From Anaerohalosphaera lusitana (GTDB taxonomy: Bacteria > Planctomycetota > Phycisphaerae > Sedimentisphaerales > Anaerohalosphaeraceae): a stretch of DNA of 64,000 nt. The notes under the pieces were generated by a model that was not told where the DNA came from, did not search any database, and was given only the letters and a program-made list of their open reading frames with translations. The DNA is taken from contig NZ_CP019791.1 in assembly GCF_002007645.1 (NCBI RefSeq), forward strand, positions 2,480,001-2,544,000. The letters run 5' to 3'. Made by a program: the position numbers and the translations under genes. Within the stretch, counting starts at the first letter, position 1. Each line of letters opens with the position of its first letter. This document shows, piece by piece, positions 1 through 64,000 of the stretch.

Positions 1-40
1 AACATCTTCACTCCTTCCATATGCATAAAGCGGTTCTTTG

Positions 41-1066
41 TTAGCTTGTCCAGTCCAGCACTACCTTGCCCGATTTGCCGGACTTCATCGCTTCGAATCC
101 TTTTTCGAATTCGGTATAGTGGTAACGATGCGTGATGATCGGTGTTATGTCAAGGCCCGACTGTATGAGCGTGGTCATTTTGTACCATGTCTCATACATG
201 CGTCGGCCGTAGATGCCTTTTATTGTCAGACCGTTGAATACGACAGCATCCCAGTCGATAGACGTCTCCGGCAGTATGCCCAGCAAAGCTATCTTACCGC
301 CGTGAGCCATATTGTGGATCATGTCATTGAAAGCGGTCGGATTGCCCGACATCTCGAATCCCACATCAAAGCCTTCTGTCATTGCCAGTGCCTTGATCGC
401 GTCTTCGATCTTCTCACTGCGTACGTCAACCGTATGATCCGCGCCCATCGCCTTCGCCATTTCGAGACGGTGAGGATTGACATCGGTCACTACCACATAG
501 CGGGCACCTGCTTTTTTGGCGATCGCTACACTCATTATTCCGATAGGACCTGCCCCCGTAATGAGCACATCCTCACCTACCAGATCATATTCCAGGGCGG
601 TATGGGTCGCATTGCCCAGCGGATCGAAACATGACAGAACATCGGTCGGGATATTCGGATCACACAGCCATACGTTGGTGACAGGTATGGCCAGGTACTC
701 CGCATATGCACCCGTACGATTCACGCCGACGCCCTTAGTGTCCTTGCACAGATGACGCCTGCCCGCAAGACAGTTTCTGCATCGGCCGCAGACGATATGC
801 CCTTCGCCGCTGACCAGATCGCCTTTTTTCAGATCATGAACATTGGAGCCCATATCGACGATTCGGCCGACAAATTCGTGACCGACCGTCATCGGTGTTT
901 TGATCGTCTTCTGGGCCCATTCGTCCCAGTTATAGATATGGACGTCGGTACCGCAAATCGCAGTTTTTTCGATCTTGATCAGAACGTCGTTGATGCCAAT
1001 CTCCGGTTCGGGAACATCATCGAGCCACAGACCCGGTTCAGGATACTTCTTTACTAGGGCTTTCAT
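41..1066 (-). CDS. tdh: L-threonine 3-dehydrogenase
   Basis: The product is a 341-residue zinc-dependent medium-chain dehydrogenase that oxidises L-threonine to 2-amino-3-oxobutyrate with NAD+ in the cytosol. Catalytic zinc ligands are visible as Cys38 (AICGTD), His63 and Glu64 (VGHEF). A four-cysteine structural zinc site follows near residues 93-107 (CGRCRNC...C). The Rossmann glycine motif is GAGPIG. The length equals that of the Escherichia coli enzyme. Its usual partner kbl (2-amino-3-ketobutyrate CoA ligase) is not in the window but could lie beyond the left edge. It sits 62 bp downstream of typA on the same strand and may be co-transcribed with it. Confidence 0.93.
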
Positions 1067-1128
1067 TATTTTCGAGACTCCAATGTCAAAAGGGCGATTA
1101 TCGGCATAAACGGCCGCTCTCTCTGCTG

Positions 1129-2982
1129 CTATTTCTTCCTGGCAGCCCGCCGGCGGTCCGCTTCCTTGAGCAATCTTTTGCGTATTCTAATGGATTTGGG
1201 ACAGATTTCAACAAGTTCATCGTCCTGAATATATTCCAGCGTAGCTTCCAGGCTCATAACGCGCGGAGGCTTGACTCGGCTTGCATCATCTTTGCTCGAT
1301 GCACGGACATTTGTGAGCTGTTTTGTTTTGGTAACATTTACCAGGCAGTCATCATCCTTACAGTGTTCACCGACTACTTGACCTCCGTAGACCTGGTCAC
1401 CTGGCTTCACGAAGAAAACGCCTCTTTCAAAAAGCGAATCCAGCGCATACGCGGTTACGGGCCCAGTATCAGTTGCTATCATCACCCCCGCCTGTCTCTG
1501 CGGGATGGAACCCCGCATAGGGCCGTAACGTTCGAACGTGTGATGCATGATCGCTCTGCCCTGAGTTGCGGTTAGAAGTCTGGCATGCAGCCCGAACAGT
1601 CCTCTCGCCGGAATAAGGAATTCCATATGAACGAAATCACTCGCACCGCTTTTCGATTCCATATTGAGCATTTCACTGCGGCGGTCACCAAGAAGACTCA
1701 TCACGGAGTTCTGGCAATCCATCGGGCAGTCAATGGTCAGCAGCTCCAGCGGTTCCTGCTTGATGCCCTCCCTTTCGCGGAAAATCACGTTGGGCTTGCC
1801 CACGCAAATCTCGTAACCTTCACGCCGCATATTCTCCAGCAGAATGCCCAGGTGCATCAGCCCTCGCCCCGATACCATAAACTCCTCACCGGTCTGCCCC
1901 GGCTCTACTCGCAGAGCCACATTCGTCTGCAGCTCCTTGTCAAGGCGTTCCTTAATCTGGCGACTGGTAACATATTTGCCTTCTTTGCCGGCAAATGGAC
2001 CGTCATTGACACGGAAGGTCATGTTCATGGTAGGTTCGTCGACAGATATGATCGGCAGGGCACTAGGTTCGTCCGGACATGCTATCGTGTTGCCGATGTC
2101 CACCGGATCCAGCCCCGCAACTGCACAAATATCGCCCGCTTCAGCGAAATCACAGGTTTTCTTGCCAAGACCGTGGAACTGATAGAGCTGAACGACTTTC
2201 TGACGGGTGTGCACGCCTTCCTTGTCGATGACGGTAAGTGCCTGCCCCCGGTTAATGCGTCCCGCGAAAACCTTCCCGATAGCTATCTTGCCCACATATT
2301 CGCTGTAGTCCAGTGTGGTCACCAGCATCTGCAGTGGTGCATCGTCCTGGGCTTTAGGGTGCGGTACATTGTTAATGATGCAGTCATAAACCGGCTTCAT
2401 ATTGTCGTTGCCGTCATGCATATCCGTCCTTGCCCACCCCTCTTTTGCCGATGCGAATATGATCGGAAAATCCAAAGCATCGTCGTGCGCATCGAGCGAT
2501 ACCAGCAGGTCAAATACCTCATTGACCACATCATCAGGCCTCGCATCGGGTCTGTCAGCCTTGTTGACGATCAGTATGGGCTGCAAATCGTGCTGCAGGG
2601 CTTTCTGTACAACGAAACGCGTCTGTGGCATGGGCCCTTCAAACGCATCCACGACCAACAGTACACCGTCCGCCATCTTGAGCACACGTTCGACTTCACC
2701 GCCGAAGTCGGCGTGCCCAGGTGTGTCCACGATATTTATCTTGTATTCGTTGCTGTCGGTATCCGTGTAATCGATAGCGCAGTTCTTGCTGAGTATTGTA
2801 ATACCCCGTTCGCGTTCAAGAGGATTCGAATCCATGACCAGCCCGTGCTGCCCGCCTGCGAGCTTGTCAAGCTCGGAGTCTCTGAACATGCCGGATTGAT
2901 ACAATAGTTGGTCGACAAGCGAAGTCTTGCCGTGGTCAACGTGCGCGATAATCGCTACGTTGCGAAGTTTTTGAATGGACAT
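1129..2982 (-). CDS. typA: Ribosome-associated translational GTPase TypA/BipA
   Basis: This 617-residue protein is a translation-factor GTPase of the EF-G/LepA class that binds the 70S ribosome and supports growth under stress and ribosome assembly. Visible motifs are the P-loop (AHVDHGKTS, about residues 13-21), switch II ([12 protein letters not shown]), the base-recognition motif NKADRP and the C-terminal BipA-specific region. Length and N-terminus are typical of the family. A candidate promoter lies about 50 bp upstream. tdh follows on the same strand. Confidence 0.95.
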
Positions 2983-3032
2983 GTGCTTTATGCTGCCTTT
3001 CGGGAAAAATGTATTGATGAAAATAGATACGG

Positions 3033-3060
3033 AGTTTAGCTGTTTAGCTGGTCATGTCAA
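3033..3060 (-). promoter_or_regulatory. Candidate promoter of typA
   Basis: On the minus strand a perfect -35 box TTGACA (3060-3055) is followed after 16 bp by TAAACT (3038-3033), which matches four of six positions of the -10 consensus. The predicted start of transcription leaves a leader of roughly 45 nt before the typA ATG. Assignment is by pattern only. Confidence 0.4.
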
Positions 3061-3218
3061 TAAAAATGACTCTCTTGTCAGATATATCGACGGTGTAAAT
3101 TTTGTCCGTACGAAATGTGCGCAAAAGTCTTACGTCTCATAATCTTGCGGGTTCTATGCTTTGCTCACCATTATCAGGGGCACATTGCCTTTTCAGGCAG
3201 CCTTATAGCGGAAATACT

Positions 3219-3246
3219 TTGTTCTGAGTCCTCAATCGGGTATAAT
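3219..3246 (+). promoter_or_regulatory. Candidate sigma-70 type promoter
   Basis: A TTGTTC box (3219-3224) and a perfect TATAAT (3241-3246) are separated by 16 bp. It could drive the small ORF at 3315-3503, the sigma factor gene at 3636, or an unrecognised short RNA. Confidence 0.4.
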
Positions 3247-3314
3247 AGACAAAGGGAAAGAAAAACTGTATTCTCGACACGTCGGGCCTGACGGGTCGAA
3301 GAGAGGGGTTGAAA

Positions 3315-3503
3315 ATGGTTAAGAAAGTGAATTCCAGGGTTCTGAGAAGCGAACCGCTGAGAAGGCCGATTGTGCATCGCGCTGAATTCGGCGGCAGTTC
3401 CGAGCATCGCCGTGAACGCGGCCGAGGTAAGAGCTATGGTCCATTCAAAAATTCGCATGACGATCCGTTCCCGTGTGGCCTTTTTTTCAATATAATGGCG
3501 TGA
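3315..3503 (+). CDS. Possible small basic protein, function unknown
   Basis: A 62-codon ORF starts at ATG 3315, with a purine-rich ribosome-binding-like stretch (GAGAGGGG, 3301-3308) six bases upstream. The candidate promoter 3219-3246 lies about 70 bp upstream. The product would be Arg/Lys-rich and has no motif that I recognise. The region could instead be non-coding or read on the other strand, where an equally unsupported ORF exists. It is listed because promoter, ribosome-binding site and ORF line up. Confidence 0.25.
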   Translation: MVKKVNSRVLRSEPLRRPIVHRAEFGGSSEHRRERGRGKSYGPFKNSHDDPFPCGLFFNIMA

Positions 3504-3635
3504 ACAAATGGCCCAAAATCGGGTTCTTTTCAGCAAAATCGCCTTATAGTGAGGTTATTTTTCATAATAATCTTGAAAAATCCTAAAATTACCGTTGCGC
3601 GGGGCGGCTCTTATGCATCTTGATATTCAGGAAGG

Positions 3636-5483
3636 ATGACTTTGTACGGAAAACAACTGGAGCTTATAAAAAGCGCCAAACTTGGGTGCAGGGAAAGCGA
3701 AAATGCCCTGGCAGCGTTGACTGCGGGTCAATTGCGCTCATACATCTACCGTTTGACGCTGGACGAGCACCTGACTCAGGACCTCGTTCAGGAAAGTTGT
3801 GTGATTGTATTCAAACGGCTGCACAAGCTCAAGCGTCCCGAGGCTTTCTGGTCCTGGACGAGGCGTATTGCAACAAATGTCGTTCGCGATCACTACCGAA
3901 GGAATAAGGATCGCGAGGCCGTTTCTGATAAATTCGAGGATCTTAAAGATATGAACAGCGACACACATGATGGTTTGGCTTCCGTAGTGGCTGAGGAATG
4001 GAAGCAAGCGGTTGTGTCCGCGATGGAGGATCTCAAACCCGTCCACCGCGAAGTCCTGGTACTGCGCTGTTATGAACAATTGGACTATAGCGAAATCGCT
4101 CAGCAGACCAACAGCTCCGAGATCAGCGTCCGTATGCGCTTTGTTCGTGCCAAGAGATCACTTGCAAAGAAATTGGCCAAAAGGGGACTGGGTAAAAGTT
4201 CCCTCGTCATTGGCCTCGCTTTATTTGGTAAGATGACCGCTCCTTCAGTTGCCGCTGCTGATGGCATTGCCGTTACTCCAGCCACCATGAACGCCGGGGT
4301 TGTCGCAACACTTGCAGGTGCCATGTGCACCCGAACTGCCTTGATCACGGCAGTTGCAGGCGTCACAATTGCCGGGGCCGCAGTCCTTAAAGAAGGACCA
4401 TCTGTCTTGGCAAAGGACTCCCCTCACCTGGCCTCAAAAAAGGCTGTGCTCGCTGATGGCGCCGCCCAGATCCAGCATATGCGTTCTTTTTTTTACTATC
4501 CCGACGCTGACAGTGACTCCTTCGTATGCCGAAGAATGCTCCGGAAAGGCGGGGCCTATTACACCGAGTGGCTGCATAACACCAGTGGAACCTATCATTA
4601 CGATGTCAATTCAAACATCGTTTTTTTGAACAATTTCAACTACTTTAATCGCGACCTCTCTGTAGTCCGGCTCCCCACAGATCCGCCGAATATGTCGCGA
4701 TTTATCTCTGAAATTGAAGGTAGTGACGGTACATTCACGGTTGTTGAGCGTGGCGATGATGACACCGTTATCGTAATGGAGCGGGGCCCTGATGGGATCG
4801 AGCCCTATGTCTTTGAGCATCCCAACTCCATGCAGGAGGACTATTTCAAGGGTACCTGGCCGGTGCATTCTGAAGTGATAGACGCAAGAGATCACCTGCA
4901 CAGAAAGGGTTGGTGCACTTTTCAAATCACTGGCCACTGGAATGGTATGAACGTCTCCGGAGAGGGGCGAATGCCCTTTGTCCAGCAGCAACTCGAGCAG
5001 AACGAGCCCGCTTTCTTTTTGAGATCCGACGATTGGATACTGACACAGCATAGCGGTTCGGGCTCGCAAGTTGTACTGAACACCGGAGAAACGCTTAACG
5101 CAGGTCAATCCTTTTTCGACCAGATTGGCCAACCCTGGAAAGGCCTGCACTGCGTGGACGTCATAAGAAGGGCCGCCGCCAGACGTCAGATGCCTTTCGA
5201 GCATGTCTTGTCTGACAATGGTGATAAAGCCTGGATCGATGTTTATAGCAGCTTATATCGGGTCAGGTATGCAGTGCGCCTCTGGGATGACCTTGTCGAA
5301 AGCATCGAGTTGTTTGCCCGTGACGGTGATGGATCAAAACTGGGTGAACTCAGAATATCATATTCCGCAACCGAAAATGAGTTGGACGAATTCGAAGTTT
5401 CTAATAATTATTCTGAATACGACATGGCCGGCAAGCTGGAAGAACCCTGGACATTCTGGCTGGCATCTCAGGCATCGAACTGA
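3636..5483 (+). CDS. ECF-type sigma-70 factor fused to a membrane and extracytoplasmic domain
   Basis: This 615-residue protein begins with an ECF sigma factor. Region 2 spans about residues 18-95, with the RPEAFWSWTRRIATNVVRDH stretch. Region 4 spans about 125-182, with the helix-turn-helix LDYSEIAQQTNSSEISVRMR. After this come hydrophobic segments (about 188-208 and 216-252, Ala/Gly/Val-rich) and then about 355 residues of beta-rich sequence with no domain that I recognise. Classical ECF factors are about 180-200 residues, so two thirds of this protein is extra. The start is chosen on an AGGAAGG site directly before ATG 3636. The next gene begins 2-17 bp after its stop, so the two are surely co-expressed. 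The C-terminal part probably senses or is anchored at the membrane; that is inference. Confidence 0.85.
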   Translation: MTLYGKQLELIKSAKLGCRESENALAALTAGQLRSYIYRLTLDEHLTQDLVQESCVIVFKRLHKLKRPEAFWSWTRRIATNVVRDHYRRNKDREAVSDKFEDLKDMNSDTHDGLASVVAEEWKQAVVSAMEDLKPVHREVLVLRCYEQLDYSEIAQQTNSSEISVRMRFVRAKRSLAKKLAKRGLGKSSLVIGLALFGKMTAPSVAAADGIAVTPATMNAGVVATLAGAMCTRTALITAVAGVTIAGAAVLKEGPSVLAKDSPHLASKKAVLADGAAQIQHMRSFFYYPDADSDSFVCRRMLRKGGAYYTEWLHNTSGTYHYDVNSNIVFLNNFNYFNRDLSVVRLPTDPPNMSRFISEIEGSDGTFTVVERGDDDTVIVMERGPDGIEPYVFEHPNSMQEDYFKGTWPVHSEVIDARDHLHRKGWCTFQITGHWNGMNVSGEGRMPFVQQQLEQNEPAFFLRSDDWILTQHSGSGSQVVLNTGETLNAGQSFFDQIGQPWKGLHCVDVIRRAAARRQMPFEHVLSDNGDKAWIDVYSSLYRVRYAVRLWDDLVESIELFARDGDGSKLGELRISYSATENELDEFEVSNNYSEYDMAGKLEEPWTFWLASQASN

Positions 5484-5500
5484 GATTGATCGGATTTGTG

Positions 5501-8023
5501 ATGTGGCATTTTTTCACTTGTAAAATCAAAAAGTTGCTCAGTTTAGGCATTACGGGCCTCAGCCTGATGCTGCTGGCCGGGGGTGCTGCACACGCCAAAT
5601 GGTATGATCCGATAAAGGTTGAGGGCATCGGTTATGACTCACTGAGAGCAGCCGATTTTTCAGCGGCGCTTTCGAAGGACAGACACACCATGTATTTCAG
5701 CGCAGCAGATCAGATGGGTGAATATCGTCTTTTCCGCGCAACTCGACTTGAGACTCACGGAGATTGGGATACGGTCGAGCAGATCATGACCGGCCAATCG
5801 GCTGTGAGACATCCGTGGCTCTCGCCGGACGGCAGCATTATGTACTATGACAGAGAAACCGTCGAAAGCGGTGCCAGGGTTTTGCGATTGGCTGAGTATG
5901 ACTCTCAGAGCGGAACCTGGAGTGAGTCAAATACACTTTCTGAAATTCACCAGGACGGAGCCAATGACATTTGTCCATCGCTTACGGATGATATGCTTCG
6001 GATCTACTTTGCTTCGGACAGGGACAATGCATCAGGTGTATACGATATATGGACCGCTGGCAGAGTCTCTGCCGACCAGCCCTTCTCTTCACCGCAAAAG
6101 CTGAGCATCTCGGGCGTGCATCCCAACTGTTTTTCACCTTATGTAAGCGGCGACGGTTTAAAGCTGTACTATTCTGCTAAGGACAGCAGCAGTTCGGATT
6201 GGGACCTGTGGATTGCTGAGAGACCCTCATTGACCGAGCCATTTTCACCGAGACGTCTGGGAGTTGGAAGTTCGCAGTATGACGAACGTTCCCCATTCGT
6301 AACCCCTGATGAAGGGTTGATGCTTTACGGCGACGAGCGTGGTCTCTGGTCGATAAAGCATCGCAGCACTTTGCATGTGGACACGTCAGCCGGCAGTGAT
6401 CTAAACAGCGGCGAAACGAAGGGAAATGCCTTCAAAACAATACAAAAGGCCATAGAAGAGGCTGAAAACGGCGACACAGTTTTAGTTTGGCCGGGCGAAT
6501 ATTCCGAGACAGTGGATTTTCTCGGCAAGGCGATAACAGTAAAAGCAGCCGGCGACCCGCCGGTTATTTCATCTCCCGGCTCAGTGGCGGTCTGGTTCTT
6601 CCATGGCGAAGGCAGGGATTCCAAAATCAGCAATTTTATTGTGAAAGGCAGTTCATACGGAGTCTTCTGTCTGAGCAGCAGCCCGACTATAAACAATCTG
6701 ACTATCGTGAACAACGACACCGGTATCTGGGCCGCAGAAGGGGCGGATCCGCTTGTGGAAAACTGCATTCTCTGGGACAATGTAAGTGCAGACATCTACG
6801 GCGCAGAATGTTCGTATTCATGCACCGAAGATGCCGTCACCGGCTTAGGAAATATAAATGAGTACCCGCTGTTCGCCGATCCCGCGAAGCAAGATTTTCA
6901 CTTGCTGTCCGAGGCCGGACGTTTCCTGCCGGCGGACCCGAACAGCTACGGCTGGCAGACACCCCAATTCCACCCTGAATTCAATGACGAATACGGTAAT
7001 GCTGCCACTGAACCTTGTTTCACAGATGACGGTCTAACTGTTGTGTTTCATCGTTATGTGGAATCTCTGCAAAAAACCTGCCTTTTTGAGGCGCGTAGAT
7101 CGGACGTTGATCAGACATTTGAAGAGCCCGAACTTATTTCCGAACTAAGTCAAATGTTTTATTCTTCGAAAGCGTCCTGGATATCGAATGATAAACTTCG
7201 AATGTATTTCAATTCTCGTGATACCGTTTATGATAATTCATTTATAACGATGGCAGTCAGAGATAATGTCGATTCGCCTTGGAGGGTTGAGAGGCAACTC
7301 GGGGAACTGCACGAAAATGGTGCAAGTGCTGCATCAGCTTCCCTTTCAGAAGATGAATTGATCATAGTGTTCAAAACCTACAGGTCTGACCCATGGGCGA
7401 CGGATTTATGGATCGCCGATAGGAATTCAACCGATGAACCCTTTTCCAGTTTAAGAGCCCTGGATCAGTTCAATACCAATAGGGGGGAAGGGTCACCTTG
7501 CTTGTCTGCAGATGGCCTTACACTCTATTTTAGTAGAGCTACTGATGATGGAGCTGTAATAATTAAGGCAATGCGATCAAGCCGGTATGAGGCTTTTGCA
7601 GATGGCAAGGTTGTTGCATTTCCTGGGTATGAGTCTTTCCGTGCTAGAGGAACGCAGGTGGATCAATTGCGAAAGAGAATGTGGTTTTGCGTCCATGGCA
7701 CAGGTATTTACTCTGTCGATTTCAATGAGGGAATCTGGACTAACGATGCCGAAACCAGTCCCGGCATCGATGCCGGGGATCCTGCCGTCTGGCCGGAAGT
7801 GGAGCCTGCACCAAATGGTGGTAGAATAAACATGGGGGCGTATGGAGCGACCAGCTACGCCAGTAAGTCCCTTCTGGATTGCTGGACGGTTGCGGATCTA
7901 AACTGTGACGGCATCGTAAACTGGGCCGACCACAGACCGTATAGCAGCGGATATGGGATAACTGAAGTTGAGGCTCTGGCAGAGAACTGGCTCAATACTG
8001 CGGCATGGTACCCAAATAACTGA
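5501..8023 (+). CDS. Secreted PD40-propeller / parallel beta-helix protein with dockerin-like end
   Basis: The product (about 840 residues from ATG 5501; TTG 5486 and GTG 5498 are alternative in-frame starts) has a signal peptide ending near AAHA. Next come several PD40/TolB-type propeller blades (motifs such as YFSAADQMGEYRLFRA and YFASDRDN...DIW). A right-handed beta-helix of the DUF1565/NosD kind follows (from VDTSAGSDLNSGE through ENCILWDN). A second set of PD40 blades comes next (about 7000-7700), then the SPGIDAGDP...NGGRINMGAYG motif that often closes such helices in planctomycetes. The end has a single dockerin-like calcium loop (DLNCDGIVNWAD) and AENWL. It is probably cell-surface attached and carbohydrate- or protein-binding. 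It is directly downstream of the membrane-fused sigma factor, so it is a likely target or partner. Confidence 0.75.
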   Translation: MWHFFTCKIKKLLSLGITGLSLMLLAGGAAHAKWYDPIKVEGIGYDSLRAADFSAALSKDRHTMYFSAADQMGEYRLFRATRLETHGDWDTVEQIMTGQSAVRHPWLSPDGSIMYYDRETVESGARVLRLAEYDSQSGTWSESNTLSEIHQDGANDICPSLTDDMLRIYFASDRDNASGVYDIWTAGRVSADQPFSSPQKLSISGVHPNCFSPYVSGDGLKLYYSAKDSSSSDWDLWIAERPSLTEPFSPRRLGVGSSQYDERSPFVTPDEGLMLYGDERGLWSIKHRSTLHVDTSAGSDLNSGETKGNAFKTIQKAIEEAENGDTVLVWPGEYSETVDFLGKAITVKAAGDPPVISSPGSVAVWFFHGEGRDSKISNFIVKGSSYGVFCLSSSPTINNLTIVNNDTGIWAAEGADPLVENCILWDNVSADIYGAECSYSCTEDAVTGLGNINEYPLFADPAKQDFHLLSEAGRFLPADPNSYGWQTPQFHPEFNDEYGNAATEPCFTDDGLTVVFHRYVESLQKTCLFEARRSDVDQTFEEPELISELSQMFYSSKASWISNDKLRMYFNSRDTVYDNSFITMAVRDNVDSPWRVERQLGELHENGASAASASLSEDELIIVFKTYRSDPWATDLWIADRNSTDEPFSSLRALDQFNTNRGEGSPCLSADGLTLYFSRATDDGAVIIKAMRSSRYEAFADGKVVAFPGYESFRARGTQVDQLRKRMWFCVHGTGIYSVDFNEGIWTNDAETSPGIDAGDPAVWPEVEPAPNGGRINMGAYGATSYASKSLLDCWTVADLNCDGIVNWADHRPYSSGYGITEVEALAENWLNTAAWYPNN

Positions 8024-8051
8024 CTTTTGAATGATTTTCCCTGCAATTGTA

Positions 8052-8079
8052 TTGACAAGGGGTGGAGAATACGTATAAA
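8052..8079 (+). promoter_or_regulatory. Near-consensus promoter before the pseudopilin gene
   Basis: Perfect TTGACA (8052-8057), 16-bp spacer, TATAAA (8074-8079). Transcription would begin near 8086, only about 10 nt before the earliest in-frame start codon (TTG 8097). Confidence 0.6.
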
Positions 8080-8096
8080 CTCTGCTTGCTCGTTCG

Positions 8097-9008
8097 TTGA
8101 TTTCTGTCAAGCGGAGGCTCTCAATAGCAGGCGGACTTAAAAGAATTGAAGGTAGGGGGCTGCAGGGTTTTACGTTGCTGGAGCTGGTAGTGGTGGTCGC
8201 CATTATCTCTTTGCTTCTCAGCATTTCGTTGCCCGCAATAGGCAGGGTTCGGCAATGCGCACAGAATCTCAAGAATATTTCCAACCAGCGAACGGTCCTG
8301 GGGGCTGCAAATCTCTTCACCGCCGATTATGACGGTGACTATCCCAAGTCAGTTGCAACCATAGGTAAGGACTCGTTCTGGAACTGGAACGATCCGCGTA
8401 TGATGAAATCTTCGGATTATATCTCCGGTCGCAAACACAATTCCATCAGCGAGTATCTCAGCGACTATGTGGAAAGTTCCGAACCTTTCACCAGCCCGCT
8501 TTCACCCTCTAAACATCGCTATATGGAGGATGCGTGGGAGCAGGGAGATTCATGGGATAATCCGGACACGCCATCTGATCTTGACCTGCTGATCGGCCAG
8601 TATTGTTTCTACTGGGATTACGAAGGACTCGTCTCGCGAGCGGGCCGCAGGTTTATTGGCCCCTCAAGACAGGCCGGGGGCGGCGGCCAAAGCGATATTC
8701 TCGTAAGCGACTACCTTGGATTCGGCAACTGGCGAACTCCGGATTCACTCGCAAGCAGCCGGTCATTCGACGATGCTTCAGTATGTCCCGAGGACACAAC
8801 CTGCGGAGCCTACTGGTTCAAAAATGGTGCAGCCTCCATGGACGATCTGGATATAAGTATCTCCGCGGGCTTCACCGACGGCCACGTTGAGTCTTTTCCC
8901 GCCAATGAAATGGTCCCAATGTGGGTCATCATGATCAGACCCGACACTGTTTATCCACTAGGAGTCGGGCCGGGCGTCTTTTACCTGCCTCGCAAGGCTG
9001 TAGAATAG
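8097..9008 (+). CDS. Type II secretion pseudopilin-like protein
   Basis: The 303-residue product carries a prepilin cleavage/methylation signature (GFTLLELVVVVAIISLLL) about 24 residues after the first possible start codon. That matches the class III signal processed by a PilD-type peptidase, leaving Phe as the mature N-terminus. The remainder resembles the planctomycete DUF1559-like pseudopilins, with YDGDYPKS early and FTDGHVES near the end. The start is uncertain: TTG 8097 is the earliest in-frame candidate, no good ribosome-binding site precedes it, and the promoter places the transcript start about 10 nt away. It follows the PD40/beta-helix gene and has its own promoter. Confidence 0.75.
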   Translation: MISVKRRLSIAGGLKRIEGRGLQGFTLLELVVVVAIISLLLSISLPAIGRVRQCAQNLKNISNQRTVLGAANLFTADYDGDYPKSVATIGKDSFWNWNDPRMMKSSDYISGRKHNSISEYLSDYVESSEPFTSPLSPSKHRYMEDAWEQGDSWDNPDTPSDLDLLIGQYCFYWDYEGLVSRAGRRFIGPSRQAGGGGQSDILVSDYLGFGNWRTPDSLASSRSFDDASVCPEDTTCGAYWFKNGAASMDDLDISISAGFTDGHVESFPANEMVPMWVIMIRPDTVYPLGVGPGVFYLPRKAVE

Positions 9009-9052
9009 ATCGTGACGCCACATTACTTGCTGCAGCAATTTGCGAGGTCTGC

Positions 9053-9081
9053 TTGACAGCTTGATGCTGCCGTGGTAGAGT
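9053..9081 (+). promoter_or_regulatory. Candidate promoter of the small membrane peptide and patB-like genes
   Basis: Perfect TTGACA (9053-9058), 17-bp spacer, TAGAGT (9076-9081, four of six matches). The predicted transcript would start near 9088 and cover the small ORF at 9142 and the aminotransferase gene at 9259. Confidence 0.45.
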
Positions 9082-9141
9082 GCACCACTCATTTTGTGTA
9101 TACGCGTGCGGCCTTTTTCTATTTTTCTGAGTGGATAATCG

Positions 9142-9234
9142 ATGCAGGCAGTTTTGCTTGGCCCCAGTGAGGTGATGGTAATAGTGGTTATGACCGCTGT
9201 TATTGTGTTTTTGATCGCGCGCAAACGGAGATGA
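9142..9234 (+). CDS. 30-residue single-pass membrane peptide, TatA-like N-terminus
   Basis: The ORF encodes 30 residues. A short polar start (MQAVLLGPSE) leads into a hydrophobic stretch (VMVIVVMTAVIVFLIA) and a basic end (RKRR). The Gly-Pro-Ser-Glu run followed by a Val/Ile-rich helix resembles the N-terminal helix of TatA/TatE translocase subunits, but the FGxKRLPE hinge and the amphipathic helix are absent. A GAGTGGA stretch precedes the ATG. It lies between a candidate promoter (9053-9081) and the PatB/MalY gene, whose ATG is 24 bp downstream. Its function is unknown. Confidence 0.4.
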   Translation: MQAVLLGPSEVMVIVVMTAVIVFLIARKRR

Positions 9235-9258
9235 TCCTGCAGCAAAGGCTATGCGTTC

Positions 9259-10401
9259 ATGGATTCAGTTTTTGATAAAGTTGTTGATCGAAGCTGCTCG
9301 TCAAGTCTCAAGTGGGATCGATACAAAGGGCGTGATATAATACCCATGTGGGTGGCGGACATGGATTTTGAGGCGCCGCCGGCTGTGATCCAGGCATTAC
9401 ATACCAGGGTGGATCATGGTGTTTTTGGCTACACCTTGCCGCCCGCAGAGCTCACCAATACGATCCTGGAATATCTGGCAGATGAATTCAGTTGGCAGAT
9501 CGAGCCCGGCTGGATCGTTTGGCTGCCGGGCCTGGTCACCGGCATAAATGTCGCCTCCAGATCAACCGGCGAGTCCGGCAACGAAATAATCACGTTCACA
9601 CCTGCCTATCCGCCTTTCCTGGACGCGCCGGGCTTAAGCGACCGCAAGAATGTGACTGTTCCGCTTGTGATTCAGGACGGCCGTTACTCTTTCGATGAAC
9701 AAAATTTAAAGCAAGCCATCACACCGCGAACCAGCCTCCTTAATCTCTGCAGCCCCCATAACCCTACAGGCCGCGTTTGGGACAAAAATGAGCTCGAAAA
9801 AATCGCAGAAATATGCCTCAGTAATGACGTCGTGATCTGCTCAGATGAGATCCATAACGGCCTTGTTCTGGACGATGTAAAACACATACCGACCGCAACT
9901 CTGTCTGAAGAAGTCGCGCAAAAAACAATAACCCTGATGGCACCAAGCAAGACATTCAACATTGCCGGCCTCGGATGCTCGTTCGCGATAATACCAAATG
10001 AATCGTTACGCCGGCGATTCCTGCACGTTATGGAGGGCATCGTACCCCACGTCAACGCCCTGGCATACACCTCCGCACTGGCAGCGTACAGAGACAGCGG
10101 ACAGTGGCGAAAAGATTTGCTCGAATACCTGCGATCCAACAGGGACCTCGTTCTGGATTTCGTAAACGAACGCATCCCGGAACTCAGCGCTGAGAATATC
10201 GAAGCGACCTACCTCGCCTGGATCGACGCAAGAAGCCTGGGCCCGGATGATCCCGCCCGTTTTTTTGCCGAACATGGCGTAGGACTCTTGGACGGAAAAG
10301 AATTCGGTGCCGAAGGTTTCGTAAGGCTGAATTTTGGATGTCCGCGCAGGACCCTCATGCAGGGCCTAACAAGAATGCAGACAGCGGTTTCGCGTGTATA
10401 A
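9259..10401 (+). CDS. patB: PatB/MalY-type pyridoxal-phosphate C-S lyase (cystathionine beta-lyase)
   Basis: This 380-residue fold-type I aminotransferase-like enzyme of the MalY/PatB group cleaves cystathionine or related cysteine S-conjugates to pyruvate, ammonia and a thiol. The N-terminal MWVADMDFE motif is diagnostic of the group. NPTGRVW and SDEIHNGLVL (PLP-ring contacts) are present, and the Schiff-base lysine is Lys231 in APSKTFN. Length is typical. It follows the small membrane peptide and ends at a bidirectional terminator shared with the convergent sugar transporter. The exact substrate cannot be read from sequence. Confidence 0.88.
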   Translation: MDSVFDKVVDRSCSSSLKWDRYKGRDIIPMWVADMDFEAPPAVIQALHTRVDHGVFGYTLPPAELTNTILEYLADEFSWQIEPGWIVWLPGLVTGINVASRSTGESGNEIITFTPAYPPFLDAPGLSDRKNVTVPLVIQDGRYSFDEQNLKQAITPRTSLLNLCSPHNPTGRVWDKNELEKIAEICLSNDVVICSDEIHNGLVLDDVKHIPTATLSEEVAQKTITLMAPSKTFNIAGLGCSFAIIPNESLRRRFLHVMEGIVPHVNALAYTSALAAYRDSGQWRKDLLEYLRSNRDLVLDFVNERIPELSAENIEATYLAWIDARSLGPDDPARFFAEHGVGLLDGKEFGAEGFVRLNFGCPRRTLMQGLTRMQTAVSRV

Positions 10402-10442
10402 TTACCGATACGACCTTGTAATAGATTATAGCAGGTCATAAA

Positions 10443-10474
10443 AAAGCCGCACGCTGCTAAAGTCGTGCGGCTTT
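10443..10474. terminator. Bidirectional intrinsic terminator
   Basis: A perfect 11-bp inverted repeat (AAAGCCGCACG at 10443-10453, CGTGCGGCTTT at 10464-10474) with a 10-nt loop lies between the convergent patB-like and sugar-porter genes. The A-rich and T-rich outer ends suit termination from both sides. Confidence 0.8.
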
Positions 10475-10500
10475 GTCATTGGTCTGTTCTTATTTCTCCG

Positions 10501-11958
10501 TCATGCCCTCAACTCATCCGGTTCGCTGGCGGCCGAGGAAGTTTGCTCCGCACTCACAATACCCAGCTTCTGCTCGATCTGCTCCAGCGGCACATCCTTC
10601 GTCTCGGGCATTATGAACAGTACCCACAGCAACTGCAGCACCATCATACCTCCATAGAATGAAAAAGTCGCAGTTCCGCCCAGCGTATCGGCGAACATCG
10701 GAAACGTCCACGAGATCACCGCCGCCATTATCCAGTGCGTCAACGCCCCAAGCGACTGTCCTTTCGCCCGCACCTTGTTCGGGAATATCTCACTGATAAA
10801 CACCCATATGACCGCACCCTGTCCGAAGGCGTGCGATGCGATAAACACCGCCAGTGAGACCAGGACGATCACCGAGCTCGTCGTCACACCTGTGGCCGTC
10901 TCAGCCGCTGCCGAGAAATTGCCGTTCATGTGGAAAGTCACAGCGACCGCGGCAAGGCTTATGATGTAGCCGATCGAGCCGACAAGCATCAGCTTCTTGC
11001 GTCCGAAACGGTCGATCACGAGCATCGCAAGCATCGTGAAGATCAGATTCGTCAACCCCAGCCCCACACTGCTCAACAGCGACGCGTTCCTGTCCGCACC
11101 TGCAAGCTTGAACACATTAGGCGCATAATACAGCACCGCGTTTATGCCCGAGAGCTGATTGAACATCGCGATCAGCACAGCCAGCATGACCGGTATCGCA
11201 TACTTCGGGTTCATGCCCTGTTCCCACTTGAAAGTCAAAAAGCCTTCCTTCTCCTGCATGTTTTCTCGTTCAAGCGATACCTGTATATCCCTCAGTTCGT
11301 CCTCTGTCGACTTACCCTCGTCCACGCCTATCGATTCGAGAACCCCGCGAGCCTTATCACTCTTTCCCTGTCCGACGAGCCATCGGGGACTCAGCGGGTT
11401 GCCGAAGAGCAGGAAGAAATATGCCGCAGCAGGTACCGCCTCAACTCCGAACATCCATCGCCATTCCACAGCATCCGCCACCAGCGCAGCGACGATATAG
11501 TTTGACAAGAACGCCAGCAGAATACCCAGAACGATGTTGAACTGCACCACAGCCACAAGTCTGCCCCGCAGCTTTGCAGGAGATATCTCCGCGATGTACA
11601 TGGGAGCTACCACCGATGATCCGCCAACGCCGAGGCCTCCGATGAACCGGAATATGATAAACGACCACCAGTTCCACGCGAAGGCACTGCCCAGTGCCGA
11701 TACGAAGTACAGAAGTGCCAGGATAAAAAGCGTGTTACGGCGACCGAACCTGTCTGCCGGGTTGCCCGCAAACATCGCTCCGAAAATCGTTCCGATCAAA
11801 GCACTGGCCACCGTAAAGCCTAGCCAGAAACCCTCGACCTGGAAGACTTTTTCCAGGTGATCCACCGTACCTGATATCACAGCCGTGTCAAACCCGAACA
11901 ACAGCCCGCCCAACGCCGCGACGATGGAACTCCTGAGTAAAATTCCGTTTACTTTCAT
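10501..11958 (-). CDS. MFS sugar:proton symporter (sugar porter family)
   Basis: The protein has about 485 residues and twelve hydrophobic segments. Sugar-porter signatures are present: GGLLFGFDTAVISG in helix 1, DRFGRRN between helices 2 and 3, the PAKLRGRL stretch after helix 4, the SPRWL motif before the central loop, and DRFGRKKL in the second half. It probably imports a hexose such as fructose. ATG 11958 is preferred because GGAGAG (11971-11966) lies seven bases upstream. A longer start at 11973 would place that site inside the gene. It is downstream of and co-directional with the fructokinase gene (83 bp from this start), consistent with an uptake-phosphorylation operon. Confidence 0.88.
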   Translation of the reverse strand: MKVNGILLRSSIVAALGGLLFGFDTAVISGTVDHLEKVFQVEGFWLGFTVASALIGTIFGAMFAGNPADRFGRRNTLFILALLYFVSALGSAFAWNWWSFIIFRFIGGLGVGGSSVVAPMYIAEISPAKLRGRLVAVVQFNIVLGILLAFLSNYIVAALVADAVEWRWMFGVEAVPAAAYFFLLFGNPLSPRWLVGQGKSDKARGVLESIGVDEGKSTEDELRDIQVSLERENMQEKEGFLTFKWEQGMNPKYAIPVMLAVLIAMFNQLSGINAVLYYAPNVFKLAGADRNASLLSSVGLGLTNLIFTMLAMLVIDRFGRKKLMLVGSIGYIISLAAVAVTFHMNGNFSAAAETATGVTTSSVIVLVSLAVFIASHAFGQGAVIWVFISEIFPNKVRAKGQSLGALTHWIMAAVISWTFPMFADTLGGTATFSFYGGMMVLQLLWVLFIMPETKDVPLEQIEQKLGIVSAEQTSSAASEPDELRA

Positions 11959-12041
11959 ATTCTTTCTCTCCATGAAAACGCCGAATACATGCTTACGCCT
12001 CGCGCCTTGCGAGTATTTATCTGTGCTATTGAAAGAAATGA

Positions 12042-13022
12042 CTAGCCGCGCTTCTTCGTAAGCAGCTCATCATCTCGCCCGCGTTTGCTCTTTAGTTCGA
12101 TCTTTGCTCTTTCAGAATGTGTCCGCTTGAATCCGCCAGTCAACTCGGCGGGAAGCTGGGGAGTTGCGCCGGCGCGGCCGCAAACAAAACCTGCTACCCT
12201 GTTGGCTAATATATTTGTTTCATCGAGACTCAACCCTTGCAATCTACTCACTATCGTAGAAGCCGTGAAAGCATCACCGGCCCCTATAGTATCCTTCACA
12301 TCCACAGGGAAACCAGGGCAATAACTCACCTCATCACTGCTCAGCATGATGCTCCCCTTTGAATCCCTTGTCAATGCAACAAAGTGCAGTTGATATTTTT
12401 TCAATATCTGGTTCAACCGAGATTCTTGATCACCGTGTATGCCCAGCATTTCTGAAATTACTTCCAACTCTCCATCATTGAGTTTCAGGATATTAGCTGC
12501 AGCCAGTGATTCTTCTATTATTTCGGCGCTGTAGAATGATTGTCTTAAGTTTATGTCGAAAACCTTCAGACAGTCTTTCGCAGTGTGTTGCAGAAATCGT
12601 CGTATGGTCGCCCTGGAAACAGGGCTTCTTTGTGCCAAAGAACCGAAACAGACAGCATTGCAGCGGCCCGCAAGCTCTTCAAAACCATCCTGCCACGATA
12701 TGAAATCCCATGCCGTGTTCTCTGTTATGATGTACTCGGCCGTACCATTTACATCCAGCTCGACATCGACAGTGCCTGTAGGATACTCATTTGTCGATAA
12801 ATACTCCAGACCTACGCCCAGTTGCGAAAGTTTATCTCTGATTTCGGAACCGAGTTTGTCGTCTCCTGCAGCACTCAATATATATGATACCGCTCCCATG
12901 GCGTGGGCGTGAAAGGCAACATTTGCCGGTGCTCCACCCAGTCTTTTGCCGCCGGGGAGCATATCCCAAAGTATTTCGCCTGCTCCTACGATCACGTGTG
13001 AGGTCTCTGAGCTCTTGTACAT
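12042..13022 (-). CDS. PfkB-family fructokinase
   Basis: This 326-residue ribokinase/PfkB-type kinase probably phosphorylates fructose to fructose 6-phosphate. Signature 1 (LGGAPANVAFHAHAMG, about residues 28-43) and the catalytic signature DTIGAGDAF, with its general-base Asp, are present. The fructokinase-like N-terminus (GEILWDMLPGGKRLGGAPAN) supports fructose over ribose. It is the first gene of a minus-strand pair with the MFS porter, and it lies opposite the GH32 cluster whose product would be fructose. The Lys/Arg-rich tail after about residue 300 extends beyond the usual fold. Confidence 0.88.
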   Translation of the reverse strand: MYKSSETSHVIVGAGEILWDMLPGGKRLGGAPANVAFHAHAMGAVSYILSAAGDDKLGSEIRDKLSQLGVGLEYLSTNEYPTGTVDVELDVNGTAEYIITENTAWDFISWQDGFEELAGRCNAVCFGSLAQRSPVSRATIRRFLQHTAKDCLKVFDINLRQSFYSAEIIEESLAAANILKLNDGELEVISEMLGIHGDQESRLNQILKKYQLHFVALTRDSKGSIMLSSDEVSYCPGFPVDVKDTIGAGDAFTASTIVSRLQGLSLDETNILANRVAGFVCGRAGATPQLPAELTGGFKRTHSERAKIELKSKRGRDDELLTKKRG

Positions 13023-13417
13023 AATCCCGAACCTTCTTCCGAAAAGCCTGAATCCTAAAACATATCTCGTTGCAACCCTGGACTTGCTTCCTGGGCTTAG
13101 CCAATATCGTCAAAGTTGTAAACCTGAGCTTAGCAACTCGCCTTTTGCCTGTCAAGGGAATATTGTGCTGGCGTGTAAATTAGTGTTATGGGACCACAAA
13201 GTGGCTCATGGCGGTTCAAAGTCGCGATTGTTTGGACCGAATTGCAAGTTGTATGTAGGTATAGGAGTCTCGGAATTCAATGGCTAAAGTGTCTAAAACC
13301 AGATGTGTGTTACAGATTTGTCATTCGAAATCTAAAAAAGGCTTGACAGATGTAAGCCTAAAGGCTAAATTGGCGGCATGAATTGCTAGACCGTTATTCC
13401 GGCTACAAGGAGCTTAT
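13023..13417. other. 395-bp divergent control region of the fructan locus
   Basis: This region separates the minus-strand fructokinase operon from the plus-strand pseudopilin/LamG genes. On the plus strand it has a good promoter at 13343-13371. On the minus strand there is a TTGACA at 13155-13150, but with a poor -10. A short inverted repeat AGCC-TAAA-GGCT lies in the spacer of the plus promoter. A TGTGTTACA string at about 13306-13314 recurs in inverse orientation in the leader of the GntR/LacI gene. No small gene was recognised. Confidence 0.5.
13343..13371 (+). promoter_or_regulatory. Candidate promoter of the pseudopilin-LamG operon with possible operator
   Basis: Perfect TTGACA (13343-13348), 17-bp spacer, TAAATT (13366-13371). 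The inverted repeat AGCC-N4-GGCT (13355-13366) fills the spacer and reaches the first base of the -10 box, a position suitable for repressor binding. Confidence 0.5.
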
Positions 13418-14311
13418 ATGCAAGTCGTAAGAAAAGCGTTCACTCTCATAGAGTTGCTGGTCGTCATTGCAATTATAGCTTTACTGCTCGCCATAATGAT
13501 GCCCGCCTTGCAAACCGTCAAAGAAAGTGCAAGAGTTGTAGTCTGCAAAACCAATCTTCATCAGTACGGGCTGGCGATGGAATTGTACACTCTCGATAAT
13601 GATGGTTACTTTCCTTTTGTTTATAACTGGCTCTACTCACAGCCCAACCTCACCAAGATCAGTCAGGGGCAATACCTTCAGTCCGATGGCTCTTACGAGC
13701 CTGGACCGCCTTGCCCGCCCCAATGTGTATGGCACAACGAAAGGGCGCATCCAGACGGTGGTTTATGGCCTTATCTGAAAAATGAGGACATTCACAGGTG
13801 TGCCAGCTTTGAAGGCTATGCAAAACAGGACGGGGCCGGGCATCATCCGGGCCACGAACCCGCAATTCCAATGAACCCGCAGTATTCATATAGCATGAAT
13901 TATTGGCTTGGTGTCGAATCCTATAAATGGAATCCCAATGACACAAGCATGCCTCCTCCCGCCGGTGCACCGGGAAGCCCCGAAGCAAACGGCAGAAGTC
14001 TCAGGGCCAGCAATGTGAAACGACCTGGTTCTGTTTTGGCTTTTGCTGAAGAAAACGCGTGGACAATAGACGGTATCAGTAACTTTGGCCTGGATGACAA
14101 TTCTTTATACATCCTCAAATCTATGCCCGTTAATTTCCTTGCAACGTTCCACAAATCAGGCGGAGATCTGGAAACCGGAAAAAGCAATGGCGTCTTCTTG
14201 GACGGCCATGCGGAAACGATGGATTTCGGAGATATGATCGCTGATGATTCACTGGATCGACGCGATATCCTTGAAGAAGTATTTGAACTTGTCTGGCCGT
14301 TGGGTAAATGA
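13418..14311 (+). CDS. Type II pseudopilin-like protein of the fructan locus
   Basis: The 297-residue protein starts with a short basic leader (MQVVRKA) and the prepilin signature [19 protein letters not shown], with Glu at mature position 5. The globular part is Tyr/Trp/Gly-rich and ends with the planctomycete pseudopilin motif [12 protein letters not shown] strong AAGGAG site precedes ATG 13418. It heads a plus-strand series of LamG proteins and GH32 enzymes, so it may be part of an extracellular filament or secretion machine linked to fructan use. Confidence 0.82.
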
Positions 14312-14363
14312 TCAATTGAAAACTGTGTTTCAATGTAAATCTCACTTTAACTCGGAGGAAAAG

Positions 14364-15293
14364 ATGAAAACGAAAAGAATGATCTGTTTGATGGCCTTGT
14401 TGATGGTAACTTGTAGTGCAGTAGCTTCTGCTGAAATCGTCCATCACTGGAAAATGGACGCATGGTCCGGCGACACACTCTACGTAGGCGGCAATCCCGT
14501 TACCCACGGGATCGTTGACAGTGCCGACGCTCCAGGACAGGGAACGATCGCAGGTAACTCGGGCGATCCCAATCCCGCACACGACCCCCTCTATCTGTGG
14601 GGTCCGATGGAAGGCGCAGGCGCTGACGCGATAAGCTCTGACGTTGCACCTTCTGCAATGCTCAACGGGATCACATCCACAGGTTCCTACAATTTCAATC
14701 ACGTCATCGATCAGGGCGGTAACATGTTCTATGCCGCTGACCAGTTCGGCAACGAATATGATTCCGGCAGCTTCACAGCCGAGCTCTTCTTCAAATCCCT
14801 CGACAACACGGGCGGAACCGAAACACTTCTCTGGTCAAAAGAGGGCCACGCAGCAAGCCATATCCAGCTTAGTACAGGCGCCTCCGGGACTGGCGGACTC
14901 GAATTTTGGGGCTGGGACGGAACCGGTTTCGCCAGCCTTACTGTCACCACCGACGACCGCCAGGCGGGCTTTCAGGACGGTCTCTGGCACTACGTAGCCG
15001 CTCGCTATGACACCGACACCAACGAAATGAGCCTGCAGGTATACAGCGAAGACGGCAGCGCTTACAGCAAAACTCAGATACTCGACAATGATATGATCCT
15101 CAGCGGTGGTAACAACAACATCATCGTAGGTCGCCAGGAAGGCGAAGTAAACCGCTTTGCCGGCCTTATCGACGAAGTACGTCTTTCGACGCACGCCATG
15201 GATGATGCCGAACTTATGGCAATACCCGAGCCGGCAACAGTTGCACTGTTGGGTCTTGGTGGTCTGGCTCTGCTGAAAAGACGCAGAGCGTAG
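14364..15293 (+). CDS. LamG-domain PEP-CTERM protein
   Basis: This is a secreted protein of 309 residues. It has a signal peptide (MKTKRMICLMALLMVTCSAVASA), a LamG/concanavalin A-like jelly roll (FGNEYDSGSFTAELFFKS through FAGLIDEVRLS) and a PEP-CTERM sorting tail (IPEPATVALLGLGGLALLKRRRA), which would be handled by an exosortase encoded elsewhere. ATG 14364 is chosen because GGAGGAA lies just upstream. A longer frame reaches back to 14244 but overlaps the pseudopilin. It is probably a surface carbohydrate-binding protein of the fructan locus. Confidence 0.85.
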   Translation: MKTKRMICLMALLMVTCSAVASAEIVHHWKMDAWSGDTLYVGGNPVTHGIVDSADAPGQGTIAGNSGDPNPAHDPLYLWGPMEGAGADAISSDVAPSAMLNGITSTGSYNFNHVIDQGGNMFYAADQFGNEYDSGSFTAELFFKSLDNTGGTETLLWSKEGHAASHIQLSTGASGTGGLEFWGWDGTGFASLTVTTDDRQAGFQDGLWHYVAARYDTDTNEMSLQVYSEDGSAYSKTQILDNDMILSGGNNNIIVGRQEGEVNRFAGLIDEVRLSTHAMDDAELMAIPEPATVALLGLGGLALLKRRRA

Positions 15294-15335
15294 CAAGGGA
15301 ATATCATTGAAAACGAATTTTGGAGATGTTGAATA

Positions 15336-17534
15336 ATGAAGTATTGTAAAATGCTAACTCTTATCGCTGTCGCACTGTTGATGTCTGTCAATGTGCATGC
15401 AGCTACAACGATAGCTCATTGGAGCATGGATTACACTGGATCAGCCAATCCGGTGGTAGCTGATTCAGCCACTGATCCCGGGCAGGGCACTCTGACCGGC
15501 GGTCTCCCGGACGCAGCAGAAGTCGACAATCTCTATTTCTTCCCCGAAGGCGGCTACGTTGCCGGGTACGATACACCACCGAGCAGCATGTTCAACGCGG
15601 GCTTCTCTGGCGGGTCCGAATCCTTCTATCCCGGCTACATGCAGGGACAGACAGGTGCTGCATTGTTCTTCCCCCAGGATGGCTACGGCAACGAATTCGA
15701 CTTCGCCGACTCCTTCACCATAGAAGGCTTCTTCAAGACCGACGGCGATCAGTCACAGAACGGCTTCCAGCAGATCCTCACTCAGGACGAGGTCGGTTTC
15801 AGCTACAATCTCACCCTCAATGAAGGTGGAGAAGGCGCACTGATGTTCGCTGTTAATACGATCGCAGGCGGCACTGGTCAGATAACCACTGTTGCTGCAG
15901 GCGGCCCCGGTATAGCTAATTTCGCCGATGGCACCTGGCACTACTTCGCTGCACGTTACGACGACCGCAATGACCGTTTCTCGATCACTGTTATGAAGGA
16001 AAACGGCTCAGTGTTCGCAGCAAGCACCAAGCTCCCCACAGGCTCAGAATTGCTTCACGAAGGCGCAGGCAACATGCTGATTGGACGCGAAAGCTTCGCA
16101 AGCGGATCTCGAAACTTCAACGGCTTCATCGACGAGCTTCGCTTCAGCCAAGGTCTGGTTGAGGACACTCAGCTTATGGGTGCTGTCCCGGTAAGCGTAA
16201 GCGTAATTGCACCGGAAGATGGCCAGCAGAATGTTTTCACTGCCGACGCTCAGCTCGAGTGGTGGGGCGATGAAGAGGTTATCGCTTCCTACGACGTCTA
16301 TTTCGGCGAGTCCGAAACGCAGCTGACCCTGCTCGGCAATACAGCCGAAACAGCATTTACCGCTCTGCCGACACTCGACCCTGCAACTACCTATTACTGG
16401 AAAGTCGACGGCCGTGACGCCTCAAACAATGTCGTTGTTAACGGCTCCGTCTGGTCGTTCACAACTCGCCAGGCTCCCCAGAAAGTTCTGGAATGGAAGA
16501 TGGATGCCAGTTCCGGCTCTACGGTTCAGGACTACTCAGGCAACGGCAATGACGGTATCTTCGACGGCTGGGCCAACCCCGTCTGGACGACCGGATTTGA
16601 AGGCAATTGCCTCAGCTTCAACGGTGGCGGAACAGTTGTAAAACAGAATGCTTCCAACCTGCCTCTGGCCGCTGAAAATTCGTGGACAATGAACCTTTTC
16701 GTCCAGGTAGACAACCCGATTGACCAGGAAACCATTATCGCTGGCATGGGTGACCAGATGTTTACCGGAAGTGTTAACACCGAGGACCCGTCCGCTGATC
16801 CGAATATGTTCGGCAGCATCCGCTACATCGCCTCGTTCCCCTGGAGCGGCATCACAATGTATGGCAACCGTGCCGATGTCGAATCGCACGTTCCCGTAAC
16901 CGAGGACGCATGGCAGATGATCACCGCGACATACGACGGCTGGAGCGACCAGTGCACTCTCTACCAGGACGGCTCGCAGATAGGCTCCGCTCAGATCGGC
17001 CTGAGTGACGCGTCTGCTGTAGTCAAAGCCGCAACCTACCAGAATATCTGGTCCAACACCCTCAACTTTGTAGGTAAGCTCGACGAATTCACCATCTACG
17101 ACCAGGCCCTATCACCCGCCGAAGTTGGAGCAATGTCTCCCTGGGCATACGGACCGGCCCCGGCTAATGGACAGCAGGGCATTGCCATTAATGCATCTCT
17201 TACCTGGAACGCCGGCAAAGACGCACTCAGCCATGATGTCTACTTCGGCACCGATCCCAACATGGCCTTCCAGGGCAATCAGACATCGACAACCTTTGAT
17301 CCTGGCACGCTGGAATGGGGCACTACCTATTACTGGAGAGTCGACGAGATCGACAGTCTCGGCAACACACTCCAGGGCAAGACCTGGACGTTTACGACGA
17401 TCGTACCTCAGTGCGATCCGCCCCTGCCAGGTGACCTTGACGGCAATTGCTATGTTGACCTGAGAGATTTTGCAGCTATGGCGGAAAATTGGCTCAATTG
17501 TAATCTGATCCCGCAAGAAGCATGCGAATTCTAG
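15336..17534 (+). CDS. Secreted two-LamG protein with fibronectin-like and dockerin-like modules
   Basis: The 732-residue protein has a signal peptide (ending VHAA), an N-terminal LamG domain (FADSFTIEGFFKTDGDQSQ...FNGFIDELRFS) and a fibronectin/Ig-like module with YDVYFGESET and TTYYWKVDG. A second LamG domain covers about 375-600, and another YFGTDPN...TTYYWRVDE module follows. The end is a single dockerin-like loop (DLDGNCYVDLRDFAAMAENWL) followed by CNLIPQEACEF. The first LamG domain is closely related to those at 18772 and 20005. It is probably a non-catalytic glycan-binding surface protein. Confidence 0.82.
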   Translation: MKYCKMLTLIAVALLMSVNVHAATTIAHWSMDYTGSANPVVADSATDPGQGTLTGGLPDAAEVDNLYFFPEGGYVAGYDTPPSSMFNAGFSGGSESFYPGYMQGQTGAALFFPQDGYGNEFDFADSFTIEGFFKTDGDQSQNGFQQILTQDEVGFSYNLTLNEGGEGALMFAVNTIAGGTGQITTVAAGGPGIANFADGTWHYFAARYDDRNDRFSITVMKENGSVFAASTKLPTGSELLHEGAGNMLIGRESFASGSRNFNGFIDELRFSQGLVEDTQLMGAVPVSVSVIAPEDGQQNVFTADAQLEWWGDEEVIASYDVYFGESETQLTLLGNTAETAFTALPTLDPATTYYWKVDGRDASNNVVVNGSVWSFTTRQAPQKVLEWKMDASSGSTVQDYSGNGNDGIFDGWANPVWTTGFEGNCLSFNGGGTVVKQNASNLPLAAENSWTMNLFVQVDNPIDQETIIAGMGDQMFTGSVNTEDPSADPNMFGSIRYIASFPWSGITMYGNRADVESHVPVTEDAWQMITATYDGWSDQCTLYQDGSQIGSAQIGLSDASAVVKAATYQNIWSNTLNFVGKLDEFTIYDQALSPAEVGAMSPWAYGPAPANGQQGIAINASLTWNAGKDALSHDVYFGTDPNMAFQGNQTSTTFDPGTLEWGTTYYWRVDEIDSLGNTLQGKTWTFTTIVPQCDPPLPGDLDGNCYVDLRDFAAMAENWLNCNLIPQEACEF

Positions 17535-17556
17535 TCGGTAAATAGCCGATTATTGT

Positions 17557-17585
17557 GGTAGCAGGAGAACATCTCTCCTGCTGCC
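17557..17585 (+). terminator. Hairpin between the LamG gene and the regulator gene
   Basis: GCAGGAGA (17561-17568) and TCTCCTGC (17574-17581) form a perfect 8-bp stem around a 5-nt loop. The stem extends to 13 bp (17557-17585) with one wobble pair. Only a short T run follows, so it may be a weak terminator or an mRNA-stabilising structure separating the LamG gene from the regulator. Confidence 0.4.
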
Positions 17586-17600
17586 GCTTTCAATATAAGA

Positions 17601-17620
17601 TTTGTAACACAGGTGACAAA
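17601..17620 (+). promoter_or_regulatory. Possible autoregulatory operator over the regulator's ribosome-binding site
   Basis: The inverted repeat TTTGT (17601-17605) / ACAAA (17616-17620) with a 10-bp gap covers the AGGTGA ribosome-binding site and touches the ATG at 17621. Its ATTTGT/ACAAAT half-sites resemble the outer halves of AraR operators, a family with the same GntR-LacI domain combination. No binding data exist. Confidence 0.3.
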
Positions 17621-18751
17621 ATGAACACGCCGGATATTTCAGCCGCAAACGAGAAAACTAAGCATCGACAGATATACGAATACCTGCACAAGGCCATCGT
17701 TCAGGGCCGTTACAAAAACGGCGAACGACTTCCATCCGAAGTCGACCTCGCCAAGAAGTTCAAGACCTCACGCCCAACTGTCGCAAGGTCGCTCAGCGAT
17801 CTTCACCAGTCCGGCCTGATCGTTCGCAAGGTGGGTTCGGGCACATACGTAAAGTTCAAGGGCGAACTCTGCGGCGCCAAGACTTTCGGCCTTATGGTCC
17901 CCGGTCTCGGTGAAACTGAGATATTCGAACCTATCACCGCCTACATGTCTTACATAGCCGAAAAGAACAACCTAAGTCTGCTCTGGGGCCGTTCAGTGTC
18001 GGAAGATGCCGAAGCAAGAAAGAAGCACGCCCGCAGACTAGCTGAAAGATTCATACAGCAGGAGGTCGACGGCGTTTTCTTCGCACCTTTGGAACTGACA
18101 TCCGAAAAAGACGCTGTAAACACCCGCATTCTGCAGTGGTTCGAAGAGGCCCATATCCCCGTCGTACTTCTCGACCGAGACGTGGTCCCCTTCCCCCAGC
18201 GAAGCAGATATGATCTGGTCGGCATAGACAACTTCCATATTGGGTCCGTACTCACCGAGCACATGATCGAGTGCGGCTACGAAAGAGTAGAGTTTCTCAG
18301 CAGACCCTTCTCCGCACCTACCGTCGACATGCGAATAATCGCCTTCCAGCAGATGCTCCGTCACGCGGGCATGGAACCAAACGCAGATTCTGTACGATGG
18401 GCTCAGCCCGAGGACATTGAGTTTATCCGTTCGATCACCTCGGACGCCTGCAAAAAGGCCTTCATCTGCGCCAACGACGCCACAGCCGCCATCCTGATGC
18501 ATACCCTCGATCAGCTCCAGATAAACATTCCCGATGAGATCGGTGTCGCAGGCGTTGACGACATCAGATACGCATCGCATCTCAGGGTACCGCTGACGAC
18601 CTACAGACAGCCCTTCGAGGAGCTTGCAAACGTCGCGGTCGAAACCATGCTCGCACGAATAGCCTCACCAGCTATGCCGGTTCGTTCTACGTACCTTCGC
18701 GGCGAACTCGTCGTAAGGCAGTCCACGATGCCCACAAGCACAAGCCGTTAG
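17621..18751 (+). CDS. GntR-type winged-helix / LacI-type sensor transcriptional regulator
   Basis: The 376-residue protein combines a GntR winged helix (about residues 15-80, with NGERLPSEVDLAKKF and TSRPTVARSLSDL) with a periplasmic-binding-protein-like sugar sensor of the LacI/GalR type (about 90-370, with GVFFAPLEL, VLLDRDV, AFICANDATAAIL and GVAGVDDIRYAS). This is the architecture of AraR. ATG 17621 is chosen over the longer frame from 17555 because of the AGGTGA site. It lies inside the fructan locus and most likely responds to a fructose-derived or oligosaccharide ligand. Confidence 0.87.
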   Translation: MNTPDISAANEKTKHRQIYEYLHKAIVQGRYKNGERLPSEVDLAKKFKTSRPTVARSLSDLHQSGLIVRKVGSGTYVKFKGELCGAKTFGLMVPGLGETEIFEPITAYMSYIAEKNNLSLLWGRSVSEDAEARKKHARRLAERFIQQEVDGVFFAPLELTSEKDAVNTRILQWFEEAHIPVVLLDRDVVPFPQRSRYDLVGIDNFHIGSVLTEHMIECGYERVEFLSRPFSAPTVDMRIIAFQQMLRHAGMEPNADSVRWAQPEDIEFIRSITSDACKKAFICANDATAAILMHTLDQLQINIPDEIGVAGVDDIRYASHLRVPLTTYRQPFEELANVAVETMLARIASPAMPVRSTYLRGELVVRQSTMPTSTSR

Positions 18752-18771
18752 TACGTTGGAGAAATGTCCCA

Positions 18772-19989
18772 ATGATTCCCCTCATCAGAGCAGCATTAAT
18801 ATTTGTCTGCACCACTTCATTTGCATGCCTGGCCCAGACCACTGCACGCTGGTCAATGCAATGGAGCCATATCTCTAATCCGGTTGTTCGCGACAGCGCA
18901 TTCGGCCTGGGCGAAGGCCCGCTCGGCGGTGCCGGTGGACCGATCGTTGAATTCGACCACCTCTGGTATTTCGGCAACGCCGGATTCACCGCCAGTCACG
19001 AACAGCCGCCCCAAAGCCTCTTCTCATCAGGCTTCTTCCCGCACGGCACCTCCTACAACGCAGGTGCACAGTTCGGCGACGGCATACTCTTCTTCCCCCA
19101 GGACCAGTACGGCAATGAATTCGACTACCACGACTCATTCACCGTCGAGGGCTTCTTCAAAACCCACGGCAACCAGTCCGCCGCAGGCATACAGCAGATC
19201 CTCCTGCAGGGCGAAAACGATTACAGCTACGGCATCACCATCAACGAAGGAGGCCCCGGCTGGCTCTGCTTCGGAGTGAACGTAACCGGCGACGGAATAG
19301 TCACCGTCAAAGCCAATGCCAAAAACTATGCAGACGGCTCCTGGCACTATTTCGCTGCCCGCTACGACGACCCCGCCGACACCATAGAACTCATGACCGC
19401 CTCAACCGACGGCCGCACCGAAAACAAATCGGTCCAGCTCTCCAGCGGAACCGAGCTCATCACAGGCGGTGCCGGCAACATGCTGATCGGCCGCGAAACT
19501 TTCCAGGGTGCCCGCCAGTTCGCCGGATTAATAGACGAAATAAGACTCACTAACGGGTATTGGGCAAACGCGCACCTTATGGGCAGGATCACTGCCAAAT
19601 ACAGCCCTCAGCCGGCCCCGCGTCAGACAGGCGTCACCCTCATGCCCCAGCTTCAATGGGACGATGGTGAGGATGTCTTCGCCTATAACGTATACTTCGG
19701 CCAGACCGACCCCCCGGCATACAGAAGCCATCAAAGCGGCACGACCTACTACATTCCCGCAGAGCTCGAGCCCGGCACGACGTATCTCTGGCGTGTCGAC
19801 AGGCTCCTGCAGAACGGCACCACAATACGCGGCGAATTGTGGTCCTTCACCACGCACTACACTGAATGCGACGGCCCGATGCCGCACGACTACAACGGCG
19901 ACTGCACCATTAACATGCAGGACCTTTCCCACTTCGCCGCTGCATGGCTCGACTGCGGACTAGTCCCCGAAACATCTTGTTGGTATTAG
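18772..19989 (+). CDS. Secreted LamG protein with dockerin-like C-terminus
   Basis: This 405-residue protein has a signal peptide (to about residue 22), one LamG domain (FDYHDSFTVEGFFKTHGNQSAAG...FAGLIDEIRLT) and a YNVYFGQTDP...TTYLWRVDR fibronectin-like module. It ends with a dockerin-like loop (DYNGDCTINMQDLSHFAAAWL) and CGLVPETSCWY. GGAGAAATG lies upstream of ATG 18772. It begins 20 bp after the regulator and 15 bp before the GH32 gene (from its ATG), so the three form one operon. The LamG domain is strikingly similar to those at 15336 and in the first GH32 protein. Confidence 0.82.
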   Translation: MIPLIRAALIFVCTTSFACLAQTTARWSMQWSHISNPVVRDSAFGLGEGPLGGAGGPIVEFDHLWYFGNAGFTASHEQPPQSLFSSGFFPHGTSYNAGAQFGDGILFFPQDQYGNEFDYHDSFTVEGFFKTHGNQSAAGIQQILLQGENDYSYGITINEGGPGWLCFGVNVTGDGIVTVKANAKNYADGSWHYFAARYDDPADTIELMTASTDGRTENKSVQLSSGTELITGGAGNMLIGRETFQGARQFAGLIDEIRLTNGYWANAHLMGRITAKYSPQPAPRQTGVTLMPQLQWDDGEDVFAYNVYFGQTDPPAYRSHQSGTTYYIPAELEPGTTYLWRVDRLLQNGTTIRGELWSFTTHYTECDGPMPHDYNGDCTINMQDLSHFAAAWLDCGLVPETSCWY

Positions 19990-20004
19990 AAATTGGGTAA
20001 ACTC

Positions 20005-23000
20005 ATGACTGCAAATAGATCCATACTTTTCGTACTCCTCGCTCTCTTAGCTATTTCTCCCGGCGCTTTCGCCGCCACCGTCGGCTTCTGGTCTATGGAC
20101 CCCATCGGCGGCAACCCCATGGTCAACGACGCCAGCGGCCAGGGCAATCACCTCTGGTACATGGGCATCACCGGCTATACCCCTTCCAGCGACACTCCGC
20201 CTGCAAACCTCCTCAGCTCCGGTTTCACCGGCGGCACCCACGCCTACGACGCGGGCCAGCAGTCAGGCTACGGCATACTGATGTTCCCGCCTTCACAATA
20301 CGGCAACGACCTAGACTTCGCAGATTCCTTCACTGTCGAAGGCTTCTTCAGAACCCACGGCGAACAGTCGCTCGCAGGCCCCATGCAGATATTTCTACAG
20401 GCCGATTCGGATTTCAGCTACGGCCTCGTCCTTAACGAAAACGGCAACGGAGCACTGAACCTCAGCTTCAACGTTATGCCCGGCGGCATCCAGTCGCTAA
20501 CGATCAGCAAACGAAACTATGCCGACGGCAACTGGCACTATTTCGTGGTTCGCTACAATGACGCCGCCGATCGTGCAACTCTTGGCATTCTCAATGAGGA
20601 CGGCAGCTACGACACGGCAATCAAGCAATTCTACTCCAACAGTGAGATATACCGCGGCTCTGATGAGTCGATGTTCATTGGACGCGAAACCTCCGGCAGC
20701 TCCCGTACCTTCCGCGGCCTCATAGACGAAATACGATTCAGCACCGGCGTTCTGACCGACGGCTATCTGCTCGCATCTCTGCCAAAGCCGAACCAGGCAA
20801 CCGGCCCCACACCCGTGGACTATAAGACTGACCTGTGGATCAGCACCGCCCTGAACTGGATACCCGCTGCGGGCGCCTCCAGCCATCGGGTCTATCTGGG
20901 TGACAGCTTCCCGCTGACCTTAGTGTCCGAACAGACCGAGCTCTCTTACAAGACAGGCCAGCTCGAAGCAGGAACAACGTACCACTGGCGCGTTGATGAA
21001 GTGTTCCCGGACAAAGTGGTAACCGGCACCACCTGGCGATTCACCACGACCCTCGCCCAGTGCAAGTTCCCGTCTATACATGACCTCAACGACGACTGCA
21101 TAGTGGACGCGCTCGACCTGCAAACCTTTGCCCAATCCTGGCTCAGCGGCTCGGACGTCACTCCGTACCAGCAGGCAGCCGATTACCCCAACGCGCAGGT
21201 AGTTCTCGATTTCTCCGAGGTCGACGGCTACCAGACCCGCGACAAAACCTCAAACGCAATGCTTAACATAAACAGCCCGTTCTACGAACCCGAATGGGAA
21301 AAGGGCGTATTCGGCAATGCACTCCGCTTCGATGGAGGAACAAACTGGGTCACCAAACACATCCCCGAAGAGGACCAGCCCTCCGATCAGTTCACCATCG
21401 AGACCTGGATCGCACTTGAATCTTACCCTGTCGGCGACGGCGCCATAGTCAGCAAATATACACATCCAACCGCTGGCTACATTCTCGGCCTCACCAGTTA
21501 CGGCCGCTGGAATTTTTCACTCTCCGTCGACGGTAACTGGTACAGTTGCTGGGCCACCATGGAACTCCCAACATACAAGTGGAATCACATCGCCGCAACC
21601 TTCCACAAGGATCAGGGCATCAAACTCTACCTGGACGGCAATCTTGTCGGTTCCGCAGCAACCCCCGCGGGCCGTCCGATCACTCCCGATGCTGGCAACG
21701 ACCTCATGATCGGTCGCGACATACATACCGACTGGTCCGGCCCCTATGCCCACGGTGCGATCAACGGAATACTTGACGAATTGCGAATCTACAACCGCAC
21801 CCTCACCCCCCAGCAGATCCGCGCCGAATATGCCAAAGGCTTACCCTTGGACAGCGAACCCGACCTCATCCCTTCATCTGATCGCTTCACAGGCCCTGCA
21901 AATGGACGCCCCGGCTACCACGCCGGCACCTCGGCAAACTGGACCAACGAACCAACGGGCCTCGTTTACGACCCCGCCCGCAGCGAATGGCACGTGTTCC
22001 ATCAGAAGAACCCCTCAGGCAGCTTCTGGGATCACATCCATTGGGGCCACCTGAAAAGCTCAAATCTTGCGGACTGGGACCACATGCCCAACGCCATCGC
22101 ACCCGAGCCCGGCATAGATTCTGGCGGCTGCTGGTCAGGCAACGCGGTAATAAACAATGGCATCCCGACACTCGTCTATACCGCTATCGAAGGCAAGGCC
22201 CACGTCGCGCTCGCAACCAGTGTTGACGGCTGGGAAACATGGCAGAAACATGGACACGTCCTCAGCGATGTCCCCCCGGGCTTCATGGACTACCGTGACC
22301 CGTACGTCTGGCACGAAAACGGCCAGTGGTATATGATAATAGGCTCCGGCATTCATGGAGATGTCGGCGGGGCGGCACTGCTCTACAGATCGCCGAATCT
22401 CTACGACTGGCAGTACCTTCATCCTCTGCTCACCGGCGACGTTGCAACCTCCGGCTTCTATTGGGAAATGCCCATCTTCCTGCCGATCGGCAACGGCAAG
22501 CACATTCTGATAGTCACCGATATGCACCACGACGGACCAGCCCACCTGCTCTATTGGATAGGCACCTGGCAGAACGAGCATTTCACCCCAGACCACCCCG
22601 AGCCGCGACAGATGGACGCCTTCAACTGGATGCTCGCACCGGCCGCATACGTCGCGTCGGACGGCTTACCCCGCATCATGGGTATCGTACCCGAACAGCG
22701 GGCACCCGCGCTCATCGAAAACGCGGGCTGGCGCCATACCTTCTCGCTGCCTCGCAAAATATACGCTGCCCCTGACGGCACTCTTCGTCAGCAGCCCGCA
22801 CCTGAACTGGCTGCCCTGCGAGAGTTCCATCTCCACCTCGAAGATCAGACGCTTGCAACCGGCATTGGCGACAACACCCTCCGTCCCGCCTATGGCAAAA
22901 TGGTCGAGATCGACACCGAGATCGATCCCCAAAACGCTGCCATCGTCGGCGTCAAGGTCCTCCAGAGCCCCGACAGCAGCGAGCAAACGCTCATCTACTA

Positions 23001-23295
23001 TGATCGTCTCGCGGGCACAATAAACCTGGACAAACGGCAATCCTCACTCGACGTCACCGGCTCCGAAACGGTACACCTCAGCGCACCGTTCGACCCAGCC
23101 GGCCAACCCGTCAGGTTCCACATCTACGTCGACCACAGCGTTATAGATGTCTTCGTCAACGAACGTGCCGTCTTCAGCAGCAGGGTGTATCCCACTCGCT
23201 CCGACAGCACCGGAGTCGAACTCTATACCGTCAGCGGCACGGCCCACATAAACTATCTTGACATATACAAACTGCGTTCTGTAATGGATCATTGA
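20005..23295 (+). CDS. Secreted multidomain GH32 protein (LamG, dockerin-like, LamG, GH32) with Glu at the nucleophile position
   Basis: The protein has about 1096 residues. In order it has a signal peptide (to about 23), LamG 1 (about 25-250), a fibronectin-like module, an internal dockerin-like loop (DLNDDCIVDALDLQTFAQSWL, about 360), LamG 2 (about 395-610) and a GH32 fructanase region (about 635-1096, five-bladed propeller plus beta sandwich). In GH32 enzymes the nucleophile is Asp in WMNDPNG. Here the motif reads WTNEPTG, so Glu649 stands in its place. The stabilising RDP (Asp765 in YRDPYV) and acid/base Glu (Glu821 in YWEMP) are kept. ATG 20005 is preferred over TTG 19993. The stop overlaps the next frame. 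Activity is uncertain: it could be an altered hydrolase or a fructan-binding protein. Confidence 0.85.
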   Translation: MTANRSILFVLLALLAISPGAFAATVGFWSMDPIGGNPMVNDASGQGNHLWYMGITGYTPSSDTPPANLLSSGFTGGTHAYDAGQQSGYGILMFPPSQYGNDLDFADSFTVEGFFRTHGEQSLAGPMQIFLQADSDFSYGLVLNENGNGALNLSFNVMPGGIQSLTISKRNYADGNWHYFVVRYNDAADRATLGILNEDGSYDTAIKQFYSNSEIYRGSDESMFIGRETSGSSRTFRGLIDEIRFSTGVLTDGYLLASLPKPNQATGPTPVDYKTDLWISTALNWIPAAGASSHRVYLGDSFPLTLVSEQTELSYKTGQLEAGTTYHWRVDEVFPDKVVTGTTWRFTTTLAQCKFPSIHDLNDDCIVDALDLQTFAQSWLSGSDVTPYQQAADYPNAQVVLDFSEVDGYQTRDKTSNAMLNINSPFYEPEWEKGVFGNALRFDGGTNWVTKHIPEEDQPSDQFTIETWIALESYPVGDGAIVSKYTHPTAGYILGLTSYGRWNFSLSVDGNWYSCWATMELPTYKWNHIAATFHKDQGIKLYLDGNLVGSAATPAGRPITPDAGNDLMIGRDIHTDWSGPYAHGAINGILDELRIYNRTLTPQQIRAEYAKGLPLDSEPDLIPSSDRFTGPANGRPGYHAGTSANWTNEPTGLVYDPARSEWHVFHQKNPSGSFWDHIHWGHLKSSNLADWDHMPNAIAPEPGIDSGGCWSGNAVINNGIPTLVYTAIEGKAHVALATSVDGWETWQKHGHVLSDVPPGFMDYRDPYVWHENGQWYMIIGSGIHGDVGGAALLYRSPNLYDWQYLHPLLTGDVATSGFYWEMPIFLPIGNGKHILIVTDMHHDGPAHLLYWIGTWQNEHFTPDHPEPRQMDAFNWMLAPAAYVASDGLPRIMGIVPEQRAPALIENAGWRHTFSLPRKIYAAPDGTLRQQPAPELAALREFHLHLEDQTLATGIGDNTLRPAYGKMVEIDTEIDPQNAAIVGVKVLQSPDSSEQTLIYYDRLAGTINLDKRQSSLDVTGSETVHLSAPFDPAGQPVRFHIYVDHSVIDVFVNERAVFSSRVYPTRSDSTGVELYTVSGTAHINYLDIYKLRSVMDH

Positions 23296-23297
23296 TC

Positions 23298-25232
23298 ATG
23301 AAAAATTTGCTCATCACCACAATTATACTCCTGTCCTCAGTAACCGCATTCGCAGCTAAGGACGACATACTGATAGCGGACTTCGAGCAATCCAACTATG
23401 GCTCCTGGTTCATCAGCGGTAAGGCCTTCGGCGCCTCCCCAGCGCACGGAGCTCTCCCTGGACAAATGACCGTAAAGGGCTATCTGGGCGATTGCCTTGT
23501 AAATTCATTCACCGAAGGCGACGCCTCCACCGGCAGGCTCATCTCCCCGCCGTTCACGATCAAACGCGATTATATCAACTTCCTAATCGGCGGCGGCTAC
23601 CACCCCGACCAAACCTGCATTCAGCTTACTATCGACGACAAGCCCGTAAAAACCGCCACCGGAATGAACATGGAGCTGCTCACCTGGCACACCTGGGACG
23701 TATCTAAACATATTGACAAAACCGCTCGCATCGAGATCATTGACAAACATACCGGCGGCTGGGGCCATATAAACATCGACCATATATACCAGAGCGATAA
23801 ACCGAAACTGACCGGAGAAAACATGTACGTCGCAAAAGCGATGGCAAACGTCAAACGCTTCATCCCCCAGGTCAAGAATGATCCGCACCGCCCCGTCTAC
23901 CACTTTGCTTCCCCCGCCATGTGGATGAACGACATCAACGGCCCCATACACCATGACGGCTGGTATCACATATTCTATCAGCACAATCCATACGGCGACC
24001 AGTGGGGCCACATGCACTGGGGCCACGCCCGCAGCCGTGACCTCGTAAACTGGCAGCATCTGCCGATCGGACTTGCACCCTCACTCTCAAAAGGCGAAGA
24101 GCATTGCTTTTCAGGTTGCACCTGGCTCGATGAGAAGGGCACTCCGATCATTTTCTACACCTCCATCGGCCACGAACTTCCCGAACAATGGGCCGCCATC
24201 GGTGACGAAAACCTGCTCAATTGGCGAAAGCCAAAACAAAACCCATTCCTCGAAATGTCCGATCACGGCGACACTTTCATAAAGGATTGGCGCGACCCGT
24301 TCATATTCGAACACGGCGACCGCACATTCATGGTCCTCGGCGGCAAACTCGAACCCGCAGACGGCGGCGAGGCAGCAGCGACCATCTATGAAGCCGAAAA
24401 CGGTTCACTTCTGGACTGGACCTACAAGGGAATTATCTTCCGGCACCCCGACAAAAACCTCCGCAGCCTCGAATGCCCCAACTTTTTCCCGCTCCAGGAC
24501 AAACACGTTATGCTCGATTCACCATACGGACCGGTCGAGTACTTTGTTGGTGACTTCAACGCGCAAACATATAAATTCGATGCAACCTCAAAGGGCCTTA
24601 TAGACCACAGCGGCGACTACTACGCAACCAACATTATGTACGGCCCTAAAGAACGCTGCATCCTTCTCGGCTGGATTCGCGGCTTCAAGCCCGACCAGGG
24701 CTGGAACGGCGTCATGGCCATTCCGCGAATAATGACTATCGACAAGGCCGGAAACATAATCCAGCAACCCGCCGCCGAGATGAAACAGCTCAGGACCGAA
24801 AAACAGAATCGGAACTTAGTTCAGGCCTCAGACTCCAGCAAAACTGTAATGAAAAAGGCCGGCAAAACATTCGAGATTACAACCACCCTCGACCCCGGCT
24901 CAGCCGAAAAATGTATTCTCCAGCTTTGCTCAAACGCCGACGGCTCGGATGCAATGGACATCGTCTACACCCCCGGCAAGCTCACCGTCGCAGGGACCGC
25001 TGTACCATTAGATCTGCAAAAGGGTGAAAAGATTGACTTGCACATCTTCGTCGACCGAACGGTTCTGGAGGTCTTTATAAACAACGGTAAGCACGTGGTC
25101 ACAGAAGTTATCTACACCGATCCCAATTCAAATGCTGTTATCTTCAGGTCAGAAAACGGCCGAGCTGCTCTTCGTGACTTCACCCTCTACCAGCTAAAAC
25201 CTGCCGATTTCAGCCTCTCACATTACAATTGA
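23298..25232 (+). CDS. Secreted GH32 fructanase (levanase/inulinase type)
   Basis: The 644-residue exported enzyme has a signal peptide ending at TAFAA and an N-terminal beta-sandwich typical of bacterial levanases (ADFEQSNYGSWFISGKAFG). The GH32 propeller follows: nucleophile Asp212 in WMNDING, Asp333 in WRDPF and acid/base Glu392 in LECPNFFPL. A C-terminal beta-sandwich contains LHIFVDRTVLEVFINNGK. It should hydrolyse beta-2,1 or beta-2,6 fructan and release fructose. The Pro of the sucrose box is Ile here, a variation that leaves the nucleophile intact. It directly follows the first GH32 gene, so both come from one transcript. Confidence 0.92.
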   Translation: MKNLLITTIILLSSVTAFAAKDDILIADFEQSNYGSWFISGKAFGASPAHGALPGQMTVKGYLGDCLVNSFTEGDASTGRLISPPFTIKRDYINFLIGGGYHPDQTCIQLTIDDKPVKTATGMNMELLTWHTWDVSKHIDKTARIEIIDKHTGGWGHINIDHIYQSDKPKLTGENMYVAKAMANVKRFIPQVKNDPHRPVYHFASPAMWMNDINGPIHHDGWYHIFYQHNPYGDQWGHMHWGHARSRDLVNWQHLPIGLAPSLSKGEEHCFSGCTWLDEKGTPIIFYTSIGHELPEQWAAIGDENLLNWRKPKQNPFLEMSDHGDTFIKDWRDPFIFEHGDRTFMVLGGKLEPADGGEAAATIYEAENGSLLDWTYKGIIFRHPDKNLRSLECPNFFPLQDKHVMLDSPYGPVEYFVGDFNAQTYKFDATSKGLIDHSGDYYATNIMYGPKERCILLGWIRGFKPDQGWNGVMAIPRIMTIDKAGNIIQQPAAEMKQLRTEKQNRNLVQASDSSKTVMKKAGKTFEITTTLDPGSAEKCILQLCSNADGSDAMDIVYTPGKLTVAGTAVPLDLQKGEKIDLHIFVDRTVLEVFINNGKHVVTEVIYTDPNSNAVIFRSENGRAALRDFTLYQLKPADFSLSHYN

Positions 25233-25364
25233 TGCATGGTACCACAGCCGAATTACGCCCATCCTTGCTGCGCGCATATCTGACTCATTAATCCCAAAGC
25301 GGGTTTCTCGTTTGACTCTTGCGCTGTAAACTCTTACAATTCGCACCACTTGCAACGAATTAAG

Positions 25365-25370
25365 TATAAT
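25365..25370 (+). promoter_or_regulatory. Perfect -10 box upstream of the pseudouridine synthase gene
   Basis: TATAAT at 25365-25370 lies about 50 bp before the ATG. No good -35 box is present at 16-18 bp, so an activator or alternative contacts would be needed. Confidence 0.3.
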
Positions 25371-25376
25371 AAGCTG

Positions 25377-25396
25377 CCGGCAAAGGTGCCGGTTTT
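25377..25396 (+). terminator. Hairpin followed by T run between the GH32 gene and the pseudouridine synthase gene
   Basis: CCGGCA (25377-25382), 4-nt loop, TGCCGG (25387-25392), then TTTT. It may end the fructan operon. It lies just after the TATAAT at 25365, so it could also be a hairpin at the very 5' end of the next transcript. Confidence 0.4.
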
Positions 25397-25416
25397 CAAT
25401 ACACGCAGAAACAAAT

Positions 25417-26202
25417 ATGGCCAAGAGAAAACCAAAACAGGTAAAGAATAAAACGCAGGACAAGGAACGCTTACAGAAGGTAATGGCCTCGGCCGGGGTT
25501 GATTCCAGGCGCAAATGCGAGGATCTCATCCTCGAAGGCGCTGTCGAAGTCAACGGCGTAATGGTCAACGAATTACCAGCCTTCGTAGATCCCGACAAAG
25601 ACGAAATAAAGGTAAGCGGAAAGCGCCTAAAACGCCCTGAACGTGTATATTTTCTGCTAAACAAGCCCCGCGGCTATATCTGCACCAACAAGGACCCGCA
25701 CGGCCGAAAAAAGGCGATCGACCTGATCGACACGAAAGAAAGACTCATTTCAGTAGGCCGCCTGGATGCAGAAACCACCGGTGCACTGATACTGACAAAT
25801 GATACGGGCCTGGCAAACCTGCTCACACATCCAAAATACGAGCTGTCCAAAACCTACGAAGTAAAACTCCGCGGCAGCGTCGAAGGTGAGGATCTCGAAA
25901 AGCTCAAAAAAGGACTCTGGCTCGCGGAAGGGCGTACAAACCGAGCTGCTGTGAAGGTACTCAGCCGAACGCCAAAGGACACAATAGTTGAGATCACGAT
26001 CCGTCAGGGTCTCAACCGCCAGATCCGCCGAATGTTCGCACGCGTAGGCTACAAGGTCAAACGCCTCAAACGCACAAAGATCGGCAATATAGAGATGAAG
26101 GGCCTGCCAGTAGGCGCATACCGCACACTCACCAAATCCCAGGTAGCATACCTCAAAAGAGTAACAGCAGGCCGAAAGGGCGGCCGTAAAAAGAAAAAAT
26201 AG
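25417..26202 (+). CDS. rluB: RluB/RsuA-family pseudouridine synthase
   Basis: The 261-residue protein converts specific uridines of ribosomal RNA (23S in RluB) to pseudouridine. It has an N-terminal S4 RNA-binding domain (about 18-75, ERLQKVMASAGVDSRRKCEDLI) and a catalytic domain with NKPRGYICT, the Asp-containing motif GRLDAETTGALILTND and RQGLNRQIRRMFA. Both termini are extremely Lys/Arg-rich (TAGRKGGRKKKK at the end). The RluB versus RluE/F/RsuA choice rests on general similarity. It converges with a minus-strand gene only 3 bp away. Confidence 0.87.
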   Translation: MAKRKPKQVKNKTQDKERLQKVMASAGVDSRRKCEDLILEGAVEVNGVMVNELPAFVDPDKDEIKVSGKRLKRPERVYFLLNKPRGYICTNKDPHGRKKAIDLIDTKERLISVGRLDAETTGALILTNDTGLANLLTHPKYELSKTYEVKLRGSVEGEDLEKLKKGLWLAEGRTNRAAVKVLSRTPKDTIVEITIRQGLNRQIRRMFARVGYKVKRLKRTKIGNIEMKGLPVGAYRTLTKSQVAYLKRVTAGRKGGRKKKK

Positions 26203-26205
26203 CCG

Positions 26206-27306
26206 CTATTCGCTTTCTTTTCCAGACGCGGACTCTCCACCCGCCGAACCGGTCGCCTTAGAATCTCGCCTAACGCCTTTGCATGCATAATAGTATATGG
26301 GTTGACGTTTTTTCTCGCTGACGGTGAAATAACCCTTACCATCCGCTGCAAAACAGATCGCTTCACCCTGTTTTTCGGCCTCTAGCGGTACAAGTTGGCC
26401 TGACTTTGCTAGCGCATCAGCTATATTTTCGTCTTCAGGTCTGTGCCAGAGCATTGCCTGGTTGTAATTTCTGATGATTATCTGGTTGCCGGAGGGGGAA
26501 ATGTCCGCGGCAGTGACCCATTTCATCGGAATCGATCCTACTTTATGCAGGATTTGAGTGCTTTTGTCTGATCTATCCAGGGTGTGCTTATTTTCATCCG
26601 GTTTTTGCACGGTTTGTGTGTTTTCATCTGATTTATCCGGGTTTTGCTTACTTTCGTCCGGTGTTTGCAGGGTTTGTGTTGTTTTGCCCGGTTTTTTGGG
26701 CCATTTTCCCTGATATATTCGTGCTACGGGGGTTCTTTTGGTTACGAAATAAAGGCTGGCGTCTGTGGGATCCACCCACATTGCTTCGGAATCGTGGGGC
26801 GCATCTTCATATTTGAACCGGGCGGATTCTGGTTTGACCTGGATTTTTAGTGGTGTGGAAACAGCATTTGGGTCTATTGCCGGCTCTAAAAAGCGGTGTA
26901 CGGTCACGAAAGGCCGATTTTCTCCGTTATCCCCAATATCACCCACATAAATGTATGTTTTGCCATTTTGGGGGCCGGGGCCTATGGATATATCTTCCCA
27001 GTCAGCAGCTTTGACTCCCGCCAGAGTAACGATCGCCAGACATTCGCCGGCCGGGCTGATGGCGAAAACCCTTGCGGTGTCGCCGGAATCGTTGTGGGAC
27101 CATAAAACCGCATTATTGACCCTTCCAGCGGCCAAACCGGACAGTTCGTTCATGTAGTCACACCGGACAGTTCCGGTCTTAAAACCCGGCTCAAACCGCC
27201 CTGCAAAAGCATGCAAAGAGCAGGTAAAACTCAATAAAAGTAGGGTAAAACGCAGCAAAACACCACCAAAACTTAACGAAATTTGTTTGTGAAATTCAGT
27301 GTCCAT
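26206..27306 (-). CDS. Secreted propeller-like protein with an internal ten-residue repeat insertion
   Basis: This 366-residue exported protein has a signal peptide after a long N-terminus (cleavage likely near HAFAG). The body looks like a beta-propeller or phytase-like fold, with NELSGLAAGRVNNAVLWSHNDSGDTARVFAI and ADWEDISIGPGP...YVGDIGDN. These resemble uncharacterised secreted proteins of the esterase-like/SdiA-regulated type. At about residues 205-255 the fold is interrupted by a hydrophilic run of five related ten-residue units (pattern TQTVQKPDEN). The tail (residues 340-366) is Ser/Gly/Glu-rich. Function unknown. Confidence 0.65.
   Translation of the reverse strand: MDTEFHKQISLSFGGVLLRFTLLLLSFTCSLHAFAGRFEPGFKTGTVRCDYMNELSGLAAGRVNNAVLWSHNDSGDTARVFAISPAGECLAIVTLAGVKAADWEDISIGPGPQNGKTYIYVGDIGDNGENRPFVTVHRFLEPAIDPNAVSTPLKIQVKPESARFKYEDAPHDSEAMWVDPTDASLYFVTKRTPVARIYQGKWPKKPGKTTQTLQTPDESKQNPDKSDENTQTVQKPDENKHTLDRSDKSTQILHKVGSIPMKWVTAADISPSGNQIIIRNYNQAMLWHRPEDENIADALAKSGQLVPLEAEKQGEAICFAADGKGYFTVSEKKRQPIYYYACKGVRRDSKATGSAGGESASGKESE
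26551..26690 (-). repeat. In-frame 30/60-bp tandem repeat inside the propeller-like gene
   Basis: Two 60-bp units (26551-26610 and 26611-26670, about 78 percent identical by eye) and a partial third copy are present. Each splits into two related 30-bp halves that encode ten residues. All units stay in frame and give a charged, proline-containing linker. The period suggests slippage or unequal crossing-over. Confidence 0.7.
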
Positions 27307-27425
27307 TTATACTATACTAATACGTTTAGCCGATTAGAAACAGTGTCAGTTTTAGTCCAGAATAACGATTTTGACAGGGATCATATCCCGGATAATATTT
27401 TCTCATCAAAATCTCGCATTAACAC

Positions 27426-27453
27426 TTGAAAAAAGCGTCCCAACCCCTATATT
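27426..27453 (+). promoter_or_regulatory. Promoter of the ribosomal protein L28 gene
   Basis: TTGAAA (27426-27431), 16-bp spacer, TATATT (27448-27453), five of six matches each. It predicts a leader of about 77 nt before ATG 27537, with a small AGGCG/CGCCT stem near 27491-27510. A second TTGACA (27371-27376) is followed by the inverted repeat GGGAT-CAT-ATCCC and a poorer -10. Confidence 0.5.
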
Positions 27454-27536
27454 TAGAAGACTTTACGGAAGTTTTGTAATTTCAGCTAACAAGGCGACAT
27501 TATTCCGCCTGAGTTCAGAAAACGGAGTAGACGGAA

Positions 27537-27791
27537 ATGGCACGAGTTTGTCAGTATACAGGTAAAAGAACAAAGGTTGGCAACAGCGTTTCAAGACGCG
27601 GTAAAGCAAAGCGTCACGGCGGTGTTGGTATTAAGACAACCGGTATCAGCAGACGTAAGTTCAAGCCCAACGTTCAGAAGGTCAAGGCTGTAGTCGACGG
27701 CAAGGTCTGCCGGGTAAAAGCATCAGCCAAGGCTATCCGCATGGGTCTGGTTACCAAGCCTCCTAAGAGGAACTACAAGTCTGCCAAGTAG
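27537..27791 (+). CDS. rpmB: 50S ribosomal protein L28
   Basis: The 84-residue basic protein has the L28 start ARVCQYTGKRTKVGNSVS, in place of the usual CxVTGK...GNxVSH, followed by RRKFKPNVQKV and the RVKASAKAIRMG motif. It is a structural protein of the large ribosomal subunit. A GGAG lies 16-19 bases and a weaker ACGGAA 3-8 bases before the ATG. A strong terminator follows, so it is probably a single-gene unit. Confidence 0.93.
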   Translation: MARVCQYTGKRTKVGNSVSRRGKAKRHGGVGIKTTGISRRKFKPNVQKVKAVVDGKVCRVKASAKAIRMGLVTKPPKRNYKSAK

Positions 27792-27821
27792 CAACAGCTT
27801 GTTCCCAAACACAGAACTACT

Positions 27822-27852
27822 AAAAAGCGAGGCTTCCATGTCTCGCTTTTTT
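27822..27852 (+). terminator. Intrinsic terminator after the L28 gene
   Basis: A perfect 10-bp stem (AAAAAGCGAG at 27822-27831, CTCGCTTTTT at 27842-27851) with a 10-nt loop ends in a T run, 31 bp after the stop codon. Confidence 0.85.
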
Positions 27853-27879
27853 ATTTGACAATTTTTATCCGGTACGATC

Positions 27880-28188
27880 ATGTCGAAAAAAATTGACCAG
27901 CAGCAGGTAAAACAAGTTGCAAAGCTCGCCAGGCTGGATCTGGACGACAGCGAAGTTGCAAAGTTCAGCACTGAACTAAGTTCGATCCTCGAATATATCG
28001 AAAAGCTCGGTGAGCTCGATACGGATGGTGTCGAGCCGCTCGCTCACTGCCTGCCGGTGAACAATGTCTTTCGTGAGGATAAGCCGCGGCCGTCGCTGAG
28101 TAACGAGCAGGCACTGAAAAACGCTCCCGAGCGAGTTGACAAGTTCTTCATGGTCCCCAAGATACTCGACGACAATTCCAATTCTTAA
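27880..28188 (+). CDS. gatC: Aspartyl/glutamyl-tRNA amidotransferase subunit C
   Basis: This is the 102-residue small subunit of the GatCAB amidotransferase, which converts Glu-tRNA(Gln) and/or Asp-tRNA(Asn) to the amides. The N-terminal helix (VKQVAKLARLDLDDSEVAKFSTELSS) and the GVEPLAHCLP...REDKPRPS stretch are typical. No clear ribosome-binding site precedes the ATG. It heads the gatC-gatA-gatB operon (24-bp gap to gatA). Confidence 0.93.
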   Translation: MSKKIDQQQVKQVAKLARLDLDDSEVAKFSTELSSILEYIEKLGELDTDGVEPLAHCLPVNNVFREDKPRPSLSNEQALKNAPERVDKFFMVPKILDDNSNS

Positions 28189-28212
28189 ACGCCCAATCAC
28201 CGGAAGAGCAAT

Positions 28213-29691
28213 ATGGCAAACGAGATACTAAACCTGACCTGTAAACAGCTTCGCGATCAGATCGCAGACGGGACGGTAAAGAGCACAAAGGCTGTCGAAG
28301 CGGTTTTCGCGCAGATCGAAAAAGCCGAGCCCAAGATCAAGGCCTTCCTTCGCACACACAAGGAAGAGGCTATGCAGAAGGCGGCTGACATTGACGAGAA
28401 AATCGCAAACGGCGATAAAGTGGGCTCGCTTGCCGGCGTGCCGATCGCAGTCAAGGACAACATCTGCACAAGCTTCAGTAAAACCACGTGTGCCTCGAAG
28501 ATACTTGAAGATTTCGAAGCGCCTTACGATGCCCACGTGATCGAACAGCTCAACGCGGCTGACGCGATAATAATCGGCAAGTGTAACCTGGACGAATTCG
28601 CTATGGGTTCCAGTACCGAGAATTCCGGTCTGCAGCAGACGGTGAATCCGTGGGATGCAGATCGCGTGCCGGGCGGTTCCAGCGGCGGTTCAGCAGCAGC
28701 GGTGGCAGGACGAATGGCGTTTGGATCCCTCGGTTCCGATACCGGCGGTTCGATCCGTCAGCCAGCAAGTTTCTGCGGGGTCGTCGGGCTAAAGCCCACT
28801 TACGGGCGGGTGTCGCGATATGGTCTTGTCGCGTACGGATCGAGCCTGGACCAGATCGGCCCGTTTACACGCAATGTAGAAGACGCAGCGCTGATGATGA
28901 ACGTTATCGCGGGGCATGACGGGCGTGACAGTACTTCCGTCACGGAAAAAGACGCTCCTGTGCCGGACTATACAGCGGATATTGACAAACCGATCGAGGG
29001 TCTGAAGATAGGCATTGTGCCGCGATTCAACGAGGGCGCGAGCGACGAGGTCGGCAAGGCTGTCAAAGCTTCTCTCGATACCTATAAATCTCTCGGCGCG
29101 GAAATAGTCGAGATCGACATGCCTTACTTCGATTATGCGGTAGCGACATATTACGTCATAGCGACCGCGGAGGCATCATCGAATCTGGCACGTTTTGACG
29201 GCGTCCATTACGGGCACCGTACCGCGGATCCGCATGATTATGTCGAGGTCTATTCGAAATCACGTGACGAAGCGTTCGGCGACGAGGTAAAACGCAGAAT
29301 CATGCTGGGCACATACGCACTGTCGTCCGGCTATTATGATGCGTATTATCTCAAGGCTTCCAAGGTTCGCAACCTGATCCGTCAGGATTACACCAAGGCG
29401 TTCGAAAAAGTCGACTGCATCATGATGCCGGTGTCTCCGACGACCGCTTTCAAATTCGGCGAAAAGACGGACGACCCGATGCAGATGTATCTGGCGGACA
29501 TCTACACTATCGCGGCCAATCTTGCGGGCGTGCCTGGTATTAGCGTGCCTTGCGGTTTCGATTCGCAGAATCTGCCGGTCGGGCTGCAGATATTCACGCC
29601 GGCCTTTTCAGAGGAGCGTCTGCTGCGTATTGCAAGGATGTATGAAAAAGAGAATGACCATAACATCGTCATGCCGCCGTTGGCGAAGTGA
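28213..29691 (+). CDS. gatA: Aspartyl/glutamyl-tRNA amidotransferase subunit A
   Basis: The 492-residue amidase-signature enzyme releases ammonia from glutamine for GatB. The Ser-cisSer-Lys triad region is visible: Lys in PIAVKDNIC, the glycine/serine motif GGSSGGSAAAVA, and SDTGGSIRQPASFCG carrying the nucleophile serine. Length and placement between gatC and gatB are standard. The following gap of 59 bp holds no other gene. Confidence 0.96.
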   Translation: MANEILNLTCKQLRDQIADGTVKSTKAVEAVFAQIEKAEPKIKAFLRTHKEEAMQKAADIDEKIANGDKVGSLAGVPIAVKDNICTSFSKTTCASKILEDFEAPYDAHVIEQLNAADAIIIGKCNLDEFAMGSSTENSGLQQTVNPWDADRVPGGSSGGSAAAVAGRMAFGSLGSDTGGSIRQPASFCGVVGLKPTYGRVSRYGLVAYGSSLDQIGPFTRNVEDAALMMNVIAGHDGRDSTSVTEKDAPVPDYTADIDKPIEGLKIGIVPRFNEGASDEVGKAVKASLDTYKSLGAEIVEIDMPYFDYAVATYYVIATAEASSNLARFDGVHYGHRTADPHDYVEVYSKSRDEAFGDEVKRRIMLGTYALSSGYYDAYYLKASKVRNLIRQDYTKAFEKVDCIMMPVSPTTAFKFGEKTDDPMQMYLADIYTIAANLAGVPGISVPCGFDSQNLPVGLQIFTPAFSEERLLRIARMYEKENDHNIVMPPLAK

Positions 29692-29750
29692 AGCGGTCGG
29701 CGTGAATGGATCAGCATAACCCCAGACAGAACAAATAGCAGAGGCAGATA

Positions 29751-31214
<1,464 letters not shown>

Positions 31215-31234
31215 GTCAATCACGTAAAAGTACT

Positions 31235-32131
31235 TTAGTTTTGTTTTGCTGGTTGTATTACCGCATCGCCGACCAGTTCCCAAACCATCCGGGCCATCTG
31301 TTCATGGCCTTGCTGGGTCAAATGAGCGAGGTCGAGCGTATTGCCTTGGGTTGACAGCACATTCACAAGGTAACGCTTCGGCACCAGAGTTACATTCAAC
31401 TCGCTTGCTAGTCTACGCTGGATACGTCCATATTCCAGGTCAGTTGGCATTATCGGCAGTTCGAGCATAATCAGAAGATTTGAGGGTTTTTGCAAATGTC
31501 TGATCAGTGCCTCAAGATCGCGTTCAAAAGCATCTTTCGGCGTATCTAGAAAAGTGTCGTTGCCTCCGATCTCAAGCAGTACAAGAGAGTTTTGCAAGTC
31601 GCTGCCGGCTGTTTGTCTTTTAAGTGCTGAACCTACTGTTGCCCCTGCAACCGCGCGATTCTCGGTATGGATGCCGTGCCGTTCGGCTATAAGGCTCGGC
31701 CAGGTCTTTATATTCTTGTGTCCCATACCCGCGCTCAATGAATCACCGACAACTACGAGCCGGTCGTAGCCAGTGCCTTGTATGTCGGGCATGAGATAGA
31801 AAGGGAGATCGCAGGCAGTTAAAGCTGAGGCGGTGAGCAGCAACAAGATGCAAGAAAACTTCTGCCGACGTCTGGTTCCAACGATGACCAGGGTGAGCCA
31901 AGGTAGAGCAAAGATAATGGCTGCTGCGTACGTCCATGTCGGCAGGGGAGTCGCCGAGATGATAACCGACGTGCCACCAATTGAAAACAGCAACAACCCT
32001 ACGAGTCGTCCGGCCAGGGAGCTATTGATCATGACAGTTGCGGCAGCTATCGCCATTAAGGCGGTGCCGATGTACAGCCCCGCTCCCCCAGCGAGTAACC
32101 AGAATATATCTGGAAGCGAATCGGCTGTCAT
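31235..32131 (-). CDS. Membrane-anchored SGNH/GDSL-family hydrolase
   Basis: The 298-residue protein has three or four N-terminal hydrophobic segments (about residues 9-32, 41-60, 66-86, 93-107) and an SGNH esterase domain. The nucleophile is Ser131 in VVVGDSLSAG, block III is EIGGND, and the Asp/His pair is in DLAHLTQQGH. It may remove acyl groups from lipids or glycans at the membrane. ATG 32131 is chosen because it overlaps the plsY stop by four bases (ATGA). A longer frame to 32350 lies inside plsY. It is the last gene of the envelope operon. Confidence 0.75.
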   Translation of the reverse strand: MTADSLPDIFWLLAGGAGLYIGTALMAIAAATVMINSSLAGRLVGLLLFSIGGTSVIISATPLPTWTYAAAIIFALPWLTLVIVGTRRRQKFSCILLLLTASALTACDLPFYLMPDIQGTGYDRLVVVGDSLSAGMGHKNIKTWPSLIAERHGIHTENRAVAGATVGSALKRQTAGSDLQNSLVLLEIGGNDTFLDTPKDAFERDLEALIRHLQKPSNLLIMLELPIMPTDLEYGRIQRRLASELNVTLVPKRYLVNVLSTQGNTLDLAHLTQQGHEQMARMVWELVGDAVIQPAKQN

Positions 32132-32781
32132 TCTGTCTTCTTTTGCATAATCTTGTTCTCGGTGCCTGCGAACAGCCTTTTTATGTTGGTTCTGTGACGG
32201 AGTATGACGAGGGCGGACATGACGACGGCTGCGACGATCAGTGGCCAGAGCTGTGTGATGTCCCATTGAGAATGGGCGAGCATTGCGACCAGAAGAATGA
32301 GCGGGAAACAGCAGGCCGCGATGATGGACGCGAGGGAGACGTAATTCCACGCGAGTACCGCCGCCGTCCAGATCACGAATACCAAGAGACCCGTCATTGT
32401 ATAATAGGGATAGAGGCCGAGGATCATGCCCAGACTTGTCGATACACCCTTGCCGCCCTTGAACCGAAGGTAGATTGGGAAGATATGACCGATCACGGCT
32501 GCGGCACCGACTGCGAGCCAGACCCAGAGCTGTACGAGAGAGGGCGGCCGTTCGATGACGAATGAGAACGCAAGTGTGGGTGCGAGTCCCTTGAGCACGT
32601 CCAGTGCGAAACAGATATACGCCCAGTTTTTGCCAAGCGCCCGGGAGACGTTCGTTGCTCCGATGTTGCCCGAGCCGATCTTGCGAAGGTCCTTGCCGTG
32701 GGCCTTTGCGATGAGCACGCCGAACGGTATCGATCCAATCAGATATGACGCGACAATGAATGTTATATACGACGGATTCAT
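32128..32781 (-). CDS. plsY: Glycerol-3-phosphate acyltransferase PlsY
   Basis: The 217-residue membrane enzyme transfers an acyl group from acyl-phosphate to glycerol 3-phosphate, the first step of phospholipid synthesis. The conserved motifs SIPFGVLIAKAHGKDLRKIGSGNIGATNVSRALG and FRFKGGKGVSTSLG (here LRFKGGKGV) are present, and several transmembrane segments are seen. Its ATG overlaps the stop of the upstream glycosyltransferase (TGATG), and its stop overlaps the start of the SGNH hydrolase, so translation is coupled. Confidence 0.95.
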   Translation of the reverse strand: MNPSYITFIVASYLIGSIPFGVLIAKAHGKDLRKIGSGNIGATNVSRALGKNWAYICFALDVLKGLAPTLAFSFVIERPPSLVQLWVWLAVGAAAVIGHIFPIYLRFKGGKGVSTSLGMILGLYPYYTMTGLLVFVIWTAAVLAWNYVSLASIIAACCFPLILLVAMLAHSQWDITQLWPLIVAAVVMSALVILRHRTNIKRLFAGTENKIMQKKTE

Positions 32782-33959
32782 CAGCTTCGCTTCCTCTTCA
32801 GGATATCTTTGTAGAGCTCAATAATTTCCCGGCTGTGTCGATCGATGCTTACTTTTTCGGCAAGGCCGTCTTCCTTTATCGCATGTTTGGCGTTTCGGAG
32901 ATTGTCTTCGTTGCAGAAATAAGTCATCGCCTGGGCCAGTTGTTCGGTGTTGCGCGGATCGTCCACTCTTTTGCCGTGCACGGTGTCTGTGAAAGCTTCG
33001 CCGGCGCCATTATATTTGGTTGTGATGGCTGGTTTGCCCCTTGCGAGGGCCTCCAGTATGAAGCGTGAACAGGGATCGTAGAACGTTGGAAGTACGGCGA
33101 GGTCGGTGATTTCGAGGGCGTTCTGTATGCTGCGGAGCGAGCCCAGGAATACGATCCTGTTTGCGACGTTCAGATCCTTGGCGATCGCGCGGTACTTTTG
33201 CGAACTGTCTGAACCGGCGACCACGACGTAGGGCTCGGCTTCGGTATCGATCTTGCGTACCGTCGCCAGTGCCTGTATTAGCTGGGCCAGACCTTTGAGC
33301 CGGAAATTGTTGGCCGCGAAGAGAAACAGGGTCGCCTTGTCTCCGGGTGCGATTCCGAGCTTTGCCCGGACCTGGCTCTGCAGTGCCTTGGCGGCGTCTG
33401 GTTCGAGTTTGGTGACGAGTTTTACGCCGTTGTGTATTACGCGAACACGGTCTGCGCTCAAGTGGTAATGTTTGACGAACTGTGATTTGACATACTCGGA
33501 AAGGGCGGCAACGATGGTGCTGCACTGGGGGCGACAGAGACGTTTTTCGGCTAGTACGAGCTGAGTTCTGCGCAGGTTGGTGAAATGCGTCAGCTTCTTG
33601 TACCTGGTTTTGAAAGCGCTTTCGTAGCTCGCGGCGTTCTGGATGATCGACTCGGGATAGCTGCCGCCTCGGGGCTGGTATATGTCGGCGAAGTCGTAGG
33701 GCAGGGTGCTGTGGATTATGTCGTAGGTGTTTTCCGCGAAATGCCGGCGGAGCAGCTTGCCGAAGCGTTTGAACGTGATGCGTTTGCCCTTACGCGTACA
33801 CAGAATCTGCACCTCGCCGCTCTGGGCCTTGCCTTTTGCAGCGAGCAGGGTTACGTCGACACCGTTGGCGCGCAGGCACCGGGTCAGCTCAAAGATGGAT
33901 CTTTCAGCACCGCCCAGGGCGATATCGGCTCGCTCGAGTATTATTGCAACCTTGATCAT
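32781..33959 (-). CDS. Glycosyltransferase family 4 enzyme, LPS core type
   Basis: The 392-residue GT-B enzyme starts with IILERADIALGGAERSIFELTRCL, the glycine-rich acceptor loop of GT4 enzymes. The donor site contains FLFAANNFRLKGLAQLI, FLGSLRSIQNALEITDLAVLPTFYDPCSRFILEALARGKP, with the Glu of the ExxxxxE motif. It probably adds a sugar to the LPS core, similar in type to WaaG. It sits upstream of plsY and downstream of the WaaP-like and heptosyltransferase genes. The exact donor and acceptor are unknown. Confidence 0.85.
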   Translation of the reverse strand: MIKVAIILERADIALGGAERSIFELTRCLRANGVDVTLLAAKGKAQSGEVQILCTRKGKRITFKRFGKLLRRHFAENTYDIIHSTLPYDFADIYQPRGGSYPESIIQNAASYESAFKTRYKKLTHFTNLRRTQLVLAEKRLCRPQCSTIVAALSEYVKSQFVKHYHLSADRVRVIHNGVKLVTKLEPDAAKALQSQVRAKLGIAPGDKATLFLFAANNFRLKGLAQLIQALATVRKIDTEAEPYVVVAGSDSSQKYRAIAKDLNVANRIVFLGSLRSIQNALEITDLAVLPTFYDPCSRFILEALARGKPAITTKYNGAGEAFTDTVHGKRVDDPRNTEQLAQAMTYFCNEDNLRNAKHAIKEDGLAEKVSIDRHSREIIELYKDILKRKRS

Positions 33960-34057
33960 AGTCGGCGATTATAACTGAGAGAATGGTGATAACTAAGGAA
34001 ATTCCAGTGAAAAAAGTACAGACGCATGCTTTTGGATTATGGGACCAGTTGGGGGCG

Positions 34058-34912
34058 TTAATTCTGGTAGGGCACTTCGCGGCCGTGTTTGACGTCGTGT
34101 CTTGCGATGCGTGCTGCTTTGGTCGAGACGCGGCGGATGAAACGTTTGTCTTTTGGGGTGAGGCGTTCGATGCCGGCGTAATGTTTGTAGAAACGCATAC
34201 GGTCGGTTGCCGTGAAATGGCGGCCGGGTGTTGAGTAGTGCAGTTGGGCGATGTCCTTGACGCGAAAGCGTTCGCCGAGGAGCCAGGGTTTGAATGTGCG
34301 GTGCAGGTCGATCAGGTAAAGCCTTTCGCGTTCGCCGAGGAATATGTGTGCGAGGTAGAGGTCGCGGTGACGGTAGCCAGTGGCATGGAAGCGTCTGACG
34401 AAATCCGCGAGACGGGCGATAAATTCGCGTTTCTTTCGGGTGTTCGTTTTGTTGTGAGTTGCCGTGCAGAAGGGGGGCAGTTCGCGTTCCAGCGATTCGC
34501 CTTGCGGTATCTGTTCGGTGATGACGAAGCTTCGCTTTTCGCTAAACAGGCCCCATTCGAAACCGTAGGCTGCGATCTTGGGGGTGGCGACGCCGACTTT
34601 TGCGAGCTGACCGCAGGGGCGGATGTCGTATTCTGCTGTGGAGGCACGGACATGGTGTGAGGTCCAGTTTTTGACCTGCTGTTTTATTGGTGTTCCGGTG
34701 TATCGTTTCATGAAAAAGGTACGCCCGGCGAGGTCGAAGCGTATGCGTTGGCGATGTTTGGCGAGGTTGGCTTTTACCAGGTTTTTGCCCTGCTCGAATG
34801 CGAAAATCGAGTCGAGGTCGGTCAGGCCCGCTTCGGTGAAGATGTCGAGGAATTCGCCCGCGATGAAAACGCCCGGCGATGTTTGTGTGAATAGTCCGGA
34901 CTGGGGGCTCAT
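34058..34912 (-). CDS. LPS core heptose kinase, WaaP/RfaP family
   Basis: The 284-residue protein kinase-like enzyme probably phosphorylates a heptose or Kdo of the LPS core. The ATP-binding lysine is likely Lys69 (RTFFMKRYTG). The catalytic loop HRDLYLAHIFL (His182-Arg183-Asp184) is the WaaP hallmark, and YLIDLHRTF supplies the metal-binding Asp. ATG 34912 is chosen because it overlaps the heptosyltransferase stop by four bases. The longer frame to 35014 lies inside that gene. Confidence 0.85.
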   Translation of the reverse strand: MSPQSGLFTQTSPGVFIAGEFLDIFTEAGLTDLDSIFAFEQGKNLVKANLAKHRQRIRFDLAGRTFFMKRYTGTPIKQQVKNWTSHHVRASTAEYDIRPCGQLAKVGVATPKIAAYGFEWGLFSEKRSFVITEQIPQGESLERELPPFCTATHNKTNTRKKREFIARLADFVRRFHATGYRHRDLYLAHIFLGERERLYLIDLHRTFKPWLLGERFRVKDIAQLHYSTPGRHFTATDRMRFYKHYAGIERLTPKDKRFIRRVSTKAARIARHDVKHGREVPYQN

Positions 34913-35934
34913 TTGAGGTACTCCTTGACGGCGGAGTGGACCTGGTCGACCGTGATCGATTCCATGCATTCGTGCGACGGGCGTTTGCAAACGGGCTCGT
35001 CGCAGGGGACGCATTCAGCTTGGCCGATGATCTGGGTTTCGCGTTCGTATCCGGTCTGTGTCCACTCGGGATTGTTCGGGCCGAAGAGGGAGACGACGTT
35101 TCGTTTGAGCGCGATCGCGATGTGTCTGGGGCCGGTGTCGTTGGTGACTACGACGTTTGATCGGGCGATGAGTGCTTTGAGCTCGCCGAGTGAGAGTGAG
35201 ATATCCGCAAGGCTGATTATGTTCGTCTCGGCTTTGTCGCAGATTTGAGCGGCGATCTTTTGTTCGGCTTCGTTTGGTGCTACGCTTACGATGACGGTGG
35301 CGTTGTGCTGCTCTGTGAGGATGTCCGCGAGTTTTGCGAATCTTTGGGTAGGCCAGCACTTGCTGGGGCCGAACGCTCCGCCGGGGACAAGGATTGCCAA
35401 AGGGCCTTGAGACTTTACGATGGCGGGCAGTTTGGTGAGCATTGCGGGAACGGCGGAGTTGTCGACTTGCAGTTCGAGTGAGCGCTCAGTTATGTCGCAG
35501 GTGAGCTTGTCGCAGAGGTTCAGGTAGTAGTCGACCATGGAGCCGGGCTTGAATTTGCCGTTGGTGTCGCGGGCGGGGGTTATTTTTTTTGTCAGCAGTA
35601 GGCCTCGCATGTCTCGGGTGTAGCCGATACGTTCGGGTATGCCTGCCAGGTAAACTGTCATGGCAGAGCCGAACGAGTTTTTGAAGAGTACTGCTTTGTC
35701 GAAGCGGCGGTTTCGCAGTTTTCGGACAAGCTGCAGAGTTCCGCCTGCAAGGTCGATCCAGTCATCGTTGAAGCTGGAGGGTGAAAGGACCGCACGGACT
35801 GTTGGTGCTGCAAGGAAAGTTATGTTGGCGTTTGTGAAATGCCTGCGCAAGGCACGCAGGGCGGGGGTGCATAAAACCGCGTCGCCCATGGGTGAGGGGA
35901 GCCATATGAGAATGTTTTGTTTTTTGTCGCTCAT
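34909..35934 (-). CDS. Lipopolysaccharide heptosyltransferase, GT9 family
   Basis: The 341-residue GT9 protein transfers L-glycero-D-manno-heptose from ADP-heptose to the LPS inner core. The N-terminal ILIWLPSPMGDAVLCTPALRALRR and the C-terminal SNVVVTNDTGPRHIAIALKRNVVSLFGPNNPEWTQ with conserved Asp/Gly-Pro are characteristic of WaaF/WaaC. A cysteine-bearing stretch (GQAECVPCDEPVCKRPSHECM) near the end is common in such enzymes. Its neighbours make or modify heptose, which supports the call. Confidence 0.9.
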   Translation of the reverse strand: MSDKKQNILIWLPSPMGDAVLCTPALRALRRHFTNANITFLAAPTVRAVLSPSSFNDDWIDLAGGTLQLVRKLRNRRFDKAVLFKNSFGSAMTVYLAGIPERIGYTRDMRGLLLTKKITPARDTNGKFKPGSMVDYYLNLCDKLTCDITERSLELQVDNSAVPAMLTKLPAIVKSQGPLAILVPGGAFGPSKCWPTQRFAKLADILTEQHNATVIVSVAPNEAEQKIAAQICDKAETNIISLADISLSLGELKALIARSNVVVTNDTGPRHIAIALKRNVVSLFGPNNPEWTQTGYERETQIIGQAECVPCDEPVCKRPSHECMESITVDQVHSAVKEYLK

Positions 35935-36037
35935 AAAGTTGGCGGCCTGGCCGAATTTTTTTATCTTCGTCCGGCCGGTATATTCTTATCTTCTCCCGGT
36001 GGATATGTTCCTGTATCTTCTTACGCCGATGCGTTTG

Positions 36038-37093
36038 TTATTTTCGTCCGGACATCATGAAAAATGAGATCGCCATAAGTTGGAAGACCATGCCGTAGAG
36101 TACGGCGGTCTGCACGGCCTGGCCGGACTTGGTTGAGTCCATCAGGAACCACAGGCTTACAAGGAGGCAGAACAGAACGAGGCCCTGGGCGATGCCGGCT
36201 ACGACCTTGAGGATTGAAAACTCGTCGTAGAGGTCCGATCGTCCGTCTTTTTTGAGCAGGGAAACGATCTCTTCGAACATTTTGGTTACGGACTCGTCCT
36301 CCTTTGGTCGCTGCACTTTGGTCTCCTCGGATTTTTGAGTTTTGGGGGCTGTGTCCTGCTGGGCAGATTCGGTCTGTTTAGGTTTTGCCGTCCGCAGGGG
36401 GGTTACAGGTTGGCTGCGCGTTCCGGTTTGTTGTTGAGTCTTTTGTGTTTTTGTCGTACTCTCCTGCTGTTGGGTGTTTTGGGATCGTTCTGCCGTCTGG
36501 GGTTTGGTTTCGGGACGGCTTTTCTGGCCATGAGCGTCGACCATGCGGATGATGTTGGCGGCCTCCTTGATGTTGACAGCTTCGCGGTCTGGCAGCACGT
36601 CATCGGGTCCGGGTATCTTGCGTTTTGCCGGTGAGTTGATCAGTATCGTCTTGCAGCCGACGGACTTGCCTGCTGCGATGTCGCGGAACGAGTCGCCGAC
36701 CATCCATGAGCGAGAGAGGTCTATATCGAGGTCCTTCGCTGCATGCTGGAGCATTCCGGGGTTTGGTTTTCGGAGGTCACTTTCTTTGCGGTAATGATCG
36801 ATCACGCCTTCGGGGTGATAGGGGCAGTAGTAGATACCGTCAACATAGGCGTTTTCTTTTGCGAGCAGTTCACGCAGACGATGATGGATCTCCTGGAGGA
36901 CCTCTTCGGTGACCAGGCCCCGGGCGACGCCGGACTGGTTGGTGATTATGACAATGCGATAGCCCATCTGCCGGAGCTGGACGAGTGCTTCGCCCGCGCC
37001 GGGCAATAACTCCACCTGATCGGGATGGTTCATGTATCCCGGATCATTTACGATGGTATCATCTCTATCAAGAAAAACAGCCTTTTGGCCCAT
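36038..37093 (-). CDS. gmhB: D,D-heptose 1,7-bisphosphate phosphatase (GmhB) fused to a linker and membrane anchor
   Basis: The 351-residue protein begins with a HAD phosphatase of the GmhB kind (about 1-185). It has the DRDDTIVNDPGY nucleophile motif, TNQSGVARG and the zinc-loop-like YYCPYHPEG, and DLRKPNPGM and MVGDSFRDIAAG complete the active site. It removes the 7-phosphate of D-glycero-beta-D-manno-heptose 1,7-bisphosphate. GmhB is normally a soluble protein of about 190 residues. Here a Gln/Thr/Lys-rich low-complexity linker (about 190-265) leads to two hydrophobic helices (about 300-322 and 330-347). It lies 20 bp downstream of hldE. Confidence 0.88.
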   Translation of the reverse strand: MGQKAVFLDRDDTIVNDPGYMNHPDQVELLPGAGEALVQLRQMGYRIVIITNQSGVARGLVTEEVLQEIHHRLRELLAKENAYVDGIYYCPYHPEGVIDHYRKESDLRKPNPGMLQHAAKDLDIDLSRSWMVGDSFRDIAAGKSVGCKTILINSPAKRKIPGPDDVLPDREAVNIKEAANIIRMVDAHGQKSRPETKPQTAERSQNTQQQESTTKTQKTQQQTGTRSQPVTPLRTAKPKQTESAQQDTAPKTQKSEETKVQRPKEDESVTKMFEEIVSLLKKDGRSDLYDEFSILKVVAGIAQGLVLFCLLVSLWFLMDSTKSGQAVQTAVLYGMVFQLMAISFFMMSGRK

Positions 37094-37113
37094 TTTAAAA
37101 ACTCCTCGGTATG

Positions 37114-38604
37114 CTAGTCGCGGTCGTTGCCGTCAAGTTCTTTCATTTTGTTGATCGTGGATGTACTGCTCTTTCCGTCCACCAGCGGGGCCAGGACAAC
37201 CTTGCCGCCATTGCTCTCCACGAATTCCCGTCCGACAACGCCTTTTTCTGCCCAGTCCTCGCCTTTGACCAGAATGTCGGGGCCGACCTGTTTTATCAGC
37301 GCCAGCGGGTCAGGCTCATCAAAAATGGTGATGTAATCAACGCTTGCAAGTCCCGCCAGCACGGCCGCCCGGTCGTGCTGATTGTTGATCGGCCGTTCAG
37401 GTCCTTTGAGTTCTCGTACGGACCTGTCGCTGTTGAGACCGACAACGAGGATATCTCCCTGCTGCTTGCAGAAGCCGAGATACTCGATGTGGCCGCGATG
37501 TATGACATCGAAGCAGCCGTTTGTGAATACAATTGATTCGCCCTGGTGTCGATGGAAACTGAGCTCTTTTTGCAGGCTCTCTACAGTGTGTATCTTGCCT
37601 GTCTTGTGCTTGTTGTTGGCTATGATCTCGTTGACGATCTCATCGATCGAAACGGTTGCCACGCCGAACTTTTCTACCTCGATGCCGCCTGCGATGTTCG
37701 ACAGATGGACCGCTGTTTCGTAATCGCATCCACCCGCCAGGCTTGCAGCCAGCATGGCGAGCACCATATCTCCCGCGCCTGTTACGTCGTAGACAGTTCT
37801 TGGCACCGTTGGGATGTGTCCCGTGTGAACTGGTGATCGCAGATACGCGCCTTCTTTGTCGAGCGTGATAACGACCGCTTCAAGATCCAGCTTGCTGGTC
37901 AGCATCTGGGCAGCTCGTGCGGCGTCGTCGATGGTATTTATGTCAAACCCGACAGCCGCGGACGCTTCGTATCTGTTCGGCGTCATGGCGGAGGCGCCTT
38001 TGAACTTATCGTAATTTTTGTCCATCGGCGGATCGACCAGTACGCGTTTGCCGGCCTTGCGTGCCAGTTCTATCGCCTTGCGGCAGAATTGCTCGCTTAA
38101 AACTCCCTTCCTGTAATCCTGCAGGCAAACAACGTCCGCCTCTGCTAGTCGGCTTTCGAACACCTCCAGAAGGCGTTGGGAATCGGCCCGGGTCAGAGGC
38201 TCGGTGTTTTCCTCATCCACGCGCAAAAGCTGCTGTCTGTGCCTGTGCTGTGCAAGACCGACCATCCGAAGCTTGTTTATGGTAGGGCGGTCAGTAGCCT
38301 CGATCAGGCCTGCAGGGTCGGCGCCCTGTTTTTCCAGCAGGTCCTTGAGCAGCTTACCATTGCTGTCCTTGCCGACTACGCCCAGACATGTTGTTTTCGC
38401 ACCGAGTACCGCCAGGTCGGCCGCGACGGAAGCAGCTCCGCCGCAGGAATGCTCACGATCGACTACCTTCAAGACCGGGACGGGTGCTTCGGGGCTTATG
38501 CGAAGAGCATCGCCGTAGATGTAGCTGTCGAGTATGAAGTCACCGACGAGCAAGACCCTGGGCGTGCCGAGATTGGTTACGGCTTTTATAAGTTTTTTAT
38601 ACAT
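37114..38604 (-). CDS. hldE: Bifunctional heptose 7-phosphate kinase / heptose 1-phosphate adenylyltransferase
   Basis: The 496-residue fusion makes ADP-heptose for LPS. The N-terminal ribokinase domain (1 to about 325) has SCGGAASVAADLAVLG and the catalytic VTGAGDMVLAML. The C-terminal nucleotidyltransferase domain (about 345-496) has FTNGCFDVIHRGHIEYL and ends with STSTIN. Together with GmhB between the two activities, the window covers three of the steps to ADP-D,D-heptose. GmhA and the epimerase HldD are not in the window. Its start overlaps the end of lpxK by eight bases. Confidence 0.95.
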   Translation of the reverse strand: MYKKLIKAVTNLGTPRVLLVGDFILDSYIYGDALRISPEAPVPVLKVVDREHSCGGAASVAADLAVLGAKTTCLGVVGKDSNGKLLKDLLEKQGADPAGLIEATDRPTINKLRMVGLAQHRHRQQLLRVDEENTEPLTRADSQRLLEVFESRLAEADVVCLQDYRKGVLSEQFCRKAIELARKAGKRVLVDPPMDKNYDKFKGASAMTPNRYEASAAVGFDINTIDDAARAAQMLTSKLDLEAVVITLDKEGAYLRSPVHTGHIPTVPRTVYDVTGAGDMVLAMLAASLAGGCDYETAVHLSNIAGGIEVEKFGVATVSIDEIVNEIIANNKHKTGKIHTVESLQKELSFHRHQGESIVFTNGCFDVIHRGHIEYLGFCKQQGDILVVGLNSDRSVRELKGPERPINNQHDRAAVLAGLASVDYITIFDEPDPLALIKQVGPDILVKGEDWAEKGVVGREFVESNGGKVVLAPLVDGKSSTSTINKMKELDGNDRD

Positions 38605-39685
38605 TGTCCTTTTCCCGCATTTGCTGACTTTGGCCCTCTTTCACGGTCCTTCGTAAAAGACTTTCAACTTTATCCTGGCCCTCGATGAAATCGAGTTCGA
38701 GCGCCAGATATGCGAAATCCATGTCTTCGCGGGGCTTCATTAGCAGTGAAGCCTTGACCCAGTCCTTCAGGGTTGTGAGCACCAGATCAGCACCGCAGTA
38801 TTTGGCCTCTTCGTAAATGTGCTTGAGGTCCTCTTTTTCGTACTCGTAATGATCGTTGAAAACTTTTCGTCCTACAACCGAAAAGCCGACCGCTTCGAGG
38901 TGGTCGACAAATGCACACGGATTGCCGATGCCGCAGAATGCAAATATCTTTCGCTCCTTGAGTCCGTCGAAATCGATTATTTTGCCGCCGAACTTTTTGG
39001 CGTAGGGATACTTGTTTATGGCTTTGGCGACCGGGACATCGCCTGCGATGCTGCGGACCTTATGGATGATGTCATTGACCGCCTGGTCCTCAATCTGATC
39101 GCTGCGTGTGATTACGACCAGATCCGCCCGCCTGAGATTTTTTATGGGCTCCCTCAGCAACCCGGCTGGCAGCATGTGCCCATATCCGAAGGGGCATGTG
39201 GCGTCGAGAACGACGATGTCCAGGTCGCGCCGGAGCTTGCGATGCTGAAAACCGTCATCCATTACCAGCGATTTGACGCGGTAATCCTCAACGACCATTT
39301 TCGCTCCCTCGGTTCGGTCCGGATTGATCACGATCTTTGCATCCGGACAGGATTTTGCGATGATGGCCGGCTCATCGGTGAACTTGCCCTGCTTGGCTTT
39401 GTAGCCGCGGGTGAGTACGCCGCATGAAAATTTATTTGCTCCGAGCCACTTGCAGATCCAGATCACCAAAGGCGTTTTGCCGGTTCCTCCCGCGGTTAGG
39501 TTTCCCACGCTAATGACAGGGACCTCGGCCCGGTTGCTCGTGAACAGGCCCTTGTTATAGCAGAAATTGCGTACCGAGATCGCAAGTCTGTAAAGACCCG
39601 AAAGCAGCCGCAGAAAAAGGTACGCAAGTTTGCCGACGAGACCTCTTTTACCGCCTATGAAATTGCGAAAAGCGTTCTGATTCAA
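38597..39685 (-). CDS. lpxK: Tetraacyldisaccharide 4'-kinase
   Basis: The 362-residue membrane-associated kinase phosphorylates the 4' position of the lipid A disaccharide. The P-loop GNLTAGGTGKT (residues 61-71), DEPAIIAKSCP, MDDGFQHRKLRRDLDIVVLDA and the N-terminal hydrophobic region match the family. It is the first gene of the minus-strand envelope operon that runs to the SGNH hydrolase. Presence of lpxK implies true lipid A. The 275-bp region upstream contains an AT-rich stretch and a 7-bp inverted repeat ACCGCCT/AGGCGGT (about 39692-39766). Confidence 0.94.
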   Translation of the reverse strand: MNQNAFRNFIGGKRGLVGKLAYLFLRLLSGLYRLAISVRNFCYNKGLFTSNRAEVPVISVGNLTAGGTGKTPLVIWICKWLGANKFSCGVLTRGYKAKQGKFTDEPAIIAKSCPDAKIVINPDRTEGAKMVVEDYRVKSLVMDDGFQHRKLRRDLDIVVLDATCPFGYGHMLPAGLLREPIKNLRRADLVVITRSDQIEDQAVNDIIHKVRSIAGDVPVAKAINKYPYAKKFGGKIIDFDGLKERKIFAFCGIGNPCAFVDHLEAVGFSVVGRKVFNDHYEYEKEDLKHIYEEAKYCGADLVLTTLKDWVKASLLMKPREDMDFAYLALELDFIEGQDKVESLLRRTVKEGQSQQMREKDNV

Positions 39686-39960
39686 CTATTTAACCGCCTG
39701 AAACGACTTTAAATGGTAATTAAAAAGGAATGAGCCATGATCGCTCAAGGCGGTAATATTACGTCAGATGCACCATAAATGCAAGTAAATGCTCGCCAAA
39801 GCCCCACACAAAAACAAGGTGAATGGTCATGTTTTGCACAGCAGATTCGCGATTAGTTTAAATCACTGTTAAAAAGGGACTTAGTAGGGGTTTTGCTATT
39901 TGCTGGGGTCGTGTCTTTTCCCTGAAATTCGTGTCAAATAACTGGGTAGATCATGGCAGA

Positions 39961-40539
39961 TTATGCTCGCATGCCCGGTTTTGCGGCCCGGAGGCTTCCG
40001 ATCGGCTTGCAGTTTGCCTGTTTCATCACCGCTGCCAGCCGAGTGGCCTGGCCCGCGTTTTCGGAAAATATAATGCCCCAGTCGGCCAGTCGGGCAATCG
40101 GGTGCCGCAGGGGGCTCTGATCGAGCCTTGGAGCGTATATGACCGTTATGCCGTAGCGTTTTCTGGCCTTTCTTATCAGCTTTGTGAGAAGGGCGGCGAT
40201 GTCGCCGACAAAATACTCTGCGGGCCAGATGAAGACATCGTCAAGGCACGTTTTTAACGGCTTGACTTTACGGTCGCGTTTTACCGTGAGATCGAATGCA
40301 CTGGTCAGCGGATTTCTGACCACGTCCATGTCCACGAGAAGACATTTGACATTCGAGCATGCCATTCCGATCGCCGCATTTACAGCCATTGTGCTCGGCA
40401 GGGCGTCGACGCTGCCTCCCGCAAAGAGAACGACCGAGCCGTCTTTGTGTACGCTCAGAATCCTCTCAGTAAGATAAGAATACTCCTGAGCGTTCGCCCA
40501 CAGGTTCGATCCGATGTTGGTCTGGCTGCCTCCGATCAC
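39961..40539 (-). CDS. Degenerate ParA/BY-kinase-like P-loop protein
   Basis: The 192-residue protein has the fold signature of the MinD/ParA and bacterial tyrosine-kinase ATPases: a strand plus loop VVLFAGGSVDALPSTMAVNAAIGMA and the Walker A'-like CLLVDMDVVRNPLTSAF. The loop lacks the usual lysines (expected pattern GEGKST), so ATP binding is doubtful. GTG 40539 is the start, with GAGGAGG about 12 bases upstream. It lies 17 bp after the disordered acidic protein gene and is probably co-expressed with it. A role in polysaccharide export or chain-length control is possible but unproven. Confidence 0.5.
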   Translation of the reverse strand: MIGGSQTNIGSNLWANAQEYSYLTERILSVHKDGSVVLFAGGSVDALPSTMAVNAAIGMACSNVKCLLVDMDVVRNPLTSAFDLTVKRDRKVKPLKTCLDDVFIWPAEYFVGDIAALLTKLIRKARKRYGITVIYAPRLDQSPLRHPIARLADWGIIFSENAGQATRLAAVMKQANCKPIGSLRAAKPGMRA

Positions 40540-40556
40540 CTTACTGCTGCGCCTCC

Positions 40557-41717
40557 TCAGTTGCGATTATATCCTGTCCACATCGCATCCTTTGCATTAT
40601 CTTTGCACATCCTGCGAATATCGCGTTCGACAATGTCGGCGATTATTTTTTGCTGCATTGGGCTCAATGAGCTCTTCTCGCGCACAATTGCCAGAACGGG
40701 TGCGCTGGTTTGTCTTTTCATTCTCGGCGCGGGGATATCTTTTTGCGGCTGGGGTGCTTCTCGTGCAGGGCGTTGGGGTTTGCCCTGGCTTTTGTGCGGC
40801 CAGCCGGTGGTGTCCTTCTTTGTTCGAGCGATCACGTCTCCCAGTGTGCCGCGGCCTTTATTTGTACTGGCGGGCCTTCGCGACGTTGGGGCAATTCTCT
40901 TTGCACCAGCTTTCTTTCGCTGTTCGGCCAGTATTTGCTCAGCGAGGTTGAATTTCGGAACCGTGCGTTGAGTATCTGGGGTCGATTTACGCATCTGCTG
41001 TTGATCAGTGGCCGTTTTATCGTCCGTAGTGACGCTGTCCTGTTTGTCAGCATTGCTCAGCGTGCTTTCGGCAGTCGCAACATCGCCTTCAGCAGTTTCA
41101 GCGGAGTCTGACGGGATGTCTGCAATTGCTTCCCTGGATGATTTATCAGCGTCATCTGATTTTTGATCATCATCGGTGTCGGCAAAACCAAGCGAACGCA
41201 GCTCCTTCTCCAGGGCTGCAACGTCTTCATCAATACCGCTGCTCGCTGACTGTGAATTATCCTTGTGCTCATTTCCGAAAGCGGCCCTGAGATCGGCTTC
41301 TTCGTGCTCGGCTTCGTTTTCAATTGTGAGCTGTTTTTCCTCGACGCTGGATGTGTTTTCGTCTGTGCTGTCCGTGTCGGCTTTCTCGGGCTGAATCTCT
41401 GGTGTTGAGTTTGCAGGTGTGTAGTCGGAATCCGGCGAATCGTTCTGATCAAATTCGGCCGAAGGTTTTTTGTTCTGCTCATCCGAGTCTTCCCATTTCG
41501 CGTCGATCACTCCGCTGTCGTGGCGGATGTCTTCGAAACTGCGAATGCCCTTCTTTTTGGCTGGCTTGTCGTCAGTATCCGGTTCGTCAACGTCGGGACG
41601 TTTTGCTTTTCGGCCGGCCTTCATGGCACGGATCATTTCACGCGCCTTCGCGATATCGGCTCTGCTTTGAGCGATGTCACGATCTTCTGCATTCTTTCTA
41701 TCACCCCGAGAATCCAT
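40557..41717 (-). CDS. Acidic, largely disordered protein of unknown function
   Basis: The 386-residue protein has no recognisable domain. Residues 1-60 are charged and helical. About 60-240 are very rich in Asp, Glu, Ser and Thr. About 245-330 switch to a basic Arg/Lys/Pro-rich composition. The last 35 residues form a predicted amphipathic helix (SPMQQKIIADIVERDIRRM). The acid-to-base change suggests a flexible scaffold or partner-binding protein. It is followed by the degenerate ATPase gene and preceded by the M16 pair on the same strand. Confidence 0.6.
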   Translation of the reverse strand: MDSRGDRKNAEDRDIAQSRADIAKAREMIRAMKAGRKAKRPDVDEPDTDDKPAKKKGIRSFEDIRHDSGVIDAKWEDSDEQNKKPSAEFDQNDSPDSDYTPANSTPEIQPEKADTDSTDENTSSVEEKQLTIENEAEHEEADLRAAFGNEHKDNSQSASSGIDEDVAALEKELRSLGFADTDDDQKSDDADKSSREAIADIPSDSAETAEGDVATAESTLSNADKQDSVTTDDKTATDQQQMRKSTPDTQRTVPKFNLAEQILAEQRKKAGAKRIAPTSRRPASTNKGRGTLGDVIARTKKDTTGWPHKSQGKPQRPAREAPQPQKDIPAPRMKRQTSAPVLAIVREKSSLSPMQQKIIADIVERDIRRMCKDNAKDAMWTGYNRN

Positions 41718-41761
41718 CTTTCACCCTCAAATATTCTGTCCAATACAGTTTTCACTAAAAA

Positions 41762-42988
41762 TTATTCTGCGACCGGAGGCGTTAGCACATACTGCGTAAA
41801 CTCGCTGAGCGAGTGCTCCGCCAGCAGCGCGTCGATGTCCTGAAGCGTAACACCACGGATCGCCTCGACGTCGTCGGCAAGGCTGCGATATTCCTGCAGG
41901 TACATCCAGTTGAAGCCGAGGCCCACGAGTCTGCCCATCGGCTGTTCGCTGCGAATCGCCATGCTGCTGAGCAGTTTATTGCGGGCCTTGTCCAGTTCGG
42001 CCTGTGTGACGCCGTCGCGGTGGACCTCGGCAAGCACATCGCGAATGATATCGAGCACTTTGTTCACGTTCGCCTTGTCGCACTGAACATAGCTGTAGTA
42101 GACGCCCACGCCGTCCATCGAGTCGAGATGTACAACGGCGGTTTCGGCCAGGGCGTTGTCAACGAGCCGCCAGAAATACCGCGAGCCGGTCGTGTCACCG
42201 ATGATGGTTCCAAGCAGCGATGCGGCAAATCGTTTTTCGTCCTGCATGCTGACGGCCGGGCTCATGAGGCATATGTGTGCACGCATGAGGTTTTCGTTTT
42301 CTTCGACACGGCATTCGCCGGTGCCGGAGAACCATGTCGGTTCGCGGCCCGCGTTCGAGGGCTGCCAGTGGCCGCACTTTTGGGCGACCAGATCAGCGAC
42401 TGCGTCGAAGTCGATGTTGCCGCAGACAGAGACGACCATGTTGTCCGGTGCGTATCGTCTCGCGAAGTATTCCCGCATCTGTTCGGCGGTCATTGCGTCG
42501 ATGCTTTCGTTTGTTCCGAGCACGCTGTGTCCGCAGGGATGTACGCCGAAATGCAGCTCGCGGCACTTGTCGACGACGTCGAACTGCGGCATGTCTTTGT
42601 ACATCGCGATCTCTTCTTTGATCACGTTCTTTTCCATCTCGAAATCGTCGTCCCGCAGGCTCGGTCTCATCAGTTGGGACCACAGGTCCGTTACGTCCTG
42701 CAGGTATTCCGGGAGAACGGCGGCGTAATAGACCGTGCTTTCTTCGCTGGTGAAGGCGTTGAATTTCGCGCCGAGCCGGTCGAAGGCTTTGTTGACTTCG
42801 AGCGCGGAAAGTTTGTCGGTGCCCTTGAACATCATGTGTTCGAGGAAATGGCTGACGCCGTTTATCTGTGCGTTTTCGTCGCGGGAGCCTGTACGTGTGA
42901 AGAAGCCTACCGCAGACGATTGTGCCGCGGGATTGACTTCGCCAATTATCGTCAAGCCGTTGTCTAATGTCGTTTTCTTGAATTCCAT
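41762..42988 (-). CDS. M16-family zinc peptidase, catalytic member
   Basis: The 408-residue peptidase has the inverted zinc motif HxxEH as His47-Phe-Leu-Glu50-His51 (GVSHFLEHMMFKGT) and the distal zinc ligand in NVIKEEIAMYKD. It resembles the processing-peptidase/PqqL-like subfamily (COG0612). Its likely substrates are short or unfolded peptides. It is 13 bp downstream of a second M16 gene that lacks the metal site, so the two probably form a heterodimer. Confidence 0.9.
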   Translation of the reverse strand: MEFKKTTLDNGLTIIGEVNPAAQSSAVGFFTRTGSRDENAQINGVSHFLEHMMFKGTDKLSALEVNKAFDRLGAKFNAFTSEESTVYYAAVLPEYLQDVTDLWSQLMRPSLRDDDFEMEKNVIKEEIAMYKDMPQFDVVDKCRELHFGVHPCGHSVLGTNESIDAMTAEQMREYFARRYAPDNMVVSVCGNIDFDAVADLVAQKCGHWQPSNAGREPTWFSGTGECRVEENENLMRAHICLMSPAVSMQDEKRFAASLLGTIIGDTTGSRYFWRLVDNALAETAVVHLDSMDGVGVYYSYVQCDKANVNKVLDIIRDVLAEVHRDGVTQAELDKARNKLLSSMAIRSEQPMGRLVGLGFNWMYLQEYRSLADDVEAIRGVTLQDIDALLAEHSLSEFTQYVLTPPVAE

Positions 42989-43001
42989 ATATCTCTGCGC
43001 C

Positions 43002-44231
43002 TTAAACCTGCAGCTCTTTCGAACCTATTGTTACGATCGTGAAGTCTTCGAATGCGTTCTCTTTCAAGAATGTTTCGAGCTCCGCCTTGGTGATGTTTTC
43101 TATGCCGGCCTTGATCTCTTCTATTTCTCTGACACGTCGCAAGAAGTAGTAATCGCTCGCAACTCCGCCAGCCCGGGAGGATGTCGATTCGCCCTGCATG
43201 ACCAGCGAGCTCTTCAGTCCGGCCTTGGCGCTGGCCAGCTCTTCGTCATCGATGCCGTTTTCGAGCTTTGCGAATTCTTCCTTGATCACATCCAGCGTTT
43301 CCTGTGCCTTGTCGGGCGTGGTGCCTGCATAGCAGTTTACGCCCGCATGTCCCTTCAAGGCATGATACCTCGCGCCGACTGCGTAACACAGGCCGCGTTT
43401 TTCGCGTACTTCGGTGAACAAGCGGCTGCTCATTCCGCCGGAGAGCACAGAAACCATCAGCAGAGTTTTGTAGTAGTCCTCGTGGTCGACTGTTACCGCG
43501 GGTGTCATCATGCCAAGATGCACCTGGGCGCCTGGGTATTCGATGTGTTCGTATTTCGGGCCTTTTTCGCCTGGGTTGGCTTGTGTTGGGGGCTCGGGTT
43601 TGTCGATGCTGAACAGGGCTTCCATTTCGCTGCAAAGCTGGGCGAAGTCGAACTTGCCGGCGACCGCGAAGATCGTTCCTGCAGGGGTTACACGTTCCTG
43701 CGCGATCTTGCGAGCCTGATCTGCTGTCAGGGCCTTGAGTTCATCTTCCTTGCCGATAGCTGGTCTGCCGAGCGGATAGGGATAGAATCGCTCTCGGACC
43801 GCGAGCATGACCTTTTGTCTGGGGTCGTCGTCCAGTCCGGCGAGGTGGGCCATTGCGAGCTGTTTGGACATTTCGAACTGTTCGCCATCGAGCTTCGGGT
43901 TTAATATGATGTCGCCGTACAGCCGCAATGCTTCGATCAGGTTGCTCGATTCGAGTACGCCGCCCAGCGTGAGGTGACTGCTGGAGACGTGTTCGCTGTG
44001 GTGGAGGCCGAGGCCTTCGAGGGCGTCGCTCAATTGGCGGCTGTCCATGTCGCCCGCGCCGCGGACCAGCCAGTCGCTAATGACCTCGCCGGCGCCGCAT
44101 ACGCCTTCAGGCAGGAGGGATTCGCCGCAGGGCAGCAGGAACGAAAATGCCGCCGATTCCACCTGATCCATATGCTCGCCGAGAATGACCATCCCGTTTT
44201 TCAATACACGTTTTTCAACTTTGCTGCTCAT
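43002..44231 (-). CDS. M16-family protein lacking the zinc site (non-catalytic partner)
   Basis: The 409-residue protein aligns with M16 peptidases along its length, but the HxxEH position reads EVISD (GAGEVISDWLVRGAG), so all zinc-binding residues are gone. The C-terminal substrate-binding Arg/Tyr region is kept (LFTEVREKRGLCYAVGARY). This matches the inactive subunits of paired M16 enzymes, such as the mitochondrial processing peptidase alpha chain and the PqqG type. It is directly upstream of the active member. Confidence 0.85.
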   Translation of the reverse strand: MSSKVEKRVLKNGMVILGEHMDQVESAAFSFLLPCGESLLPEGVCGAGEVISDWLVRGAGDMDSRQLSDALEGLGLHHSEHVSSSHLTLGGVLESSNLIEALRLYGDIILNPKLDGEQFEMSKQLAMAHLAGLDDDPRQKVMLAVRERFYPYPLGRPAIGKEDELKALTADQARKIAQERVTPAGTIFAVAGKFDFAQLCSEMEALFSIDKPEPPTQANPGEKGPKYEHIEYPGAQVHLGMMTPAVTVDHEDYYKTLLMVSVLSGGMSSRLFTEVREKRGLCYAVGARYHALKGHAGVNCYAGTTPDKAQETLDVIKEEFAKLENGIDDEELASAKAGLKSSLVMQGESTSSRAGGVASDYYFLRRVREIEEIKAGIENITKAELETFLKENAFEDFTIVTIGSKELQV

Positions 44232-44290
44232 ATTCGCCTTCTCATGGTTTTTGTTGTCGACCGGGGTTTACAGGCAAGCTGCTTGATCCG

Positions 44291-47200
44291 TCAAGCTACC
44301 GCTGCGTCGCTTTCGCTGTCCGGTGAGTCAAATCTTACACTTATCTTTTTACTGATTCCCTGCGTCTGCATTGTAATGCCGAAGAGCACATCCGCAATAC
44401 TCATTGTTCGTTTTGAGTGGGTAATCACGACGAACTGTGACATTTCCTGGAACTCTTTGACGATCAGGTTAAATCGTTCGTTGTTAGCTTCGTCAAGGGC
44501 TGCGTCGACCTCATCGAGGATGCAGAAGGGCGAGGGTTTGCTCTTGAATACGGCGAACAGTATCGCCATGGCGGTCATGGTTTTTTCGCCGCCGCTCAGC
44601 AGGCTGATGCTTCGCGTTTCTTTTCCGGGGGGCTTGGCCATGATCTCGATGCCGCACTCGAGTATGTCGTCCGGGTCCTCGAGGATGATGTCGGCCTTGC
44701 CGCCGCCGAAGAGCTTGCGGAAAACGGTCTGGAAGTTCTTGCGTATGTCCTTGAACGTTTCGCTGAACTTTTCGACGCTTTCCTTGTTGATCTTGGCGAT
44801 GAGCTGTTCGAGCTGTGTTTTGCTCTGATTGAGGTCCTCGACCTGGCCAGCCAGAAACTCGTATCGTTCTTCAAGCTCCTGCTGTTCTTCGATCGCGTCG
44901 ACGTTGACGTTGCCCAGTCGGCCGATCTTTTTACGCAGCATCGCGATCTCTTCGCGAACCTCGTCCCAGTTCGTGTCCTCCTGTTCGAAGCCTTCGTATG
45001 CTTCTTCGATGTCCATTTCGAGTTCTTCTGCAACTCGCTGGACAAGGTCCTCGTGGCGTACGGACAACTGTGAAAGCTCGAGTTCGATCTGGTGTATCTG
45101 CGATTCGAGCTCGGACTGCATCGACCGTTGCTCCCTGATGGACTCTTCGGTCTCGTCCCGCTGCTGTCTCAACTGGCCGATCTTGTCGTGGTACTTCAGG
45201 CTGTTCTTCTGGGCGGTCTCTTTGGCGAGGTAGAGTTCGGAGACAGCCGACTCGGCAGAGAGAATATTTCGCTCGGTTTGTCTTACCTGTTCGTCACAGC
45301 CGAGCAGGTCGGTCCTTGCACGCTCGATAGACATCCTGCTGTGCTGCAACTGACTCTGCAGGCTGGTTATCCTCTGCTGCAGTGAGCGTCTCTGTTCGGC
45401 GATCTGGCCAAGCTCGATACGGAGCTCCGTGAGGAAACTCGACTGAGCCTCCTGCATCTCCTTCTTTTCGCCTAGCTGAGCCTCGAGTTCCTCGATCCTG
45501 CTGGACCGCTCGTTATTTATAGTTTCGAGTTCTTCGAGCTTTTCCTTTGAATCGTATTCCTTCTGGACGGATTCTTCGATCTCGCGTTCCAGTGTTTCTA
45601 TCTCGTTGGTGATCAGGGGCTGTTCGTTCTTTATCCTTTCGATGTTCTGATCCAGTGCCCGGATCTTCGCCTCGGTGTCGACACGCTCGGTATTCGCTTC
45701 ATATATAGATGTGCGAAGCTCCTTGCAAAGACCTTCAAGGTGGGCGGTCTTCTGGTTGTTCTGCTGAAGTTCGTCTTCCAGGCGACCGATCGCAGTTGAA
45801 ACCTCGGCCAGATTGCTTTCCAGCTTCTTAAGTCGGCTCTTACGAGAGATAAGTCCGGCCGTCTTGCCCACGGGACCGACATTCACGCATGCGTTGCCGT
45901 CGAACAGTTCGCCGTTTTTCGTGACGAACTTGTATCCGGCCCCGAATTCGCCGGCCAGCTCGACTGCTGTGTCCATATTCTCAACGATGATCGTCTTGCC
46001 CAGCAACTGCCATGCAAGTCTTGAATAGCTGCCGTCGAAACTGACGAACTCCGAGGCCCGACCGATCACGCCCGGATAGCCGGAAACGTCTTTGCTGTCG
46101 TTGAAGGGGGCTATCCTGTCCAGGCAGATAACTTTTACGCGGCTTTCCAGTTTATCTATCGTGTCCTTATCCGCCAGGAACCTGCCTGTGCTGTTGACAA
46201 CGAGGGCATCCGTGAGCCCTTCCAGGGCCGCCTCGACAGGTCCTGCATACTGGATGTCGGCGGTGACGATGTCGGCCACGATGCCTTCGACGTAATCGTA
46301 TCTTTCTGCCGAATCCTGCGCCTGTGAAAGTATCGCCTTGACGGATTTGCTGAGGCCCTCGCGTTTCGCCTCCATATCGGCAAGTACGCTGATCTCGCTG
46401 TTTATCGCACTGCGTTTTTCTTTCTCGCCTGCGATCATCTCACTCGCTTCGGCCCGGCTAGCATCTATTCGCTCCAGTTCGTTTCGCTTGTTTTCCAGAT
46501 TGGCCTGCAGCTCTTCCAGGATCGAGTGCGTCTCGTCCAGGCGACTTTTGTATTGAGCACGCTCGGTCAGGAGGTCCTCTAGCTGTGCGCTGGCCTCACT
46601 CGCTTTGCCGTTAAGTCTGTTCTTCTGGTCAGCGATCCTCTCTCGGTATGTGCTCATGCTCTGTATTTCGTTGTGCAGATGAGCAGTCCGGCGGACGATG
46701 TCGATGATGCCGCTCTTTTCGTCCTGCAGCGTTGCCTCGATCTCAGAACACTCATGGTTTATCTGCGTGATGACGCCCTGCATCTCTTCAAGCTCACCGT
46801 TCTTCTGGCCGTAAACATCTTCGGTTTCCCTGAGTTTGCGTTCGCATTCACGCAGATCCGTGCGGTGTTCGCTGGTCTGGCTGTTGAGCCTGTCGATGTC
46901 ATCGTTGGCATCGAGCTTGCGCTGCTTGAGCTCGTCGATCCTTTCCCGAAGGAACTTGATCCGCTCCATGTGCTGCTCGATCTTGCTTCGTGAGGAAACC
47001 AGCGTGTTGTCCCAGTGGCTGATGTGTCCCTCGGTCTCGCTTATGTTTGCGGCAAGCTCACTCAATGCCGCGTCCGCGCTCGAAACGCTGGCGGCAACCT
47101 CCCCGTACTGCGAACGGAGCTCGCCGACGGCCGTGTTCTTTTCGTTGGTTTGTGTGATGATCTTGTCGTACTCAGCCAGGCTGTACTTGACGCGGAGTTC

Positions 47201-47866
47201 TTTCAGGCGTTCGCTGTACTCCAGGTAGTTCCTGGCCTTGCCCGCCTGCATCTTGATACTGCGAAGCTGTTTTTGTACCTCGGCGACGATGTCAGCGAGC
47301 CGGAGCAGGTTCTGATCCGTTCGGTCAAGCTTGCGTATCGCTTCTTTTTTCTGAGCCTTGTATTTGCTGATGCCGGCAGCCTCTTCGAATATCACACGCC
47401 GGTCCGTTTTGCTGGCGTGCAGAAGCTGATCGATCTGCCCCTGCTCGATGATCGAATATGCGCTTACGCCCACGCCGGTATCCATGAACAGCTCGCGAAT
47501 GTCCTTGAGCCGACAGGCCTTGCCGTTGATCAGGTACTGACTGTCGCCGCTTTTGTAAAGACGTCTGGTGATCTCAAGCTCGTCGTTGTCGAGCCCCTTG
47601 CCGGTCACACCGGAAAAGCTTAGAGCAACCTCCGCCATACCGCTGGGCTTTCTGCTGCTGCACCCGCTGAATATGACGTCGGTCATCTGTCCCGAACGCA
47701 AACCCTTGGGGCTCTGGCTGCCGAGCACCCATTTCAGTGCATCGACCACGTTGCTCTTGCCGCACCCGTTGGGTCCGACGATAGCGGTGATGGGCTCCTT
47801 AAACTCGAATGTCGTCTTATCCGCAAAGCTCTTGAATCCGTTGAGCACAAGCTTTTCAAGTCTCAT
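44291..47866 (-). CDS. smc: Chromosome partition protein SMC
   Basis: The 1191-residue ATPase condenses and segregates the chromosome. The Walker A is GPNGCGKS (31-38). Two long coiled coils flank a hinge at about 505-670. The C-terminal head has the ABC signature LLSGGEKTMTAMAILFAVF and Walker B PFCILDEVDAALDEAN. Length is typical of bacterial SMC. The partner genes scpA and scpB are not in the window. It is 59 bp upstream of the M16 pair. Confidence 0.96.
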   Translation of the reverse strand: MRLEKLVLNGFKSFADKTTFEFKEPITAIVGPNGCGKSNVVDALKWVLGSQSPKGLRSGQMTDVIFSGCSSRKPSGMAEVALSFSGVTGKGLDNDELEITRRLYKSGDSQYLINGKACRLKDIRELFMDTGVGVSAYSIIEQGQIDQLLHASKTDRRVIFEEAAGISKYKAQKKEAIRKLDRTDQNLLRLADIVAEVQKQLRSIKMQAGKARNYLEYSERLKELRVKYSLAEYDKIITQTNEKNTAVGELRSQYGEVAASVSSADAALSELAANISETEGHISHWDNTLVSSRSKIEQHMERIKFLRERIDELKQRKLDANDDIDRLNSQTSEHRTDLRECERKLRETEDVYGQKNGELEEMQGVITQINHECSEIEATLQDEKSGIIDIVRRTAHLHNEIQSMSTYRERIADQKNRLNGKASEASAQLEDLLTERAQYKSRLDETHSILEELQANLENKRNELERIDASRAEASEMIAGEKEKRSAINSEISVLADMEAKREGLSKSVKAILSQAQDSAERYDYVEGIVADIVTADIQYAGPVEAALEGLTDALVVNSTGRFLADKDTIDKLESRVKVICLDRIAPFNDSKDVSGYPGVIGRASEFVSFDGSYSRLAWQLLGKTIIVENMDTAVELAGEFGAGYKFVTKNGELFDGNACVNVGPVGKTAGLISRKSRLKKLESNLAEVSTAIGRLEDELQQNNQKTAHLEGLCKELRTSIYEANTERVDTEAKIRALDQNIERIKNEQPLITNEIETLEREIEESVQKEYDSKEKLEELETINNERSSRIEELEAQLGEKKEMQEAQSSFLTELRIELGQIAEQRRSLQQRITSLQSQLQHSRMSIERARTDLLGCDEQVRQTERNILSAESAVSELYLAKETAQKNSLKYHDKIGQLRQQRDETEESIREQRSMQSELESQIHQIELELSQLSVRHEDLVQRVAEELEMDIEEAYEGFEQEDTNWDEVREEIAMLRKKIGRLGNVNVDAIEEQQELEERYEFLAGQVEDLNQSKTQLEQLIAKINKESVEKFSETFKDIRKNFQTVFRKLFGGGKADIILEDPDDILECGIEIMAKPPGKETRSISLLSGGEKTMTAMAILFAVFKSKPSPFCILDEVDAALDEANNERFNLIVKEFQEMSQFVVITHSKRTMSIADVLFGITMQTQGISKKISVRFDSPDSESDAAVA

Positions 47867-47933
47867 CTATTATCCTCCGTGACAATCTTGCCGCGTATAA
47901 ATTCCGGTATATCTTTTGGGTTAGATTTCAAAA

Positions 47934-49613
47934 TTACTGCCATGAGAAATTAATGGAAGGCACAGGGCTCGCTGTGAATCCGGCATCGACTGCGTCTGTT
48001 TCCACCAATTCATTAAGCAGGAACATTATCGTATCGTATTGCACGCCGAGACCCGGCATTGTTAAACTGCCTTCTTTGGTGACAGGCGATTCGCCCAGCG
48101 TTCGTACCAGTTCCCTCAGGGTATAATTAGAGTAGACCGGCCCTACGAGCCTGGCTCGTTTTGGGTGTTTACGCATCACGCTGATGCGATCAGAATCCAT
48201 ATCGGAATTGATGATCACAGAGTCATCCAGCGTCTTGACGAATATCTGCTTGCTGCATTCGACGGGCGATCCGAATAGCACTATCCGGGGCAGCTCCGAG
48301 CGGTCAACGTATACTGCGTCGGGGCCGCCTGAGATTACTGTATCAAGAAAGAAGTCAGCTCCCACAGCCTTGCGGTTAATGGAAACATCGCCCACGTCGA
48401 GTAACTGGTCGTAGGCCGCCATTCTGACATCGAGCGAGGGATCAGCCAGTATTGGTCGTAGTGCTTCCTTTATCTGTCTGACTTTCGCGTTCTGACCGAT
48501 GCTTCTGATGGCCGCTATGCGGTAATCGCTGTTGGGATTTGCCGCGATATCATTGAGAACGGGATAGCCGCGGTCATCACCTATTGCCAGCACCGTGCTG
48601 GCAGCAAAGAATCTCACCGACTCGTCATCACTTCCCATAAGCGGCGCGAGGCGGTTTATCGCCATTGCACCGATCGTCTCAATCGCCACTGCTGTCGCCG
48701 CCTTGTTGTCTTCGGTCGCGAGTTGATTGACCAGCCGTTCGATGCGTCTTTTTTCCAGTTCTGGAGTTGAAACGAGGAAACTTTGTTTGACCATCTCAAT
48801 GAACTTGGCACGCTGGTCAAGATATTCATTAGGGAACTTGAACTGTATTTCAGCGGGCGATTTGGCGTTTGCCGTGTTCGGCCCGAATCTGTTGTTAAGC
48901 TGGTTGCGTACAGCGCTTGCGGTAAAATAGTTCGGCTCGATGAGTCCGATGGAAAGCTGCACAGGTCTTTTGACCGTACCGCCGCCCAGCACATAGCCGG
49001 TCCGCTCTTCGATATCGTCACTGAGCGTATTCTGGAATATCGGCCCTTCACCCACAGCGATCGTCTTGGCATACTGACCGATACTCTGCACCCGCCTCAT
49101 TTCCTTGAGGTCGGTAGTATAGAGCCTGCCGCCGGCTAGCGAAGCCGTCTGGGTATTGGGAAGAGCCTCGACCTTTATGTCAAAATGATCCTCACTCATC
49201 GCAAGAGGTGGTATTACGCCATAAACTACCACGACGGCGGTATCATTACTGTCAATGAACGCGTTCGCCTCTTCCGTCGAAACGATGCCGGTCTGCTGCT
49301 TGAAAAATTTTACCAGCTCACTGCGAAGAGCAGGGGGGCATTCGCTGGAACCACTGCCCGCAAGCCCGGCCACGATGCCGAAGCCTCTTACGCGAACCGC
49401 GCCGGACTGATAGATATTAGCCAGCGAACCGATCGTGCGATCGAGTTCCACGGGCTTTTCGAGTGACTCGTCATCCATAACGTAAGTGTCCCCGCATCCG
49501 CACGCCAATACGGCGAGAGCAATCAGCAAGGCAGAAAACACGCCCAAACGCGCCGGCAAACCCTTGCATGCAAAGAACTTATCCGTGATCATGGAATACA
49601 GTTTTTTCCCCAT
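47934..49613 (-). CDS. FlgI-like lipoprotein with HEAT-like repeats
   Basis: The 559-residue protein starts with a lipoprotein signal (lipobox-like VLAC, Cys38, with a second Cys at 40). It then has a region related to the flagellar P-ring protein FlgI (about 55-270): SLANIYQSGAVRVRGFGIVAGLAGSG, YGVIPPLAMSEDHFDIKVEALPNTQTASLAGGRLYTTDL. A helical stretch with HEAT-like repeats follows (about 280-395), and then a beta-rich end. True FlgI is a soluble periplasmic protein of about 370 residues without a lipid anchor. No flagellar genes are nearby. Function unknown; it may form a ring around another envelope machine. Confidence 0.7.
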   Translation of the reverse strand: MGKKLYSMITDKFFACKGLPARLGVFSALLIALAVLACGCGDTYVMDDESLEKPVELDRTIGSLANIYQSGAVRVRGFGIVAGLAGSGSSECPPALRSELVKFFKQQTGIVSTEEANAFIDSNDTAVVVVYGVIPPLAMSEDHFDIKVEALPNTQTASLAGGRLYTTDLKEMRRVQSIGQYAKTIAVGEGPIFQNTLSDDIEERTGYVLGGGTVKRPVQLSIGLIEPNYFTASAVRNQLNNRFGPNTANAKSPAEIQFKFPNEYLDQRAKFIEMVKQSFLVSTPELEKRRIERLVNQLATEDNKAATAVAIETIGAMAINRLAPLMGSDDESVRFFAASTVLAIGDDRGYPVLNDIAANPNSDYRIAAIRSIGQNAKVRQIKEALRPILADPSLDVRMAAYDQLLDVGDVSINRKAVGADFFLDTVISGGPDAVYVDRSELPRIVLFGSPVECSKQIFVKTLDDSVIINSDMDSDRISVMRKHPKRARLVGPVYSNYTLRELVRTLGESPVTKEGSLTMPGLGVQYDTIMFLLNELVETDAVDAGFTASPVPSINFSWQ

Positions 49614-49988
49614 GGCAAATGGTCCTCTAAATGTGTACTACCCGCCTCAGAAATCACTGATTTATCGAAAAGGCGCCACTCCAGCCAGCGGGCATAAATT
49701 CAAACTAAGAGGTTAGACATCTTGGCCCGATAAGTCAAGAATAATATCCACAATACGCCCGCAACTCACCATAAATCACAACATATTGTGTATGGGCCCG
49801 CAAAGTAACCGCAGTGCCTGCATTGTTTCCGCATGCATTAGAAAAGGATGTGTAACACAGGAAAGTTGCCAAGTTTGATATAGTAAGGGCGCAACCGACT
49901 CTCTTATGTTACATGAAAGGCACGAAAAACTTGTTTCTGTTTTAAATAAGGTTGTATGTAGGCGCAATACTTGGATGCCAAGGTATTG
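49614..49988. other. 375-bp intergenic region upstream of the FlgI-like gene
   Basis: On the minus strand a TTGACT (49738-49733) with 17-bp spacing to TAACCT (49715-49710) is a weak promoter candidate for the FlgI-like gene. An inverted repeat CACAA-CATA-TTGTG lies at 49777-49790. Nothing coding was recognised. Confidence 0.4.
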
Positions 49989-50750
49989 TCACCGTCCTGA
50001 ATAGCCGGAACCGCGATTAAATCCGCCGCCTTGGTAGTTGCCTCCGTAGCCTCCGTTTCCATAGCCTTGCTGGTTGCTGTATGATCCACCTCGGCCGTTG
50101 CGTTGATTGTTGAGGAACATGCCAGAGCCGGCAAGCTCGGCGATGTCGTAGACTTCCAGGTAATGTTTGACGATGTCTGCCTGTTCTGTGGCGACGGTAA
50201 CGGCTCCTCCGTCGCATACATAGACCAAGCGGGTGTCGTAACTGCTGACGCCCTTGAGGATCAGGTCCAGCGCCTTCTTCATTGGAATAATGCCATTGCC
50301 CTCGACGCCGAGGGTGGTTGTCTTGTCGACGAACGCGTTTCTTTCGAGATCACGCCACATGACGATCAGTGGCAGTCCGGACTCTTGAAGTTTATCGAAC
50401 GCATCCTCCACGGTCATATCTTCTTTAAAAACAGAAAAATCGATCTTTGATTCCAGCAGTGACCTGGCGTCAATTTGCTGTGCATTGTTTGAGGCGGGTT
50501 GCGGGTCTTCTTCGCGAGTCCTGCCAGACAAGCGGCCATATTTGCTCCGGTATTGTGCTATTCGTTCATTACGAGCTTTGCGGCGATCGAGCTCGGCTTG
50601 TGAAACAGAGGGATCGTCATCAGCCATTGCGTCGTCAATGTGCGAATTCGTATGTGCATACCGGGTGTCAACCTGCTGCTCGGTTGGCGCAAGCGGCACC
50701 TCTTTTATCTTGGGAGCAAATACGATGAGAGTGAGCAGAAACCATGTCAT
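49989..50750 (-). CDS. Exported secretin-N-domain-like protein with glycine-rich tail
   Basis: The 253-residue product has a short hydrophobic N-terminus (MTWFLLTLIVFAP) that may be a signal or anchor, and a charged linker. Residues about 100-215 resemble the STN/secretin N-terminal fold found in type II secretion and TonB systems (MTVEDAFDKLQESGLPLIV...DLILKG...VYVCDGGAVTVAT...YDIAEL). The last 35 residues are Gly/Asn/Tyr/Gln-rich. Many planctomycetes carry such proteins, whose role is unknown. It is upstream of the FlgI-like gene, with a 375-bp gap. Confidence 0.6.
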   Translation of the reverse strand: MTWFLLTLIVFAPKIKEVPLAPTEQQVDTRYAHTNSHIDDAMADDDPSVSQAELDRRKARNERIAQYRSKYGRLSGRTREEDPQPASNNAQQIDARSLLESKIDFSVFKEDMTVEDAFDKLQESGLPLIVMWRDLERNAFVDKTTTLGVEGNGIIPMKKALDLILKGVSSYDTRLVYVCDGGAVTVATEQADIVKHYLEVYDIAELAGSGMFLNNQRNGRGGSYSNQQGYGNGGYGGNYQGGGFNRGSGYSGR

Positions 50751-50862
50751 AATGACACCTCCGCGTATTATTCAAGTACTGCCGTAACAGTTTCCTTATT
50801 TACATTCTACCCTTCAGCAGCGCAAAAGAAAACAAATAAAGCTGGATATGGTGGATTTTGCA

Positions 50863-50900
50863 GAATGACAGTCGATAAAAACCCGTCTAATCTGTCATTC
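50863..50900. repeat. Perfect 9-bp inverted repeat in the divergent region
   Basis: GAATGACAG (50863-50871) and CTGTCATTC (50892-50900) are separated by 20 nt, between the divergent secretin-like and PAC2 genes. It could be a regulator site or an RNA stem. It overlaps the start of a possible 31-codon ORF (50865-50960), which has no recognisable features. Confidence 0.4.
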
Positions 50901-50995
50901 GTATGGATAATGGGTCCGGAGGCTTCAAACGGCATTTTAAGTCTGGACATGGATCGCTGAGCAGTTAGAATCGTAATAAAAGGAGACCTTAGATT

Positions 50996-51865
50996 ATGAG
51001 TGCGCAGATGTTAAACATCCTTGAAAAACCCAATATGAAGAACCCGACTTTGCTGCTTGGATTTTCCGGCTGGATGAACGGCGGCGAGGTTTCCACGGGG
51101 ACGGTGCAATGGCTTATCGAGGACAGCAGGGCCCGCGAGATCGCTGAGATAAACCCCGAAGGTTTCTACATTTACAACTTTCCGGGCACTATGGAAACCA
51201 CCACTCTTTTTCGACCCCATACCAGGATAGTGGACGGAGTTGTCGCAGAATATCAGACGCCTGAGAACGTCTTTTATTATGACGACTCAAAAGATCTTGT
51301 CCTGTTTTCCGGCAAGGAACCAAATCTCAATTGGGAAGGTTTCGCCGACTGCATTTTCGAGTTCTGTGAAGTGTTCGGCATTGAGCAGATAGTGTTCATC
51401 GGAAGCGTGGCTGGGCTGGTTCCGCACACGCGGGACCCGAGCATGTTCTTTTCGGTTTCGGACGAAAATCTGCGTTCTGAGCTCAAGGATCAAGGTTTTA
51501 GCATGTCCGAGTACGAAGGGCCGGCCAGCTTTACGACATATCTGGCGGCTGAATGCCCGGCCAGAAACAAGAAAATGGTAAACGTGGTCGCCGCGGTGCC
51601 CGCGTATGTGCAGGGGGAGAATCCCAAGTGCATAGAGGCTGTGCTGCGCAATCTTACACGCGTTATGGATGTGAAGATCAACCTGCACGATCTGCGTTTT
51701 CTCAGCGACGAATTCGAAAAACGTCTTACGGAGGCGGTCAAGGAAGTGCCGGAGCTTTCGGAAAATATCGGCAAGCTGGAACAGATGTATGACAAGGAAA
51801 TAATCGATCATGAGATGGGTGACCTGAAACGGTGGCTGGAGAACAGGGGCGTAAGTCTCGATTGA
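50996..51865 (+). CDS. PAC2-family protein
   Basis: The 289-residue protein belongs to the PAC2 (proteasome assembly chaperone 2-like) family, also seen in bacteria without proteasomes. Characteristic stretches are NPTLLLGFSGWMNGGEVSTGTVQWL, EQIVFIGSVAGLVPHTRDP and YEGPASFTTYLAAEC. The C-terminal helix carries KLEQMYDKEI and ends in LKRWLENRG. In actinobacteria relatives affect proteasome or cell-wall steps; here no proteasome gene is visible. A clear AAGGAG precedes the ATG. Confidence 0.85.
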   Translation: MSAQMLNILEKPNMKNPTLLLGFSGWMNGGEVSTGTVQWLIEDSRAREIAEINPEGFYIYNFPGTMETTTLFRPHTRIVDGVVAEYQTPENVFYYDDSKDLVLFSGKEPNLNWEGFADCIFEFCEVFGIEQIVFIGSVAGLVPHTRDPSMFFSVSDENLRSELKDQGFSMSEYEGPASFTTYLAAECPARNKKMVNVVAAVPAYVQGENPKCIEAVLRNLTRVMDVKINLHDLRFLSDEFEKRLTEAVKEVPELSENIGKLEQMYDKEIIDHEMGDLKRWLENRGVSLD

Positions 51866-52002
51866 CTTTGCGGGGTTAAGAGTGTTGATCCTGGGGAGTG
51901 GATGGGCATTGTTTTTGGCAGGGCATAAAGATGCCAAGTAATTCAATCGTCTGAAGCGATTGCTTTTGAATTTGAAATGATACTTTAATGCTGGAGGACA
52001 CC

Positions 52003-52560
52003 ATGAGTAAGAAAGTTCTGATCGCGATCGCCGACGGAAGTGAAGAGATTGAGGCGGTTACTATTATAGATACGCTGCGCAGGGCCGGTGCGGAGGTGAC
52101 GGTTGCTGCGACAGGTCATAAAAAGGAGATAAAGGCGTCACGCGGCGTGCAAATGACAGCGGATGTGCTGGTGGATGATGTCAAGGGGGAGCCGTTCGAT
52201 CTTATCGTTTTACCCGGCGGTATGCCCGGTGCTGAACGGCTGGCAAACAGTGAAGGCCTTAAGGCGATGCTGGATATTCAGGCGAGGGATGGGAAACTGT
52301 ATGCCGGGATATGTGCAGCGCCTGCGGTTGTCTTGAGTGTACGCGGGCTGCTCAAGGGCAAACGTGCGACGTGTTATCCGGCCTTCGAAAAGCAGATGGA
52401 TTGTGAGAAATTTGTTGATGAGCCGGTCGTGGTGGACGGCAATTGTGTGACGAGCCAGGGGCCGGGGACGGCTTTGGCATTCTCGGTTGAGCTGGTGAAT
52501 CAGTTGTTCGGCGGGGACAAGGCGAAAGAGATCGCGGACGCGATGCTCGTTAATAAATAG
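52003..52560 (+). CDS. DJ-1/PfpI-family protein
   Basis: The 185-residue protein of the DJ-1/YajL/ThiJ clade is a putative stress protein or protein/nucleotide deglycase-like factor. The nucleophile cysteine is Cys104 in the elbow YAGICAAPAVVL, and Glu near position 15 (DGSEEIEAV) is the conserved partner. ATG 52003 is chosen because GGAGG sits just upstream. An in-frame ATG at 51988 would place this site inside the gene. Confidence 0.9.
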   Translation: MSKKVLIAIADGSEEIEAVTIIDTLRRAGAEVTVAATGHKKEIKASRGVQMTADVLVDDVKGEPFDLIVLPGGMPGAERLANSEGLKAMLDIQARDGKLYAGICAAPAVVLSVRGLLKGKRATCYPAFEKQMDCEKFVDEPVVVDGNCVTSQGPGTALAFSVELVNQLFGGDKAKEIADAMLVNK

Positions 52561-52783
52561 ACCGGTACATACATTTTGATGTGTGAATGCAAGAGCGTGG
52601 CTGATGCTGCGTTCTTTTTTTTATACTATCTGGGCAATGATCTGGATATGTGTCGGCAATTGTGAATTACCAGATTTTTTTGATTTTTCTGTCAGGAATT
52701 GTTTACCTTTATCGGTATCTGGGTGAAAAGCTAACCAGTTTTGTCTGGAAGTACTACTATTTATTATTTGGCCAGGTTCGTTG

Positions 52784-53332
52784 ATGGGCAATATTCCTGC
52801 TGACAATTCAAACGAGAAAATCGGGTCGCCGGAGCGGTTCATCAAGCTCGTCTACAGGGACCAGAGGCGCATTTTTGCGTTTATATTGACTTTGGTGCCC
52901 AATTATTCGGATGCCGAGGATGTGATGCAGGATTGTTTGGGGGTTATGTGGCGAAAGTTTGGTGATTTTGAGCCTGGGACCGATTTTGCGGCCTGGGGGA
53001 TGAAGGTTGCACACTATCTGGTCATGGATTACAGGCGCAAGAAGGCTAAAAAAACGATTCAGTTTAATGACAAGCTTTTCAGGGATGTTGCGGAAAAGGC
53101 GGCTGAGAACAGCAGGCAGACGGACAAGCGCGTTGAGGCGCTTCGAAACTGCATCAAGAGACTGCGGGAGCGGGAGCGAAAGCTGGTCAATCTCAGATAT
53201 TTCCATGGAGTGCGGCCGCAGGAGATCGCAAAGAAGCTCGGGTTAAGTCTCAACAGCGTTTACAAATCTTTGTCAAGGACTAACAGCAAGCTGCTTGCCT
53301 GTGTTGAGATGAAAATGGGGGGCGGAAAATGA
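52784..53332 (+). CDS. ECF-type RNA polymerase sigma factor
   Basis: The 182-residue protein has region 2 (about 18-95, with YSDAEDVMQDCLGVMWRKF) and region 4 (about 120-170, with VRPQEIAKKLGLSLNSVYKSLSR). It is of the planctomycete/verrucomicrobial type that pairs with FecR-like anti-sigma factors. Starts at TTG 52781 and ATG 52784 are possible. Its stop overlaps the ATG of the FecR-LamG gene by four bases. The 223-bp region upstream contains AT-rich sequence and a possible ECF-style GGAAT element near 52696, which would allow autoregulation. Confidence 0.93.
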   Translation: MGNIPADNSNEKIGSPERFIKLVYRDQRRIFAFILTLVPNYSDAEDVMQDCLGVMWRKFGDFEPGTDFAAWGMKVAHYLVMDYRRKKAKKTIQFNDKLFRDVAEKAAENSRQTDKRVEALRNCIKRLRERERKLVNLRYFHGVRPQEIAKKLGLSLNSVYKSLSRTNSKLLACVEMKMGGGK

Positions 53333-55020
53333 CAGAGGCCACTAAACGCAGAATTGAATATTTGACAACAGCGTCGCTTGAAGGAACGATCAGCGATTCG
53401 CAGAGAGCTGAACTGTACAGTATTCTTGAACAGGACAGCGACTGTGTCGACTATTATGTCAAGTACGTTGGAATTGCGTCTTCGCTTGTAAAATGTGAGC
53501 CCTACAGTCAGACGATTGAAGCCATCCGTAATGACGATTCGGCAGTGCTTGATGCGGAAGCATGGATGGCGCTTGCTGAAACGGAACGGACCGCGGAGGC
53601 AGTGGAGGTCCGAGCTGATAAGGATCGGGACGTACTTAATGAGGCCCAGAGACACTCTGGCGCCAGGCCGACAAAGCAGAAGACGCGTATATCGCGACTA
53701 CTGCTGGCGATAACTGTTGTTTCCAGCATCGTGCTGATAATGATCCTTTCGCTGCCGGTCATCGCACCGCAGGGAGAGCCAGTTGCGATCCTCGCGGAGA
53801 CAATGGACTCTGTGTGGGATGGTGATAGAAAGCCTGAAGTAGGCGATGTGCTAAGGCAGGGTGAGTTTACGCTTCGCGGGGGTTATGCACGTATTCTGAT
53901 GGACAGCGGTGCGGAGCTTGTGCTTCGGGGCAGTGTGGACCTTTTGCTTGAGGGAGATAACGCTGTTGCCCTTGAGAATGGCAAGGTTTTCAGCAGGGTG
54001 CCGAAAAGGGCGCAGGGGTTTGCAGTCATTACGCCTGAGGCTGCGATCGTCGATTATGGAACTGAGTTCGGCGTTTCGTTTGAGCCTTCGGAAGGTACGG
54101 CTGCTCATGTTTTTAAAGGTCAGGTGGGTGTGAGTTCTAAGCAGTCCGGGGCTCAGTCTGAGCAGCGGCTCTTTGCCAATCAGGCGGCCCGTGTGGAGCG
54201 TTCGGGCAGGGTAAGAACAACTGAATTCAGGCCAGAGATTTTCGCGCAGGACGTTCCCACCATGTATGAGCTGGCTGTACTTCGCGATCAGCCGCAGGGG
54301 TATTGGCAGATGAATGATGATGATACTGAAAGTGCCAACAATACGGCATTAGTGGATTGTCCGGCCAAATACGTTGGAGAGGTTGATTTCACCAGCGGTC
54401 CGGAGCTGGGCAACGGTGTAGTGCGTTCGGCGGTACAGTTGTCGGGTAAGGGGTATATGTATGTGCCGAACCTGGACCGATTGCGACAGACAAGCAGTAC
54501 GTGGTCGGCCACAATGTGGGTAAGGCCCGAGATAAGCGGGGCGGATGACGTAAGCGGCGGGAGTGATGACAAGAGATATTTCATTCTGAGCGGTGAAGGA
54601 CGGTATGGTTACCTGGTAGCTAATGTGGAAGGTGATCTGAGCCATTTCTACTATTCTACAGAATTTGGCGAGTGGGGAAGGCAGGATGTGGAAGGTGTCT
54701 TCAGCAAGGGCGAATGGCATCATATAGGTTTGACAGTGGATAGAGACGGCAACAAGCGGATATACGTGGACGGCAGGCTTGTTTCAGGTGAGATCGTGGC
54801 TGAGGACCAGGAGAGGTTAGAAAGGAATGCAGGCGGTCAAGATTTGACATGCGAGGAGCTTTATATTGGTTCAGTGTTTGATGAGGGCAAGGCATTTATG
54901 CGAGGGGAGCGAGACGAAGATTTTGTGGGGAGTGTTGCTGAAGTTGCGATCTATGATCATGCGTTAAGTGTCGAGGCGATAGAGTCGCAGTATTCTGCGT
55001 CACGGCTTAGTAAGAAGTAG
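53329..55020 (+). CDS. FecR-type anti-sigma factor with extracytoplasmic LamG domain
   Basis: The 563-residue protein has a cytoplasmic part (1-120), one transmembrane helix (about 122-146), a FecR domain (about 150-290: GDVLRQGEFTLRGGYARILMDSGAELVLRG...VDYGTEFGVSF) and a LamG domain (about 345-555). It would bind the ECF sigma factor encoded just upstream on the inside and sense a ligand outside. LamG at the sensor end fits glycan detection. It begins inside the sigma stop codon (ATGA). Confidence 0.9.
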   Translation: MTEATKRRIEYLTTASLEGTISDSQRAELYSILEQDSDCVDYYVKYVGIASSLVKCEPYSQTIEAIRNDDSAVLDAEAWMALAETERTAEAVEVRADKDRDVLNEAQRHSGARPTKQKTRISRLLLAITVVSSIVLIMILSLPVIAPQGEPVAILAETMDSVWDGDRKPEVGDVLRQGEFTLRGGYARILMDSGAELVLRGSVDLLLEGDNAVALENGKVFSRVPKRAQGFAVITPEAAIVDYGTEFGVSFEPSEGTAAHVFKGQVGVSSKQSGAQSEQRLFANQAARVERSGRVRTTEFRPEIFAQDVPTMYELAVLRDQPQGYWQMNDDDTESANNTALVDCPAKYVGEVDFTSGPELGNGVVRSAVQLSGKGYMYVPNLDRLRQTSSTWSATMWVRPEISGADDVSGGSDDKRYFILSGEGRYGYLVANVEGDLSHFYYSTEFGEWGRQDVEGVFSKGEWHHIGLTVDRDGNKRIYVDGRLVSGEIVAEDQERLERNAGGQDLTCEELYIGSVFDEGKAFMRGERDEDFVGSVAEVAIYDHALSVEAIESQYSASRLSKK

Positions 55021-55054
55021 AAGTGTTTTTCTAATTTTTTGTATGGAGGTTAGT

Positions 55055-55789
55055 ATGATGAAAGCAAGAGTAATTTTGTCGATGGTGGTTGTTGCGCTCG
55101 TCGCGCAGGTCAGTTTTGGCGGTCTGGTCGGTCAGTGGACCTTTGATGATCCGCAGAATCCGGGCGGGACAATTTATGGTGATCCAGTTTTCAGTTCAGG
55201 CGATATGATACTGGACGGTGATGACGGTCTGAATACCGGTATTAATGGTGTCGCAGGTGCGGGGGCTCGTACGATCTCTGCATGGGTCAAGGTCGATGAC
55301 GGTAATTACGGCGGATCTATCATTAGTTATGGTGACCATAGTGCAACCGGTCTGGGGACGCGTTTTACTTTCAAGATCAACAACGATTCCGGCGTACTGA
55401 GATGTGAGATTGCAGGCGGATTTTCTATCGGTACGACATCCGTGACTGACGGCCAGTGGCATCATGTTGCGCTAACGACTGCTGAGGGTGATGGCGACAC
55501 CGCTAACGTAAAGTTCTACATAGACGGTCAACAGGATGCTGTTGCTGATTACGGAAACGCAAATCCAATTGACAGTGACGCTGCTGAGATGAGCATTGGT
55601 TACAGCAAGGCGTTCTATGACCTTGGCTGGGCAGGTGCAATGGAACTGATCGGCGGACTGGATGACGTTCGGGTTTATGACGAGCAACTCAGTTCCAGTG
55701 AGGTTGCAGCACTGGTTCCGGAACCTGCAACGATGTCACTGTTGGCAATTGGTGCATTTGGTCTTATTTCTTCCAGAAAACGAAAGTAG
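55055..55789 (+). CDS. LamG-domain PEP-CTERM protein
   Basis: This secreted protein of about 244 residues has a signal peptide (MMKARVILSMVVVALVAQVSFGG), one LamG domain (TGINGVAGAGARTISAWVKV through LIGGLDDVRVYDEQL) and a PEP-CTERM tail (VPEPATMSLLAIGAFGLISSRKRK). ATG 55055 (or 55058) is chosen because GGAGG lies at 55045-55049. The LamG domain is almost the same as that of the next gene, indicating a recent duplication. It is 35 bp after the FecR-LamG gene. Confidence 0.86.
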   Translation: MMKARVILSMVVVALVAQVSFGGLVGQWTFDDPQNPGGTIYGDPVFSSGDMILDGDDGLNTGINGVAGAGARTISAWVKVDDGNYGGSIISYGDHSATGLGTRFTFKINNDSGVLRCEIAGGFSIGTTSVTDGQWHHVALTTAEGDGDTANVKFYIDGQQDAVADYGNANPIDSDAAEMSIGYSKAFYDLGWAGAMELIGGLDDVRVYDEQLSSSEVAALVPEPATMSLLAIGAFGLISSRKRK

Positions 55790-55806
55790 TTTGGCCTTCG
55801 TTGACT

Positions 55807-55832
55807 GTTCCGGGCTCGTTGGAGTCCGGAGC
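55807..55832 (+). terminator. Hairpin after the first LamG gene
   Basis: An 11-bp stem with two G-U wobbles (55807-55817 with 55822-55832) and a 4-nt loop lies 18 bp after the stop codon and is followed by a T-rich stretch. A related hairpin follows the next LamG gene. Confidence 0.5.
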
Positions 55833-55867
55833 AGTATGTTTTGCTGTTTAGCTGAGGATGATTCGCT

Positions 55868-57958
55868 ATGAAAAGATTAAGTATTATAATTGCATTATGT
55901 ACGATCTTGTGCGTGAGCCAGTTCGGCATGGCCGATCTGATCGGTCACTGGAAACTGGAGGCCGGCAGCGGTGATACGGCTGTCAGTGCTATTAACTCAC
56001 CTGACGAGGATGGAACGATCGTAGGCGGAGCCGCATGGGACACGACCGATATTCCGGCGGTTCCGAGCGGCAGTTCGGCAATGCTTGTGCTGGACGGCAG
56101 TTCAGGTACAGGTATCAACACCCCTGTTGCGGGCATTGCGGGTGCGGGTGCTCGTACAATCGCAGCATGGGTCAAGGTAGATGACGGTAATTACGGCGGC
56201 TCAATAGTCAGTTACGGCGATCATAGTGCAACCGGTCTGGGGACTCGTTTCACTTTCAAGATCAACAATGATTCCGGTGTGCTGAGATGTGAGATTGCCG
56301 GCGGGTTTTCGATCGGCACGACTTCGGTGACAGACGGTCAGTGGCATCATGTGGCGATTGTGGTTCCTGAAGGTGAAACCAGCACATCCAATGTGAAATT
56401 TTATGTTGATGGTGTCGAAGATGCTGTTGCTGATTTTGGCGATGCCAACCCAATTAACAGTGATCCGGCAAATATGAGTGTAGGCTACAGTAAGGCTTTC
56501 TATGATCTCGGCTGGGCAGGTGCAATGGAACTGATCGGTTCCATCGATGAAGTTCGCGTTTATGACAATGCTCTGGCAGCGAATGAGGTCGCGGCCCTGT
56601 ACAGTGAGGACTATGCAAAGGTAGTCAGCCCTGCAAACGGAGCGACGCTTGTTGCTCTGGATGCTGCGGTTAGCTGGGAAGCTCCCGGCAATTACGTTCC
56701 GGACGGCTACAATGTCTATTTCGGTACGGATCCGAATCTTGGAACTGCAGACCGCAAGCTTACAGGTACAACAGCAACCAGCTATGATCCATTTGGTACG
56801 GGTGATATGGCGTTTGAGACGACGTACTACTGGCGTGTCGACGCTATCGAGCCCGGCACTGGTACGATATATCAGGGACCTGTATGGAGCTTTGAGACTA
56901 TTCCCGCACGTCCTGTCATTACGGGTCAACCTGTTGATGTGATGGTTGGTGAGGGCGATAGCTTTACGCTGAGTGTTACAGCTACGAATCCTCTGACCGG
57001 TGATATGTCGAATCTTGAGTATCAGTGGCAGCTTGACGGGGCGGCAATAACCGGGGCGACGTCTGCTGACTATACAGTTGCCAGTGCTTCGGCTGCTGAT
57101 GAAGGTACCTATACGTGTGTAGTTGCCATCAGCGGTAACGGCAGTACGACTTCTGATGCGGCGGCTGTAGGCGTCAAGCGTATGCTTGCCAAGTGGACGC
57201 TGGATCAGGCCGACTATGCAAACGGTCAGTATCTGGACGTCGTCAACGGCTACAATGCAGATCCTAACGGCACGCCTGTATTCACTGCAGGCTGGGACGG
57301 CAGCGCTACCGGCGCGATCACGCCTAATCAGGATGCCTGGGCGACGGCCAGCACGTGGAACCCTGCTGAATTTACGGGCCAGTATGGTATCAGTGCCTGG
57401 ATCAAGTGGGACGGCACCGGCCCTGCCACCTACGGCAGCGGTATCGTTGCAAAAGGTACTGCGTATGGTGCAGATACAGACTTTTTCTTCCTGGTACTTC
57501 GCGGTACTGAGGATGGAAACGCGGGTCTGTGGCTGTACAACTATTCGTCGTTCCTGTCTACCAACGGTGTTGTGGTTCCGAATGAGTGGACACATGTTGC
57601 GGCTGGTTTTGACGGCAGTCAGTACAGAATTTACGTCAACGGCGAGCTGATCGGAACTGCAGGCGGTGCACTGGACAATGGCGTGGATACACCGGTTGTG
57701 ATCGGTGCAAAAACGAGTGCTGGGGGCGATCCCTTCCCCGGTCAGATCGACGAGGTTGCGATCTACAACTATGGTCTGACGGATGTAGAGGCGGCAGTGC
57801 TGTACGCGAATTACACTGGTGAGTCCACATGTCTTACACAGCCGGCGATGGATATTACAGGCCCTGACGGCGAACCGGACTGTGTTGTCAATCTGTATGA
57901 CTTTGCAGAGTTTGCAGCAAGCTGGATGGAATGCGGCCTTGTGCCTGAATGTCAATAA
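55868..57958 (+). CDS. Secreted two-LamG protein with Ig-like and dockerin-like modules
   Basis: The 696-residue protein has a signal peptide (to about 24), LamG 1 (about 25-235, closely matching the preceding gene) and a fibronectin-like module (GYNVYFGTDPN...TTYYWRVDA). An Ig-like domain (about 345-435, with EGDSFTLSVTAT and YQWQLDGAAITGA) and LamG 2 (about 440-650) follow. The end is dockerin-like (EPDCVVNLYDFAEFAASWM) and finishes in ECGLVPECQ. It is probably a surface glycan-binding protein of the ECF/FecR-controlled locus. Confidence 0.83.
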   Translation: MKRLSIIIALCTILCVSQFGMADLIGHWKLEAGSGDTAVSAINSPDEDGTIVGGAAWDTTDIPAVPSGSSAMLVLDGSSGTGINTPVAGIAGAGARTIAAWVKVDDGNYGGSIVSYGDHSATGLGTRFTFKINNDSGVLRCEIAGGFSIGTTSVTDGQWHHVAIVVPEGETSTSNVKFYVDGVEDAVADFGDANPINSDPANMSVGYSKAFYDLGWAGAMELIGSIDEVRVYDNALAANEVAALYSEDYAKVVSPANGATLVALDAAVSWEAPGNYVPDGYNVYFGTDPNLGTADRKLTGTTATSYDPFGTGDMAFETTYYWRVDAIEPGTGTIYQGPVWSFETIPARPVITGQPVDVMVGEGDSFTLSVTATNPLTGDMSNLEYQWQLDGAAITGATSADYTVASASAADEGTYTCVVAISGNGSTTSDAAAVGVKRMLAKWTLDQADYANGQYLDVVNGYNADPNGTPVFTAGWDGSATGAITPNQDAWATASTWNPAEFTGQYGISAWIKWDGTGPATYGSGIVAKGTAYGADTDFFFLVLRGTEDGNAGLWLYNYSSFLSTNGVVVPNEWTHVAAGFDGSQYRIYVNGELIGTAGGALDNGVDTPVVIGAKTSAGGDPFPGQIDEVAIYNYGLTDVEAAVLYANYTGESTCLTQPAMDITGPDGEPDCVVNLYDFAEFAASWMECGLVPECQ

Positions 57959-58003
57959 TTGAGTGAGCTGAAATCATTTCGGCTAATTGACACAGCTTTT
58001 AGT

Positions 58004-58035
58004 GTTCCCGGCTCGGCAGAGGTCGGGTCGGGAAC
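58004..58035 (+). terminator. Hairpin after the second LamG gene
   Basis: GTTCCCG (58004-58010) pairs with CGGGAAC (58029-58035), and the stem extends inward with wobble pairs to about 13 bp. T-rich sequence follows. It resembles the hairpin at 55807-55832 in sequence and position. Confidence 0.5.
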
Positions 58036-58056
58036 TTTCACTTTTTGGGTGGCGAT

Positions 58057-60783
58057 ATGAGTTTCAAAAAGAGCTTTGTGCCGGTTGTTAATCTGGGGCG
58101 GATCATGAGACGGTGCTCGAAACTATTTGCAATTATAGCAATTTTATTATTTGTCAGCCAGGCGGGTTATGCGAGTCTGGTCGGTCACTGGAAACTTGAT
58201 GACGGAAGTGGGAGTACGGCTGCAAGTGCTGTCGATTCGCCTGCCGACGATGGCGCAATAGTAGGGACAGCCGCCTGGGAGAGTACGGATATACCGCCTG
58301 TTCCCGGCGGTAACAGTTATGCTCTGGAGCTGGCTGCAGGCAAGGGTATAGATACACCTGTAAACGGGATTCCCGGTGCAGGGGGTCGCACGATTTCGGC
58401 GTGGATCAATGTGGATCCGACCGCGTCATTAGCTGAGGGCGGAGGTGGGATCGTAACTTGGGGTGATAACTGGGCGAACGGTCTCGGCCATCGGTTCACA
58501 TTTAAGATCGATGATTCGTCTACGGGTCGGCTTCGTGTTGAAATTGGCGGAGGGTACGCAGTGGGTTCAACATCGGTTAATGACGGTCAGTGGCACCATG
58601 TGGCGGTTACGCTTGCAGACGGTCAGAGCAGCGTTGCAAATGTTAAGTTTTATATTGACGGCGAGGTCGATGTTATCTCGGATTCGGACACTTCGAACCC
58701 CATTAACAGCGATGCGGCACCTATCGATATTGGGTATTGCGAGGCTTTGCTTGATACGTGGAGCAAGGCCATGGGTATCGAGGGCGGTATCGACGATGTG
58801 CGGGTTTACGATCATGAGCTTAGCGAGGGCGAAATTCTTTTGCTATGTACGGGCAGTGACGAGCCGTATGTTTACGGGCCTTCGCCTGGTGATGGTGAAG
58901 ATCATGTCTCCCCGGATGCTGTTCTGAGCTGGAGTGCCGGGGCGGTGGAAAATCCTGATTATGACGTGAATATCGGAACGACGATGGCGTGTGATGAGAT
59001 TATAAGCGGCGTTTCTACGGGAAGCGCAACAAGTTATGTCCCTGCAGCGGGGACGCTGACGCTGGGCAATACATATTTCTGGCGAGTGGATGTGACGGAC
59101 GGCGGGACGGAGTATACGGGGGATGTGTGGAGCTTTACGGTCGGGGCGGGCAGCGCGACGGATCCGGTTCCCGCGGATGGTGCGAGTATTGTCGCGACGA
59201 GTGCATATCTGGACTGGACGGGGGATGATTTTGTTGATAGCTATCGGATCATGTTTGCTCCAGCCGGTGAGCAGCTCGTGAATGCGGGTGAATATGCCGG
59301 TGCGCCGGTGGGGCTTGCGAAGATCGCGCGGGCAGCGGGGATGGACCTGCTGGAAGCGGGCACCTATGATTGGCAGGTTGTTTCGCTGGATGCCAGTGGC
59401 GAGATGATCAACTCCGGGCCTGTATGGAGTTTTTCGATAGGAACGGATATATGGGTTTACATGCTGGGCGATTATGTGCCGGTGGATACGACGGTTGACG
59501 ACTTTTTCAGCTATGTGAGCACTGCCGATCTGCTGGGGACCTGGACGGACGGAGCAGCGAACGGCAGCAACGCCCAGGCGACGATAGACGCGATGGAAGG
59601 TGCGGTTACGCTCAGCTACGACAATACAACCGTGCCGTATCAATCCTATATCAGCAGGACATTTGCGAGCGTTCAGGACTGGTCGGGCGAGCAGGTTCTG
59701 TCGGTGACGATGCAGGGCGATTCAGCTAATGCGGGCGAGACTTTGTTTGTTGGTTTGTCAGACGGAACAGACAGTGCTGACCTGGCGTTACAAAGTGAGA
59801 AACTGGTGAGCAATGATGAGGCGACGACAATCACGCTGGCGCTGAGCGAATTTGCGGCGGCCGGTGTTGACCTTGCCAATGTAAGCGAGATGCGTATCGG
59901 GACCGGTGACGGCTCGACAGGCGGGGCGGCAGGTTCGATAGTCGTTTATGACGTTATGATTCATCCGGCCGGCAGTGAAGAGATCACTGAACCGACGGCG
60001 GACTTGGATGGTGATTTCGTCGTTGATCTGGGTGATATTGCTTTGTTTGCCGAGGGCTGGGCGATGGCTGAGTATATGGTTTCGGCCAGCGGTTCGGAGC
60101 CTGCAGGTTTGCGGGCCGAGTACCGCTTTGAAGAGCTCGGCGGATATGTGGTCGGTGATTCTAGCGGGAACGGTCTGGACGGCAGTATCCAGCGAGATCT
60201 GACAGGTGTATGGAACGTTGACGGCTTCGACGGAGGGTGTGTCAAGCTGACCGATGGGAGCTCGGTTGTTCTGCCTGCGAGCGTATTCGACGGTGTCGAC
60301 GGCTTTACGATGAGTTTCTGGATGTCGCAGACAACAAGTGCAGGCGTTGGGATGCAGGCCTTTACAGTCGATTCTGTCGGGCTAGATGCGTCTTACGAAC
60401 TTACGAATACTGGCTTCTATGACGGGTCGTGGCACCACATTGCGATCGTGAATGACGCCATAAACGCGAGGGTCGAATTGTACGTAAACGGCTTGCTGGT
60501 TGCAGGCGGGGATGCAGGATCAACTGCCGAGGCTGCGAGCGAAACTGTGATCGAGAAGATATCGGACAATGCGTTCGGGTCAACGGTGGACAAGATTGAC
60601 AGCGTGAGTGTTTATTCGCGGGCTCTCGATCACAGCGAGATCGTCAGGCTGTACGGCGGGGCGGGTGCTTCTGTGATGCAGCCGGTGAACGGTTCGGTTA
60701 CGGTCAGTGATCTCAATGGCGACGGCAGGGTCGATCTGGAAGATTATGCGGAACTGATCGGTTCTATGATCCAACGTTTGTAA
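58057..60783 (+). CDS. Large secreted protein with LamG, fibronectin-like and two dockerin-like loops
   Basis: The product has about 908 residues. It has an N-terminal signal peptide (with an in-frame inner start at 58105 giving the shorter MRRCSKLF... signal) and LamG 1 (about 45-265), then fibronectin-like modules (VNIGTTMACDE...GNTYFWRVD). A beta-sandwich region (about 470-640), a dockerin-like loop (DLDGDFVVDLGDIALFAEGW), a second LamG domain (about 680-870) and a final dockerin-like loop (DLNGDGRVDLEDYAELIG) follow. ATG 58057 with GGGTGG upstream is preferred. It is the third tandem LamG protein of this locus. Confidence 0.8.
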   Translation: MSFKKSFVPVVNLGRIMRRCSKLFAIIAILLFVSQAGYASLVGHWKLDDGSGSTAASAVDSPADDGAIVGTAAWESTDIPPVPGGNSYALELAAGKGIDTPVNGIPGAGGRTISAWINVDPTASLAEGGGGIVTWGDNWANGLGHRFTFKIDDSSTGRLRVEIGGGYAVGSTSVNDGQWHHVAVTLADGQSSVANVKFYIDGEVDVISDSDTSNPINSDAAPIDIGYCEALLDTWSKAMGIEGGIDDVRVYDHELSEGEILLLCTGSDEPYVYGPSPGDGEDHVSPDAVLSWSAGAVENPDYDVNIGTTMACDEIISGVSTGSATSYVPAAGTLTLGNTYFWRVDVTDGGTEYTGDVWSFTVGAGSATDPVPADGASIVATSAYLDWTGDDFVDSYRIMFAPAGEQLVNAGEYAGAPVGLAKIARAAGMDLLEAGTYDWQVVSLDASGEMINSGPVWSFSIGTDIWVYMLGDYVPVDTTVDDFFSYVSTADLLGTWTDGAANGSNAQATIDAMEGAVTLSYDNTTVPYQSYISRTFASVQDWSGEQVLSVTMQGDSANAGETLFVGLSDGTDSADLALQSEKLVSNDEATTITLALSEFAAAGVDLANVSEMRIGTGDGSTGGAAGSIVVYDVMIHPAGSEEITEPTADLDGDFVVDLGDIALFAEGWAMAEYMVSASGSEPAGLRAEYRFEELGGYVVGDSSGNGLDGSIQRDLTGVWNVDGFDGGCVKLTDGSSVVLPASVFDGVDGFTMSFWMSQTTSAGVGMQAFTVDSVGLDASYELTNTGFYDGSWHHIAIVNDAINARVELYVNGLLVAGGDAGSTAEAASETVIEKISDNAFGSTVDKIDSVSVYSRALDHSEIVRLYGGAGASVMQPVNGSVTVSDLNGDGRVDLEDYAELIGSMIQRL

Positions 60784-60856
60784 GCCGGGTGCGAAGGTTT
60801 GCGCGATAATTTGAATTTCTGCCAAGTTAGTTGTTTGGCGAAGGAGTATCGATAGA

Positions 60857-62431
60857 ATGGATAGAAGAGATTTTCTCAAACGAGCGGGAATGACTGCGGG
60901 AGCGTTTGCTCTTGGTACCGGGTCCATCGGCAGGGCGGGGGTCAAAATAAGCAACGATGCTTTGACTGCCAAGGCTGGCCGGAACAGGCCGAACATTGTG
61001 TTCATTATATCCGATCAGCACAGGTGGGACTGTATCGGTGCGGCGGGCAATTCTATTATCAAAACGCCGAACCTGGACGCGTTAGCCGCTGACGGCGCGT
61101 TGTTTGAGAACGGATATGTATCTGTGCCAAGCTGTACGCCGGCACGTTCGAGTCTGCTGACGGGTCTTTCGCCGTGGCATCACGGGATGCTGGGTTACGG
61201 CAGGGTTCGCAACGGTTATCCCGCGGAGCTGCCGCAGATGATGCGTGACTCTGGCTATTATACGTTCGGCATCGGCAAGATGCACTGGTATCCGCAGAAG
61301 ACGCTGCACGGTTTCCACGGTACGCTCGTGGATGAATCGGGCAGGGTGGAGTCGCCGGACTTTATCAGTGATTACCGCAGGTGGTTTGCAGAGGTTGCGC
61401 CGAACAAGAATCCGGATGCTACGGGCATCGGCTGGAACGACTACGAAGCGGCGCAGTACGCGCTGGACGAAAAATTGCATCCCACGACTTGGACCGGCAG
61501 GATGGCGACCGAGTTCATAGAGACGTATGATAAAAACGAACCGTTCTTTTTGAAGGTCAGTTTTGCCCGGCCGCACAGTCCTTATGATCCGCCCAAGCGG
61601 TTCTGGGAGATGTATGAGCAGGACGATATGCCCGCGCCTTATATTGGCGACTGGGTCGATAAGTACGCAGAATACAATAATTACGCGAGCAGCTCGTGGC
61701 GAGCAGCCCGGAGCGTCGATACGGTGAAACGTTCGCGGAAAGGGTATTACGGCAACGTCAGCTTTATTGACGAGCAGGTTGGCAAGATCATCCAAACGCT
61801 CAAGAAGAAGGGGCTTTACGACAATTCGCTGATCTTCTTCACTGCCGATCACGGCGATATGCTTGGGGATCATCATATGTGGCGAAAGACCTATGCGTAC
61901 GAGGCCAGTACGCATGTGCCTATGATCATGAGGTGGCCGAAGGGTTACCAGGCGAGCATTTCGCGAGGGGCCTCTGTTCCGAATCCGGTTGAGCTGCGTG
62001 ATATTATGCCAACGTGTCTTGATATGGCCGGCGCGGACATACCGCCCGCACTGGACGGGATGAGCATGCTCAAGCTGGTGCGCGGCGAGACGGCTGACTG
62101 GCGTGAGTATATCGATCTGGAGCACGATGTGTGTTACGCGGCGGAGAATCACTGGATCTCGCTGACGGACGGCCAGTTTAAGTACGTGTACTTCCTGTAT
62201 GACGGCAGTGAACAGTTGTTCGATATGCGGCAGGGACGCGGCGAGCTCGAGGATCTGGCGGGTAAGACCGAATGGGCGAGTACGCTGGAGATGTGGCGTA
62301 ACCGTCTGATCCAACACGTTAGTGAGCGCGGCAGTCAATATGTGCAGAACGGGCAGCTTCAGGTGTGGGGCTCGACGCGGAAGCTGTATTCGCCTTACTA
62401 TAACAATTTATATGATCCATGGCAGGCATAA
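60857..62431 (+). CDS. TAT-exported formylglycine-dependent sulfatase
   Basis: The 524-residue sulfatase hydrolyses sulfate esters, probably from a polysaccharide. A twin-arginine signal (MDRRDFLKRAGMTAGAF) leads to the periplasm. The active-site motif CTPARSSLLTG contains Cys93, which would be oxidised to formylglycine, and Arg97. The metal ligands are in ISDQHRWD (as Asp-Gln) and TADHGDMLGDH. An anaerobic or aerobic formylglycine-forming enzyme would have to be encoded elsewhere. It is 73 bp downstream of the LamG array and in the same direction, so it likely shares the substrate of that locus. Confidence 0.92.
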   Translation: MDRRDFLKRAGMTAGAFALGTGSIGRAGVKISNDALTAKAGRNRPNIVFIISDQHRWDCIGAAGNSIIKTPNLDALAADGALFENGYVSVPSCTPARSSLLTGLSPWHHGMLGYGRVRNGYPAELPQMMRDSGYYTFGIGKMHWYPQKTLHGFHGTLVDESGRVESPDFISDYRRWFAEVAPNKNPDATGIGWNDYEAAQYALDEKLHPTTWTGRMATEFIETYDKNEPFFLKVSFARPHSPYDPPKRFWEMYEQDDMPAPYIGDWVDKYAEYNNYASSSWRAARSVDTVKRSRKGYYGNVSFIDEQVGKIIQTLKKKGLYDNSLIFFTADHGDMLGDHHMWRKTYAYEASTHVPMIMRWPKGYQASISRGASVPNPVELRDIMPTCLDMAGADIPPALDGMSMLKLVRGETADWREYIDLEHDVCYAAENHWISLTDGQFKYVYFLYDGSEQLFDMRQGRGELEDLAGKTEWASTLEMWRNRLIQHVSERGSQYVQNGQLQVWGSTRKLYSPYYNNLYDPWQA

Positions 62432-62454
62432 ACAATTTTGAATGGAGACAAAAA

Positions 62455-63249
62455 ATGAAGAAACGGGGATTCACCTTAATAGAGCTGCTGGTAGTTATTT
62501 CGATAATCGCGCTTTTGCTGGCGATTATGATGCCGGCGCTGGGTATGGTCAAGGAAAAGGCGCGGGCGGTCGTTTGCAGGTCCAATATGAAGCAGTGGGG
62601 TCTGTGCGTGGCGCTGTATGCGCAGAATAACAATGGCAAGCTGCAGGATGGCCGAACGGGTTATGAAGAAGGCGGAGAGGGGGCTTCCGTTTGGTATCAC
62701 GCATATCGGGACTACTACAACGATCCGGACATAAGGTTTTGTCCGTCTGCGAAGAAGCTGGGTAAAGTTCCGCACGGTAATGCGGGGATAGGCTACTGGG
62801 GCGGCAAGTATGAGGCCTGGAGCCTGAACAATGCTACAGATGACAGCGGCAGCATTGCTATGAACAGTTGGGCGATGAGTCCTACTTATGGAGATACTTC
62901 GTACTACTGGAAGAAGTTCCATTGCAAGGGTGCAAAGGATGTTCCGGTTTTCGTTGACGGGCTGTGGCGGTCGCTTAACCCAAAGAACATAGACACTGCA
63001 CCGGCAAGTGACGGTGCGTTGCCCCCGGCCGCATGGCAGGACAGCATGTGGCGTGTGGCTCTGGACAGGCACGATGGTGCGGTCAATGTAGCGTTTATGG
63101 ACGGTTCGGTCAGTAAGGTGGATATCAAGGAGCTATGGTCGCTGAAGTGGAGCCGGGTGTGGGATACGGATGAAGGTCCAAACGGAGGCTGGCCGGAGTG
63201 GATGGACAAGTTCAAAGATTATGATTATCCCGGCTTGCGTGATGATTGA
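62455..63249 (+). CDS. Type II pseudopilin-like protein of the sulfatase locus
   Basis: The 264-residue protein has the leader MKKRG and prepilin motif [21 protein letters not shown], then AVVCRSNMKQWGLCVALYAQNNNGKLQDG and a closing FMDGSVSKVDIKEL. It is close in its N-terminus to the pseudopilin at 13418. ATG 62455 (GGAG upstream) is preferred over the in-frame ATG at 62419, which lies inside the sulfatase gene. It is the last gene of the locus. Confidence 0.85.
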   Translation: MKKRGFTLIELLVVISIIALLLAIMMPALGMVKEKARAVVCRSNMKQWGLCVALYAQNNNGKLQDGRTGYEEGGEGASVWYHAYRDYYNDPDIRFCPSAKKLGKVPHGNAGIGYWGGKYEAWSLNNATDDSGSIAMNSWAMSPTYGDTSYYWKKFHCKGAKDVPVFVDGLWRSLNPKNIDTAPASDGALPPAAWQDSMWRVALDRHDGAVNVAFMDGSVSKVDIKELWSLKWSRVWDTDEGPNGGWPEWMDKFKDYDYPGLRDD

Positions 63250-63299
63250 TCAGCCGGCAGAGGCTGTGTGAAAGCCGAGACCGCATTATTATAATTGAG

Positions 63300-63343
63300 A
63301 AGGGCAGTGCAAGATCGAATGTGACCATGCACTGCCCTTTTTT
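63300..63343. terminator. Intrinsic terminator between convergent genes
   Basis: A 12-bp stem (AAGGGCAGTGCA at 63300-63311, TGCACTGCCCTT at 63328-63339) with a 16-nt loop is followed by a run of T to 63343. It ends the sulfatase/pseudopilin operon and may also serve the convergent nitroreductase gene. Confidence 0.85.
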
Positions 63344-63364
63344 GTTGACCTGGTTTGGCCCGTC

Positions 63365-63886
63365 TTATGCGTAGCGGTTTTTTATGATCTTCGAGAAGTC
63401 GAGCTCGTCTTTGGATTTGGGCTCGCGGTGTTCGTCGGGGTAGCCGATCGCGATGACGGACTCGACAGCGGTGTTCTCGGGGGCGTTGAGCAGTTCGCGG
63501 ACATATTCATCGCTTGTTCGGCCCGTGGGGGATTTGCGGTTGCGTATCTGTACCCAGCAGGAGCCGAGCCCGAGGCTCTGGGCGGTTAGTTGGATAAGGA
63601 TCGAAGCGATGGAGCAGTCTTCAACCCAGACATCGGATTTGGTGGTGTCGGCGAGGACGACGACGGCAAAGGGGGCGTGGAGCATGAAGTTCGAGCCGTG
63701 GGTTTTGGACTCTGCGAGCTTGGTGATCAGTTCGGGATCATCAACAAAGACGAACTGCCAGGGATCGAAATTGCGGGAGGAGGGACTGCGAAGAGCTGCC
63801 TCTTTGAGCAGCTCCACTTTGTCGGGCTCGACCTTTTTGTCGGTGAATTTTCGGATGCTGCGACGATTGCGTAGAAGCTCGATCAT
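63365..63886 (-). CDS. Nitroreductase-family flavoprotein
   Basis: This 173-residue FMN-dependent oxidoreductase of the nitroreductase superfamily has FMN-contact residues in RRSIRKFTDKKV at the N-terminus, SSRNFDPWQFVFVDD, and the C-terminal VIAIGYPDEHREPKSKDEL. It is a short version of the family, and the substrate cannot be inferred. GGAAAGGAA lies upstream of the start codon. Confidence 0.88.
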   Translation of the reverse strand: MIELLRNRRSIRKFTDKKVEPDKVELLKEAALRSPSSRNFDPWQFVFVDDPELITKLAESKTHGSNFMLHAPFAVVVLADTTKSDVWVEDCSIASILIQLTAQSLGLGSCWVQIRNRKSPTGRTSDEYVRELLNAPENTAVESVIAIGYPDEHREPKSKDELDFSKIIKNRYA

Positions 63887-64000
63887 TATGTATTCCTTTC
63901 CTTAAAAGCAAAATTCAAGTTTATTGTAGCATGAGACGGCATTTCTGACCAGTTGCTTTTGGCGGTTACGATGTTTCAGTTATAGGGGATTCATCGTGTA

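Follow-up and report, generated by a model that had tools for sequence, protein, structure and literature searches.

A LamG-linked GH32 protein with glutamate at the nucleophile position, probably an endo-fructanase, in Anaerohalosphaera lusitana and a multi-phylum bacterial clade

The window, a 64,000-nucleotide stretch of the Anaerohalosphaera lusitana genome, encodes a secreted protein of 1096 residues, P0001 (20005..23295, + strand), with a LamG-LamG-GH32 layout. Its ATG start codon lies at 20005, and an in-frame TTG lies upstream at 19993. Specifically, a first LamG-like stretch (residues 148-246; 20446..20742, + strand; Laminin_G_2, E=1.5e-5) is followed by a Pfam LamG_3 domain (residues 443-605; 21331..21819, + strand) immediately N-terminal to the GH32 portion, in agreement with the LamG partners named in a preliminary description of this DNA. 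The GH32 portion consists of an N-terminal five-bladed propeller (GH32N, residues 639-931; 21919..22797, + strand; PF00251, E=9e-56, 190 bits) and a C-terminal β-sandwich (GH32C, residues 951-1088; 22855..23268, + strand; PF08244, E=3e-28, 99 bits), and both Pfam profiles score above cut-off.

The adjacent gene encodes P0002 (23292..25232, + strand), a canonical Asp-type GH32 protein with the motifs WMNDING, RDP and ECP, whose probable ATG at 23298 lies 3 bp past the P0001 stop. These are the only two GH32 genes in the genome. The neighbour had been described as a paralogue that keeps the normal Asp; the Asp is kept, in WMNDING rather than NDPNG, but P0002 is a distant homologue (28% identity, in another part of the GH32 tree) and not a recent paralogue. 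Upstream of P0001, on the same strand, are a LamG protein of the same cassette (18772..19989), a regulator with a GntR-type DNA-binding domain and a LacI-type sugar-binding domain, likely of the fructan locus (17555..18751), and a further cassette LamG protein (15336..17534). The opposite strand carries a fructokinase-like PfkB sugar kinase (12042..13022; top NCBIfam match fructokinase, under cut-off) and a sugar-porter MFS transporter (10501..11973).

The cassette (13418-19989 of the window; 10390-16007 of locus L069) contains a pilin-like protein, a PEP-CTERM LamG protein and two more LamG proteins, and is conserved with G303 and G325, two genomes of another family in the same order. The G303/G325 cassette lacks both P0002 and the regulator encoded at 17555, and a transposase-like gene adjoins it in L069 (5614-6936). 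There is no need to assume that the cassette moved recently between this genome and G303/G325; identity is 72% for the whole of P0001, 60-75% for other cassette genes and 62-66% for GatA/GatB.

Translation of 20005-23295 and alignments to solved GH32 enzymes confirm that Glu649 (codon 21949-21951), in motif A WTNEPTG (W646-G652; 21940..21960, + strand), occupies the nucleophile position. In the pairwise alignments Glu649 pairs with the Asp of W-x-NDPNG, while Asp765 of the RDP motif (R764-D765-P766; 22294..22302, + strand; codon 22297-22299), the transition-state stabiliser, pairs with that of RDP, and the acid/base Glu821 of the WEMP motif (W820-E821-M822-P823; 22462..22473, + strand; codon 22465-22467) pairs with the Glu of ECP. 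Asp765 and Glu821 are thus both retained, as first reported. Given these alignments, no other alignment supplies an Asp. The −1 subsite residues W646, N648, Q667, W680, S711, R764, D765 and E821 are conserved. The AF2 model of P0001 (pLDDT 93.6) has the GH32 fold of propeller and β-sandwich, and its best 50 PDB fold matches are all GH32 enzymes, with 7VCO at the top (TM 0.87).

P0001 shares with canonical GH32 exo-fructosidases (7VCO, 8I12, T. maritima BfrA and P0002) the fold, the RDP motif, the acid/base Glu and the W/N/Q/WG/S/R pocket, whereas those enzymes have an Asp nucleophile, ECP and the GW Trp, and rarely carry LamG before GH32. The departure noticed earlier, Glu for Asp, is accompanied by three others: Thr651 stands where canonical enzymes have Asn, Met822 where they have Cys, and Ile894 (22684..22686, + strand) where the canonical GW motif has Trp.

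The orthologues in G303 and G325 have an identical WTNEPTG motif and are 80-82% identical to P0001 in the GH32 domain. Synonymous sites are saturated, and pN/pS in GH32 is 0.13-0.16, so that no other region of P0001 is under stronger constraint. Because the motif is kept in two genomes of another family, Glu649 reflects neither chance nor sequencing error. The search in other planctomycetes proposed in the preliminary description thus recovered the same motif, and extended to the whole phylum alignment it gives Glu in 5 of 102 GH32 domains, two of them from the distant lineage G004 and all five with EMP for ECP. Identity between P0001 and the G004 Glu-type rows is about 37-38% (alignment A1), and it reaches at most 44% with those of other phyla (alignment A3), so that substrate and endo/exo mode could differ among them.

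Using a profile built from the five planctomycete Glu-type sequences, we searched 85,000 genomes and obtained 79 loci, 76 of which hold a Glu-type GH32, a share biased by the presence of NEP in one of the two search patterns. A Bacillota subgroup (NEP[GH][GA]P, WELP) does not fit the NEP-containing pattern and was reached via the other. A scan of genome contigs with a single protein as query gave no matches. The Glu-type loci come from marine, soil and gut sources and cover about ten bacterial phyla, namely Planctomycetota together with Bacteroidota, Pseudomonadota, Acidobacteriota, Calditrichota, Caldisericota, Balneolota, Rhodothermota, Actinomycetota and Bacillota; the haloarchaeal GH32 relatives checked have Asp at the nucleophile position. 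In a maximum-likelihood tree of 44 non-redundant Glu-type and 59 Asp-type rows, with the motif columns removed, the Glu-type rows form one clade (SH-aLRT 92), and the Asp/Glu state requires a single change, compared with about 33 in shuffles. The clade divides into two subclades, NEP[HT]GL/WEMP, which includes P0001 and the EnIA-like spacings described below, and WQNEPGGP...WELP.

The Glu is linked to coordinated changes in the pocket. The residue after the acid/base is Met (34/44) or Leu (10/44) in Glu rows and Cys in 53 of 59 Asp rows. At position +2 of motif A, His is found in 40/44 Glu rows and Asn in 54/59 Asp rows, and the GW Trp, present in 54/59 Asp rows, is replaced by Ile in 42/44 Glu rows. 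All 42 Glu-type rows that extend far enough have LamG_3 directly before GH32, versus 4/59 Asp-type rows. In the endo-levanase BT1760, whose nucleophile is Asp, the nucleophile and the EC Cys jointly form part of the pocket floor (PMC6560043). The altered mechanism suggested at first is therefore a fair description in a weak sense, that of an altered active site, because further pocket sites changed along with the Glu. A remodelled pocket does not guarantee activity, since the canonical exo-inulinase KcINU1 is inactive once its EC Cys is replaced (C239A; PMC7545266). KcINU1 W334 sits in the 'WQY' region (PMC7545266); it may correspond to the later of the two Trp in GWMSNWQY, distinct from the GW Trp counted here.

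Glu at this position is known from two endo-inulinases, and the published GH32 motif reads WMN(D/E)PN (PMC13416181). In EnIA of Arthrobacter sp. S37, Glu323, Asp460 and Glu519 are catalytic (PMC5984348; also PMC7545266). E323A and E519A lower kcat and leave Km unchanged, while D460A is dead, which supports Glu323 as the nucleophile (PMC5984348). The published EnIA positions N322, E323, Q339, R459, D460 and E519 (PMC5984348) define spacings of 16 (E to Q), 137 (E to D) and 196 (E to E) residues, which are matched exactly in four actinobacterial members of the Glu clade (L139, L138, L140 and L134). On the basis of motif and spacing, EnIA thus probably belongs to the clade, and P0001 is in turn most likely an endo-fructanase of EnIA type. 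EnIA and P0001 share the Glu nucleophile position, an RDP-type stabiliser and the Glu acid/base; the EnIA acid/base motif is printed ECMP in a review and may mean EMP (PMC5984348), and P0001 has WEMP. P0001 differs in its shorter spacings (E to D 116, E to E 172 residues), in having more LamG and in its planctomycete context.

The second enzyme, the Aspergillus ficuum endo-inulinase INU2 (3RWK, 3SC7), has catalytic Glu43 (PMC5245892, PMC6042768, PMC13416181), and its sequence in PDB 3RWK reads WMNEPNG. INU2 shares with P0001 the Glu nucleophile, a non-Cys residue after the acid/base and loss of the GW Trp. Specifically, its Glu, its Val234 (EVP for ECP) and its Ala at the GW Trp site correspond to E649, M822 and I894 of P0001; WMNEPNG differs in retaining the +2 Asn. 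In a quick-search tree that included residues 28-360 only of INU2, the enzyme groups with 31 Asp-type rows (support 100, starred), apart from the bacterial Glu clade. INU2 thus supports the chemistry proposed for P0001 and not its specificity. With INU2 inside the Asp clade, at least two changes to Glu are needed, and Glu at the GH32 nucleophile position therefore appears to have arisen independently at least twice, in fungal INU2 and in the multi-phylum bacterial LamG-GH32 clade. Both apparent origins combine Glu with Cys replaced by Met or an aliphatic residue and with loss of the GW Trp, and we see about an even chance that this combination acts as a recurrent molecular switch that turns exo- into endo-fructanases. 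We found no statement of this three-site parallel in searchable papers; the Glu nucleophile itself is already known from endo-inulinases, and its repeated origin with the same pocket changes may be new. The parallel makes the long-standing question of why endo-inulinases use Glu open to a mutational test.

From the residues, fold, domain order and gene context of P0001 and from its place in the Glu clade, we consider it quite probable that P0001 is a secreted, active, retaining GH32 endo-fructanase of EnIA type with Glu649 as the nucleophile. In this mechanism, Glu649 would attack C2, the anomeric carbon, of the fructosyl unit bound at −1, Glu821 would protonate the leaving group and afterwards activate water, and Asp765 would hold O3/O4, with net retention. 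The longer Glu would be fitted by a joint change of the pocket, namely Met822 for Cys, Ile894 for the GW Trp and Thr651 for Asn, and the remodelled pocket would be in keeping with a wider site that takes mid-chain fructose units. The LamG before GH32 probably holds the polymer.

P0002 is likely the exo-acting partner of P0001. The P0001/P0002 pairing, the nearby fructokinase-like gene and the sugar porter suggest a fructan-use locus with division of labour, in which the Glu enzyme would make oligosaccharides and the Asp enzyme would finish them, and the products would pass to the nearby transporter and the fructokinase-like kinase. Both GH32 types are present in 36 of the 76 Glu loci, within the fetched stretch. 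None among 50 genomes checked has a Glu-type GH32 as its sole GH32; each has at least two GH32 matches. In G004 the Glu-type gene and an Asp-type gene share a 4-bp overlap, in the order opposite to that of the window, and the Asp-type partners of the window (P0002) and of G004 share one subclade. Glu-type and Asp-type domains are fused in a single ORF in 11 cases, in either order. The fusion ORFs encode Bacillota proteins of about 2000 residues (L127, L137, L149, L150, L152, L158, L163, L164, L165, L171 and L182). The clade signature W-x-N-E-P-[HT]-G / E-[ML]-P / GI would predict a likely endo-fructanase beside an exo-enzyme. Annotation pipelines label such proteins as plain 'GH32', and NEP for NDP could be misjudged as a defect.

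The same enzyme type and mechanism could serve an endo-levanase or an enzyme with another β-2,6-fructan specificity, a possible though doubtful reading that is compatible with the preferred one. Two members of the clade (L109 and L072) carry DUF4960, which binds levan, better than inulin (PMC10076258). Both characterised Glu enzymes, on the other side, are inulinases, and the endo-levanase BT1760 has Asp; inulin is more likely than levan as the substrate of P0001.

It is unlikely that P0001 is active mainly as a transfructosylase or cyclising enzyme, like cycloinulooligosaccharide fructanotransferase (CFTase), rather than as an endo-hydrolase. Retaining GH32 enzymes commonly transfer too. In the related WQNEPGGP...WELP subgroup, a Paenibacillus protein of 1374 residues (L172, 4141-8262) has about 420 residues before LamG-GH32, a layout that resembles the one reported for the CFTase of Paenibacillus macerans (AAG47946.1; GH32 and CBM38, with CBM38 at residues 32-389; PMC10076258). 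P0001, however, belongs to the other subclade, that of EnIA-like spacings.

The preliminary description had also raised slow hydrolysis or a role in fructan binding. That P0001 is dead or very slow and binds fructan for the neighbouring Asp-type enzyme would accord with the constant LamG linkage of the Glu type, with its frequent pairing or fusion with Asp-type GH32 and with the loss of the canonical Cys and Trp. Nevertheless, conservation of the other catalytic residues and of the −1 subsite extends over about ten phyla, and each of the 93 Glu-type domains scored (93/93) has kept its Glu together with the RDP Asp and the acid/base Glu, unlike the GH32-like ORF at L079:665-2611 (G036:C562), where WLSNPCG, RGP and EAL replace the catalytic motifs and which looks like a degenerate copy. 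Because Glu at this site is published as catalytic, in EnIA and INU2, both of them active enzymes (PMC5984348, PMC6042768), a protein that is impaired or that only binds fructan is not the preferred reading and is, in our estimate, very improbable. That another carboxylate is the nucleophile and Glu649 incidental is hardly credible: no support for it was found, no other Asp of the kind foreseen at first appears in the active site, E649, D765 and E821 mark the only acidic propeller columns that stay invariant throughout the 44 non-redundant Glu-type rows, the one further invariant acid, D1043 (G303-based numbering), lies in the C-terminal sandwich, and EnIA E323A lowers kcat (PMC5984348).

Two further GH32 variants were observed. 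Seven planctomycete loci (L087, L108, L044, L091, L107, L051 and L061) hold a divergent GH32-like group that keeps the Asp in an FDPNGA/GDANGC-type motif and has Ser, Ala, Met or Asp in the acid/base column (Ser/Ala in 13 rows), possibly with a different or lost activity. Five loci (L189, L191, L190, L192 and L193), haloarchaeal except for one from Arthrobacter, encode GH32 proteins with RDH for RDP, and GH68 genes are located close to three of the haloarchaeal ones.
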